Assembly (NCBI RefSeq): GCF_010731855.1
Contig: NZ_AP022620.1
Span: 1,674,001-1,738,000 of the forward strand
Reading direction: 5' to 3'
Source: Mycolicibacterium anyangense
Lineage (GTDB): Bacteria; Actinomycetota; Actinomycetes; Mycobacteriales; Mycobacteriaceae
Length of the DNA stretch: 64,000 nucleotides
The notes under the pieces were generated by a model. It worked only from the letters and a program-made list of their open reading frames with translations, was not told the origin of the DNA and made no database searches. The first letter of the stretch is position 1, and each line of letters opens with the position of its first letter. The position numbers were made by a program, and so were the translations under genes. This document shows, piece after piece, positions 1-64,000 of this stretch.

Positions 1-39
1 TACTGTGCGAACGCCGCGAGAACCCTTCTAACCGGCTTT

Positions 40-1446
40 TCAGCGCGGCTTGAGCTTGCGCTTCTCCCGAACCCGCACGTTGATCCGGATCGGCGTGCCG
101 TCGAACCCGAAGGTCTCACGCAACCGTCGCTCCAGGAACCGCCGATAGCCGGCCTCCAGGAAACCGGAGGTGAACAGCACGAACGTGGGCGGGCGGGCGG
201 TGGCCTGGGTGGCGAACAGGATCCGGGGCTGCTTACCGCCGCGCACCGGCGGCGGGGTGGCGGCGACGATCTCCTTGATCCAGGTGTTGAGCTGGCCAGT
301 CGAGATGCGCTTGTCCCACGACTCCAGCGCCGTCTCCATCGCGGGCACCAGCTTCTGCACCGCCCGGCCGGTCATGGCCGAGATGTTCACCCGCGGCGCC
401 CACTGCAACTGGTGCAATTGCAGATCGATCTCACGGTCGAGCAGATAGCGCCGGTCCTCGTCGACCAGATCCCACTTGTTGAACGCCAGTACCAGAGCGC
501 GGCCCGCCTCGATCACCATCGTCAGCACCCGCTGGTCCTGCTCGGTGATCGGCTGGGAACCGTCGATCAGGACGATGCAGACCTCGGCGGCGTCAATGGC
601 GCTGTGCGTGCGCACCGAGGCGTAGAACTCGTGACCGCTGGCCTGTCCCACCTTGCGGCGCAGCCCGGCGGTATCGACGAAACGCCATATCCTGCCGTCC
701 AATTCGATCAGTGAGTCCACCGGATCCACGGTGGTGCCCGCCATGTCGTGAACCACCGACCGTTGCGCACCGGCCAGCCGGTTCAGCAGCGAGCTCTTGC
801 CCACGTTGGGCTTGCCCACCAGGGCCACCCGGCGCGGACCGCCGGTGACGGAACCGACCTCGGAAATCTCGGGCAGCGAGGCCAGCACCTCGTCGAGCAG
901 GTCGGCCACCCCACGCCCGTGTATCGCGCTGATTCCGTGTGGTTCACCCAGACCCAGTGACCATAGTGCGGCCGCCTCGGCTTCCATCTTCTCGTTGTCC
1001 ACCTTGTTGGCCGCCAGGAACACCGGCTTGCCCGAGCGGCGCAGGATCCTGGCCGCGGCCTCGTCACCGGAGGTGGCGCCGACGACGGCGTCGACCACGA
1101 AGATGATGGCGTCAGCGGTCTGCATGGCCACCGAGGCTTGCTCGGCCACCAGCTGCTGAAGACCCTTCGCGTCGGGTTCCCAGCCGCCGGTGTCCTGCAC
1201 CACGAACCGCCGTCCCGTCCAGGACGCGTCGTAGGACACCCGGTCGCGGGTCACTCCGGGAAGGTCCTGCACGACGGCCTCGCGGCGGCCCAGGATCCGG
1301 TTCACCAGGGTCGACTTGCCGACGTTGGGCCGGCCGACGACGGCGACCACCGGCGGCGGCGCGCCGCCCTCGTCGGATTCGTCGGCGAATCCGTCCTCGC
1401 CGAGTTCCCACTCGCTCTCGTCGGACCAGGTTCCGTCTTCGGTCAT
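40..1446 (-). CDS. der: Ribosome biogenesis GTPase Der (EngA)
   Basis: Essential tandem-domain GTPase that assists late 50S subunit assembly in the cytoplasm. The 468-aa product has two G domains, each with its own P-loop: GRPNVGKST near residue 38 and GKPNVGKSS near residue 213. G3 (DTGG, DTAG) and G4 (NKVD, NKWD) motifs are visible in both, followed by the C-terminal KH-like domain ending in a basic tail ([10 protein letters not shown]). The acidic N-terminal extension of about 30 residues is common in actinobacteria. The ATG at 1446 overlaps the cmk stop by 4 nt, so the two are probably translated together; der is the last gene of the run that starts at parA. Family assignment is secure. 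Confidence 0.97.
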
Positions 1447-2120
1447 CGCATCGCTCCGCTTCGCTGCTCGACGAGTTCGACCAACCGGGCCACCACCTCG
1501 TCCTGGGTCATGTCGCTGGTGTCGACGATGAGCGCATCGTGGGCGGGCCGCAACGGCGACACCGCCCGGGTGGAGTCCAGGTGATCGCGGCGGCGCACAT
1601 CAGCCAGCACGGTCTCGTAGTCGTCGCCCAGGCCAGCACCGATGTTCTGGTCGTTGCGCCGTCGCGCCCTGGTCTCGGCCGAGGCGGTGAGGAAGATCTT
1701 GACGTCGGCATCGGGCAGCACGACGGTGCCGATGTCACGGCCCTCGACGACCACGTTGTCCGACCCCGAGGCCAGCTCTCGCTGCAGCGCCACCAACTTC
1801 TCGCGCACCCGCGGTACCGCCGAGACCGCCGAGACCGCACGGGTCACCGCGTCACCGCGGATCTCGGCCGAAACGTCCTCGCCGGCAAGGTAAGCGCGGT
1901 CGACATCGGGGTCATGGCCCACCGACAGCGGTACGTCGGCGGCTGCCGCGATCGCCGCCGGATCGTCCAGATCCACCTCGGCGCGCAGCATCGCCAGCGT
2001 GACAATGCGGTACATCGCACCGGTGTCGAGGTAACGGGCACCCAGCGCACGTGCCAAACCCCTTGACACCGAGGACTTCCCGGTGCCGGCCGGGCCGTCG
2101 ACCGCCACAACCACGTTCAC
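1443..2120 (-). CDS. cmk: Cytidylate kinase
   Basis: Phosphorylates CMP and dCMP with ATP in pyrimidine nucleotide salvage. The 225-aa protein opens with the P-loop [16 protein letters not shown] and the CMP-binding DTGAMYR, and carries [18 protein letters not shown] and the lid arginines (ARRRNDQ), all characteristic of bacterial Cmk. The GTG start at 2120 overlaps the stop of the pseudouridine synthase gene by 4 nt (GTGA) and its own stop overlaps der. Length is normal for the family. Order rluB-cmk-der matches the mycobacterial Rv1711-Rv1713 block. Confidence 0.97.
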
Positions 2121-2860
2121 AGACCCACCGCCTTGTACAGATCGCCCACTTCCTTGCGGGTCAGCGCACGAATACTGCCCGGGCGCTGTTCGCCGAGCGT
2201 TACCGCACCCAGTTCGGTACGCACCAGGGACTCCACCGGATAGCCGGCGGCGGCCAGCAAGCGACGCACGATCCGCTTACGGCCCTCGTGCAGCGTCAAC
2301 CGCACCAGCGTCTTACCCGGGACGGCGTCGACCACCGCGAACTCGTCGACCGTGGCAGGACCGTCCTCGAGCTCGATGCCGGCCTTCAGCGTCTTGCCCA
2401 AACCCCTTGGTACCGAACCGGTCACCGTCGCCAGATAGGTCTTGGGCACCTCGTAGGACGGGTGCATCAACCGGTGAGCCAGCTCGCCGTCGTTGGTCAG
2501 CAGCAGCAAGCCCTCAGTGTCGGCATCGAGGCGGCCGACGTGGAACAGCTTCTTGTTGCCCCGCACCCGGTGCTCCACCAGATCACCGATGCAGGGCCGG
2601 CCCCGATCGTCCGACATCGTCGAGTGCATGCCCACCGGCTTGTTCAGTGCCAGATAGACCATCGAGTCGTCGAGCACGATGCGGCTCCCGTCCACCCGGA
2701 TGTCGGCGATGGCGGGATCGACCCGGGTGCCCAACTCGGTGACGATGTGTCCGTCGACCTCCACCCGGCCGTCGATGATCATCCGCTCGGCGACCCGGCG
2801 GGAAGCAATTCCGGCTTGGGACAAGATCTTTTGCAGGCGTACGCCTTCTGGTTCAGGCAT
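2117..2860 (-). CDS. rRNA pseudouridine synthase, RluB/RsuA family
   Basis: Isomerises a uridine in rRNA to pseudouridine. An N-terminal S4 RNA-binding domain ([18 protein letters not shown]) is followed by the catalytic domain with the signature [17 protein letters not shown], whose Asp is the nucleophile. I place the start at the ATG at 2860 ([10 protein letters not shown]), giving 247 aa and an 8-nt overlap with the end of scpB; the reading frame stays open upstream to 2935, but that part lies within scpB and does not look like family sequence. RluB (23S) is more likely than RsuA (16S) by genome context with scpAB, but the exact target base cannot be read from sequence. Confidence 0.92.
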
Positions 2861-3566
2861 CGGTATCCACATCGAAGGCAACGGCCGGCCCGGCGGACTG
2901 GCCGCCTCCGGATAACTTGGCGAAACGCGGTTCACTGTCCAGGGTTTCGCTCAGATCGTCGATCACGTCCACATCCGGAAGCAACGGGGCGATATCGGGT
3001 AGGTCGGTCAACGAGGTCAGACCCAGACGTTCCAGGAACAGCTCGGTGGTGGCGAAGGTGGTGGCACCGCTGTCCTCGTCGGTACCGGCCTCGGTGATCA
3101 GGCCGCGCGCCACCAAGGTCCGCATCACCGCGTCGACGTTCACCCCACGCACCGCGCTGACCCTCGCCCGGGTCACCGGCTGCCGATAGGCCACCACCGC
3201 CAGGGTCTCCAATGCCGCCCTGGTCAGCTTGGAGCGCGACCCGTCGAGCAGCAGGCGCTCGACATAGGGGGCGAACCGGGCCCGGGTGTACATCCGCCAC
3301 CCGCCGCCGGTCTCCCGAAGGTCGATTCCGCTGTCCCGCTGGGCCAGCTCGGCGGCCATCGTCTCCAGCGCGGCGGCGATGCGGTCGGGCGGCTGTTCGG
3401 TCACCGAGGCCAGGGTCTCGGCAGTGACCGGAGTGTCGACGACCAAGAGCAGCGCCTCGAGCACCCGGGTCAGTTCGTCGTCGTCCAGTGTGGAGTCGGC
3501 ATCCGTGTCGGCATCCGCACCGGCAACGTCGCTACCCGGGTCGATATCGGGTACTTCGTCGGTCAT
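2853..3566 (-). CDS. scpB: Segregation and condensation protein B
   Basis: Winged-helix partner of ScpA in the SMC-ScpAB condensin that compacts and segregates the chromosome. The product is 237 aa from the ATG at 3566 (MTDEVPDIDPG), with an acidic N-terminal tail, then the tandem winged-helix core including RAALETLAVVAYRQPVTRA and VRGVNVDAVMRTL, hallmarks of ScpB. A GTG at 3590 would add eight residues but overlaps scpA; the ATG has a purine-rich GAAGAAGAG stretch upstream. It lies 8 nt after scpA and overlaps the pseudouridine synthase gene. Confidence 0.93.
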   Translation of the reverse strand: MTDEVPDIDPGSDVAGADADTDADSTLDDDELTRVLEALLLVVDTPVTAETLASVTEQPPDRIAAALETMAAELAQRDSGIDLRETGGGWRMYTRARFAPYVERLLLDGSRSKLTRAALETLAVVAYRQPVTRARVSAVRGVNVDAVMRTLVARGLITEAGTDEDSGATTFATTELFLERLGLTSLTDLPDIAPLLPDVDVIDDLSETLDSEPRFAKLSGGGQSAGPAVAFDVDTDA

Positions 3567-3574
3567 GGTCGGCT

Positions 3575-4387
3575 TTACTCTTCTTCCCACTCGGCTTTGA
3601 CCAGCTCTTCATTCACCAGCCGGTCCCCGGTCCACGAAACTTGGAGCACACCAAGCGGTTCTGACTGGTCGAATGCTACCGCCCGGGACCGGAACAGTTC
3701 GAGCAGCGCCAGGAACCGCCCGACGATCTGCATCGGCGCGTCGCAGTCGGCGATGAGCTCCTTGAACGACGCCCACTGCCCCACCCCGCGGCTGGCCAGG
3801 AACTCCAGCAGCCGCTCGGCTTGCTCGGGCACCGACACCTGGGACTCGTGCAGATGGTCGGTGCGCACCGTCGGCACCGGCCTGGGGGTGAACGCCGCCG
3901 CGGCGATCTGGGCGAAACTTGCCGCATCCACACCCAGCATGACCTCGGGCAGCAGGTCGTTGTAGCGATCTTCGAGGGTCACCGACCGCGGGTAGCTGCG
4001 CAGCGCGGCGGCCTCCAGCTCGGCGAACATCTCCGCAACGTGTTTGAAGGCGCGGTACTGCAGCAGCCGGGCGAACAGCAGGTCGCGCACCTCCAGCAGG
4101 GCCAGATCCTCCTCGTCGTGCACCTCGCCGGCGGGAAGCAACCGGGCTGCCTTGAGGTCCAGCAGTGTGGCGGCGATCACCAGGAACGCGGTGGTCTCGT
4201 CGAGTCCGAGTTTGGGCCCGATCTCCTTGGTGTAGGCGATGAACTCGTCGGTGACCTGATGCAGCGCCACCTCGGTCACGTCGAGTCGGTGGGCGAAGAT
4301 CAGCTGCAGCAGCAGATCGAACGGACCCTCGAAGTTGGTCAGCCGGACGCGAAAACCACCCTTGTCGGGCGCGGGATCGGCGGTCAC
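3575..4387 (-). CDS. scpA: Segregation and condensation protein A (kleisin)
   Basis: Kleisin subunit that bridges the SMC heads and binds ScpB. The 270-aa protein has the diagnostic N-terminal block FEGPFDLLLQLI followed by VTEVALHQVTDEFIAY and the leucine-rich LVIAATLLDLKAARLLP, and ends with a winged-helix domain (ECDAPMQ-like region through ELVKAEWEEE). The GTG start at 4387 overlaps the stop of the ParA-like gene by 4 nt. Synteny parA-scpA-scpB is that of Rv1708-Rv1710 in M. tuberculosis. No smc gene is in the window. Confidence 0.95.
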   Translation of the reverse strand: MTADPAPDKGGFRVRLTNFEGPFDLLLQLIFAHRLDVTEVALHQVTDEFIAYTKEIGPKLGLDETTAFLVIAATLLDLKAARLLPAGEVHDEEDLALLEVRDLLFARLLQYRAFKHVAEMFAELEAAALRSYPRSVTLEDRYNDLLPEVMLGVDAASFAQIAAAAFTPRPVPTVRTDHLHESQVSVPEQAERLLEFLASRGVGQWASFKELIADCDAPMQIVGRFLALLELFRSRAVAFDQSEPLGVLQVSWTGDRLVNEELVKAEWEEE

Positions 4388-5247
4388 TTGCCGAAGCGGT
4401 CGATGACCTCACGGGCCAGCGATCGATAAGCCTGCGCCCCAGCTGATTTCGGCGCCCAGGTGGTGATGGGCTCACCGGCGACACTGGTCTCGGGGAAGCG
4501 CACGGTCCGGGTGATGACGGTGTCGAACACCAGATCCCCGAAACGTTCCATCACCCGGGCCATCACCTCACGCGCGTTGACGGTGCGGGTGTCGAACCGG
4601 GTGATCAGGATGCCGCTGATCGCCAGCCGCGGGTTGAGCCGGTCGCGGACCTTGTCCACGGTGTCGGTGAGCAGCGCCAGACCACGCAGCGAGAAGTACT
4701 CACACTCGGTCGGGATGATCACCCCGTCCGAGCATGCCAGCGCGTTGACCGTCAGCAGCCCCAGCGACGGCTGGCAGTCGATGAGGATGTAGTCGTAGCG
4801 GTCGATCACCGGGTGCAGCGCGCGGGCCAGGGTCTGCTCCCGGCCCACCTCGTTGACCAGCTGGATCTCGGCCGCCGACAGGTCGATGTTGCTGGGCACC
4901 AGGTCCAGCCCCTTGACCCGGGTGTTGATCAGCACCTCGTCGATGCTGACCCGGGGCTCGACCATCAGGTTGTGGACGGTTTGAGCCAGCTCGTAGTGCG
5001 GCACCCCGAGCCCCGCCGACAGCGCGCCCTGGGGGTCCAGGTCGACGAGCAGTACCCGGCGGCCGTACTCGGCCAGCGCGGCGCCCAGGTTGATCGTCGA
5101 GGTGGTCTTACCGACGCCACCCTTCTGGTTACACATCGAAATGACCCGCGCAGGGCCGTGTGAGGTCAACGGTGCGGGAGTCGGAATGGAGCGGGGCGGG
5201 CGGCCGGTGAGACCGATCGGTGCGTCGTCGTCTGCCTCGTCGGTCAC
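4384..5247 (-). CDS. ParA-family chromosome partitioning ATPase
   Basis: Deviant Walker A ATPase of the ParA/Soj family. The Walker A motif is [11 protein letters not shown], followed by [12 protein letters not shown] (A') and [15 protein letters not shown] (Walker B), all intact, so ATP-dependent dimerisation on DNA is expected. I chose the GTG at 5247 ([13 protein letters not shown]), which has a G-rich stretch just upstream; a GTG at 5271 would add eight residues. It is not the canonical parA beside oriC: there is no parB next to it, and the neighbours are scpA/scpB, so a role in chromosome organisation with condensin is an inference. It is the Rv1708-type paralogue. Confidence 0.92.
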
Positions 5248-5338
5248 GCCCAAGCCCCCCGGAACAGGCACATCGGCGGCGTGAACATCCGCGCAAGTCT
5301 ATCCATCAGTTGTTTCCCCGAGAGCCATACCGGTGACA

Positions 5339-6282
5339 TCACGCGCGCGGGTGTGCCCCAGCCCATACCTCGCGGAGCGCATGCACCGTGACCAGGGTAT
5401 AGATCTGGGTGGTCGTCACCGAGGCGTGGCCGAGCAATTCCTGGACCACCCGGACGTCGGCGCCGCCGTCGAGCAGATGGGTGGCGAACGAGTGCCGCAG
5501 CGTGTGCGGGGAGACCGCCGCGGTGATGCCGGCCCGCTCCGCGGCGTCCTGCAGCACCTGCCAGGCGCTCTGCCGGGACAGTGGACCGCCCCGGGCGTTG
5601 AGGAAGATCTTCGGGGTGCCCCGGCCCCGGCGCACCAGGTCGGGCCGACCACGTACCAGATAGGCGTCCAGGGCCGCGATCGCCGGCCGCCCGACCGGCA
5701 CCAGCCGTTGCTTGCCGCCCTTACCGCGCAGCAGCACCGAACGGGCCTCGGTGTCGATGTCGTCGAGGTCCAGGCCGACGGCCTCGGAGATGCGCGCCCC
5801 GGTGGAGTAGAGCAACTCCAGCAGGGCCCGGTTGCGCAACGTCAGCGGGCCGTCGGAGGGCTCGTCGCCACCGGCACCGTCGAGCAGTGCCAGGACTTCG
5901 TCGAGGCTCAGGCTCTTGGGCAGCCGCCGGCTCGGCGTCGGGGGCTTGACCGCCCTGGCCACGTCGAGGTCGATGATCCCCTCCGCGGCGGCGAACCGGT
6001 GCAGTCCGCGCACCGCGATCAACGCCCGGGCCGCCGACACCGCCGAGAGCGGACTCACCCCGGACTCCGGGTCGCCACGGCGCAGTGCCACCAGGAAGTC
6101 GCTGACATCGTTCTCGGTGACGGTGCGCAGATCGTCGATCCCGCGTTGGCTCAGGTGCTCGGCGTAGCGCCGAAGATCGCGCCGGTAGGAGCTGATGGTG
6201 TTGGCCGCAACGCCGCGCTCGATGGTGAGGTGATCGAGGTAGCCCTGCAGCTGGCCGTCGAGGGCCGCGACACGCACGGTCG

Positions 6283-6286
<4 letters not shown>
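5339..6286 (-). CDS. xerD: Site-specific tyrosine recombinase XerD
   Basis: Resolves chromosome dimers at dif together with XerC. The 315-aa protein has an N-terminal SAM-like core-binding domain ([19 protein letters not shown]) and a C-terminal catalytic domain with Arg in [10 protein letters not shown], Lys in GKGGKQR, HTLRH (His and Arg), GHASV and the nucleophile Tyr in TQIYT, so all catalytic residues are present. The start is the GTG at 6286, which overlaps the NUDIX stop as GTGA; the frame is open further upstream but inside the NUDIX gene. In M. tuberculosis several genes, including PPE genes, lie between xerD and the parA-like gene; here only 91 nt separate them. Confidence 0.93.
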
Positions 6287-8761
<2,475 letters not shown>

Positions 8762-8835
8762 TCACCTTAACACCGACACCGACAAGCCGTCGCTAACACG
8801 CCAGTGGGCTGCGTTACGTCCCCGCTACCTCTGGG

Positions 8836-9774
8836 TTACTGCGGCACGGTGAGCGAGGCTGCCCCGGGCCCGTTGCCGAACTGTCCCGACGGCGCGCCGC
8901 CGATCAGCTTCTGCAGGGCCAGCACCACGGTGATCCGGCCGGACTCGACGTTGATGTCGTCGACGGTGGTCACCGCGGCCGCCATGCCGGCATCGGCGCG
9001 TGTCACCGCGACCGCAGACGTCCCGGTGGCCGATCCGTCGCGGCCGGCCAGTACCGTGCCGGTGCCGTGCGGGGCCAGCCCGGCGGCAAAGCGGGCGACG
9101 GTGGAGCCCTGGTTGCCCGCGTCGTCGCCCAGCGCCCCACCGGTGACGACGATGGCGGTGTTGGCAGCGCCGATGTGGTCGCCCTGATAGGCCAGGAAGC
9201 CGGTCTCGCGCATGGCGGCCAGCACGGTATCGCGCTGCTGGTCGTCAACCGGTTTGATCTCCGGGTTGCGGTCGATCAGCAGGGCGATCCCGAGCAGGTC
9301 ACCGGCTTGGGATCCCTGGTCGACCATCGTGGTGCTCAGTTGGGCACCGGCAGGCAATGACGAGCTGACCACGGTGCGCAACTTCTCCGCGGAGTTGGCG
9401 GCGACGAACTCCTGGGTCAGCGCCACCGTCGCGGTGACCGCGCCACCGGCCTGGCCGACGACCCGGCTCATCGCCTTGACATCGTCATCGTCGGCATCCG
9501 GGGTGCGGAAGATCACCACCGTCTTGCCCGCCAGTGCGTCGCGCACGATGCGCCCCGACATCTGGGTGTCGAATTCGTTTGCGGCGCTCAGCTTTTCGTT
9601 GAGAGCGTTGCGCTGGTCGGTCAACGCATTGATCTGGTTGGCCAGATCCTGCTTCTCACTGCGCAGCCCGGACAGCAACGTATCGGAGAGCACCCCCGAG
9701 CCGAGCACGACGCCAAGGGCCAGGGCAAGGAACACCGCTGCCAGTGAAATGGCATGGTGGCGTAGCGAAATCAC
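8836..9774 (-). CDS. mctB: Copper transporter MctB / cell-separation protein SteB family
   Basis: Envelope protein with one N-terminal membrane helix (ISLAAVFLALALGVVLGSG) followed by a short coiled coil (LRSEKQDLANQINALTDQRN) and a large extracytoplasmic domain; 312 aa. M. tuberculosis MctB (Rv1698) limits copper accumulation, while the corynebacterial homologue SteB works with SteA in daughter-cell separation. The steA-type gene sits immediately upstream, 31 nt away, so the pair is probably one functional unit. Which activity dominates here cannot be told from sequence. The GTG start at 9774 puts the helix right at the N terminus. Confidence 0.88.
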   Translation of the reverse strand: MISLRHHAISLAAVFLALALGVVLGSGVLSDTLLSGLRSEKQDLANQINALTDQRNALNEKLSAANEFDTQMSGRIVRDALAGKTVVIFRTPDADDDDVKAMSRVVGQAGGAVTATVALTQEFVAANSAEKLRTVVSSSLPAGAQLSTTMVDQGSQAGDLLGIALLIDRNPEIKPVDDQQRDTVLAAMRETGFLAYQGDHIGAANTAIVVTGGALGDDAGNQGSTVARFAAGLAPHGTGTVLAGRDGSATGTSAVAVTRADAGMAAAVTTVDDINVESGRITVVLALQKLIGGAPSGQFGNGPGAASLTVPQ

Positions 9775-9805
9775 AGCCGATGAGCCTTTCTGCTCTGCGG
9801 CCGGG

Positions 9806-10990
9806 CTATGTCACCCAGGCCTGCACCCACAGCGTGAAGCGGTTCCAGTAATTGACGATCCAGTCGATCACCACCGCATCAGCCCGAGACACCCACAGAG
9901 CGGCAATGATCGCGAAGAGCACCGCCAGCACCAGCATGGCGATGGCACCACCGGAGATGTGGTTGCGATACAGCGTGGCAACGGCTTTCGCGTCGACGAG
10001 CTTCTCGCCGACCTTGAGCCGGGTCAGGAACGTCGACGGATTGCTCTGCTGGCGCGAACGGTCGAAGAACTCCTCGATGGTGGCCGAGTGTCCGGCTGTG
10101 ACGATCAGTGCGGCGCCGTGGTGATCGACCAGCAGCAGTGCCAGGTCAGCGGCCGAGCCGGCGGCAGGGAACGTCATCGCACCGATCCCGAGGTCCTGGA
10201 TGCGCTCCAGACCGACGGCGTGTCCGTCGGCGTCGGCAGGCAGCACCACCTGGGCGCCGCTCTTGAGCACGTCGGCGCTCATCGAGTCGGGGTTGCCGAC
10301 GATCAGCGCGGGCCGGTAGCCGGCCTTGTGCAGGACGTCAGCACCGGCACCGACACCGACAAGAACGGGCTGGTACTCCTTGATGAACGGCTTGAGGGCC
10401 TTGAGATCCTCCTCGGCGCCGGCTCCGTCGGCCACCACCAGGACGTGGCGGCGATAGACGTCGACGTCGATATCGGGGATACCGATGCCGTCGATCAGCA
10501 GCGGGCTCTCACTGCGGATGAACTCGATCGTGTTGCCCGCGAAAGCTTCCAGATGCGCGACCAGCCCGGTCTTGGCGTCGTGCATGAGGTCGGCGATCTC
10601 TTCGTCGCTGCGCTCCACACCGTGCACCAGGCGACGGTCGCCGGCGTAGACGCCGCCGTTGTGCAGGCGGATCTTGGCGCCGTCCTTGATCTTCTTGAAT
10701 GCCTCGGCACCGACGCTGTCGATCAGCGCGATGTTGTTGGCCACCAAGACCTCCGGCCCCAGGTTCGGGTAACGGCCGGAGATCGACGGCGAGACGTTGA
10801 CCACCCCGGCAACCCGGGCGTCCACGAGCGCGTCAGCGGTCATCCGGTCCAGATCCAGGATGTCGAGCACCACGATGTCACCGGGACCGACGCGGCGCAG
10901 CAGGCGGTCGATGTCGCGGTCGACGCGGGCTGTCCCCGTGACACCCGGGCGTGCGCTGGTATTACGTGAAAGAAGCGCTGACATCTTCAT
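9806..10990 (-). CDS. steA: Putative cytokinetic ring protein SteA
   Basis: The 394-aa protein is related in its central part to thiamin pyrophosphokinase-like folds (PVLVGVGAGADVL, LIVGNPDSMS, VLPADADGHAVGLERI) and ends with a membrane helix (AIAMLVLAVLFAIIAALWVS). In Corynebacterium SteA recruits SteB and regulates septal peptidoglycan hydrolysis. The ATG at 10990 (MKMSALLSRNTS) matches the N terminus of the Rv1697 homologue; nine extra upstream codons are open but unlikely. It is the first gene of the steA-mctB pair and is divergent from the secreted-protein gene at 11187. Confidence 0.87.
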   Translation of the reverse strand: MKMSALLSRNTSARPGVTGTARVDRDIDRLLRRVGPGDIVVLDILDLDRMTADALVDARVAGVVNVSPSISGRYPNLGPEVLVANNIALIDSVGAEAFKKIKDGAKIRLHNGGVYAGDRRLVHGVERSDEEIADLMHDAKTGLVAHLEAFAGNTIEFIRSESPLLIDGIGIPDIDVDVYRRHVLVVADGAGAEEDLKALKPFIKEYQPVLVGVGAGADVLHKAGYRPALIVGNPDSMSADVLKSGAQVVLPADADGHAVGLERIQDLGIGAMTFPAAGSAADLALLLVDHHGAALIVTAGHSATIEEFFDRSRQQSNPSTFLTRLKVGEKLVDAKAVATLYRNHISGGAIAMLVLAVLFAIIAALWVSRADAVVIDWIVNYWNRFTLWVQAWVT

Positions 10991-11186
10991 GGGCCGATTC
11001 TGTCGGTCAACCCTCAAGTAGAGGTGGAGGCGCGCCGTAACATCTGTCCCACAAGTTTTCTTTTGTCACAACTGCAACACCCGTCGTGTCACAGTCCTGC
11101 TTCGTCGCGTGCGCTGAGCATCGCGGCTTTCCCATCCGCACCGTCCAGTAGGTACGGTCAGTTCACCAGCGCGGGAGGTGCTCGCA

Positions 11187-12182
11187 ATGCCGACAGCAGC
11201 GGCCGCACCATGGATTGCGGGCGTGTTCGCCGCAGTCGGGCTCGGCGCAGCACTTGTCAGCGGCCAAGGCATCGCTCAGGCCGACACCCCAGACCACGGA
11301 TCGACACGTCCCGCCGATTCAGCCCACTCCGCGCCGCGGGAACCCACCGCCCGCGCGTCGGCGCGGCCCGCCAGACAAACGCCCACGGTCACCCGTCTCG
11401 TCACTACGCCAGCAGGTTCGCCGACGCCGGGTCCGCACCCGGCTCGTCGCCAAGCGATCGACGGTGTTGGCCGGCCTGCCCCTCGATCGCCGGCAGTGGC
11501 GAAACCGCCGGTTCCTGAAGTAGTCACCACCATCACCAAGTGGTTCGCCGAGGTGCGCAACCTGCTCCGAACCGAATCGGTCCGGCCCCGCTCCGGGGAT
11601 ATGACACAGACCCCGTACGGAAACCTCGGGAAGTGGATGCTGACCTCCAGCGACGGCCCCGCCGACTGGCCCAACCAAGGATTCCCGCTCGTTACCCTCT
11701 ATCAGCCGATCAACGTCGTCATCGTCGACCCGACGTCGGCCACCGCCGCAGAGTCAGCAACGAAACTCAACACCGCCCTGACGGCCGCCGGCTTCCCGCC
11801 CGAACCGATCCACGCCGCGGGATATCGCGCGGTGATCAACGGGATCAGCTACGGCCAGCAGCCCACCGCACCACTTCAGGCTTTCGCCAACGCGCACTGG
11901 CTGCTGACCAACGACCACGGTCGGGTATTCGGCTCAACACCGGCCCCGGACGGCTCCGGCTTCGTCTGGACCGCGAACTTCAGCCGCGAAGGTACCGGTT
12001 TTGTCTACATCGTCCCGACCCATGTCTATGTCTCGTTCAACCAGGCCCGCGACGCCGTTCGTGATGGCCTGATCGCCAGTGGTGCAACCGATCTGGGCGT
12101 ACTCGACATGAACAACACGCTGTCGGGCCGGACCACCACCGGCGACCACGACGGCTACGCCGTGGTCATCAGACTCACCTGA
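11187..12182 (+). CDS. Secreted protein of unknown function
   Basis: A 331-aa protein with a clear Sec signal peptide (PWIAGVFAAVGLGAALVSGQ, likely cut after AQA), then an Arg/Pro/Thr-rich low-complexity linker to about residue 100, then a folded C-terminal domain (PINVVIVDPTSATAAES, ALTAAGFPPEPIHAAGY, ANAHWLLTNDHGRVFG). The C-terminal pattern faintly recalls LssY C-terminal domains, but I do not assign a function. The ATG at 11187 follows GGGAGG by eight bases. It is the only plus-strand gene between 1 and 25 kb, lies between divergent steA and convergent recN, and seems monocistronic. Confidence 0.8.
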   Translation: MPTAAAAPWIAGVFAAVGLGAALVSGQGIAQADTPDHGSTRPADSAHSAPREPTARASARPARQTPTVTRLVTTPAGSPTPGPHPARRQAIDGVGRPAPRSPAVAKPPVPEVVTTITKWFAEVRNLLRTESVRPRSGDMTQTPYGNLGKWMLTSSDGPADWPNQGFPLVTLYQPINVVIVDPTSATAAESATKLNTALTAAGFPPEPIHAAGYRAVINGISYGQQPTAPLQAFANAHWLLTNDHGRVFGSTPAPDGSGFVWTANFSREGTGFVYIVPTHVYVSFNQARDAVRDGLIASGATDLGVLDMNNTLSGRTTTGDHDGYAVVIRLT

Positions 12183-12191
12183 AGCCCGGGC

Positions 12192-13952
12192 TCAGGTCGC
12201 GATGCGATCCTGGCCGGCGGCAGCCAACAGCTCCCGGGCATGCGCCCGCCCGGTGTCGGACTCCCCCAGCCCCGCCAACATGCGGGCCAGCTCGGCCACC
12301 CGCTGCTCGTCATCGAGCCTGCGCACCTCGCTGGCGCCGTTGCGGCCCGATTCGACCACCAGATGGGTATCGGCGTACGCGGCGACCTGCGGCAGGTGGG
12401 TGACGACGATGACTTGATGGCTGCGCGCCAACCGGGCCAGCCGACGCCCGATCTGGACGGCGGCTCGCCCGCCCACACCCGCATCGACTTCGTCGAACAC
12501 CATCGTCGTGCCCTCGGCGGACGCGGCCAGCACCACTTCCAGCGCCAACATCACCCGCGACAGTTCGCCGCCGGAGGCACTCTTGTTGAGCGGCAGCACA
12601 TCGGTACCGCGATGGGCGGTGAAGCCGAACTCGACCAGGTCCACACCGTCGCCACCGGCGTGCGCCAGTTCGCCGGACGGCAGCCGCAGCGGTGCGGTGT
12701 CGTCGTCACGGGCGGGCATCGTCGAGACCGTGACCGTGAAGTCGGCGTCGGCCATCGCCAGCCCGGCGAGCTCCGCTGTGACGGCCTTGGCCAGCCCCTT
12801 GGCCGCCTTGGCCCGCGCCTTGGAGAGCTCACCGGCCGCGGCCGCGACCTGGGCGGCAAGTTCCTCGACCCGACGCGCCAGACCACCGAGCGCCTCCTCG
12901 GAGACGTCCAGCTGCGCCAGCCGGGTGCGGGACTCCGCCGCCCAGCGCAGCACCCCGTCGACGTCGGCAGCGTACTTGCGGGTCAGACTCCGCAACTCGG
13001 CCTGGCGGGCCAGCTTGGACTCCAGCGAGCTGGCGTCACCGGGCAGTTCAGCGAGGAAGTCGCCGAGTTCGCGGGCGGCATCGCCGACGACGGTCAGTAC
13101 CTCGGTGAGCTGGCGGGCCAGGCCCGCCAGCGTGGCGTCGTCGGTGGACTGCAGCAGGCCGATCGCCCGCCCGAGAGTGTCGGTGGCCGAGTGCGGTTCG
13201 CCGTCGGAGACGTCGTCCATCGACGCCGACAGGGCGGCGCGGGCGCCGGCCGCAGCCTCGCGCAGCGCATCGAGCTCGGAGAGCCGGCGAATATCGGCGA
13301 CCAGTGTCTCGTCCTCGCCCGGCGCCGGGTCGACCCCGTCGATCTCGGTCAGCGCAAACTTGAGCCGGTCGGCTTCCTGGGCGAGCTCACGGGCCCGGTT
13401 GGTGCGGTCGACGAGGTCGCGGCGGGCGATCTGCCACTCATTGCGGACCTTCTTGTAGCGCTCGAGTTTGGTCTCGACGCCGGCGAACCGGTCCAGCGCC
13501 GCGCGCTGCTCGTCGAAACGCATCAGCCGCAACTGGTCGTTCTGCCCGTGCAGAGTGAGCAGCCCGTTGGTGAACGTGGTCAGGGACTTGGCCGGCACGC
13601 TGCGGCCACCGAGATTGGCTCGCGACGGCCCGCCCCGGCTGACCGAACGCAGCGCGATGATGCTGCCGTCGTCGTCGCGGTCAGCCCCGGAGGCGTCGAG
13701 GATCTCGTCGATCTGGGCAGCGGTCACCGGGTCGAGGTCCGCGGTGGTGAACCGTCCCTCAACCACCGCCCGGTCAGCACCCGAGCGCACCCGGGAGGCG
13801 TCGGCGCGGGCACCGCCGAGCAGGTGCAGACTGGTGACCACCATGGTCTTGCCGGTGCCGGTCTCCCCGGTGAGCACGGTCAGGCCCTTGTCGAACTCGG
13901 CCGTCGCGGCGCTGATCGCACCCAGCGACTGGATCCGGATCTCGGCGAGCAT
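12192..13952 (-). CDS. recN: DNA repair protein RecN
   Basis: SMC-like ATPase that acts early in double-strand break repair. The 586-aa product has an N-terminal Walker A (LTGETGTGKTMV), a long alpha-helical coiled-coil middle (about residues 150-370), the ABC signature ASGGELSRVMLALE and Walker B (TMVFDEVDAGVGG) near the C terminus, as expected for full-length RecN. It lies 7 nt downstream of nadK, in the nadK-recN order found in mycobacteria (Rv1695-Rv1696). It converges with the secreted-protein gene, whose stop is only 9 nt away. Confidence 0.96.
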   Translation of the reverse strand: MLAEIRIQSLGAISAATAEFDKGLTVLTGETGTGKTMVVTSLHLLGGARADASRVRSGADRAVVEGRFTTADLDPVTAAQIDEILDASGADRDDDGSIIALRSVSRGGPSRANLGGRSVPAKSLTTFTNGLLTLHGQNDQLRLMRFDEQRAALDRFAGVETKLERYKKVRNEWQIARRDLVDRTNRARELAQEADRLKFALTEIDGVDPAPGEDETLVADIRRLSELDALREAAAGARAALSASMDDVSDGEPHSATDTLGRAIGLLQSTDDATLAGLARQLTEVLTVVGDAARELGDFLAELPGDASSLESKLARQAELRSLTRKYAADVDGVLRWAAESRTRLAQLDVSEEALGGLARRVEELAAQVAAAAGELSKARAKAAKGLAKAVTAELAGLAMADADFTVTVSTMPARDDDTAPLRLPSGELAHAGGDGVDLVEFGFTAHRGTDVLPLNKSASGGELSRVMLALEVVLAASAEGTTMVFDEVDAGVGGRAAVQIGRRLARLARSHQVIVVTHLPQVAAYADTHLVVESGRNGASEVRRLDDEQRVAELARMLAGLGESDTGRAHARELLAAAGQDRIAT

Positions 13953-13959
13953 CGTCGGC

Positions 13960-14883
13960 CTACCGCCCGCGCCAGCCCGTGACCGGCAGGCGGAACTTGC
14001 GCACCAGGCGGTCGGTGAACGGCGCGCTGTCCAGCCGCACCCACTTCAGCGGGGTGCTGCACTTGGTCACCTCGAGGCGGCCGCCGGCCGGCACGCGCAT
14101 CTCGCGGCGGCCGTCGCAGAGCACCAGCGCATCGTGGCTGTCGGCGTCGATCTCGATGGCGATCACCGCGTGCGGGCTGGTCACCATCGGCCGCGCGAAC
14201 AGGGCGTGGGCGTTGTTGGGCACCACCAGGATTGCTTCCAGGTCCGGCCACACCACCGGGCCACCGGCGGAGAACGCATAGGCCGTCGAGCCGGTGGGGC
14301 TCGATACCAGCACCCCGTCACAGCCGAATGACGACACCGGCCGCCCGTCGATCTCGAGAACCACACCGATGACCCCGAGGCGGGTGCCCTTCTCCAGGCT
14401 GGCCTCGTTGAGCGCCCAGCCGCGGGAGACCACCTGCCCTTCGACGCGCACGGCAATGTCGAGGGTCATGCGCTGTTCGACGCGGTAGGTGCGCGACACC
14501 ACGTGCTCGAGCACCACGTCGATGGCCTCGGCTTCGGCTTCGGCGAGGAAGCCGATCCGGCCGAGGTTGACCCCGAGCACCGGGATCTCGGCGTTGCGGG
14601 CCAGTTCGGCGGCACGCAGGAACGTCCCGTCCCCGCCGAGCACCAGCACGAGTTCACACCCCTCGGCGGCCCGTTCGTCGGCGTCGACCACCTCCAGGTC
14701 GGGCCCCAGCGCACGCAGGTCAGGAGGGTCGATCTGGATCGAGCCCCGGTCGACGGCATCGGCGGACAACACACGCAGTCCGATCCCGTTGTCGCTCAAC
14801 ACCTTTTCGACGCGACGCGCGGTGTCGGCGGCGTCCTCACGGCCGGTATGGACGACCAGCAGGACCACCCGCTCCTGTGTCAT
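13960..14883 (-). CDS. nadK: NAD kinase (polyphosphate/ATP-dependent)
   Basis: Phosphorylates NAD to NADP; the mycobacterial enzyme (PpnK, Rv1695) can use inorganic polyphosphate as well as ATP. The 307-aa product contains the GGDGT motif ([16 protein letters not shown]), [10 protein letters not shown] and the Gly-rich [15 protein letters not shown]. The ATG at 14883 overlaps the tlyA stop by 4 nt and gives the same length as the M. tuberculosis protein; the long open frame upstream is a shadow of tlyA. Confidence 0.96.
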
Positions 14884-15689
14884 TGCGGTCCTTCCGCGAC
14901 GGCGCGGCGCACCGCGGCGTCCAGTTCGGTTCCCAGCAGCGCGCGATCGGTCTGGGCGCGCAACCACAAGAAGTATTCGACATTGCCAGACGGACCCGGC
15001 AGCGGGCTGGCCGTCACGTCCACGGTCTGCCAACCGAGGGCTTCGGCGCGGGCGGCCACCGCCAGCACCGCGGTAGCCCGCAGCTGCGGATCGGACACCA
15101 CACCTCCGGAGCCCACCTGATCGCGGCCGACCTCGAACTGCGGCTTCACCATGGGAACGATATCGGCGGTCGGTTGCGCACATGCGGTCAGAGCGGGCAG
15201 CACGGTGGCCAGGGAGATGAACGACAGGTCGGCGACGACGATGTCGACCTGGCCGCCGATGGCCTCCGGGGCGAGGTCCCGGACGTTGGTCCTTTCGATC
15301 ACCCGTACTCGCTCATCCGAGCGCAGCGACCAGGCCAGTTGCCCGTAGCCGACGTCAACGGCGACGACCTCGGTGGCGCCGCGGTCCAGCAGCACCTCGG
15401 TGAAGCCGCCGGTCGAGGCGCCGGCATCCAGGCAGCGCCGGCCCACCACGTCGATTCCGAAAACGTCCAATGCACCGATCAGTTTGTGGGCGCCGCGCGA
15501 TACCCACGTCTTCTCGTCATCGCCCTCGACGGTCAGATTGGCGGTGACCGATACCGCCGTCGCGGGCTTGACCGCGGGCATCCCGTCGATACTCACACGG
15601 CCGGCGCCGATCAGTTCAGCGGCCTGCTGGCGCGACCGCGCCAGGCCGCGACGGACCAGTTCTGCGTCAACCCGGGCACGCCGCGCCAC
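14880..15689 (-). CDS. tlyA: 16S/23S rRNA 2'-O-methyltransferase TlyA
   Basis: Methylates the ribose of a cytidine in 16S and one in 23S rRNA; in mycobacteria its loss gives capreomycin resistance. An N-terminal S4 domain ([18 protein letters not shown]) is followed by an FtsJ-like methyltransferase domain with [16 protein letters not shown] (SAM site) and KPQFEVG. The GTG at 15689 gives 269 aa, matching the known mycobacterial N terminus; the frame is open further upstream only because of overlap with the small upstream gene. It is translationally coupled to nadK. Confidence 0.95.
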
Positions 15690-15696
15690 GCCGACC

Positions 15697-15864
15697 TCAG
15701 CCTTTCTCCACCGACTCCAGCGCACGAACCAGGATTTGGTGTGCATCCTCCAGCCGCCGACCGACCTCGTCGATGTCGAGGTCAGCGGCGTCGCCCTCGA
15801 TGCTGGGGAGTTCGGCAAGCACAGCATCGACCTCGGTGCGGATCTGATCAGGATCGGTGTTCAT
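15697..15864 (-). CDS. Small acidic conserved protein (55 aa)
   Basis: A 55-aa ORF starting with ATG at 15864 (MNTDPDQIRTEVDAV) and ending 7 nt before the tlyA GTG. It is acidic and predicted almost wholly helical, with a heptad-like pattern (VGRRLEDAHQILVRALESVE). It fills the gap between the HAD phosphatase gene and tlyA, with the upstream stop 8 nt away, exactly where M. tuberculosis has the small gene Rv1693. Codon use is like the neighbours, with G/C in third positions. Function unknown; coiled-coil partner binding is only a guess. Confidence 0.75.
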   Translation of the reverse strand: MNTDPDQIRTEVDAVLAELPSIEGDAADLDIDEVGRRLEDAHQILVRALESVEKG

Positions 15865-15872
15865 CTCACCGT

Positions 15873-16895
15873 TCACGCTAGCCGATCAGCCGCCGTCAGC
15901 AGTGACCAGCGTTCCAGCGCGGCGCGGGCGGTGTCGTCGCCGGCGGCGACAGTCACCGTCTCTCCGGCGGGTGCCGCGTCCCATACGGCGCGGGCGGTGG
16001 ACCGCACGATCGACAACGCATCATCGGTCTCGCTGCCGGCCGTGAAGACAGTGACGGTGCGGCCGGCCGTTTCAGTCCGCCAGGCTGGGTGCGCGGCCAC
16101 CGCCAAGACAGCGGCATCGCTGTGCAGATCGCGGAGGTCCGCCGCGATCAGCGTTGGCCGCTGATCAGGACGGGCGTGAACCGCGTCAGCGGCGTCGTTG
16201 ACGCCGGTGAGCACCATCAGGCTGGGCAGCCCGGCCGCATTGGCGCCCTCGATATCGGTGTCGAGTCGATCCCCGACGACCAGCGGGCTGTGGAAGGAGC
16301 CGCGGGCCAACGCATCTCGCATCAATGCCGGGGCCGGTTTGCCCGCGACCTGGGGCTCGGCGTCGGTGGCGGTCTTCAGTGCGGCGACCATCGATCCGTT
16401 CCCCGGCAGCAGGCCGCGTTCGGTCGGAAGCGTGCGATCGACGTTGGCCGCGACCCACAGGGCACCGGACCGGATCGCCAGCGCTGCTTCGGCGAGGATG
16501 GCCCAGTCAGTGGTGGTCGAGTGACCCTGCACCACGGCCACCGGATCGTCGGCGAACAATCGCACCGGTTGCAGACCCACCGCACTGATCTCCCCGGCAA
16601 GCGCATCAGTGCCGACCACGAGCACCTTGGCGCCGGCAGGCAACTGCTGGGCCAGCAGACCGGCGGCGCTCTGGGCGCTGGTCACCACGTCCTCGGCCGA
16701 AGCGGTGAACCCGAGCTCACGCAGATGGTCGGCGACCTCGTCGGCGGCACGGGAGGCATTGTTGGTCACGAAGAGCGTGCGGGTGTCGGCCCGATCGAGG
16801 GCATCGATGGCGCCCTCGGTCGGCTCGTGCCCGCGAAAGACGGTGCCGTCGAGATCGAGCAGCAGGCAATCGTGTTGCTGCGCAAGCGTTGTCAC
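15873..16895 (-). CDS. HAD-IIA family phosphatase, glycerol-3-phosphate phosphatase type
   Basis: The 340-aa protein has the HAD nucleophile motif LLLDLDGTVF, motif II VTNNASR, Lys in GKPAPALM and the acidic motif VVGDRLDTDIEGA, with a C2 cap of the NagD/PGP type and a C-terminal extension of roughly 75 residues. The M. tuberculosis homologue Rv1692 dephosphorylates glycerol 3-phosphate when phospholipid head groups are recycled; I infer the same here by synteny. The start is the GTG at 16895, one base after the stop of the upstream gene; the open frame further upstream is antisense shadow. Confidence 0.88.
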   Translation of the reverse strand: MTTLAQQHDCLLLDLDGTVFRGHEPTEGAIDALDRADTRTLFVTNNASRAADEVADHLRELGFTASAEDVVTSAQSAAGLLAQQLPAGAKVLVVGTDALAGEISAVGLQPVRLFADDPVAVVQGHSTTTDWAILAEAALAIRSGALWVAANVDRTLPTERGLLPGNGSMVAALKTATDAEPQVAGKPAPALMRDALARGSFHSPLVVGDRLDTDIEGANAAGLPSLMVLTGVNDAADAVHARPDQRPTLIAADLRDLHSDAAVLAVAAHPAWRTETAGRTVTVFTAGSETDDALSIVRSTARAVWDAAPAGETVTVAAGDDTARAALERWSLLTAADRLA

Positions 16896-16896
16896 G

Positions 16897-17733
16897 TCAG
16901 GCCAGCTCGCCGACCCGGTCTTCGGCGTCGGTGACACCGTCGACGTCCGCGGCAGCGGCATGGATGAACCACTGCAGGGCTTCGTCGGAGCGGCCGAGGG
17001 CCAGCAGCGTCTCGGCGTAGACATAGAACAGCCGCGCCGCGGTGGTGCCGCTGCGCGAGGGATCGGGCTGCGGGCTGGACAGCACCGCAAGAGCTTGGTC
17101 GAGCTGGCCGAGGTCTGCACGGGCGCCGGCTGCGACGATTCGCATCTCGTCGGCGTCGTCACCGGTGAGCTCCGCGGCTTCGGGGCTGCGGGCCAACTCG
17201 ATGGCGCGTTCCGGCCGTCCGACACCGCGCTCGCAGTCGGCGATCAGCGGCAGCAGCTGCGACTTACTGCCCATGCGGCGGGCCGCACGGAACTCCGAGA
17301 GGGCCTGCGCCCAATCACCGCACTGGTAGGCGGCGATACCGACAGCCTCGCGGACCGCGGCGATACGCCCGGAGCGGGCGCGGGCCGCTTGCGCATGGGC
17401 GAGCGCGGCTTCCGGGTCCTCGTCGATCAGCTCGCCGGCGGCAACCAGATGACGGGCGACGGTATCGGCGGTGGCGCGGTCCAACGTCGAAAGCTCGCCA
17501 CGGATCTCAGGTGCGAGCTGTTTGGCTTCGATCGATTCCGGGATACGCGGGCCACTGGCCCGCGCGGTCTCGTCGGCCTCGGGCCGGTGCTGCGGCTGGG
17601 CTTGGCGGGCGCGTCCGGCCCCGGACCGATACGGCGCATTGGGTCCTCGACGATCGCGGCCTGCAGCGCCGTTCGCACCGGCGGGACGCCGGATCGGGCG
17701 CCCACCGGAATTGCCTTGCCTGTCGTCAACCAC
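16897..17733 (-). CDS. Tetratricopeptide-repeat-like protein (Rv1691 type)
   Basis: About 278 aa from the GTG at 17733 (VVDDRQGNSGG); the start is uncertain because there is no strong ribosome site. The first 95 residues are a disordered Arg/Pro/Gly-rich segment. The rest is helical with TPR-like pairs (DPEAALAHAQAARARSGR, YQCGDWAQALSEFRAARRMG, TLLALGRSDEALQWFIHAAA), so it probably binds other proteins. It is the first gene of the run through the HAD phosphatase to nadK and recN. The lipoprotein gene lprJ, which I recall upstream in M. tuberculosis, is replaced here by the rRNA operon. Confidence 0.8.
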   Translation of the reverse strand: MVDDRQGNSGGRPIRRPAGANGAAGRDRRGPNAPYRSGAGRARQAQPQHRPEADETARASGPRIPESIEAKQLAPEIRGELSTLDRATADTVARHLVAAGELIDEDPEAALAHAQAARARSGRIAAVREAVGIAAYQCGDWAQALSEFRAARRMGSKSQLLPLIADCERGVGRPERAIELARSPEAAELTGDDADEMRIVAAGARADLGQLDQALAVLSSPQPDPSRSGTTAARLFYVYAETLLALGRSDEALQWFIHAAAADVDGVTDAEDRVGELA

Positions 17734-17815
17734 CTGTAAAGGATACGGGCAGCACCGAGAGGGCCACAATTCGGCATTCTTCGATTCACGGAAATGCAAT
17801 TCAAACGCGAATAGA

Positions 17816-17847
17816 GAAACGCCCCCCGATTTCTCGGGGGGCGTTTC
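17816..17847 (-). terminator. Hairpin terminator of the rRNA operon
   Basis: A perfect 14-bp inverted repeat (arms 17834-17847 and 17816-17829, core CCCCCC/GGGGGG) closes on a four-base loop that reads GAAA in the transcript, a GNRA tetraloop. It begins 10 nt after the 5S 3' end. There is no strong U tract after it, as is usual for mycobacterial terminators. Confidence 0.8.
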
Positions 17848-17856
17848 CTAATGTGT

Positions 17857-17971
17857 GTTCGGCGGTGTCCTACTTTTCCACCCGGGTTGGGTAGTATCAT
17901 CGGCGCTGGCAGGCTTAGCTTCCGGGTTCGGGATGGGTCCGGGCGTTTCCCTGCCGCTATGGCCGCCGTAA
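17857..17971 (-). rRNA. rrf: 5S ribosomal RNA
   Basis: About 115 nt. On the minus strand it begins TTACGGCGGCCATAGCGG and ends CACCGCCGAACAC, so the two ends pair as the terminal helix. The conserved loop GGACCCATCCCGAACCCGG and CCTGCCAGCGCCGATGA are present. Ends are estimated from the pairing and may be off by a few bases. Confidence 0.95.
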
Positions 17972-18080
17972 CTCTATTCACTTTGTGTGAGTGTGTTTTG
18001 GTGGTGGGGTGCAGTCTTGTTGTTTGACTGGTGTGGTGTGGTTGCGAGGAAGGTTTCCAACATTTTGTGGTGTTGTTGGT

Positions 18081-23118
<5,038 letters not shown>

Positions 23119-23250
23119 CCCCACACAAAAGCATGGCGAATTCACAATCAGAGAAAATCTGACCTAACAAAAAGACACCAAAACTGGCATCAAAAAGCCA
23201 CACCCCAACACGGGGGTATCAGAATGCGGCAAAAAACAACAAACAAAAAC

Positions 23251-23280
23251 CACCAAACACACTATTGAGTTCTCAAACAA
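23251..23280 (-). promoter_or_regulatory. rRNA leader antitermination element (boxA region)
   Basis: The transcript reads TTGTTTGAGAACTCAATAG then TGTGTTTGGTG, the conserved mycobacterial leader element bound by NusB/S10 for rRNA antitermination. It sits about 130 nt upstream of 16S and is echoed in the 16S-23S spacer. The remaining leader (23119-23433) holds a GC-rich hairpin near 23.40 kb and no gene. Confidence 0.7.
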
Positions 23281-23433
23281 CACACCCCAGTCACCCACTC
23301 GACCGCGCAGTAACCCCGCGACCCGAAGGCCGCGTAGATATCGTGCGGACAAGAGGAACAACCCTGTTTCCAGGTTTGATTCCCGGGAGGTCTTCGCGCT
23401 CCCCGGCTTGGCCGGGCCGCTCTGACTTGGAAT

Positions 23434-23462
23434 AAGTTACGTGAGTGCTAACAGCGAGTCAA
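23434..23462 (-). promoter_or_regulatory. rrnB promoter
   Basis: A -35 TTGACT (23457-23462) and a -10 TAACTT (23434-23439) are separated by exactly 17 nt, matching the TTGACT/TANNNT pattern of mycobacterial rRNA promoters. The start point should be near 23427, leaving a leader of about 310 nt before 16S. It lies 40 nt past the tyrS stop. It is the only strong promoter I see in this gap. Confidence 0.8.
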
Positions 23463-23502
23463 ATCGCCTGCTAGATCGGCGTTTCGAACTCGCTCACCTG
23501 GC

Positions 23503-24774
23503 TCAAACCCGCTGCACCCCAGCGATATTCCGCTTCCCGCGCCGCAGCACCAACCAGCTGCCGTGCAGAAAGTGGGACGGTTGTGCCACCCAGTCATCGG
23601 TGTCGACCTTGACGTTGTTGACCGACACCCCGCCCTCGGCGATAGTGCGCTTGGCCTCCTTCTTGCTGGCCGAGAGCCCGGTGGCCACCAGAAGGTCGAC
23701 GATTCCGTCCGGAGCGCCAGGTTCGAGGGTGGCCACCGACGTCTCCCGCAGCGCGGCCGCCAGGGTCGCCTCGTCCAATCGCGACAGCTCACCGCGGCCG
23801 AACAATGCCTGTGACGCGTGCTCGACCGCGGCGGTCGCCTGCTCGCCGTGCACCAGCGTCGTGAGCTCCTGGGCCAGTCGGCGCTGGGCAGCCCGCTCGT
23901 GCGGTCGCTCAGCGGTGGCCACCTCCAACTCCCCCAACTCGTCGGCCGAAAGGAACGTGAACCAGCGCAAATACCGGATCACGTCGGCGTCGGCGGTGTT
24001 GACGAAGTACTGGTACCAGGCATACGGACTGGTCATCTCCGGGTCCAGCCAAAGGCTGCCGCCACCGGTGGACTTACCGAATTTCGTGCCGTCGGCAGAT
24101 GTGACCAACGGCACGGTCATCGCGTGCACGGCCGCGCCCAACTTCTGCCGGACCAATCGAACACCGGCAATGATGTTGCCCCACTGATCGGAGCCGCCGA
24201 CCTGCAGTGAGCAGCCGTACCGCTGGTGCAACTCCACGTAGTCGTTGGCCTGCAGCAGCATGTAGCTGAACTCGGTGTAGGAGATTCCGTCGCCGTCGAG
24301 CCGGCGGCGGATGGTGTCCCGGTCGAGCATCACATTCACCGAGAAGTGCTTGCCGATGTCGCGCAGGAACTCGATGGCACTGAGTTGGCCGGTCCAGTTC
24401 AGGTTGTTCTCGACGATCGCACCCGTCGCAGAGCCGTCGAAATCGACGAACCGCTCGAGCTGGCCGCGGATGCGGTCGGACCACTCGGCCACCGTGTCGG
24501 TGGTGTTCATGGTCCGCTCGCCGACATCACGTGGATCACCGATCAATCCCGTTGCGCCACCGGCCAACACGATCGGACGGTGACCGGCCCGCTGAAAACG
24601 CTGCAGTGTGAGCAACGGAACAAGGTGTCCCGCATGCAAGCTCGGCCCGGTGGGGTCGAATCCGGCATAGACCGTCATCGGTGGCTGGGCCGCCGCGGCG
24701 GCCAGTGCATCGAGATCGGTGGACTGCGCGATCAGCCCCCGCCAACCCAACTCGTCGAGAATCGTCGTGCTCAT
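23503..24774 (-). CDS. tyrS: Tyrosyl-tRNA synthetase
   Basis: Class I synthetase charging tRNA-Tyr; 423 aa. The catalytic domain has [14 protein letters not shown] (HIGH-like HAGH) and KFGKST (KMSKS-like), with VGGSDQWGN and a C-terminal S4 domain ([26 protein letters not shown]). The ATG at 24774 gives a normal N terminus ([14 protein letters not shown]). The gene is immediately upstream of the rRNA operon, the arrangement that defines rrnB in fast growers, and 27 nt after mpg. Confidence 0.96.
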
Positions 24775-24801
24775 GGGTTGATCTTCCCGTATCGGACTGG
24801 C

Positions 24802-25413
24802 TCAGTCGCTCGCGCCCGGTTGTGGGGCACGCGGACTGCGCCGGTAGGCAGACACTTCCGGACGTCCGGTCAGCCAGAACCGCCAGGGCCGATCGGCAGC
24901 CTGACTGACTCCGACCCGCGGCCCGCAGCTGTCCGGGCCGGGGTGGCCGAGGTGCACCGTGACCGGCGACCCGGCGTCGAAGACGTCGACCCCGTTGTCG
25001 TCCATCCCGATCGCCAGCGCCGAACACAGATTGCCCGGGCCGCGGGCAAGGTCGAACGCACGAACCGATGTTCCCCGTCTGGTTTGCGCCGCCTCGAACC
25101 CCGATTCGATGGCCGCCGCCCGCAACAGAACGGCGGCCGCAGCACCGTCCGGGCCGCACGACACATTGGCACAGACGTGGATGCCGTGACTGCGATAGGT
25201 GTAGAGCCGACCGGGCGGCCCGAACATGACGGTGTTGCGAACCGTGGGCCCACGGTAGGAATGCGCGGCCGCATCCGGCCATGGCCCGTCCGGTGGTCCG
25301 CCGTAGGCCTCGACCTCGACGATCAGCGCGCTCACCCCGCGGCAATTGATCACCCCACCGAGCAGTCGCCGGGCGGCCCTCACCGGGTCGGTGGTCAGTA
25401 GCTCGGCGGTCAC
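24802..25413 (-). CDS. mpg: 3-methyladenine DNA glycosylase (MPG/AAG family)
   Basis: Removes alkylated purines in base excision repair. The 203-aa product has the family motifs [41 protein letters not shown] and LARGPGNL. I start at the GTG at 25413 ([11 protein letters not shown]), which gives the length of the M. tuberculosis protein; a TTG at 25443 would add ten residues. It is the first gene before tyrS and diverges from the ABC exporter gene at 25476. Confidence 0.92.
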
Positions 25414-25475
25414 GACAGGGATTGTGCCCGTTTTCGTTGACAAGGCGACATGCCGGGCGCATTATTCACCCTGTG

Positions 25476-26237
25476 ATGAGTTCATCGAATGATGAATTAT
25501 TGTCCGGGCAGTCGGACGGAGCCGTACACATCCGGAATCTGCGGGTGCTCCGCGGCAAGCGGGTCGCCTTGCACGACTTCTCCGTCGACATCGCCCGCGG
25601 GACGGTGACCGGCCTGCTCGGGCCATCCGGTTGTGGCAAGACCACACTGATCCGCAGCATCGTCGGGACCCAGATCGTCGCGTCGGGCACGGTGACGGTG
25701 CTCGGTCACCCGGCAGGATCTCCCCCACTTCGGCGCCGGGTGGGTTACGTCACCCAGGACCCGACCATCTACAACGACCTGAAGGTCGCAGACAACGTGC
25801 GCTACTTCGCCGCGCTCTACGGCGCACACAGCTCGGCCGCCGACGAGGCAGTCGACAGCGTCGGGCTCGGCGATCACGCGTCCGCGTACTGCGGCAACCT
25901 CTCCGGTGGCCAACGGGCCCGGGTCTCGCTGGCCTGTGCCCTGGTCGGCCGTCCCGACCTGCTAGTGCTCGACGAGCCGACCGTCGGCCTCGACCCCGTC
26001 CTCCGTGCCGACCTGTGGTCACAGTTTCATGCCCTGGCCCGCCGCGGTACCACGCTGCTGGTGTCCAGCCATGTGATGGATGAGGCCGACCACTGTGCTG
26101 ACCTGCTGCTCATGCGTGAAGGCCGACTGCTGGCCCACACCACACCCACCCGGCTACGAGAGGACACCGGATGTCCATCACTGGAGGAAGCGTTCCTGTC
26201 CGTCATCCGGCGCACCACCGCCAGCCCAACCGGCTGA
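25476..26237 (+). CDS. ABC exporter ATP-binding protein (DrrA-like)
   Basis: ATPase subunit of a two-gene exporter; 253 aa. Walker A GLLGPSGCGKTT, Q-loop GYVTQDPTIYND, signature LSGGQRARVSL, Walker B LLVLDEPTVGLDP and the H-loop SSHVMDEAD are intact. The ATG at 25476 directly follows a GTG at 25473, either of which could start it. Its 3' end overlaps the permease gene by 67 nt, and a TetR gene follows, as in Rv1687c-Rv1685c. Substrate unknown; related systems export drugs or lipids. Confidence 0.92.
   Translation: MSSSNDELLSGQSDGAVHIRNLRVLRGKRVALHDFSVDIARGTVTGLLGPSGCGKTTLIRSIVGTQIVASGTVTVLGHPAGSPPLRRRVGYVTQDPTIYNDLKVADNVRYFAALYGAHSSAADEAVDSVGLGDHASAYCGNLSGGQRARVSLACALVGRPDLLVLDEPTVGLDPVLRADLWSQFHALARRGTTLLVSSHVMDEADHCADLLLMREGRLLAHTTPTRLREDTGCPSLEEAFLSVIRRTTASPTG
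25481..25496. promoter_or_regulatory. Candidate operator of the coupled TetR regulator
   Basis: A perfect inverted repeat TTCATC-GAAT-GATGAA lies over codons 2-7 of the ABC ATPase gene, a few bases downstream of where its transcript should start. Size and symmetry suit a TetR dimer, and the only regulator in the operon is TetR. Being inside the coding region makes chance possible. Confidence 0.3.
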
Positions 26238-26989
26238 GCCCGCGCGCCTACCTTGCGACGACGACCCGGATCTTGCGGCAGCTTCGGTCAGATCACCGCA
26301 GCATCGCGATGATCCTCGTCGTCCCCAGCGCGGTGATCGCCTTGATGTACTTCATGTTCTCCGATGTGCCGAGCAGGCCCGGCGCCGTCTCGCCGTTCCA
26401 CAATGCGTGCCTGATCCTGCTCGGCCTGTTTCCGTTGTTCGTGATGTTCCTCATCACCTCGATCACCATGCAGCGCGAGCGGGCCTCCGGCACGTTGGAG
26501 CGCATCCTCACCACTCCGCTGCGCCGCCTCGACCTGCTCGCCGCCTACGGCAGCGCGTTTTCCCTCGCCGCGGCAGCGCAGGCCACCCTGGCATGTGTGG
26601 TGTCGTTCTGGCTGCTCGGCTTCCAGACCGAGGGCAGCCCGCTGTGGGTGTTCGTGATCGCGGTGATCAACGCCATCCTCGGAGTGGGTCTGGGACTGCT
26701 GGCGAGTGCGTTTGCGCGCACCGAATTCCAGGCGGTGCAGTTCATGCCGGTGGTGATCGTTCCCCAATTGCTGCTGGCCGGGATCATCGTGCCCAGGTCG
26801 CTCATGCCGACCTGGCTGGAGTGGATCAGCAATGCGATGCCGGCCAGCTATGCGTTGGAGGCGCTGCAGCAGGTCAGCGCTCATACCGAACTGACCGGCA
26901 TCGCGGTGCGCGACATGCTGGTCGTGCTCGGCTTTGCTTCGGTGGCGTTGGCGCTGGCGGCCGCCACGCTGCGGCGGCGGACCCCGTGA
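26171..26989 (+). CDS. ABC-2 type exporter permease
   Basis: Membrane subunit paired with the ATPase before it; 272 aa. After a polar N terminus there are six hydrophobic segments, the first near residues 46-64 (AMILVVPSAVIALMYFMFS), and the ABC-2 hallmark RERASGTLERILTTPLRRLDL in the first cytoplasmic loop. I keep the ATG at 26171, since no other start lies between it and conserved sequence (SPRAYLATTTRIL), although it means a 67-nt overlap with the ATPase gene. Its stop overlaps the TetR start as GTGA. Confidence 0.9.
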   Translation: MSITGGSVPVRHPAHHRQPNRLSPRAYLATTTRILRQLRSDHRSIAMILVVPSAVIALMYFMFSDVPSRPGAVSPFHNACLILLGLFPLFVMFLITSITMQRERASGTLERILTTPLRRLDLLAAYGSAFSLAAAAQATLACVVSFWLLGFQTEGSPLWVFVIAVINAILGVGLGLLASAFARTEFQAVQFMPVVIVPQLLLAGIIVPRSLMPTWLEWISNAMPASYALEALQQVSAHTELTGIAVRDMLVVLGFASVALALAAATLRRRTP

Positions 26990-27582
26990 GGCGCCCGGGA
27001 CGCCCGGCGGGCAACACCTCCGACACCCGCGAACGCATCCTGACAAACGCCCGGGAGTTGTTCGCGCGCAATGGAATCGACAAGACCTCGATTCGCACCA
27101 TCGCTGCTGCGGCCGGGGTGGACTCGGCGCTGGTGCACCACTATTTCGGCACCAAACAGCAGTTGTTCGCCGCGGCCATCCGGATGCCGATCGACCCGAC
27201 CGTCGTGATCGCCCGGATGCGGGAGACCCCGCTGACCGACCTCGGCCACACCCTGCCGGCCACCCTGGTCGCGTTATGGGACTCCGAGATGGGTGACGCC
27301 CTGGTGGCCACCATGCGGTCCATGCTGGCCGGTGCCGACGTCGGTCTGATCCGGACGTTCATCGAGGACGTGATCACCGCCGAGATCGCTCCGCGCGTCG
27401 ACAGTCCGGCCGGCACCGGCCGACTGCGGGTGCAGTTCGTCGCCTCGCAGATGCTCGGTGTCGCGATCGCCCGCTACATCGTGGTCGTCGAGCCGTTCGC
27501 CTCGCTACCACCCGAGCAGATCGCCGCGGTGATCGGCCCCACCCTGCAGCGCTACCTCACCGGCGACTTGCCCACGCTCTAG
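26986..27582 (+). CDS. TetR-family transcriptional regulator
   Basis: A 198-aa regulator with an N-terminal helix-turn-helix (TRERILTNARELFARNGIDK, then VDSALVHHYFGTKQQLF) and a variable ligand-binding C-terminal domain with DUF-type tail (ASQMLGVAIARYIVVVEPFA). The start is the GTG at 26986, overlapping the permease stop by 4 nt; the frame upstream is antisense or shadow sequence. Placement as the last cistron of the exporter operon suggests autoregulation of the pump, with the candidate operator at 25481-25496. Confidence 0.9.
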   Translation: MRRPGRPAGNTSDTRERILTNARELFARNGIDKTSIRTIAAAAGVDSALVHHYFGTKQQLFAAAIRMPIDPTVVIARMRETPLTDLGHTLPATLVALWDSEMGDALVATMRSMLAGADVGLIRTFIEDVITAEIAPRVDSPAGTGRLRVQFVASQMLGVAIARYIVVVEPFASLPPEQIAAVIGPTLQRYLTGDLPTL

Positions 27583-27788
27583 GAAGCCGAGCCCGCTATC
27601 AGGCGCTCGTGCTCCTGCGGGCTGACGTCGACGGCCTCGTCGACCAACAACACCGGGATGCCGTCTTCGACGCGGTACGCCTTGTGCAGGCGCGGGTTGT
27701 AGAGCAGGCCATCGACTAACAGCAGCGGGCCACGGTCAGCCGGGCACACCAGGATGCTGAGAAGCTTGTCGTCCAGCACGGCGTCCAC
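27579..27788 (-). CDS. Trm112-like protein
   Basis: A 69-aa protein of the Trm112/YcaR family (LLSILVCPADRGPLLL, YRVEDGIPVLLVDEAV). In eukaryotes and archaea Trm112 activates methyltransferases; bacterial members are small and mostly uncharacterised. Only one Cys is present, so the zinc site of fuller members is absent. The GTG at 27788 overlaps the stop of the upstream gene by one base (TAGTG), and the stop overlaps that of TetR on the other strand by 4 nt. It is the Rv1684-type gene. Confidence 0.87.
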   Translation of the reverse strand: MDAVLDDKLLSILVCPADRGPLLLVDGLLYNPRLHKAYRVEDGIPVLLVDEAVDVSPQEHERLIAGSAS

Positions 27789-28303
27789 TACTGGCCCGGG
27801 ATGTTCGGACTGCCGTCCGACGGCATCTGGCCGGCACCCATCACGGCATTGTTCTGCTGACGCTGCTGCGCCTGCTGCAGCAGCTGCATCTGAGCCAGGA
27901 TCTTCTGCTGGTAGCCCAAGGTGTCCTGAAGCGCCTCGATCAGCGGTTTCTGATTCGGGCGGTACTGCAGCGCGTTCTGGATCTCGGCGATATTGCTCTT
28001 CGACGGCTTGATGCCCTGTGCCCGCAACTTCATCACCGACTTGATCAGGTTGGACAGCTGGCCGCCGCCGGCGCCCTGGTCGTAGTTCTGGTCGATGAAG
28101 AGCAGCATCTCGTCGGCGCTCTGGAACTGCGGGACGCCGTTGGCATCCGCTGTCGCCGACGTCGTCGGGGTGGCCGGTGCGGTGCTCGGATCAGCCAGCG
28201 CCTGCTGGGTGCCCACGCCGACAAGCAGCCCAGCTGTCAGGGCACCGATCGCCGTGCCGCGGGCGGCGCGACGCCAGTGACGTGAAACTGTCTGGGTTGT
28301 CAT
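27788..28303 (-). CDS. Secreted Gln-rich protein of unknown function
   Basis: A 171-aa protein with an N-terminal signal peptide (RRAARGTAIGALTAGLLVGV, cleavage probably after ALA), an Ala/Thr/Pro linker, a helical core (SADEMLLFIDQNYDQG, NLIKSVMKLRAQGIKP) and a Gln-rich coiled-coil-like tail (LLQQAQQRQQNN). An Arg pair before the hydrophobic stretch does not make a full Tat motif. Its stop overlaps the Trm112-like start. I recognise no family; it is presumably exported to the periplasm or cell wall. Confidence 0.8.
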   Translation of the reverse strand: MTTQTVSRHWRRAARGTAIGALTAGLLVGVGTQQALADPSTAPATPTTSATADANGVPQFQSADEMLLFIDQNYDQGAGGGQLSNLIKSVMKLRAQGIKPSKSNIAEIQNALQYRPNQKPLIEALQDTLGYQQKILAQMQLLQQAQQRQQNNAVMGAGQMPSDGSPNIPGQ

Positions 28304-28374
28304 GCATTCCTCCGACGCGTGGCGATCTGAGACTCCCGGCGAGCCTAACAGTGCGGCACGAGCTGGGCAGAAGC

Positions 28375-31356
28375 TCAGCTCTGGGTACCCGCCAGCTGCG
28401 CCCGTGCCGCGGCCGTGAGCCGCTTGTACTTCCCCGTATCGGCGTCCAGCAGCCAGCTGTTACGGGTCGCCTTGGGGATTCCGGCCTTGCGCAGCGGTGT
28501 CACCGTCGGCCGGTAGGTCGCGGTCAGCGGCAGTTCCGCCACCACGTGGATGATGTCGGGGGCCAGTCCGACGGGCATACCCGTCACCGCCTCGGTGAGG
28601 TCGGCGGCGGTCACACTGGCTCCGGGCCGCAACGCGAGCGCGGTGACCGCCAGGGTGCCGTCCGGCGCGTCGACACCGTAGGTCGCCGCCAGATCCACTG
28701 CCGGGATGCGGCTGACGGCCTCGGTGCACGGCTCGGGGAACACCACACCGCGGCGGGTGCGGATCAGCAGATTGCGATTCCCGAGCAGCCAGTAGTCGCC
28801 GTCGGCGTCACGGCGGAACACGTACTCGGTGGATATCCAGGTGTCACTGGGGGCGAAGACACTGCGCTTGACCGAGGCGGTGGGATCGATCGGGCCGCGC
28901 GGCTTGGCCAGCAGCAACCCCACCTGGTTGGGTTCGGCGACCTTCACGAAACCGCGGTCACCTTCGAGGATCAGGTCGTCGTCGGCGTCGTAGGCGGCCA
29001 GCTCCACCTCACCGCCGCCGGGCAGCGGGCGGCCCTTGCTCCCGACCTTGGCGCCGGCGACGTTGGCCAGCACCGCCTGCCCATCGGTGGTGGCGAAGAA
29101 CTCGACGATGTTGGCCGGCGTGAACGCGTCGATGACCCGCTGCCACAGCCCGGTCGGCATGCCCGAGCCGATGAACAACCGGACAGGGTGGTTGCCGCGA
29201 GAGAACAGGCCGGGCTCAACTATGCCATCGAGGACCTCCCGCAGCATCGCCCAGGTGTAGGACACCACCGTCACGCCGTACTGGCGGATCTCGGCGGAGA
29301 ACCGGTCAGGCTGCAGACCGCGGGACAGGGCGATGCGGGCGCCGCCGACCACAGCGCCGCCGAGGCTGACCAGCAGGCCCGACTGGTGATGCAGCGGTGT
29401 CAGGCAATAGACGGTGTCGCTGCGGCCCAGCGCGGCCGCCGACGCGGTGCCGAACGCGGAGAGCGCCCAGCGATAGTTGGTGATCTGCTTGGGTACCAAT
29501 CCACCGCCGACGGTGCTGAACGCGACGAAGGCCAGGTCGCGGGCGAACCCCGGGTTGGGCCGGTACCAGCCCGGAAGCGACACGGCGTCGGGGTCGATCT
29601 TCTCCATGTCGATCACACCGCTGTCCTGCGGCAGGTTGAGGTCGCGGGTCTCGCCACCGCCGAGCACCAGGATCTGCACCGGTAGCGTGCGGGCGACCTC
29701 GAGGGTGCCCGGGTCGGTGATCACCTCGGTGACCCCACCGAGGCGGACCGCCTCGGCGAGGTCGGCGTCCGGCGGCATCAGCACGGCCACGGCGCCCAGC
29801 CGCGACAGGGCGGCGATCGCGACGAGCGCCGACGGTCGGGTATCCATCAAGACGCCGACGCGGACACCCTGGCGCACCCCGACCGCGATCAGGCCGCGCA
29901 CCACGTTGTTGATCCGCCGGTTGACCGCCTGGTAGGTGTGCACCCGCCCGTCGAACAGCAGGAACTCACCGTTGGGCGCGCCATCGGCCTGTTCGTCGAT
30001 GATGCGGCCCAGCGAGATGCGGGTGTGGTCGTTGATCTGGCCGAGTCGCACCAGTCGCGGCAGGGTGCGGGCGGTTTCGACGGCCAGCGTGCGCATCGAC
30101 TTGTTGGTGGTGACGACGGCATCGGCGACACCGCGCACCAGGGATGCCGCCAGGCCGGAAGCCTCGGCGACGCCGTGCATGATCCGTGAACTCAGCGCCA
30201 CCCCGGAGTCCTCCGGTTCGGCAGTGCTGTCCGGCATGGGTGAGATGGCGGCCGGTCGAGCGTCGCGCCCCGCGAGCCACAACACCCAGTCGGCCACCGT
30301 CGGCCAGGTCGCGGTGGCGGCTTTCGAACCGACCACCAGGCCGAAGTGGCCGGCCCGGATCATCACCTCGTACACATCGGCACCGGGCGCCGCGCGCTTG
30401 ATCCCGCGCACCGAGGCGGGCTGCCCGATGTCGTCGACCTCGCCGACGAAGGCCAGCACCGGACAGGTGATGTCGGACAGCGTCACCAACTGCTCGTTGA
30501 TGACGAAGCCGCCGGTCATCATCCGGTTGTGGGCGATGAACTGCTTGAGCAGTTCGGACACCGCCGGACCCGACCACGCGATCCAGCCCTCGCTGTCGAG
30601 GAACCGGCGCTGCTGTTCTCGGGGCAGCAGTGCCTCGCGGTCGTGGAGCTGGCGCACGAAATCGATGCGGGCCTTGGCGGTCTTGAGCGGATCGAGCATC
30701 TGAAACCCGGTGCGCGCCAACCATCCCGGGATGTCGATTCGGTTGAACACGTGATCGGCCATGAAGTCGGCGGCCACCGCACCCAAGTTGGGCGGGATAC
30801 CCATGGGCAGCGCAGCCAGGGTGTCCACCGGTGAGCCGAACGCCACGATGCTGGCGATGTCCTTGCTCTGCCGGTAGGCCGCGGTCTGGTAGCAGAACAT
30901 GCCGCCTTGGGAGTAGCCGGCCAGGTGCACGCTCTGGCCGGTGGCCTCCTTGACGGCGTCGATCGCCTCGTTGAGCGCGACGATGTGGTCGGTCAGGGTG
31001 CGTTCCATCCCGCCCTCGACTTCGTCGGGTGACCCGAAGTCGATCACCCACGGATCGATACCTGCGGCATGCAGGATGCCGACCGCGCCGTCCTCCTGGG
31101 TGACGTCCCACATGTTGGCCGACATCATCATCGGGTGGACCATCAGCACCGGTGGTCCCGCGGGCGGCTGGCCAGGCCGGGCATCCGGCGGGAAGTAGCG
31201 CCGCAGCTTGTACATCGGCTTGCTCTCGACGATCTGGAACGGCGAGGGCACCACACCGGTTTCCAGTCCGCCCCAGCGCAATACCTCAAAGCCGTTCTGG
31301 GCGGTCGCCATCAGACGTTCGACAGGCCTGGTGACCGCCGACAAGTTCAGATCCAC
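28375..31356 (-). CDS. Alpha/beta hydrolase fused to an acyl-CoA synthetase-like domain
   Basis: A 993-aa two-domain protein equivalent to Rv1683. Residues about 1-370 form an alpha/beta hydrolase of the PHA-synthase/lipase type, with nucleophile elbow HLAGYSQGGMF and acid GEVDDIGQ. About residues 430-993 form an adenylating acyl-CoA synthetase-like domain. In M. tuberculosis this protein is linked to triacylglycerol and lipid storage; the role here is inferred. The AMP-binding motif is degenerate (FSTVGGGLVPKQ instead of TSGTTGxPK), and motif YGxTE is replaced by FFATTDG. The GTG at 31356 has GGGGAG six bases upstream; the frame runs to 31479 but matches no homologue I know. Confidence 0.88.
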   Translation of the reverse strand: MDLNLSAVTRPVERLMATAQNGFEVLRWGGLETGVVPSPFQIVESKPMYKLRRYFPPDARPGQPPAGPPVLMVHPMMMSANMWDVTQEDGAVGILHAAGIDPWVIDFGSPDEVEGGMERTLTDHIVALNEAIDAVKEATGQSVHLAGYSQGGMFCYQTAAYRQSKDIASIVAFGSPVDTLAALPMGIPPNLGAVAADFMADHVFNRIDIPGWLARTGFQMLDPLKTAKARIDFVRQLHDREALLPREQQRRFLDSEGWIAWSGPAVSELLKQFIAHNRMMTGGFVINEQLVTLSDITCPVLAFVGEVDDIGQPASVRGIKRAAPGADVYEVMIRAGHFGLVVGSKAATATWPTVADWVLWLAGRDARPAAISPMPDSTAEPEDSGVALSSRIMHGVAEASGLAASLVRGVADAVVTTNKSMRTLAVETARTLPRLVRLGQINDHTRISLGRIIDEQADGAPNGEFLLFDGRVHTYQAVNRRINNVVRGLIAVGVRQGVRVGVLMDTRPSALVAIAALSRLGAVAVLMPPDADLAEAVRLGGVTEVITDPGTLEVARTLPVQILVLGGGETRDLNLPQDSGVIDMEKIDPDAVSLPGWYRPNPGFARDLAFVAFSTVGGGLVPKQITNYRWALSAFGTASAAALGRSDTVYCLTPLHHQSGLLVSLGGAVVGGARIALSRGLQPDRFSAEIRQYGVTVVSYTWAMLREVLDGIVEPGLFSRGNHPVRLFIGSGMPTGLWQRVIDAFTPANIVEFFATTDGQAVLANVAGAKVGSKGRPLPGGGEVELAAYDADDDLILEGDRGFVKVAEPNQVGLLLAKPRGPIDPTASVKRSVFAPSDTWISTEYVFRRDADGDYWLLGNRNLLIRTRRGVVFPEPCTEAVSRIPAVDLAATYGVDAPDGTLAVTALALRPGASVTAADLTEAVTGMPVGLAPDIIHVVAELPLTATYRPTVTPLRKAGIPKATRNSWLLDADTGKYKRLTAAARAQLAGTQS

Positions 31357-31470
31357 GAACTGCTCCCCTGTCCACCATCTCTGCTGCATGCGGCCCCCGA
31401 CAGCCTGCACATCATGGCACAGCGCAGGTGTGCCTCCTGCCACTTTCGTCTCACCTATAGGGTCGTTGCG

Positions 31471-33252
31471 GTGGCACACCTGCTAGGGGCCGAAGCCCTT
31501 CATCTCGAGTATCCGACTCAGGTGGTCTTCGAGTCCGTGACCGTCGGCGTCAACGAAGGCGACCGGGTCGGAATCGTGGGCCGTAACGGGGACGGAAAGT
31601 CCAGTCTGATGGGCATGCTGACCGGCCGGATCACCCCGGATTCCGGTCGGGTAACACGCCGCGGCGGGGTGCGGGTGGCCGCCCTGGACCAGGCCGACAC
31701 GCTCGACCCGGCGACCACGGTCGGGACCGCACTGGTCGGCGAGCAGGCCGAGCACGAGTGGGCGGGCAACGCCCGGGTGCGTGACGTCGTGGACGGACTG
31801 GTCTCCGATATCGACTGGCAGACACCGGCCGGGTCGCTGTCCGGTGGACAGCGCCGCCGGGTCCAGCTGGCCGCCCTGTTGATCGGCGACTGGGATGTGA
31901 TCGCGCTCGACGAACCGACCAACCACCTCGACGTCGAGGGCATCACCTGGCTGGCCGGGCATCTGAAGAACCGCTGGCCCCGTAGTGCCGGCGGTCTGCT
32001 GCTGGTCACCCACGACCGCTGGTTCCTCGACGAGGTCGCCACCACCACCTGGGAGGTGCATGACGGGATCGTCGAGCCCTTCGACGGCGGGTACGCCGCC
32101 TACGTCCTGCAGCGGGTCGAACGCGACCGGATCGCGGCAGCCAGCGAGGCCAAGCGTCAGAACCTGATGCGCAAGGAACTCGCGTGGCTGCGGCGCGGCG
32201 CACCCGCACGGACCTCCAAGCCGAAGTTCCGCATCGACGCCGCCAACCAGCTGATCGAGGACGTACCGCCGATCCGCAACGGGGTCGAGTTGGCCAAACT
32301 GGCGACCGCGCGGCTGGGCAAGGACGTCGTCGACCTCCTCGACGTCTCGGTGTCGTTCGGCGACAAGCCCGTGCTGCGCGACGTGGAGTGGCGTATCGCG
32401 CCCGGCGAGCGCACCGGAATCCTCGGCGCCAACGGCGCCGGCAAGTCCACCCTGTTGGGTTTGATCGCGGGGACCCTCACCCCGGACACCGGCCGGGTCA
32501 AGCGCGGAAAGACCGTTCGGCTGGCCATCCTCGATCAGCAGTCCAGCCAGCTGGTCGAGATCGCCGGTGACCTGGTGCGCGATGTGGTCGGCCGGCTCAA
32601 GACGGACTATCAGGTGGACGGGAAGGACATCACCCCCACACAGTTGTTGGAGCGCTTGGGTTTTCGCCGCGATCAGCTCTCGTCGCGGGTGGGCGAGCTG
32701 TCCGGCGGTCAGCGCCGGCGCCTGCAGCTGATGCTGGTGTTGCTCGAGGAACCCAACGTACTGGTCCTCGACGAGCCGACCAACGATGTCGACATCGACA
32801 TGCTCTCGGCCACCGAAGATCTCCTCGACTCGTGGCCGGGCACCCTGATCGTGGTCTCCCATGACCGCTATCTGCTGGAGCGTGTCACCGATCAGCAATA
32901 CGCGGTGATCGACGGCCACCTGCGTCACCTGCCCGGCGGGGTGGACGAATACCTGCGGATCGCCGCTCGCCGGCGCAGCGGCGAGCCGACCGGGTCGGCG
33001 CCTGCCGGTCCGCCGGCGACCACCGCGCTGTCGGGGGCCGAATTGCGTTCGGTGGAAAAGGAAATCGCCGCCCTGGACCGTTCGTTGGGCAAGTTGTCGG
33101 ACCGGGTCAACGCCAAGCACGTCGAACTGGCCGAACACGACCAGTCCGACCATGTCGGGCTCGGCCGGCTGACCCAGGAACTGCGCGCACTGGAAGACGA
33201 GGTCACCGAGAAGGAGGCCCGCTGGCTGGAGCTGTCCGAGCTGATCGAATAG
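31471..33252 (+). CDS. ABC-F family ATPase
   Basis: A soluble 593-aa protein with two ABC domains and no membrane segments. Both have Walker A (GIVGRNGDGKSS, GILGANGAGKST), signature (SLSGGQRRRVQLA, ELSGGQRRRLQLM) and Walker B (ALDEPTNHLD, VLDEPTNDVD). A basic linker (KRQNLMRKELAWLRRGAPA) joins them and a coiled coil ends the chain (about residues 525-593). ABC-F proteins act on the ribosome in translation rescue or antibiotic protection; the exact role here is not readable. The GTG at 31471 (VAHLLGAEALHLEYPT) matches the usual N terminus. It is divergent from the hydrolase/synthetase gene. Confidence 0.92.
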   Translation: MAHLLGAEALHLEYPTQVVFESVTVGVNEGDRVGIVGRNGDGKSSLMGMLTGRITPDSGRVTRRGGVRVAALDQADTLDPATTVGTALVGEQAEHEWAGNARVRDVVDGLVSDIDWQTPAGSLSGGQRRRVQLAALLIGDWDVIALDEPTNHLDVEGITWLAGHLKNRWPRSAGGLLLVTHDRWFLDEVATTTWEVHDGIVEPFDGGYAAYVLQRVERDRIAAASEAKRQNLMRKELAWLRRGAPARTSKPKFRIDAANQLIEDVPPIRNGVELAKLATARLGKDVVDLLDVSVSFGDKPVLRDVEWRIAPGERTGILGANGAGKSTLLGLIAGTLTPDTGRVKRGKTVRLAILDQQSSQLVEIAGDLVRDVVGRLKTDYQVDGKDITPTQLLERLGFRRDQLSSRVGELSGGQRRRLQLMLVLLEEPNVLVLDEPTNDVDIDMLSATEDLLDSWPGTLIVVSHDRYLLERVTDQQYAVIDGHLRHLPGGVDEYLRIAARRRSGEPTGSAPAGPPATTALSGAELRSVEKEIAALDRSLGKLSDRVNAKHVELAEHDQSDHVGLGRLTQELRALEDEVTEKEARWLELSELIE

Positions 33253-33262
33253 CTCTGGCCCC

Positions 33263-37106
<3,844 letters not shown>

Positions 37107-37123
37107 GAAGTGTCTCCTTTGTA

Positions 37124-37146
37124 CTGGGCTCTGATACTTCTGGGCT

Positions 37147-37148
<2 letters not shown>
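37124..37148. repeat. Short direct repeat before argG
   Basis: The 9-mer CTGGGCTCT occurs at 37124-37132 and again at 37140-37148, 16 nt apart, in the gap between argR and argG; the second copy touches the argR stop. It is probably a local duplication. The spacing is not that of an ARG box and no role is claimed. Confidence 0.5.
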
Positions 37149-39741
<2,593 letters not shown>

Positions 39742-39745
<4 letters not shown>

Positions 39746-40610
39746 GGCTTGACCACCTTCGTCCCCGTCCCCTCATCGGTGAACAGCTCCACCAGCACAC
39801 AGTGCTCGACGCGGCCGTCGATGACGTGTGCACTGGGCACCCCGCCCTCGACGGCGCGCAGGCACGCCTCGATCTTGGGCACCATGCCGGACTCCAGACT
39901 GGGCAACAGCTGCGTCAATGTCGCGGTGTCGATGTTGCTGACCAGCGAGTCACGGTCGGGCCAGCGGGTGTACAGGCCTTCGACGTCGGTCAGCATCAAC
40001 AGCTTCTCGGCGCCCAGCGCCTCGGCCAGCGCCGCGGCGGCGGTGTCGGCATTGATGTTGTGCACGACTCCGTCGGCATCCGGGGCGATCGTCGAGACCA
40101 CCGGAATACGTCCCGCCGCAACGAGATCCATGACCGCAGCGGTGTTGACCCGGTCGACGTCGCCGACCAGTCCGATGTCGGTGGCCACCCCGTCCACGAT
40201 GACGCTGCGCCGCACCGCAGTGAACAGCTGGGCGTCCTCGCCGGTCAGGCCGACCGCGTAGGGGCCGTGGGTGTTGATCAGGTTCACCAGCTCGCGACCG
40301 ACCTGACCGAAGAGCACCATGCGGGCGACGTCGAGCACTTCCGGCGTGGTGACCCGGAAGCCGCCCTTGAAATCGCCTGCAATGCCGAGCTTCTTGAGCA
40401 TCGCCGAGATCTGCGGGCCGCCGCCGTGAACCACGACCGGGTAGATCCCGACATTGCGCAGGAACACCATGTCGGCGGCGAACGCGGCCTTGAGCAGATC
40501 GTCGGTCATGGCGTTGCCGCCGTACTTGACCACGACGATCTTGCCGTGCAGCGCCTTGAGCCACGGCAGTGCCTCGGCGAGCACCGCCGCCTTGGTCTGA
40601 GTGCTGACGG

Positions 40611-40614
<4 letters not shown>
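39742..40614 (-). CDS. argB: Acetylglutamate kinase
   Basis: Second step of the cyclic arginine pathway; 290 aa. The amino acid kinase fold is seen in [26 protein letters not shown] and [21 protein letters not shown] kinase of this length with a mobile N-terminal helix ([15 protein letters not shown]) is the arginine-inhibited hexameric type. It overlaps argJ (stop of argJ at 40611) and argD by 4 nt each. Confidence 0.97.
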
Positions 40615-48244
<7,630 letters not shown>

Positions 48245-49014
48245 GCATTCCGCCGAGCACACAGCGCACGGTCGCCCCAATGCGCGGCGACACCACCGAC
48301 CGTGCCGAGCAGGGCCATGACGACGACGGGCGCCGGCGTGTAGGCCAGGATCATGAAGCCGAACGAGACGGCGATCGCCAGCAGTCCGTAGCGGGCGGTG
48401 GTCCAGTGCGCGGGGTGACCGAACCGGGTGCCGACCACCATGCCCAGGACAAGGGCCACCGCATGCCCCACGTTGGTGAAGTCGCCACCGGAGGCGGCCG
48501 CCGAGCCGAAGGCCACCGCCAACCACCAGCCGGTCCAGGCAGCGCGCCAACGCCGCGGGATCGCGGCGGTCAGCGCGCCGAGAACCCCGATGGCTCCGTA
48601 GCTCATCCCGACATCGGTGACGTTGACGACCGACATCGACAGCACACCCACGCCGACGGCGGCGGCCAGGCCCGCGGCGACCAGCAACGTGGCGCCGACA
48701 TGGCCGACCACGAACGCGACCACCAGGCGCCAGCTGCGCAGCAGGAGTTCGGCCACCGCGAGCAGGGCGACCAGCCCGGGTAGCCAGACGTAGATCGGCT
48801 CGGCCTCGTTGACGAAGGCGCTGCCGATCAGCGTGCCGATACGGCCCTCACCCAGGTTGTGCAGATTGGTACTGGCGTGCCGGATGACCTGGTCGCGGAC
48901 ATGCGGGCCCAACGCCAGCAGAGCGGCGGCCACGGCAACCAGGGCGGCGGTGTAGCCCAGCGTCACCCGGACGCGCACCAGCCGGGCCAATACGGAACGA
49001 AACATCGACATCCA

Positions 49015-49914
49015 CTATGCCTGCGCGTCGAGATCCTCGGCGTCGTCCTCGACTGGGAGATCCCTGCGGGTCCGCACCCGGTACATCGCCAGATCGGGCG
49101 GCACCCCGTGCGGACGTCCGCCGAAAACCTGCCGCCGGACCCGCTTGACGGTGGCACCCAGAGCATCGAGATCGTCCTGGCTCACCCGCTCGAGGGTCTT
49201 CTCGGACACGATCAGCCCGCCCCGGGTAGCCCGTTCCATCACCCGCGCGGCGATGTTGACGTCGACACCGAGCCAATCCGACCCGATCCGCTGGGGACGG
49301 CCGGTGTGGATTCCGGCCCGCATCCGTGGCGTATAGCCGTCCACCTCGACCGTTCGGACCGCCTCGCGGGCCGCTACCGTCGCCCGAACGGCGGTCGCGG
49401 GGTCCCGGAACACGGCCATCATGCCGTCACCCATCCGCTTGACGATGTGGCCGCCGGCGTCGAGCAGGGGTGGTTCGGCCGCCTGGGCGACCCGGCGCAG
49501 CAGCCGCAGGGTGGCGTCGTCGCCGGCCTGCAGGGACCAGCTGGAAAAGCCCACGAGATCGGTGAAGACCAACGTCACCTCGGGGTTGGCGGGCCGTCCC
49601 GAGACTCGTTCGGTCAGCGCCTGCCAGACCTGGAGCGTGGCCAAACTCACCTCCCGGGTGGCCGCATCGCGGTCACGCAGCAGGCGGTCGGCCGCCCGCG
49701 CGGCGGCCCGGGCACCGCCGTCACCCGCCGCCGAGAGCGGATCACCGAAGTCCGGGTCGCCGGGCAATACCCGGCGTGCGCGACGGATCAGGCCGACGAC
49801 ATCAGGATTGTGGTTGGTGTGGTGCAGCCACGCGGCCGGCCCTCGTCCCTGCCGCGCAGGTTGCTCGACGTCACCGGCGGGAACCGATTGACCATCGGAC
49901 GGCTCGACGTCCAC
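49015..49914 (-). CDS. Class III adenylate/guanylate cyclase (Rv1647 type)
   Basis: A 299-aa soluble protein with a C-terminal cyclase homology domain. Metal-binding Asp residues are in LVFTDLVGFSSW and KRMGDGMMAVF, and the transition-state Asn/Arg in GVDVNIAARVMERA, so the core is complete. The N-terminal region is helical (ARAADRLLRDRDAATREVS). I choose the GTG at 49914 because a TTGGCC-17-TACCCT promoter ends seven bases before it, consistent with leaderless translation; a start at 49950 is also open. It is divergent from the DUF2236 gene. Confidence 0.9.
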   Translation of the reverse strand: MDVEPSDGQSVPAGDVEQPARQGRGPAAWLHHTNHNPDVVGLIRRARRVLPGDPDFGDPLSAAGDGGARAAARAADRLLRDRDAATREVSLATLQVWQALTERVSGRPANPEVTLVFTDLVGFSSWSLQAGDDATLRLLRRVAQAAEPPLLDAGGHIVKRMGDGMMAVFRDPATAVRATVAAREAVRTVEVDGYTPRMRAGIHTGRPQRIGSDWLGVDVNIAARVMERATRGGLIVSEKTLERVSQDDLDALGATVKRVRRQVFGGRPHGVPPDLAMYRVRTRRDLPVEDDAEDLDAQA

Positions 49915-49921
49915 ACGACCA

Positions 49922-49950
49922 AGGGTAGGGACGCATGTCGGTGCGGCCAA
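49922..49950 (-). promoter_or_regulatory. Candidate promoter of the cyclase gene (leaderless)
   Basis: TTGGCC (49945-49950), a 17-nt spacer and TACCCT (49922-49927) fit the mycobacterial -35/TANNNT pattern. The -10 ends seven bases before the GTG at 49914, as expected when the transcript begins at the start codon. Confidence 0.45.
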
Positions 49951-50013
49951 CCAGGTGTGAGCGGGCCAACGTATCGCTTCGCCAAACGACTGGTCACAGC
50001 TTCGTCGCCGCTC

Positions 50014-50042
50014 TCGACAACGTATGTTGTCAGCCTTATCGT
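50014..50042 (+). promoter_or_regulatory. Promoter with embedded palindromic operator, DUF2236 gene
   Basis: TCGACA (50014-50019), 17 nt, then TATCGT (50037-50042), six bases before the ATG at 50049, suggests a leaderless transcript. The spacer region holds a perfect inverted repeat GACAAC-GTAT-GTTGTC (50016-50031), which a dimeric repressor could use to block RNA polymerase. Confidence 0.5.
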
Positions 50043-50048
50043 CAGACG

Positions 50049-51077
50049 ATGAGGTCGACGAAGACCCAGAAACCCGCCGAGCCGACCCCGCTGGGACCGG
50101 ACTCGCTGACGTGGAAGTACTTCGGCGATCTGCGCACCGGGATGCTCGGGGTGTGGATCGGATCGCTGCAGAACATGTATCCCCCGCTCGGCGCCGGAGT
50201 CGAGGAGCACTCGATCCTGTTACGTGAGCCGCTGCAGCGGGTGGCGCGGTCGGTGTACCCGATCATGGGCGTGGTCTACGACGGCCAGCGGGCCCGCCAG
50301 ACCGGCGAGCAGATCAAGGGCTTTCACACCTCCATCAAGGGCGTGGATCATGCGGGCCGGCGCTACCACGCCTTGGATCCGGACACCTTCTACTGGGCGC
50401 ACGCCACCTTCTTCATGCTGATCCTCAAGGTGGCCGAATACTTCTGCGGCGGCCTCACCGAGGCGGAGAAGCGCCAGCTGTTCGACGAGCACGTGCAGTG
50501 GTACGAGATGTACGGCATGAGCATGCGGCCGGTCCCCAAGACGTGGGAAGACTTCTGCGAGTACTGGGACCGGGTGTGCCGCGAGGAGTTGGAGATCAAC
50601 CGGGCCGCACTGGACATCTTCGACATCCGCATCCCCAAGCCGAAATTCGTGCTGATGCCCACCCCGATCTGGGACCAGATGTTCAAGCCGATGGTCGCCG
50701 GGCAGCGCTGGATCGCCGCGGGCCTTTTCGACCCCGCGGTGCGGGAGAAGGCCGGGATGCGCTGGACCCCGGCCGACGAAATCCTGTTGCGGCTGCTGGG
50801 CAAGGCAGTCCAGGTGGCATTCTGGGGAGTGCCCGACGAGATCCGTCTGCATCCGCGGGCACTGTCGGCCTATCGCCGAGCCGCCGGCAAGGTGCCCGCC
50901 GACGCGCCACTGGTGGAGGCGCCCGGTTTCATGGCACCCCCGAGAGATCGCCGCGGCATGCCCATGCACTATGTCCCCAGACACAAGAGCCTCGTCGCGC
51001 GCGCCGGGTCCTTGGTCCACACGACGTTCTCACTTGCCGGACTGCGGCCCGCCCGAGGACGTACCGCCGCCGCGTGA
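50049..51077 (+). CDS. DUF2236 / MpaB-type oxygenase-like protein
   Basis: A 342-aa protein of the DUF2236 family, homologous to Rv1645c. Family members related to latex-clearing protein and fungal MpaB bind haem b through conserved His and Arg/Thr residues; here these fall in EEHSILLREPLQRVARS, TGEQIKGFHTSIKGVD and ALDPDTFYWAHATFF. The ATG at 50049 (MRSTKTQKPAEP) sits right after the palindromic promoter; the frame to 49935 is not needed. The acyl-CoA dehydrogenase gene follows after 13 nt, so they form an operon. Oxygenase activity is inferred from the family only. Confidence 0.87.
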   Translation: MRSTKTQKPAEPTPLGPDSLTWKYFGDLRTGMLGVWIGSLQNMYPPLGAGVEEHSILLREPLQRVARSVYPIMGVVYDGQRARQTGEQIKGFHTSIKGVDHAGRRYHALDPDTFYWAHATFFMLILKVAEYFCGGLTEAEKRQLFDEHVQWYEMYGMSMRPVPKTWEDFCEYWDRVCREELEINRAALDIFDIRIPKPKFVLMPTPIWDQMFKPMVAGQRWIAAGLFDPAVREKAGMRWTPADEILLRLLGKAVQVAFWGVPDEIRLHPRALSAYRRAAGKVPADAPLVEAPGFMAPPRDRRGMPMHYVPRHKSLVARAGSLVHTTFSLAGLRPARGRTAAA

Positions 51078-51090
51078 ACCGGAGCCAACC

Positions 51091-52329
51091 GTGATCGAAT
51101 GGTCCGACGTCGACCTTGCCGTGCGTGATGCCGTCCGTGACTTCGTCGACAAGGAGATTCGCCCGCACATCGACGCGCTCGAGAGCGGCGACATGGAGCC
51201 CTACCCCCTCATCCGGAAGTTGTTCAGCACGTTCGGCATCGACGAGATGGCCCGCGAGTCGCTGACCAAACGACTGGACAAACTGCGCGCCGGTGACGAC
51301 TCGAGATCCGGCAGCGGCGGCGGCATGTTCGGCGGCGGACAGGGTGGCATGGGCTTCGTGGTGATCAGCGAACTCTGCCGGGTGTCGACGGGCATGGTGA
51401 CGGGCATGGGCGTCAGCCTCGGGCTGACCGTGCCGACCATCCAGAACCGCGGCACCCTGGCCCAGCAGGAACGCTGGCTGCCCGGCCTGGTGACCTACGA
51501 GAAGGTCGGGGCGTGGGCGATCACCGAGCCGGATTCGGGCTCAGACGCGTTCGGTGGGATGAATTCCTATGTCGTGCGCGACGGCGATGAGTACATCCTC
51601 AACGGGCAGAAGACGTTCATCACCAACGGACCCGACGCCGACGTCGTGGTGGTGTACGCCAAGCTCGACGAGGGCGACCCGTCGGTGGACAAGCGCGACC
51701 GCAAGGTGCTGACCTTCGTGCTGGACAAGGGCATGGAGGGCTTCGTCCAGTCAAAGCCGTTCCGCAAGATGGGCATTCACAGCTCGCGCACCGGTGAGCT
51801 GTTCTTCAACAACGTTCGCCTGGGCCGGGACCGGCTGCTCGGCGAGACCGAGAACAATGCCGCCGGCGACGGCCGCGACAGCGCCCGGTCGAGCTTTTCC
51901 GCCGAACGTATCGGCGTGGCGGCGATGTCGCTCGGGGTGATCGAGGAATGTCTGCGGTTGTGCGTGGACTACGCCAGGACACGGACCTTGTGGGGCAAGG
52001 AGATCGGGCAGTTCCAATTGATCCAGCTCAAGCTGGCCAATATGGAGGTGGCCCGAATGAACGTACGCAACATGCTGTTCCGTGTCATCGAGTGCGGCCA
52101 GACCGGCACACCGATCTCGCTGGCCGAGGCCTCGGCCATGAAGTACTACTGCTCACAGGCCGCCACCGACGTGGCGATGGACGCCATCCAGCTGTTCGGC
52201 GGCAACGGCTATATGACCGAGTACCGGGTCGAGCAACTCGCCCGCGACGCGAAGTCGTTGATGATCTACGCCGGCAGCAACGAGGTGCAGATCACCCATG
52301 TGGCCAAGGGGCTGCTGAGCGCAAACTAG
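51091..52329 (+). CDS. Acyl-CoA dehydrogenase
   Basis: FAD enzyme for alpha-beta oxidation of an acyl-CoA; 412 aa from the GTG at 51091 with GGAG seven bases upstream. It has the substrate/FAD motif WAITEPDSGSDAFGGM, NGQKTFITNGPDAD and QLFGGNGYMTEYRVEQL. The usual catalytic Glu near the C terminus is replaced by Ala394 (IYAGSNE), while Glu272 (FSAERIGVAAM) sits where isovaleryl- and long-chain-type enzymes carry their base. A Gly/Ser-rich stretch (SGSGGGMFGGGQGG) at about residues 73-88 is unusual. Substrate unknown. Confidence 0.92.
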   Translation: MIEWSDVDLAVRDAVRDFVDKEIRPHIDALESGDMEPYPLIRKLFSTFGIDEMARESLTKRLDKLRAGDDSRSGSGGGMFGGGQGGMGFVVISELCRVSTGMVTGMGVSLGLTVPTIQNRGTLAQQERWLPGLVTYEKVGAWAITEPDSGSDAFGGMNSYVVRDGDEYILNGQKTFITNGPDADVVVVYAKLDEGDPSVDKRDRKVLTFVLDKGMEGFVQSKPFRKMGIHSSRTGELFFNNVRLGRDRLLGETENNAAGDGRDSARSSFSAERIGVAAMSLGVIEECLRLCVDYARTRTLWGKEIGQFQLIQLKLANMEVARMNVRNMLFRVIECGQTGTPISLAEASAMKYYCSQAATDVAMDAIQLFGGNGYMTEYRVEQLARDAKSLMIYAGSNEVQITHVAKGLLSAN

Positions 52330-52355
52330 TACCGGCAGACTGGGGGAAGCCGACG

Positions 52356-54956
52356 ATGACCCGGGTGCGCGTCCTGCTGGCGATCGTGGTCGCCGTCCTG
52401 GTGGCCGGCTGCGGTGGATCAGCTACCCGGCAGCAGCAGCAAGAGGCCTCGGCGAACGAGACGCTCGTACACCAGGAGACGGTGAGCGGCGACCTCCCCG
52501 CCGACGCGGCGGGCGTCCGGCGAATCACCTACCTGTCCCGCTCCGGTATCGACGACTCCACCACGCACGTCACCGGGTCGGTCTACCTGCCCCGCACCCC
52601 GGCCCCGCCGGGCGGCTACCACGTGGTCGCCTATGGGCCTGCCACAGCGGGATCGGGGCCGGGATGCGCACGGCCGCAACCGGATACGATCGAGCGACTG
52701 CTCAAGGCCGGTTACGTGGTCACGGTGCCCGACTATCAGGGGTTGGGTGATCCGGCTGCCGGCACCCGGCTCTACCACCCTGCGCTGGACTCCACCACCG
52801 CCGGCTATAACCTGATCGACGCCATGCGGGCCGCCAAGGATCTGGTGCCCGAGACCTCACCGGTCTGGGTGGCCATCGGCGACGTCCAGGGCGGCCAGGC
52901 CGCCTGGGCGCTCAACGAGTTGGCCGACAATTACGGGTTCCAGAGTCTGCGCGGCACCGTCAGCCTGTCGCCGCTCGCCGACCTCTCCGGACTCGCGGAC
53001 GCGGCCGCCGACGGCACGCTGACTCCCGAACAGCAGCGGCTCTACATCTCCTACCTTGCGGCGCTGGCCGCTGAATACCAGGGCGAGTTCCACCTCGACG
53101 ACTACCGGCGCGGAGCGGTCACCCAGCATTGGGATCTGCTCCTGGGCTGCCAGCCGGGCGACGACGCGGCGCGCACCGCGGTCCTTGCCCAGATCACCCC
53201 GGAAGACCTGCGCCCGTCGACCCCGGAGGCGCTGGCCACCCTGCGCAATTATCTGCGCAAGACGTCACTGCCACAGGGGCCGGCCCAGCAGCCCATGCTG
53301 GTGAGCTACGGCGAGCAGGACCCGCTGACCCCCGCGGCGTGGACCGAGCGGGCCGTGTCCCGAGCCTGCGGGCTGGGTGATCGGATCACCGTGCGCCCGC
53401 AGCCCTCCCCCGCGCTGGATCCCGAGGTCCTGGACTGGATCGCCGCCCGGCTGGCCGAACGCCAGGTGCCCGATGACTGCGCCGCATTCCTTGCCGCCCA
53501 TCCACTTCCGCCTGCGGAGACGGTCACCGTCCCGCAGCCGAGCGCCCCGGCAGCCGCTCCGCCGACCGGCGCACCGAGCGATGTCGGGCCCGCCGCAGCG
53601 TCGGGCGGAGTATCACTGATCGACGGGTGGCTGCCGGTGGCGCTGCAGGCCCTGACGGCCGCCGCGCTGATCGCCGCGACCGGATGGCGGTCCCGGCGAT
53701 GGCGGCTGCGCTGGCTTCCCGTCGGTGCCGCCGTGGGTGTGGCCCTGATCGGGGCGGTGTGGTGGTTCGTCGACAGCCAGGGCCTGGGATCGGTGTACCC
53801 GTGGGGTATGTGGGTGTGGATCGGGCTGACCGGGCTGGCGGCCGCGGTGCTGGTGCTCGGCTGGCCGGGATCTCCCTGGTGGCGCCGAGCCCTCGCCGTG
53901 GCGTCGGTTCCACTGTGCGCGATCTCGGCAGCCGCGGTGCTCAACGCGTCGCTGGGCTATCTGCCGACGGTCCAGACCGCCTGGCAGCGCGCCACTGGTC
54001 AGCTTCCGCCGCAATGGATCGACCAGACGAAACTCGTTGCCATGCAGCGTCAGGGTGTGCGGCCGACCCGCGGGACGGTGGTGTCCATCAGCACGCCCGA
54101 CGACGTCTCCGGGTTCGCCCACCGCAACGAGTTGGTGTATCTGCCGCCGGCCTGGTTCAGGTCGAACCCGCCGCCCGAGCTGCCGGTGGTGATGATGCTC
54201 GGTGCCGAGCTCAGCTCCCCTTCCGACTGGCTGCAATCAGGGCACGCGCTGAGCATTCTGGACGACTTCGCTCTGCAGCACCGCGGAGTCACCCCGGTAG
54301 TGGTGTTCCCCGACACCAGCGGGTCGTTCACCAACGACACCGAATGCGTGAACGGACCGCGCGGCAACGCCGCCGACCACCTGATCAAAGAGTTTGTGCC
54401 CTTTGTCATCTCGAACTTCGGTGTCAGTGCGCAGCCAGCGAACTGGGGGGTGGCCGGCTGGTCCTCGGGCGGCACCTGTGCACTGACGCTGTCGGTCAGC
54501 CATCCCGACATGTTCAGTACGTTCGTCGACCTCGACGGCCAGCTCGGACCGAACGCCGGCAAGCGGCAGCAGACTATCGCCCGGCTGTTCGGCGGTGACG
54601 AGCAGGCTTGGGCGGCTTTCGATCCCAGGACGGTGGTCCGGGGTCGCGGCTACTACTACGACATGGCGGCCTGGATCGGGGTGTCAGACGATGTGCCGAC
54701 CGTGCACCGCCCGGCCGGCAGCGGATCGCGCGATATCGACCATCCGGATTGGGACAACTACTCCGAGGACCACCGCAAGACCGCGAACCAGCTGTGCGAG
54801 CTTCTCAGTGCGCACGGTATCGAGTGTTCGGTCGTGGGCTATCGCGGCGGCCACGATTTTCCCTCCGCCGCCAACGGATTCAGGGATGCTCTGCCGTGGC
54901 TGGCCGGCCGGATCGGTACACCGGGGGTGCCGTCGACACCGTTGCCGGGAGCCTAG
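52356..54956 (+). CDS. Lipoprotein with a lipase-like domain, four membrane helices and an esterase domain
   Basis: An 866-aa protein starting at ATG 52356 behind GGGGGAAG. The signal peptide ends in a lipobox (LVAGC), so it should be a lipoprotein. Residues about 45-385 resemble the secretory lipase (LIP) family, but the elbow reads IGDVQGGQ with Val177 in place of Ser, and the expected late His is absent (PSPALDPEVLDWI). About residues 420-540 hold four hydrophobic helices. From about 570 an esterase D/antigen-85-like domain follows with an intact GWSSGG elbow (Ser703) and a late His in YRGGHDFPSA. It may be a fusion of a dead lipase with an active envelope esterase or mycolyltransferase-like enzyme. 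It is 26 nt after the dehydrogenase gene. Confidence 0.85.
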   Translation: MTRVRVLLAIVVAVLVAGCGGSATRQQQQEASANETLVHQETVSGDLPADAAGVRRITYLSRSGIDDSTTHVTGSVYLPRTPAPPGGYHVVAYGPATAGSGPGCARPQPDTIERLLKAGYVVTVPDYQGLGDPAAGTRLYHPALDSTTAGYNLIDAMRAAKDLVPETSPVWVAIGDVQGGQAAWALNELADNYGFQSLRGTVSLSPLADLSGLADAAADGTLTPEQQRLYISYLAALAAEYQGEFHLDDYRRGAVTQHWDLLLGCQPGDDAARTAVLAQITPEDLRPSTPEALATLRNYLRKTSLPQGPAQQPMLVSYGEQDPLTPAAWTERAVSRACGLGDRITVRPQPSPALDPEVLDWIAARLAERQVPDDCAAFLAAHPLPPAETVTVPQPSAPAAAPPTGAPSDVGPAAASGGVSLIDGWLPVALQALTAAALIAATGWRSRRWRLRWLPVGAAVGVALIGAVWWFVDSQGLGSVYPWGMWVWIGLTGLAAAVLVLGWPGSPWWRRALAVASVPLCAISAAAVLNASLGYLPTVQTAWQRATGQLPPQWIDQTKLVAMQRQGVRPTRGTVVSISTPDDVSGFAHRNELVYLPPAWFRSNPPPELPVVMMLGAELSSPSDWLQSGHALSILDDFALQHRGVTPVVVFPDTSGSFTNDTECVNGPRGNAADHLIKEFVPFVISNFGVSAQPANWGVAGWSSGGTCALTLSVSHPDMFSTFVDLDGQLGPNAGKRQQTIARLFGGDEQAWAAFDPRTVVRGRGYYYDMAAWIGVSDDVPTVHRPAGSGSRDIDHPDWDNYSEDHRKTANQLCELLSAHGIECSVVGYRGGHDFPSAANGFRDALPWLAGRIGTPGVPSTPLPGA

Positions 54957-55951
54957 CCGGATCCGGCGCCGGCGGTGATCGCCCGGGTCAGCGCCCGGAC
55001 GATCGCCTGGCGGCCCAGGGGAACCTTGAAGGCGTTCTGCGCCAGCGGCTGCGCGTCCGCCATTGCCAGCCGCGCCGCCGCCTCGAAGGTGGCGGCGTCC
55101 GGCGGGCGTCCGATCATCGACTCCTCGGCGGCCGGCACCCGCCAGGGGGTGGCGGCGACTCCGCCCAGCGCGATGGCGGCCGAGGCGATCACTCCGTCGG
55201 CCAGGTCGATGCCCACCGCTGCCGACACCAACGCGAAGGCGTAGCTGTGCCGGTCACGCAGTTTCAGATACCACGACCGGTCGGCATAGGGCGACGCGGG
55301 CAACTCCACGGAGAGAATCAATTCTGCTGGTAGCAAGCAGTTCTCGAGGTCCGGGGTGTCGCCGGGCAGGGTGTAGAACTCGGCGAATGGTATCGCGCGC
55401 GGACCGCCGGGACCTTCGACGTGCACGACCGCGTCGAGGATCGCCAGTGCGACCGCCATGTCCGAGGGGTTGATCGCCACGCAGCTCTGGCTGGCCCCGA
55501 AAATGGCGTGCTCCCGGTGAAATCCCGCGAGTGCGGCGCACCCCGATCCCGGTCGTCGCTTGTTGCACTGCCCGAATTCGGGCTGCATGAAGTAGGGACA
55601 CCGGGTGCGCTGCAGTAGGTTGCCGCCAACGGTGGCCATATTGCGCAACTGGGTGGTGGCGCCGCTGAGGATCGACTGCGAGAGCACCGGATACTGTGAA
55701 CGGATCAGCGGATGATTGGCCAGTGCACTGTTGGTGACGCCCGAGCCGATGCGCACCCCGCCGGACGCGGTAGCCGCCACCGACGTGAGTCCGAGACGGC
55801 GGATGTCGATCAGCCGATCGGGGTGCAGTACATCGTTTTTCATCAGATCGACCAGGTTCGTCCCCCCGGCCAGGTACACACCACCGGACTCGCTGACTTC
55901 GGCGATGGCGTCAGCCACCGATGCGGCCCGGCGAAATGCGAACGGCTTCAC
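54953..55951 (-). CDS. Molybdenum hydroxylase FAD subunit, PaoB-like with extra 4Fe-4S motif
   Basis: Medium subunit of a xanthine dehydrogenase-family enzyme; 332 aa from GTG 55951. FAD-binding motifs are VYLAGGTNLVDLMK and ATVGGNLLQRT. An insertion after the second motif carries four cysteines (RCPYF, QCNKR, GSGCAAL, SQSCVAI), the pattern of the additional [4Fe-4S] cluster in E. coli PaoB and in 4-hydroxybenzoyl-CoA reductase. It is the last gene of the catabolic operon; its stop overlaps that of the convergent lipoprotein gene by two bases. Confidence 0.9.
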   Translation of the reverse strand: MKPFAFRRAASVADAIAEVSESGGVYLAGGTNLVDLMKNDVLHPDRLIDIRRLGLTSVAATASGGVRIGSGVTNSALANHPLIRSQYPVLSQSILSGATTQLRNMATVGGNLLQRTRCPYFMQPEFGQCNKRRPGSGCAALAGFHREHAIFGASQSCVAINPSDMAVALAILDAVVHVEGPGGPRAIPFAEFYTLPGDTPDLENCLLPAELILSVELPASPYADRSWYLKLRDRHSYAFALVSAAVGIDLADGVIASAAIALGGVAATPWRVPAAEESMIGRPPDAATFEAAARLAMADAQPLAQNAFKVPLGRQAIVRALTRAITAGAGSG

Positions 55952-56508
55952 GATGAGGACTCCGGCGTCGAGGCCTCGTGCGCCGCCGCGATCGCGTCGG
56001 CGATATGCGAGTACGCACCGCACCGGCAGATGTTGCCCGCCATCCGCTCCCGGATTTCGGGCATGGTCAGCGCAGCGCTGCCCTGCAGGGCAGCGCTGCG
56101 GTCACCCTCGAACGAGGCAGCGCTGAGGTCGCCGCGGGCATGCTCGTGCAGCATCGCGGTGGCCGAACAGATCTGCCCGGGCGTGCAGTATCCGCACTGG
56201 AACGCGTCGTGGTCGAGAAATGCGGCTTGCACCACGCTCAGGTCGTCACCGTCGGCAAGACCTTCGACGGTGGTGACCGAGGATCCGTCGGCCGAAACCG
56301 CCAACGCCAGGCAGCTGAGGATCCGTTCGCCGTCCATCACCACCGTGCAGGCACCACACAAGCCATGGTCGCAGCCCTTCTTGGTGCCGGTCAGCCCGAG
56401 CCGCTCACGCAGCAGATCGAGCACCGTGGTGCGGACGTCAACCGTCAATCGGTGCTCAATGCCGTTGATGGTCAGCGAAATGCCTTGCTGCGGTCTAACT
56501 TCCGTCAC
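55948..56508 (-). CDS. Molybdenum hydroxylase 2Fe-2S subunit
   Basis: Small subunit passing electrons from the Mo site to FAD; 186 aa. The plant-type cluster ligands are in KKGCDHGLCGACTVV with a later SC, and the second cluster in QCGYCTPG and GNICRCGAY, so all eight cysteines are present. No Tat signal is seen, unlike PaoA, so the enzyme is probably cytoplasmic. A 30-bp perfect palindrome lies within the region between cysteine pairs. GTG start at 56508 overlaps the Mo subunit gene; the stop overlaps the FAD subunit gene. Confidence 0.93.
   Translation of the reverse strand: MTEVRPQQGISLTINGIEHRLTVDVRTTVLDLLRERLGLTGTKKGCDHGLCGACTVVMDGERILSCLALAVSADGSSVTTVEGLADGDDLSVVQAAFLDHDAFQCGYCTPGQICSATAMLHEHARGDLSAASFEGDRSAALQGSAALTMPEIRERMAGNICRCGAYSHIADAIAAAHEASTPESSS
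56071..56100. repeat. 30-bp perfect palindrome inside the 2Fe-2S subunit gene
   Basis: Each half is 15 bases (CGCAGCGCTGCCCTG and its complement) with no spacer, centred on a PstI-like CTGCAG. It encodes Ala/Leu/Gln/Ser-rich sequence (SAALQGSAAL) between the two cysteine pairs of the second cluster. Confidence 0.85.
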
Positions 56509-58760
56509 AGTTCCACCATCAGATTCTCGATCGTCATCGGCAGATCACGGATCCGGCGACCGGTGGCATGGAAGACGGCATTGGCAACCGCGGCCGCCAC
56601 CCCGCAGGCACCGATCTCGCCGATGCCGCGCACCCCGATCGGGTCCAGCGCGAAGTCGGGTTCGTCGACGAAGGTGATGTCGAAGTCCGGCCGGTCGGCA
56701 TGGGTGGGCACGTAGTACTCACCGATCAGTTGCGCGGTACGCGGGTCGTAGGCCACCTGTTCGAGCAGAGCCATGCCCACGCCGAACGTGATGCCACCCA
56801 TCACCTGATTACGCGCCAGGACCGGGTTGAGCACCCGTCCGCAGTCCATCACCGCTACCCAGCGAGTCACCGTGGCGCGGCCGATCTGCTCGTCGACCTC
56901 GACTTCGCAAAAATGGGCGCCGAATGACTGCGACACCGTGCCGGCCTGATCGCCACCATCGACCGACACCGTGAAACTCAGCTGATCGAGATACCCACGG
57001 CCCCCCTGTGCGATCAGATCGGTGACGGCCATCCGATGCCTACCGGCCACCACCTCGCCTGTCACTACGGTGATCTCGTCGCGCGGGTGGCCGCAGAACG
57101 GCGTCGAGGGATCGGCGCTGACGAGGCCGACCAGCCGGGCCGTCCACTGCGATGCCGCCGCGAACACCGCCGAGCCGACCGTCGCGGTGGTCTGCGAGGC
57201 GCCACTGTACGGGGCATCGGGGAACAGCGAGTCTCCGGAGCCGAACTCCACCTGCGCCAGCGGTAGTCCGGTGGCGTGTGCGGCGACCTGTGACATGACG
57301 GTCCGCACTCCGGTACCGATCTCGTGGGTGGCCGATGCGAACCGCACCACTCCGTCGGGCGACGTGGTGACGCGGCACGATGCCGGCATTCGCCGACCAG
57401 GGTAGGTCGCCGTCGCCATGCCCCAGCCGATCTGGAGCCCGTCCGCCGTCAGCGACCGGGGCTGCTTGGGCCGCTTGTCCCAGCCGAACCGTTCCCGGCC
57501 GATCGCGTAGCAGTCCAGCAGGTGGTTTCCCGACCAGTCCTTTCCACTGGCCTGGTCGGTCGTCGCGTGGTTGCGGATCCGCAGCTCCAGCGGATCGATG
57601 CCCAGTTCCCAGGCCAGCTCGTCCATCGCCGACTCCAGGGCGAACAATCCCGGCGCCTCGCCGGGGCCACGCATGAAACATGGTGTGGGTGCGTTGATCC
57701 GGGCCACCCGGTGCGAGACGACCAGCCGCGGCGACCGGTAGAGGAACCGGCTGGACAACCCGGCCGGCTCGCAGAAGTGCGCCACTGTCGACGTCTCGGT
57801 GAGGGTGTGGTGTTCGATGCTCAGCAACTCTCCGTTGCCCTCGGCGACCAGGCTCAGGTCCTGATAGGTGCGGGGCCGGTGCCCGGTGGAGGAGAACATC
57901 TGATTGCGGGTCAGCACAAGCTTCACCGGTCGGCCGACCTCCCTGGAGGCTACCGCACACAGCACCACGTGCATCCAGAGAAAGCTCTTGGAGCCGAAGG
58001 CGCCGCCAACCAGTGGAGCGACCACCCGGACGTGTGACTCCGGCAGCCCCAGGTAGGCCGCCAGCGCGGTCCGCTCGCCGGTGATCCAGCGGGTGGTGTC
58101 GTGCACGGTGAGCAAGTCGCCGGCCCACTCCGCGATGCAGGCCGACAGCTCGATCGGGTAGTGCGCGTTGAGCGGTGTCGCGTAGCGCCGGGCGATCCGG
58201 ACCGCTCCGGCCGGCTCGTCGTCGGGGCCGCGACGGTCCTGCAGTTTCTCCTCGACCAGTTTGACGAAGTGATCAGGATGGTAACTGCCGTAACGGATTT
58301 CGCCGTGCTTCTCGTCCGGCGGCTGGGCAGCGCCGAGCACGTCCTCGGCGCCTCCGGTGGCCGGCTGGACGGCATAGCGCAGATCGAACAGCGATGCCGC
58401 GTAGGTGGCCTCTTCTGGCGTCTGGGCAACCACCACCGCCATGTGCTGACCGACATGCTGGACGGTGAGATCCGACAGCGGGGGCCGCCGCTCCAGCGGG
58501 AGATCGAACGTCAGGTCACGCGGAAGGCGTTGCAACACCGGGCAATTCAACGGCGTCAGCACATACAGCACCCCGGGTGCCGCTGCAGCCCTGGCGGCAC
58601 TGTCCCGCACTGACTCCGCAGTTACCACGCCGTGGGCCACGTCGGACTGGACCACCACGGCATACGTCAGGCCCTCGACCGCGGTGTCGGCCGTGTAGCG
58701 GGCCCGGCCGGTGACCTTGTCCGCACCCTCGACGCGGGTGATGGGCAGTCCGATCGTCAT
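56505..58760 (-). CDS. Molybdenum hydroxylase large subunit (xanthine dehydrogenase family)
   Basis: Substrate- and molybdopterin-binding subunit; 751 aa from ATG 58760, which overlaps the stop of the flavin reductase gene. It begins ITRVEGADKVTGRARYTAD. Cofactor-contacting motifs are LVGGAFGSKSF, ACFMRGPGEAPG-like (TPCFMRGPGEAPG) and the C-terminal RGIGEIGACGVAAAVANA, whose Glu is the catalytic base. Three separate subunits match PaoABC-type aldehyde oxidoreductases and several heteroaromatic hydroxylases. No dedicated maturation factor of the XdhC/PaoD type is in the window. Confidence 0.92.
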   Translation of the reverse strand: MTIGLPITRVEGADKVTGRARYTADTAVEGLTYAVVVQSDVAHGVVTAESVRDSAARAAAAPGVLYVLTPLNCPVLQRLPRDLTFDLPLERRPPLSDLTVQHVGQHMAVVVAQTPEEATYAASLFDLRYAVQPATGGAEDVLGAAQPPDEKHGEIRYGSYHPDHFVKLVEEKLQDRRGPDDEPAGAVRIARRYATPLNAHYPIELSACIAEWAGDLLTVHDTTRWITGERTALAAYLGLPESHVRVVAPLVGGAFGSKSFLWMHVVLCAVASREVGRPVKLVLTRNQMFSSTGHRPRTYQDLSLVAEGNGELLSIEHHTLTETSTVAHFCEPAGLSSRFLYRSPRLVVSHRVARINAPTPCFMRGPGEAPGLFALESAMDELAWELGIDPLELRIRNHATTDQASGKDWSGNHLLDCYAIGRERFGWDKRPKQPRSLTADGLQIGWGMATATYPGRRMPASCRVTTSPDGVVRFASATHEIGTGVRTVMSQVAAHATGLPLAQVEFGSGDSLFPDAPYSGASQTTATVGSAVFAAASQWTARLVGLVSADPSTPFCGHPRDEITVVTGEVVAGRHRMAVTDLIAQGGRGYLDQLSFTVSVDGGDQAGTVSQSFGAHFCEVEVDEQIGRATVTRWVAVMDCGRVLNPVLARNQVMGGITFGVGMALLEQVAYDPRTAQLIGEYYVPTHADRPDFDITFVDEPDFALDPIGVRGIGEIGACGVAAAVANAVFHATGRRIRDLPMTIENLMVEL

Positions 58761-59845
58761 GCGAATGCCCTGGTGTACTGCGGCGGGAACGGCAGGGGCA
58801 CGCCCAGTGCGGCGGCCGCGCGGCGCACCCACATCGGATCCCGCAGCAACGCGCGGGCCAGGAAGACGGCGTCGGCCTGCCCGGCGTCGACGATGGCCGC
58901 CGCCTGCTCGGGCTCGGTGATGAGTCCGACTGCGGTGACCGGGACGTCGGCCTTGCGGCGCAGCGCCTGCGCAAACGGCACCTGGTAATCCGGTCCGACC
59001 GGGATCGTCGCGTCCGGCACCAGTCCCCCGGTCGAGACGTCGACCAGATCGACCCCGAGATCCTTGAGCCGGCCGGCGAGCACGATCGACTCCTCGAGCG
59101 TCCAGCCGGGCCGCGGATCGTCGGTGTCCCTGGCCAGCCAGTCGGTGGCCGACACCCGGAAGAACAGCGGTAGCTCCGCGGGCCACTGGTCACGCACGGC
59201 GGTCACCACCTCGAGCGCGAACCGCATGCGGTTCTCCAGGCTGCCGCCGTACCGGTCGGTGCGGACATTGGATGCCGGCGACAGGAACTGGTGGATCAGA
59301 TAGCCGTGCGCGCCGTGCAGTTCGAGCACCCGGAATCCGGCGTGTGCCGCCCGACGAGCTGCAGCGGCGAACGAGTCGACGATCGAACTGATCTGTGCGG
59401 TATCGAGTTCCAGTGGCGCGGGCAACCGCCCGAAGGGTACCGGACTGGGGCCGACGGTCGGCCAGCGCTGCGGTTCCCGGGTGTCGTCGGGCCACGGGCG
59501 CCCGGTCGAGGCCTTGCGTCCGCCATGGACCAGCTGGATGCCGGGCACCGTGCCCTGCGCGGACAGGAATTCGGTGATCCGGCGGAAACGCTGCGCCTGC
59601 ACGTCGTTCCACAAACCGAGGTCGTAGATACTGCTTCGGCCAGCCGGGTCGACGGCGGTGGCTTCGGTCATGACCAGTGCGGCACCACCGACGGCGCGGG
59701 CGCCGAGGTGCTGGACATGCCAGTCGGTCGGTGACCCCATCTCCGGCCCGTCTGCAACCGCCGAGAACTGCATCATGGGCGACATCCAAAGCCGATGCGC
59801 GAACGTCACCTCGCGCAGCGTGATCGGCGTGAAGAGGGCGGTCAT
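58757..59845 (-). CDS. NADH:flavin oxidoreductase, old yellow enzyme family
   Basis: FMN-dependent ene-reductase; 362 aa from ATG 59845 (MTALFTPITLREVTF). The YqjM-like features are QLVHGGRKAS, LHGAHGYLIHQFLSPASN and RTDRYGGSLENRMRF, then TAVGLITEPEQAAAI for FMN phosphate. Such enzymes reduce activated double bonds and, in catabolic operons, often act on ring-derived enones. Coupled by 4-nt overlaps to the amidohydrolase gene before it and the Mo subunit gene after it. Confidence 0.92.
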   Translation of the reverse strand: MTALFTPITLREVTFAHRLWMSPMMQFSAVADGPEMGSPTDWHVQHLGARAVGGAALVMTEATAVDPAGRSSIYDLGLWNDVQAQRFRRITEFLSAQGTVPGIQLVHGGRKASTGRPWPDDTREPQRWPTVGPSPVPFGRLPAPLELDTAQISSIVDSFAAAARRAAHAGFRVLELHGAHGYLIHQFLSPASNVRTDRYGGSLENRMRFALEVVTAVRDQWPAELPLFFRVSATDWLARDTDDPRPGWTLEESIVLAGRLKDLGVDLVDVSTGGLVPDATIPVGPDYQVPFAQALRRKADVPVTAVGLITEPEQAAAIVDAGQADAVFLARALLRDPMWVRRAAAALGVPLPFPPQYTRAFA

Positions 59846-60849
59846 GATGCCGCCGAGGCAGCGGGGCGGCGGGCCCGCATGGCGAGGTAGGTCTGCGCGG
59901 CGCGGTGCAGCGCGTCGGCGCCCGGTCCATGCTCGACGGCGAAGCGGGCCGGGTCGGACTCGGCCATGTCGAAGGGATAGTCGCTGCCGCAGAGGATCTT
60001 GTCGGCACCGGCGAGCTGGGTCAGCAGGGCCAACTGGGCCTGGCCGTGTGTCACGGTGTCGAAGTAGACATCGCGGAACGCCTCGTCTGGTCGTCGGGGC
60101 GCGCGGGAGCTGACGTCGGCGCGTGCCGACCAGGCATGGCTCCAACGGCCCACCAGGCCGGGCGCACAGCCCCCGCCATGCACGAAACAGATCCGCAGGC
60201 CGGGCAATTCGTCGACGAGACCGCTCAACAGCAGGGTGGCGATGGCGGTCGCCGATTCCACCGGGTTGCCGATCAGGTTGGCCAGGTAGTAGTTCGACCA
60301 CTCGGGCCGCGCCAGCTGCATGGGATGCACCAGCACCGCAAGACCGAGCCGGGCGGCCTCGGCCAGGACATGCCGCAACGGGTCGCTGTCCAGCGAGCCA
60401 TTGCCCACCAGGGGCGGAATGGCGACGCCGCCGATCCCCTCGATCGCGGCCATCGTTTCGAGCTGACGGGTGGCCTCGCCGGCGTCGCCGAGGGTCACCA
60501 TGCCAAGCCCGACAAGCCGGCCGCCGGAGTTGGCGACGACCTCGCCCAGCGCGGCGTTGAACGCCTCGGCGTAGTGGGCCGCCGCCGGGCCGGGAACGAG
60601 CGGGAACGCGAAAGGCGGCGCCGAGAGCACCCGCACGCCGATCCCGGCGCGGTCCATGTCGAGAACCGCGGCGGCGGGATCGCTCATGGCGTCCGTGGCG
60701 ATCGACAGCGGGAGCTCACCCAAATAGAGCTCGCCGCCCCGGTCGTGCATCGGACCGTAGGGGGCACCGGGCGGCAGATCGAAGAGCTCCCGCGGCAGCC
60801 AGTGCGCGTGGACATCGACCACGCCGTCGGCGATCGGGGTGGTGATCAC
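59842..60849 (-). CDS. Amidohydrolase-superfamily enzyme, ACMSD-like
   Basis: A 335-aa TIM-barrel metal enzyme. Ligands fall in VVDVHAHWLP (HxH), LVHPMQ, FVHGGG and LCGSDYPFDMAESDP (Asp), the arrangement of aminocarboxymuconate-semialdehyde decarboxylase and related non-oxidative aromatic decarboxylases. A decarboxylation or a C-C hydrolysis in the pathway is therefore likely. The GTG at 60849 overlaps the cupin stop. Exact substrate cannot be inferred. Confidence 0.88.
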   Translation of the reverse strand: MITTPIADGVVDVHAHWLPRELFDLPPGAPYGPMHDRGGELYLGELPLSIATDAMSDPAAAVLDMDRAGIGVRVLSAPPFAFPLVPGPAAAHYAEAFNAALGEVVANSGGRLVGLGMVTLGDAGEATRQLETMAAIEGIGGVAIPPLVGNGSLDSDPLRHVLAEAARLGLAVLVHPMQLARPEWSNYYLANLIGNPVESATAIATLLLSGLVDELPGLRICFVHGGGCAPGLVGRWSHAWSARADVSSRAPRRPDEAFRDVYFDTVTHGQAQLALLTQLAGADKILCGSDYPFDMAESDPARFAVEHGPGADALHRAAQTYLAMRARRPAASAAS

Positions 60850-61310
60850 CGCGCCCCCGGGTGGCCGGCGGCAACGGCGTCCACATCCAGGGGCGCGTTG
60901 GCACTGTCGAGATGTTCCACGGTGGTGAACACCAGATCATCGTCGCCGATGTTCTCGATGTCGTGCAAAAGGAACTCGCCGGGACCGAAGTGGAAGTGCC
61001 GGGTCTCGCCCGCCTGATAGGACACCTCACGGACCGTGCCGTCATGGGTGTGCTGCCGGCTTCGACCCGCGTTGACGGCGGTCCAGAAGTAGTCCAGCAC
61101 ATGGCGGTGCGCATGCCAGCGCTCGCCGGGAGCCAGCCGGATCTCCCAGACCCGAACCCGGTCGTTCTGACTGAGCAGCCGGGACCCGACGTGACCGTCG
61201 TGGGCATGCTCGTCGAATTCCAGCCGCAGCCACTGGGGCCAGGTGTCGAAGTCGGTGGCGACCAGTTCGCCCGCCAATGGCAGATCTGCCAGAAAATTGT
61301 TGTCAGCCAT
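60846..61310 (-). CDS. Cupin-domain protein
   Basis: A 154-aa single-domain cupin. Motif 1 is APGERWHAHRHVLDYFWTA, with three His (H-x-H-x2 region) and motif 2 AGETRHFHFGPGEFLLHDIEN. The His-rich motifs would bind a divalent metal, so it could be a small dioxygenase, an isomerase or a stability factor. Its position between the monooxygenase (20 nt away) and the decarboxylase-like gene argues for a step in the pathway. Confidence 0.85.
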   Translation of the reverse strand: MADNNFLADLPLAGELVATDFDTWPQWLRLEFDEHAHDGHVGSRLLSQNDRVRVWEIRLAPGERWHAHRHVLDYFWTAVNAGRSRQHTHDGTVREVSYQAGETRHFHFGPGEFLLHDIENIGDDDLVFTTVEHLDSANAPLDVDAVAAGHPGAR

Positions 61311-61330
61311 CGTGTTTCCTTTCGGTGTGG

Positions 61331-62521
61331 TTAGCGGCCGGGTCCGTAGAGTCCGAACCGAAGGTCCGGGTCCCCGGGAACCCAGGTGTTGTGGAACTGC
61401 GAGCGCTCCCCCATGTCCACGACGCGCCGCAGCAGCGAGTCACTGAGCTGCAGTTGCGCGGGTTCCCATGTGGTCAGTGCCGAGGGGATGTCGCCCGCGG
61501 CGTCATCCAGGGCGGCCGCCAGGGCCCAGGCGTCCGCTGCGGCTTTGGCGGTACCGGCGGCCGCATGCGGCCGCGACGCGCACGCCGCGTCACCGATGAG
61601 TGCGACACGGCCCTGTGCCATCCGCCGCGACCGGACGTCGGAGAGCACCTGAAGATACGGGGTCTCGGTGGCGACGACCACCTCGGCCACCGCTGGAGCG
61701 AACAACTCGGTTGCCGCAGAGCGCATCTCGCAGACGTAGCGGTCCTGAACCTGCCCGGGATGTACGGATACCGCGCCGTGGAATCCGCGCTTGTCGATCA
61801 GCATCTCGGTGAGGTCGGGGCCCGCCTCGACGTTGCGGTACCAGACGTAGTTCATCAGTCGGTGCCCGACGTCGAGTCCGTCTTCACCAGGGATGGGGTA
61901 CATGGTGATGTGGGAGTTCGGCACCACGCCGTAGGTGATCGCGTCGTCGAGGGTCTCGCGGGCGTACGCGCTCAGGGTCGACCACGGTACGGTGCCGCGC
62001 CAGCCGATGTAACCCGAGTACTTCAGTGTGGCTTCGGGGTCGAACCGTTCGCGGGCCGTCGAGGTGATTCCGTCGGCGAACACCACCAGATCGGCGGTGG
62101 CGGTGGCGCCGCTGACGAATCTGACGGTCGCCCGCTCGCCATCCTGGCCGAATCCGCTGGCATATTCACCGTAGTGGTAGTGCTCGGTGCCGAAATCGGC
62201 GAGCAATGCCCGATAGAACGTTCCCCAGGAGGTGTAGGTCCACGCCGCCCGCTCCCGGTGGGCGATGCCGCCGTCGCGTTGCAGGTACTGGATGTAGGAG
62301 GTGGCGGTGTGCAGATCGGCCAGGTTCTGGGTGCTGCGTTCAGTGAACCACCGCACGGTGTCGGGTTGCAGCACGATCCCGCTGCCGCGGCCATCCAGTG
62401 CGGTGGGGGTGCGCTCGTAGACGTCGACGGTGAAGCCCAAGTCCCGCAAGAGCAGTGCGGTGGTGAGACCTCCGATGGAGCCGCCGACGACAACGGCTGA
62501 GGCATTCGAGTAGCCGGTCAT
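61331..62521 (-). CDS. FAD-dependent monooxygenase, dihydroxypyridine hydroxylase-like
   Basis: A 396-aa class A flavoprotein hydroxylase from ATG 62521. The Rossmann motif is VVVGGSIGGLTTALLL, with VFADGITSTAR (the DG motif) and GDAACASRPHAAAGTAKAAA at the FAD ribityl site. That last motif and the C terminus (GDPDLRFGLYGPGR) resemble, to my memory, 2,6-dihydroxypyridine 3-monooxygenase of nicotine-degrading Arthrobacter more than salicylate hydroxylases. It would hydroxylate an electron-rich ring using NAD(P)H and O2. Stop of the MFS gene overlaps its start. Confidence 0.88.
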   Translation of the reverse strand: MTGYSNASAVVVGGSIGGLTTALLLRDLGFTVDVYERTPTALDGRGSGIVLQPDTVRWFTERSTQNLADLHTATSYIQYLQRDGGIAHRERAAWTYTSWGTFYRALLADFGTEHYHYGEYASGFGQDGERATVRFVSGATATADLVVFADGITSTARERFDPEATLKYSGYIGWRGTVPWSTLSAYARETLDDAITYGVVPNSHITMYPIPGEDGLDVGHRLMNYVWYRNVEAGPDLTEMLIDKRGFHGAVSVHPGQVQDRYVCEMRSAATELFAPAVAEVVVATETPYLQVLSDVRSRRMAQGRVALIGDAACASRPHAAAGTAKAAADAWALAAALDDAAGDIPSALTTWEPAQLQLSDSLLRRVVDMGERSQFHNTWVPGDPDLRFGLYGPGR

Positions 62522-63888
62522 GGCTGGCTCTCCTCCACCCGGATGGTCAAGGCGTCGGCAGGCAAGGGCGCGCCCCGGGTCTCGGTCGCGAAGGCCAGCC
62601 CGACCACGGCGATCAGGCCGAGGACGGCGACGCCGGCCGTAGCCTGACCGAGGTTGCCGTCGAACCAGGTGATCGCGATGACACCGGCCGCCAGCGGGCC
62701 CAGCGCGGTGACATAGCGGCCGACGCTGTTGCAGACGGCCAGTGCGGTCGCCCGTACGCTCGGCGGGAACAACTCGGGCGCATAGATGAAGGTGCCGGAC
62801 AGCGCGCCGAAGAGTCCGAACCCGAGAATCGGCATGGCGAGCAGGAATTCGTCGTAGCTCCGCTCGAACGGGAACGTCCAGGCGATCGCGGCCGCCGACA
62901 CGGTGAAGCTCATCAGGAAGGTCGTTCTGCGCCCGATCAGATCCGCGATGAACCCCCAGGACGCGTACCCGATGATTCCGCCGGCGTTGAACAGCATGGC
63001 GGCCAGGGCAACCCGATGGTCGGCCACCGGGCCGGGCTGACCGCTCGCCGCGGTGATCTGCCTGATGATCTGCGGGTACCAGGTCGAGACGCTCCAGAAG
63101 GTGATAAGGGCACCGGTGGCCAGTGCTGTGCAGACCAGCATCGGGCGCAGCAGCGGCGGACTGAACAGCCGCCACAGCACGAAGCGGTCCTCGGATGTCA
63201 TGGTCCCCTGGGCTTTACGCTGACGACGAGAATGGAGGTGCGCGGTGATCTCCGGGGGCTCTGGCACGAACCGCCGGATGAACCACACCACCAGGGCGGG
63301 CAGCCCGGCCAGCATCATCATCACGCGCCAGCCCTGACCGCCCAGGATCGCGTAGGCACCGGCGGCGGCGAAGAAGCCCGCGGCGTAGCCGGCCATCATC
63401 ACCCCACCGGCCCGCGCCCGGAACCGGTTGCGCCACGTCTCGGCGATCAGCGCCGCACCCACCGGCGCTTCGACACCCGAGCCCAAGCCGGCGATGAAGC
63501 GCAATATCCCCAGCTGCCACCAGTTGTCGACGAATGCCGCGGCCGCGCTGAACACGGCGTAGGTCAGAATGCCCACCGACAACACCCTGGTACGACCGAA
63601 GTAGTCGGCCAGAATGCCGAACAGGATTCCGCCGGTGGCCCATCCAGCCAGGAACAGCGCCATGGTCAGGCCGCCGTACAGTCCGATAGCGGCCCGGTCG
63701 GCCGCAATACCACTGTTGGGCAGCAACTCGGTCATGGCAGGCCCGAGGACCAGAACGTAGAGACTGCCCGCAAAGCCGTCCAAGCCCCACCCCAGCGTGG
63801 TGCCGGCCAGCACCAGCCACTGGGTCCGGCTGATCTCACCTCGCCAGCCCGCCCGGGTTCCAGACTGCGCGGTTGTGCCGATCGTCAT
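62518..63888 (-). CDS. MFS transporter, aromatic-acid/metabolite uptake type
   Basis: A 456-aa protein with 12 predicted membrane helices and a central basic loop (HSRRQRKAQGT). The loop 2-3 motif is ADYFGRTRVLSVG and the RFIAGLGSGVEAP segment in helix 4 is typical of the AAHS/SHS symporters that import aromatic acids. The ATG at 63888 has GAGGGAAA upstream. It is the first complete gene of the operon in the window, so the pathway substrate is probably imported by it. Confidence 0.9.
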   Translation of the reverse strand: MTIGTTAQSGTRAGWRGEISRTQWLVLAGTTLGWGLDGFAGSLYVLVLGPAMTELLPNSGIAADRAAIGLYGGLTMALFLAGWATGGILFGILADYFGRTRVLSVGILTYAVFSAAAAFVDNWWQLGILRFIAGLGSGVEAPVGAALIAETWRNRFRARAGGVMMAGYAAGFFAAAGAYAILGGQGWRVMMMLAGLPALVVWFIRRFVPEPPEITAHLHSRRQRKAQGTMTSEDRFVLWRLFSPPLLRPMLVCTALATGALITFWSVSTWYPQIIRQITAASGQPGPVADHRVALAAMLFNAGGIIGYASWGFIADLIGRRTTFLMSFTVSAAAIAWTFPFERSYDEFLLAMPILGFGLFGALSGTFIYAPELFPPSVRATALAVCNSVGRYVTALGPLAAGVIAITWFDGNLGQATAGVAVLGLIAVVGLAFATETRGAPLPADALTIRVEESQP

Positions 63889-63928
63889 CGAATTTCCCTC
63901 GCTACGTTGGTGATTGGTGCTCTCACAG

Positions 63929-64000
63929 TCAGTTCAGCCGGCTCGGCGGCTCCGCGCCGTACCAGTCGACCGGTTCGGCGGCGGTCCTGACCACGACGGT
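63929..64000 (-). CDS. Partial C-terminal end of an upstream gene
   Basis: The frame ending at the TGA at 63929-63931 is open to the window edge for 23 codons and reads TVVVRTAAEPVDWYGAEPPS, then RLN. It lies 40 nt upstream of the MFS gene on the same strand and so is likely the preceding cistron. Too short to identify. Confidence 0.4.
   Translation of the reverse strand, partial: TVVVRTAAEPVDWYGAEPPSRLN

Follow-up and report, generated by a model that had tools for sequence, protein, structure and literature searches.

Gene organization of the operon

Eight complete genes, all on the minus strand as the original prediction had it, were located between positions 54953 and 63888 of the window, that is, the whole 64,000-nt stretch of DNA that was analysed (Table 1). 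Neighbouring genes overlap by 4 nt at six of the seven junctions, in agreement with the overlaps predicted for most of them, and the remaining junction, between the flavin hydroxylase (FMO) and cupin genes, is a 20-nt gap. The expected continuation past 64000 was found: an aldehyde dehydrogenase (ALDH) gene has its start beyond the window (window-equivalent 63929-65425; L002:10930-12426), and the regulator guessed to lie there is a divergent GAF/PucR-type gene directly past the ALDH gene in the genome sequence. The stretch therefore comprises ten genes, the eight complete ones, ALDH and the regulator. Pfam backs the family assignment of seven of the eight complete genes, the cupin being the exception.

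Table 1. Genes of the operon inside the window, listed in the direction of transcription.
Gene product	Position	Strand	Basis of assignment
ALDH, 3' end of gene	63929-64000	-	PF00171; best PDB match 4go3, 408 bits
MFS transporter	62518-63888	-	closest NCBIfam model: aromatic acid/H+ symport family, score under the cut-off
Class A flavin hydroxylase (FMO), PRK07236 subfamily	61331-62521	-	NCBIfam, Pfam and PDB match
Small metal-binding-type cupin, putative ring-opening oxygenase	60846-61310	-	9u8n match, conserved His
ACMSD-like decarboxylase, amidohydrolase-2 family	59842-60849	-	Pfam; nearest solved relative ACMSD
Old yellow enzyme (OYE, ene reductase), YqjM/XenA/chromate-reductase class	58757-59845	-	Pfam, NCBIfam, PDB
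Mo-binding large subunit, PaoC-like	56505-58760	-	Pfam, NCBIfam, PDB, PaoC alignment
2Fe-2S subunit, PaoA-like	55948-56508	-	Pfam, NCBIfam, PaoA alignment
FAD subunit, PaoB-like	54953-55951	-	Pfam, NCBIfam, PaoB alignment

Sequence features of the encoded enzymes

The FMO scored 475.8 bits against the PRK07236 model (cut-off 333) and carries a PF22607 domain (103 bits). Its nearest solved relative is 2,6-dihydroxypyridine hydroxylase (2vou, 257 bits), the enzyme to which the original prediction had likened it. The cupin gave no Pfam match at E<=0.001 and was identified by its PDB sequence match to 9u8n, an unnamed cupin (E 1.8e-11), together with conserved His motifs. HAHRH (His66/68/70) and His116, the cupin metal ligands, are invariant in 33 sequences. 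Apart from 9u8n, only oxalate-decarboxylase and weak Cupin_2 scores were obtained, and none of the known families of ring-cleaving cupins was matched specifically; nor was the 3-hydroxyanthranilate dioxygenase model, a difference from the kynurenine pathway of ACMSD. The fold family of the cupin and the position of its gene suggest a putative ring-opening function. A search at E<=0.001 returned 2552 relatives, and 120 of 120 among the matches listed were without a Pfam domain.

ACMSD is the nearest solved family of the decarboxylase (149 bits). In an alignment with human ACMSD, His14, His16, His175, His224 and Asp290, which we take to be the metal ligands and catalytic His, were invariant in 13 homologues, and Arg243 of ACMSD is also kept. 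However, Arg47 and Arg51 of the human enzyme, presumably its substrate arginines, are replaced by Ser49 and Thr52, and none of the 13 homologues has Arg at these columns. In view of the loss of both arginines, a true ACMSD of the kynurenine pathway was rejected.

The Mo enzyme has the same three subunits as PaoABC of E. coli, and its C, B and A subunits are 38, 49 and 55% identical to their counterparts, so that the predicted PaoABC-like character was confirmed. The NCBIfam equivalog cut-offs were missed for PaoC (508 vs 1180) and PaoA (229 vs 322). Glu715 of the large subunit aligns with the catalytic Glu692 of PaoC, and Tyr453 replaces PaoC Arg440. All nine cysteines of PaoA are kept in the alignment, as are all four of PaoB, which presumably bind the extra Fe-S cluster. 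PaoABC is Tat-exported and periplasmic, whereas the 2Fe-2S subunit of the operon begins after the twin-arginine stretch of PaoA and has no N-terminal (Tat) extension; the enzyme is thus apparently cytoplasmic. The large subunit scored 462 bits against 5y6q, 366 against PaoC, 155 against quinoline oxidoreductase and 72 against nicotinate dehydrogenase. By these scores it is closer to aldehyde oxidases than to N-heterocycle hydroxylases.

Recurrence of the gene set in actinobacteria

A search for co-occurring clusters, the check suggested with the original prediction, recovered the set in Mycobacterium, Rhodococcus and other actinobacteria. Counts were taken from tblastn because a simple gene caller missed genes (for example in L013 and L055). 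They include L098 and L099 and exclude L130, which is from the same genome as L019; L095-L097 duplicate L034, L052 and L055, and L098 is not a duplicate. The count of 92 loci does not cover L100-L107 and L115-L129, which are short pieces, belong with L114 or were retrieved by means of the Mo subunit.

FMO and cupin genes occurred together in 66 of the 92 related loci, seven of which are shorter than 16 kb and may be cut. The regulator, ALDH, MFS, FMO, cupin, ACMSD-like decarboxylase and OYE were all present in 34 of these 66, and in 46 when OYE was not required. The decarboxylase was found in 60 of the 66, a count biased upward as this gene was the bait for most loci. ALDH was absent from 14 and OYE from 24, so the steps assigned to these two enzymes are not universal. 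The order ALDH-MFS-FMO-cupin-ACMSD was observed in loci of Mycobacterium, Rhodococcus, Nocardia, Streptomyces, Amycolatopsis, Arthrobacter and Herbiconiux. OYE follows in most loci of the first three genera and in Arthrobacter, and is lacking from those of Streptomyces and Herbiconiux. As the gene order is kept in dozens of loci, the arrangement is more than chance.

Genomes queried further (eight for FMO and ALDH, 15 for the Mo subunit) were chosen by hand and are a non-random sample. Among eight genomes with ALDH-lacking loci, ALDH was encoded elsewhere at 77-81% identity in three, 54-55% in three and 43% in one, and no relative was found in the other. The FMO was present in all eight genomes queried for it (61-78%), seven of which had a decarboxylase locus without FMO, L074 serving as a check; six of the eight carried ALDH-MFS-FMO-cupin-OYE, the regulator and the Mo trio together at another locus. 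What recurs as a unit is FMO, cupin and ACMSD-like decarboxylase, usually accompanied by ALDH, transporter and OYE. This unit is uncommon: the decarboxylase was detected in 6 of 201 genomes of the family at E<=1e-40, and the FMO in 3 of 121 family genomes and in 47 of the 248 genomes of the genus. Viral carriage was considered and rejected: 40 stretches in viral_contigs matched a pattern, none of them a relative.

Linkage of the molybdenum enzyme to the core genes

The original prediction described an operon built round the Mo hydroxylase, a description that the comparison did not sustain. The Mo trio lies inside the same ~20 kb in only 16 of the 66 FMO and cupin loci, and at the window's own site in five relatives it stands without the other operon genes, between trmH and an acyl-CoA dehydrogenase gene. 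Within the genus, by contrast, the Mo subunit occurs in 43 of 47 FMO-bearing vs 19 of 201 FMO-lacking genomes, and among genomes of at least 5.4 Mb in 42 of 46 vs 17 of 127. The two genes are at most 20 kb apart in 19 of the 43 genomes having both. Such strong co-occurrence makes the Mo gene a partner of the core, not part of it, and together with the trio-only site marks the enzyme as a linked but separable module.

These data might also be explained if the trio were an enzyme of aldehyde detoxification in its own right, linked to the catabolic genes by nothing more than a common transcript. Consistent with this are the five relatives with the trio alone, the 19 of 62 Mo-subunit genomes of the genus that lack the FMO, and the five genomes tested outside the genus, where no Mo subunit above 41% identity was found. 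We nevertheless regard it as rather unlikely, given that the co-occurrence is upheld at equal genome size and that the trio adjoins catabolic genes in several different arrangements: after OYE, after the cupin (L078), across the regulator (L108-L113) and behind an ABC transporter (L130). Other combinations were also seen. L125 has the Mo trio, a gamma-resorcylate/2,3-dihydroxybenzoate-decarboxylase-type enzyme, typed through its L124 relative, and another FMO, again with 2vou as best PDB match; Streptomyces L014 and L057 have a distant Mo trio (26-27%), an ACMSD-like enzyme and an FMO of this second type. The set of Mo enzyme, amidohydrolase-2 decarboxylase and dihydroxypyridine-hydroxylase-type FMO thus recurs with other members.

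Comparison with known systems

PicA of the picolinate pic pathway is a Mo enzyme. The pathway of Alcaligenes and Bordetella, a proven route, uses a dehydrogenase, an FMO and an amidohydrolase-family decarboxylase in sequence; PicD/E/F/G, which are a dioxygenase, a deformylase, an amidohydrolase and an isomerase, then take over where the operon has cupin, ALDH and OYE (PMC10142695). Mo hydroxylase, FMO and decarboxylase are common to both by family only, and this shared succession speaks for the catabolic reading proposed below. The nicotinate hxn cluster of Aspergillus nidulans shares a Mo hydroxylase, monooxygenases, an OYE-type alkene reductase (HxnT) and transporters with the operon, but it is fungal, HxnV has a phenol 2-monooxygenase domain, and the available part of the description mentions neither an ACMSD-like decarboxylase nor a cupin (PMC9304392).

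Several other systems were set aside, on the available parts of the sources cited. The ring opener KpiC of the 4-hydroxypyridine kpi-type pathway belongs to another family, Amidohydrolase_1 (PMC7356986), the riboflavin/lumichrome route depends on two enzymes absent from the operon, a TPP decarboxylase and a Rieske dioxygenase (PMC12746152), and the skatole ska cluster is a different set with a ring-hydroxylating oxygenase and a LuxR-type regulator (PMC13101512). No cluster with the gene combination of the operon was found in the literature searched, mostly at the level of search listings. The enzyme families themselves are known.

Proposed pathway and substrate

From the content, order, conservation and co-occurrence of the genes, all of them observed, we infer the reactions, their sequence and the substrate. 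The operon may encode an inducible pathway that degrades a (hetero)aromatic carboxylic acid and in which the decarboxylase works on the still intact ring; we hold the balance for this reading to be about even. The closeness of the Mo subunit to aldehyde oxidases counts against it. The regulator would sense the compound or an intermediate, and the MFS carrier would bring the acid in. The FMO could then put a hydroxyl on the ring, the ACMSD-like metal enzyme take off the carboxyl non-oxidatively, the small cupin open the hydroxylated ring with O2, and ALDH and the ene reductase convert the ring-opened product to a central metabolite. The Mo enzyme would be a linked upstream module oxidising a precursor, either by ring hydroxylation next to a nitrogen or from aldehyde to acid.

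The original prediction named a pyridine-, quinoline- or hydroxybenzoate-type substrate. A catabolic operon is supported, but quinoline or isoquinoline was set aside as first choice, the Mo subunit being far from quinoline oxidoreductase. A pyridine-type acid is our first choice, held a little short of even confidence, and a dihydroxybenzoate (resorcylate-type) acid a more tentative second. The pyridine reading is weakened by two absences. The operon lacks any gene for nitrogen release, such as an amidase or a deformylase, and a search for PF02073, the family of the 2,5-dihydroxypyridine dioxygenase NicX (NicX/PicD type), found nothing in the genome of the operon although it was positive in 4 of 14 control genomes. 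As a specific proposal, a so far undescribed route of actinobacteria for an isonicotinate-, nicotinate- or picolinate-type acid, with a new small cupin replacing NicX/PicD, is improbable; the Mo trio and FMO would hydroxylate, the ACMSD-like enzyme decarboxylate, the cupin open the ring, and the ene reductase and ALDH perform the last steps.

Degradation of gamma-resorcylate proceeds by a decarboxylase, a hydroxylase, a ring-opening enzyme and a reductase of the open product. A similar benzene-ring pathway, in which the Mo enzyme and ALDH provide two aldehyde-oxidising entries from hydroxybenzaldehydes, is a more tentative alternative. The sub-threshold match of the MFS carrier to aromatic-acid symporters, the resemblance of the Mo trio to PaoABC, the gamma-resorcylate-type decarboxylase beside the trio in L124/L125 and the lack of a nitrogen-handling gene all fit it, but both FMO types best match dihydroxypyridine hydroxylase in the PDB and PaoC Arg440 is not kept. 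Meta-cleavage seems unlikely: the FMO would yield a catechol-type acid, the cupin would cleave it beside the carboxyl group, the ACMSD-like enzyme would decarboxylate the ring-opened semialdehyde, ALDH would oxidise the product to a muconate and OYE reduce it. The substrate of ACMSD, the decarboxylase's nearest solved family, is indeed a ring-opened acid, the best PDB match of the adjoining ALDH, 4go3, is a gamma-hydroxymuconic semialdehyde dehydrogenase, and some decarboxylase homologues are named at source 2-hydroxy-3-carboxy-6-oxo-7-methylocta-2,4-dienoate decarboxylase, which we take to be the p-cumate enzyme. Against it stand the two replaced arginines, the intact-ring-type decarboxylase adjoining the trio in L124/L125 and the absence of tautomerase, hydratase and aldolase genes from the operon.

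Biological meaning

Under the reading we prefer, catabolism of a (hetero)aromatic acid, the recurrence of these six to seven genes in genera as different as Mycobacterium, Streptomyces and Arthrobacter suggests that the substrate is a compound of the environment. We found no assigned reaction for the cupin family, so a single assay could give this large family a name. The site at which the Mo trio is present and the core absent offers a way to separate the role of the Mo enzyme. If the pyridine-acid route were true, the operon would fill in genes for degraders of pyridine acids among mycobacteria, rhodococci and streptomycetes; the literature searched did not yield those genes.

Organization of the operon

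The original prediction listed eight minus-strand genes and expected the operon to run past position 64000, possibly to a regulator. The eight genes proved real and complete, with 4 nt overlaps at 6 of 7 junctions; the sole non-overlapping junction, between the class A flavin hydroxylase (FMO) and cupin genes, has a spacing of 20 nt. In the host genome (a single contig of 5.70 Mb, window at 1674001-1738000), read on past the window as locus L002, an aldehyde dehydrogenase (ALDH) gene comes next and then a divergent regulator gene. The operon order is ALDH-MFS-FMO-cupin-ACMSD-OYE-MoL-FeS-FADsub plus the divergent regulator, where MFS is a transporter, ACMSD the ACMSD-like decarboxylase, OYE an old yellow enzyme, and MoL, FeS and FADsub the Mo-binding, 2Fe-2S and FAD subunits of a PaoABC-like enzyme (Mo trio). 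The regulator starts 62 nt past the listed start of ALDH. Genes beyond it were called trmH, rplT and infC from ORF reading, not family search. The regulator gene and trmH are convergent and overlap by 18 nt, and the operon is therefore wedged directly against the infC-rplT-trmH genes.

Coordinates of features in the window and in loci fetched from relatives (L numbers). L002 coordinate + 52999 = window coordinate.
Feature	Position	Strand or orientation	Remarks
ALDH gene	window-equivalent 63929-65425		next gene upstream of MFS, 40 nt away; from L002 read on
Regulator gene, 635 aa	window-equivalent 65488-67395	divergent	GAF, GGDEF-like and PucR-type HTH domains
Regulator gene and trmH	L002 12489-15149 (window-equivalent 65488-68148)	convergent
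Esterase/lipase-like ORF (PF00756)	51948-54956	+	tail to tail with FADsub gene, with a 4-nt overlap at the stop of the latter; real start probably further in
FADsub gene	54953-55951	-
Glyoxalase-like protein, ~230 aa	L044 11266-11976		PF13468 (the one tested)
Glyoxalase-like protein	L041 12514-13191
Glyoxalase-like protein	L058 1301-2041
MoL	L018 ~12749		match falls into two neighbouring pieces, as a frame shift or misassembly would give
ALDH	L030 ~5855		match falls into two neighbouring pieces, as a frame shift or misassembly would give
Arrangement B	L071, L074, L076, L078, L079, L080, L082, L087
Second DHPH-type FMO	L108-L112, L125, L014, L057, L027, L032		near Mo trio, regulator or ACMSD-like genes

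Enzyme assignments

Every enzyme family of the operon is already known. The FMO scored above the cut-off for the PRK07236 subfamily, and the top PDB match of its residues 10-391 was 2,6-dihydroxypyridine hydroxylase (DHPH). The decarboxylase is a PF04909 protein with ACMSD as closest PDB entry. In the alignment the metal and catalytic residues are retained, and Ser49 and Thr52 occupy the places of the two substrate arginines of ACMSD, Arg47 and Arg51 in the human enzyme. OYE is of the YqjM/XenA/chromate-reductase class, and ALDH had gamma-hydroxymuconic semialdehyde dehydrogenase as top PDB match. The cupin, which gave no Pfam match at E<=0.001, was assigned through PDB match 9u8n; its metal motif was invariant among 33 aligned sequences.

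Identity of the Mo trio over aligned residues was 38% to PaoC, 49% to PaoB and 55% to PaoA. The PaoA and PaoB cysteines are retained, as is the Glu aligned with PaoC Glu692, and PaoC Arg440 is replaced by Tyr in MoL; both PaoC positions have roles in that enzyme, Glu692 as the catalytic Glu. By comparison with Pao, a Tat N-terminus is absent from the window's trio. An XdhC family gene elsewhere in the genome is likely a maturation factor.

Distribution of the core and the Mo trio

Named genomes yielded 314 relatives of the decarboxylase in an alignment search, 80 of them retained, and viral contigs yielded none. Counting FMO as present at >=55% and cupin at >=65%, the two occurred together in 66 of 92 loci (7 of the 66 are below 16 kb and may be cut). 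These 66 held the regulator in 61 cases, the decarboxylase in 60 (a biased figure, as it was mostly the bait), MFS in 53, ALDH in 52 and OYE in 42; the whole seven-gene set, Mo not required, was found in 34. The complete Mo trio was present in 16 of the 66, and the view of an operon built round the Mo hydroxylase was not borne out. The Mo trio is a partner of the operon, not part of its core, the recurring genes from regulator to OYE.

The core unit is patchily distributed. The decarboxylase was found in 6 of 201 family genomes (E<=1e-40) and the FMO in 3 of 121 (E<=1e-120). Among 248 genus genomes, FMO (E<=1e-150) occurred in 47, MoL (E<=1e-200) in 62 and both in 43 (Fisher p 1.6e-28, without phylogeny correction). 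MoL was present, with versus without FMO, in 1/1 versus 2/74 genomes below 5.4 Mb, 10/10 versus 1/55 at 5.4-6.0 Mb, 11/13 versus 12/47 at 6.0-6.5 Mb and 21/23 versus 4/25 at >=6.5 Mb. The two genes lay within 20 kb in 19 of the 43 genomes. In 15 hand-picked genomes whose fetched core locus lacked the trio, nine had a MoL of 70-72% (one also a 76% piece), four had only 36-41% paralogues and two had none at E<=1e-60. In L019, one of these nine, the Mo gene lay just outside the fetched stretch, behind ABC genes (L130); judging by coordinates, this is probably also the case in L024, L042 and L062.

Three arrangements recurred. Arrangement A is the window's order, with decarboxylase and OYE across the regulator in L020 and L022. 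Arrangement B joins an NMT1-type ABC transporter to decarboxylase, FMO and cupin in 8 loci (families tested on L071, called incompletely in L078 and L082). In arrangement C, from Streptomyces and other loci, a distant Mo trio (26-30%) adjoins the decarboxylase; that of L066, the sole such locus tested, is glyceraldehyde-dehydrogenase/CoxL-like. In seven loci (L071, L074, L076, L079, L080, L087, L130) the MFS carrier gives way to, or is accompanied by, an ABC importer of the NitT/TauT type whose binding protein is NMT1/THI5-like. Several loci without OYE have, in its place near the core, a glyoxalase-like protein of ~230 aa and an MFS gene. The second DHPH-type FMO, whose PDB match was determined for the L125 copy, shares 31-34% with the FMO of the window.

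Core genes may also be split between loci. FMO was sought in the genomes of L065, L075, L077, L081, L084, L089 and L035, decarboxylase loci without FMO, and of L074 as a check, and was present in all eight. In six, a second locus held ALDH-MFS-FMO-cupin-OYE together and, on the far side of the regulator, a Mo trio (66-70%). The surroundings of the FMO in the genome of L035 (locus L114) showed, besides that gene itself (61%), just a regulator-like gene (37%).

Mo trio without the core at the same site

Eight of 19 MoL-positive, FMO-negative genus genomes were inspected. In five (G112, G343, G448, G029, G391), the site that the operon occupies in the window, flanked by trmH and an acyl-CoA dehydrogenase/MPAB-family pair, held the Mo trio (72-82%) and none of the regulator-to-OYE genes; at one (L123) a GMC-type oxidoreductase lay in between. 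In the other three (L124-L126) the trio was located elsewhere. The full set occupies the window's site in four named relatives (L015-L018). In a tree of four flanking genes, Mo-only species were interleaved with full-set ones (local supports 0.69-1.00). The five full-set copies grouped in the FMO tree (0.914), though with a differing internal order. Most simply, the set would have arrived once, after which the core was lost several times while the Mo trio stayed; by parsimony alone, independent gains in equal number are possible.

Substrate and proposed reaction order

Literature searches, covering few subscription journals, found no description of this gene set; it was compared with papers on the picolinate pic pathway (PMC10142695), 4-hydroxypyridine (PMC7356986), nicotinate hxn (PMC9304392), riboflavin/lumichrome (PMC12746152) and skatole (PMC13101512). 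Against a pyridine-type acid as substrate, the operon has no nitrogen-releasing gene, the window's genome has no PF02073 protein and MoL is closest to aldehyde oxidases. We therefore put forward such an acid tentatively, at a little under even probability, and regard a dihydroxybenzoate-type acid as a possible but less probable substrate.

The set of Mo enzyme, DHPH-type FMO and amidohydrolase-2 decarboxylase exists in at least three versions, one of them the window's. The second, in L125, combines a Mo trio, a gamma-resorcylate-type decarboxylase and the second FMO (L124 has this decarboxylase and a Mo trio with no FMO between them), and the third is that of Streptomyces L014/L057. Because of these versions, and because the set parallels the upper picolinate pathway (PMC10142695), the comparison argues for a decarboxylase that would remove the carboxyl from the intact hydroxylated ring. 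Ring opening by the cupin would follow, and then probably the steps of ALDH and OYE, which are not universal among the loci.
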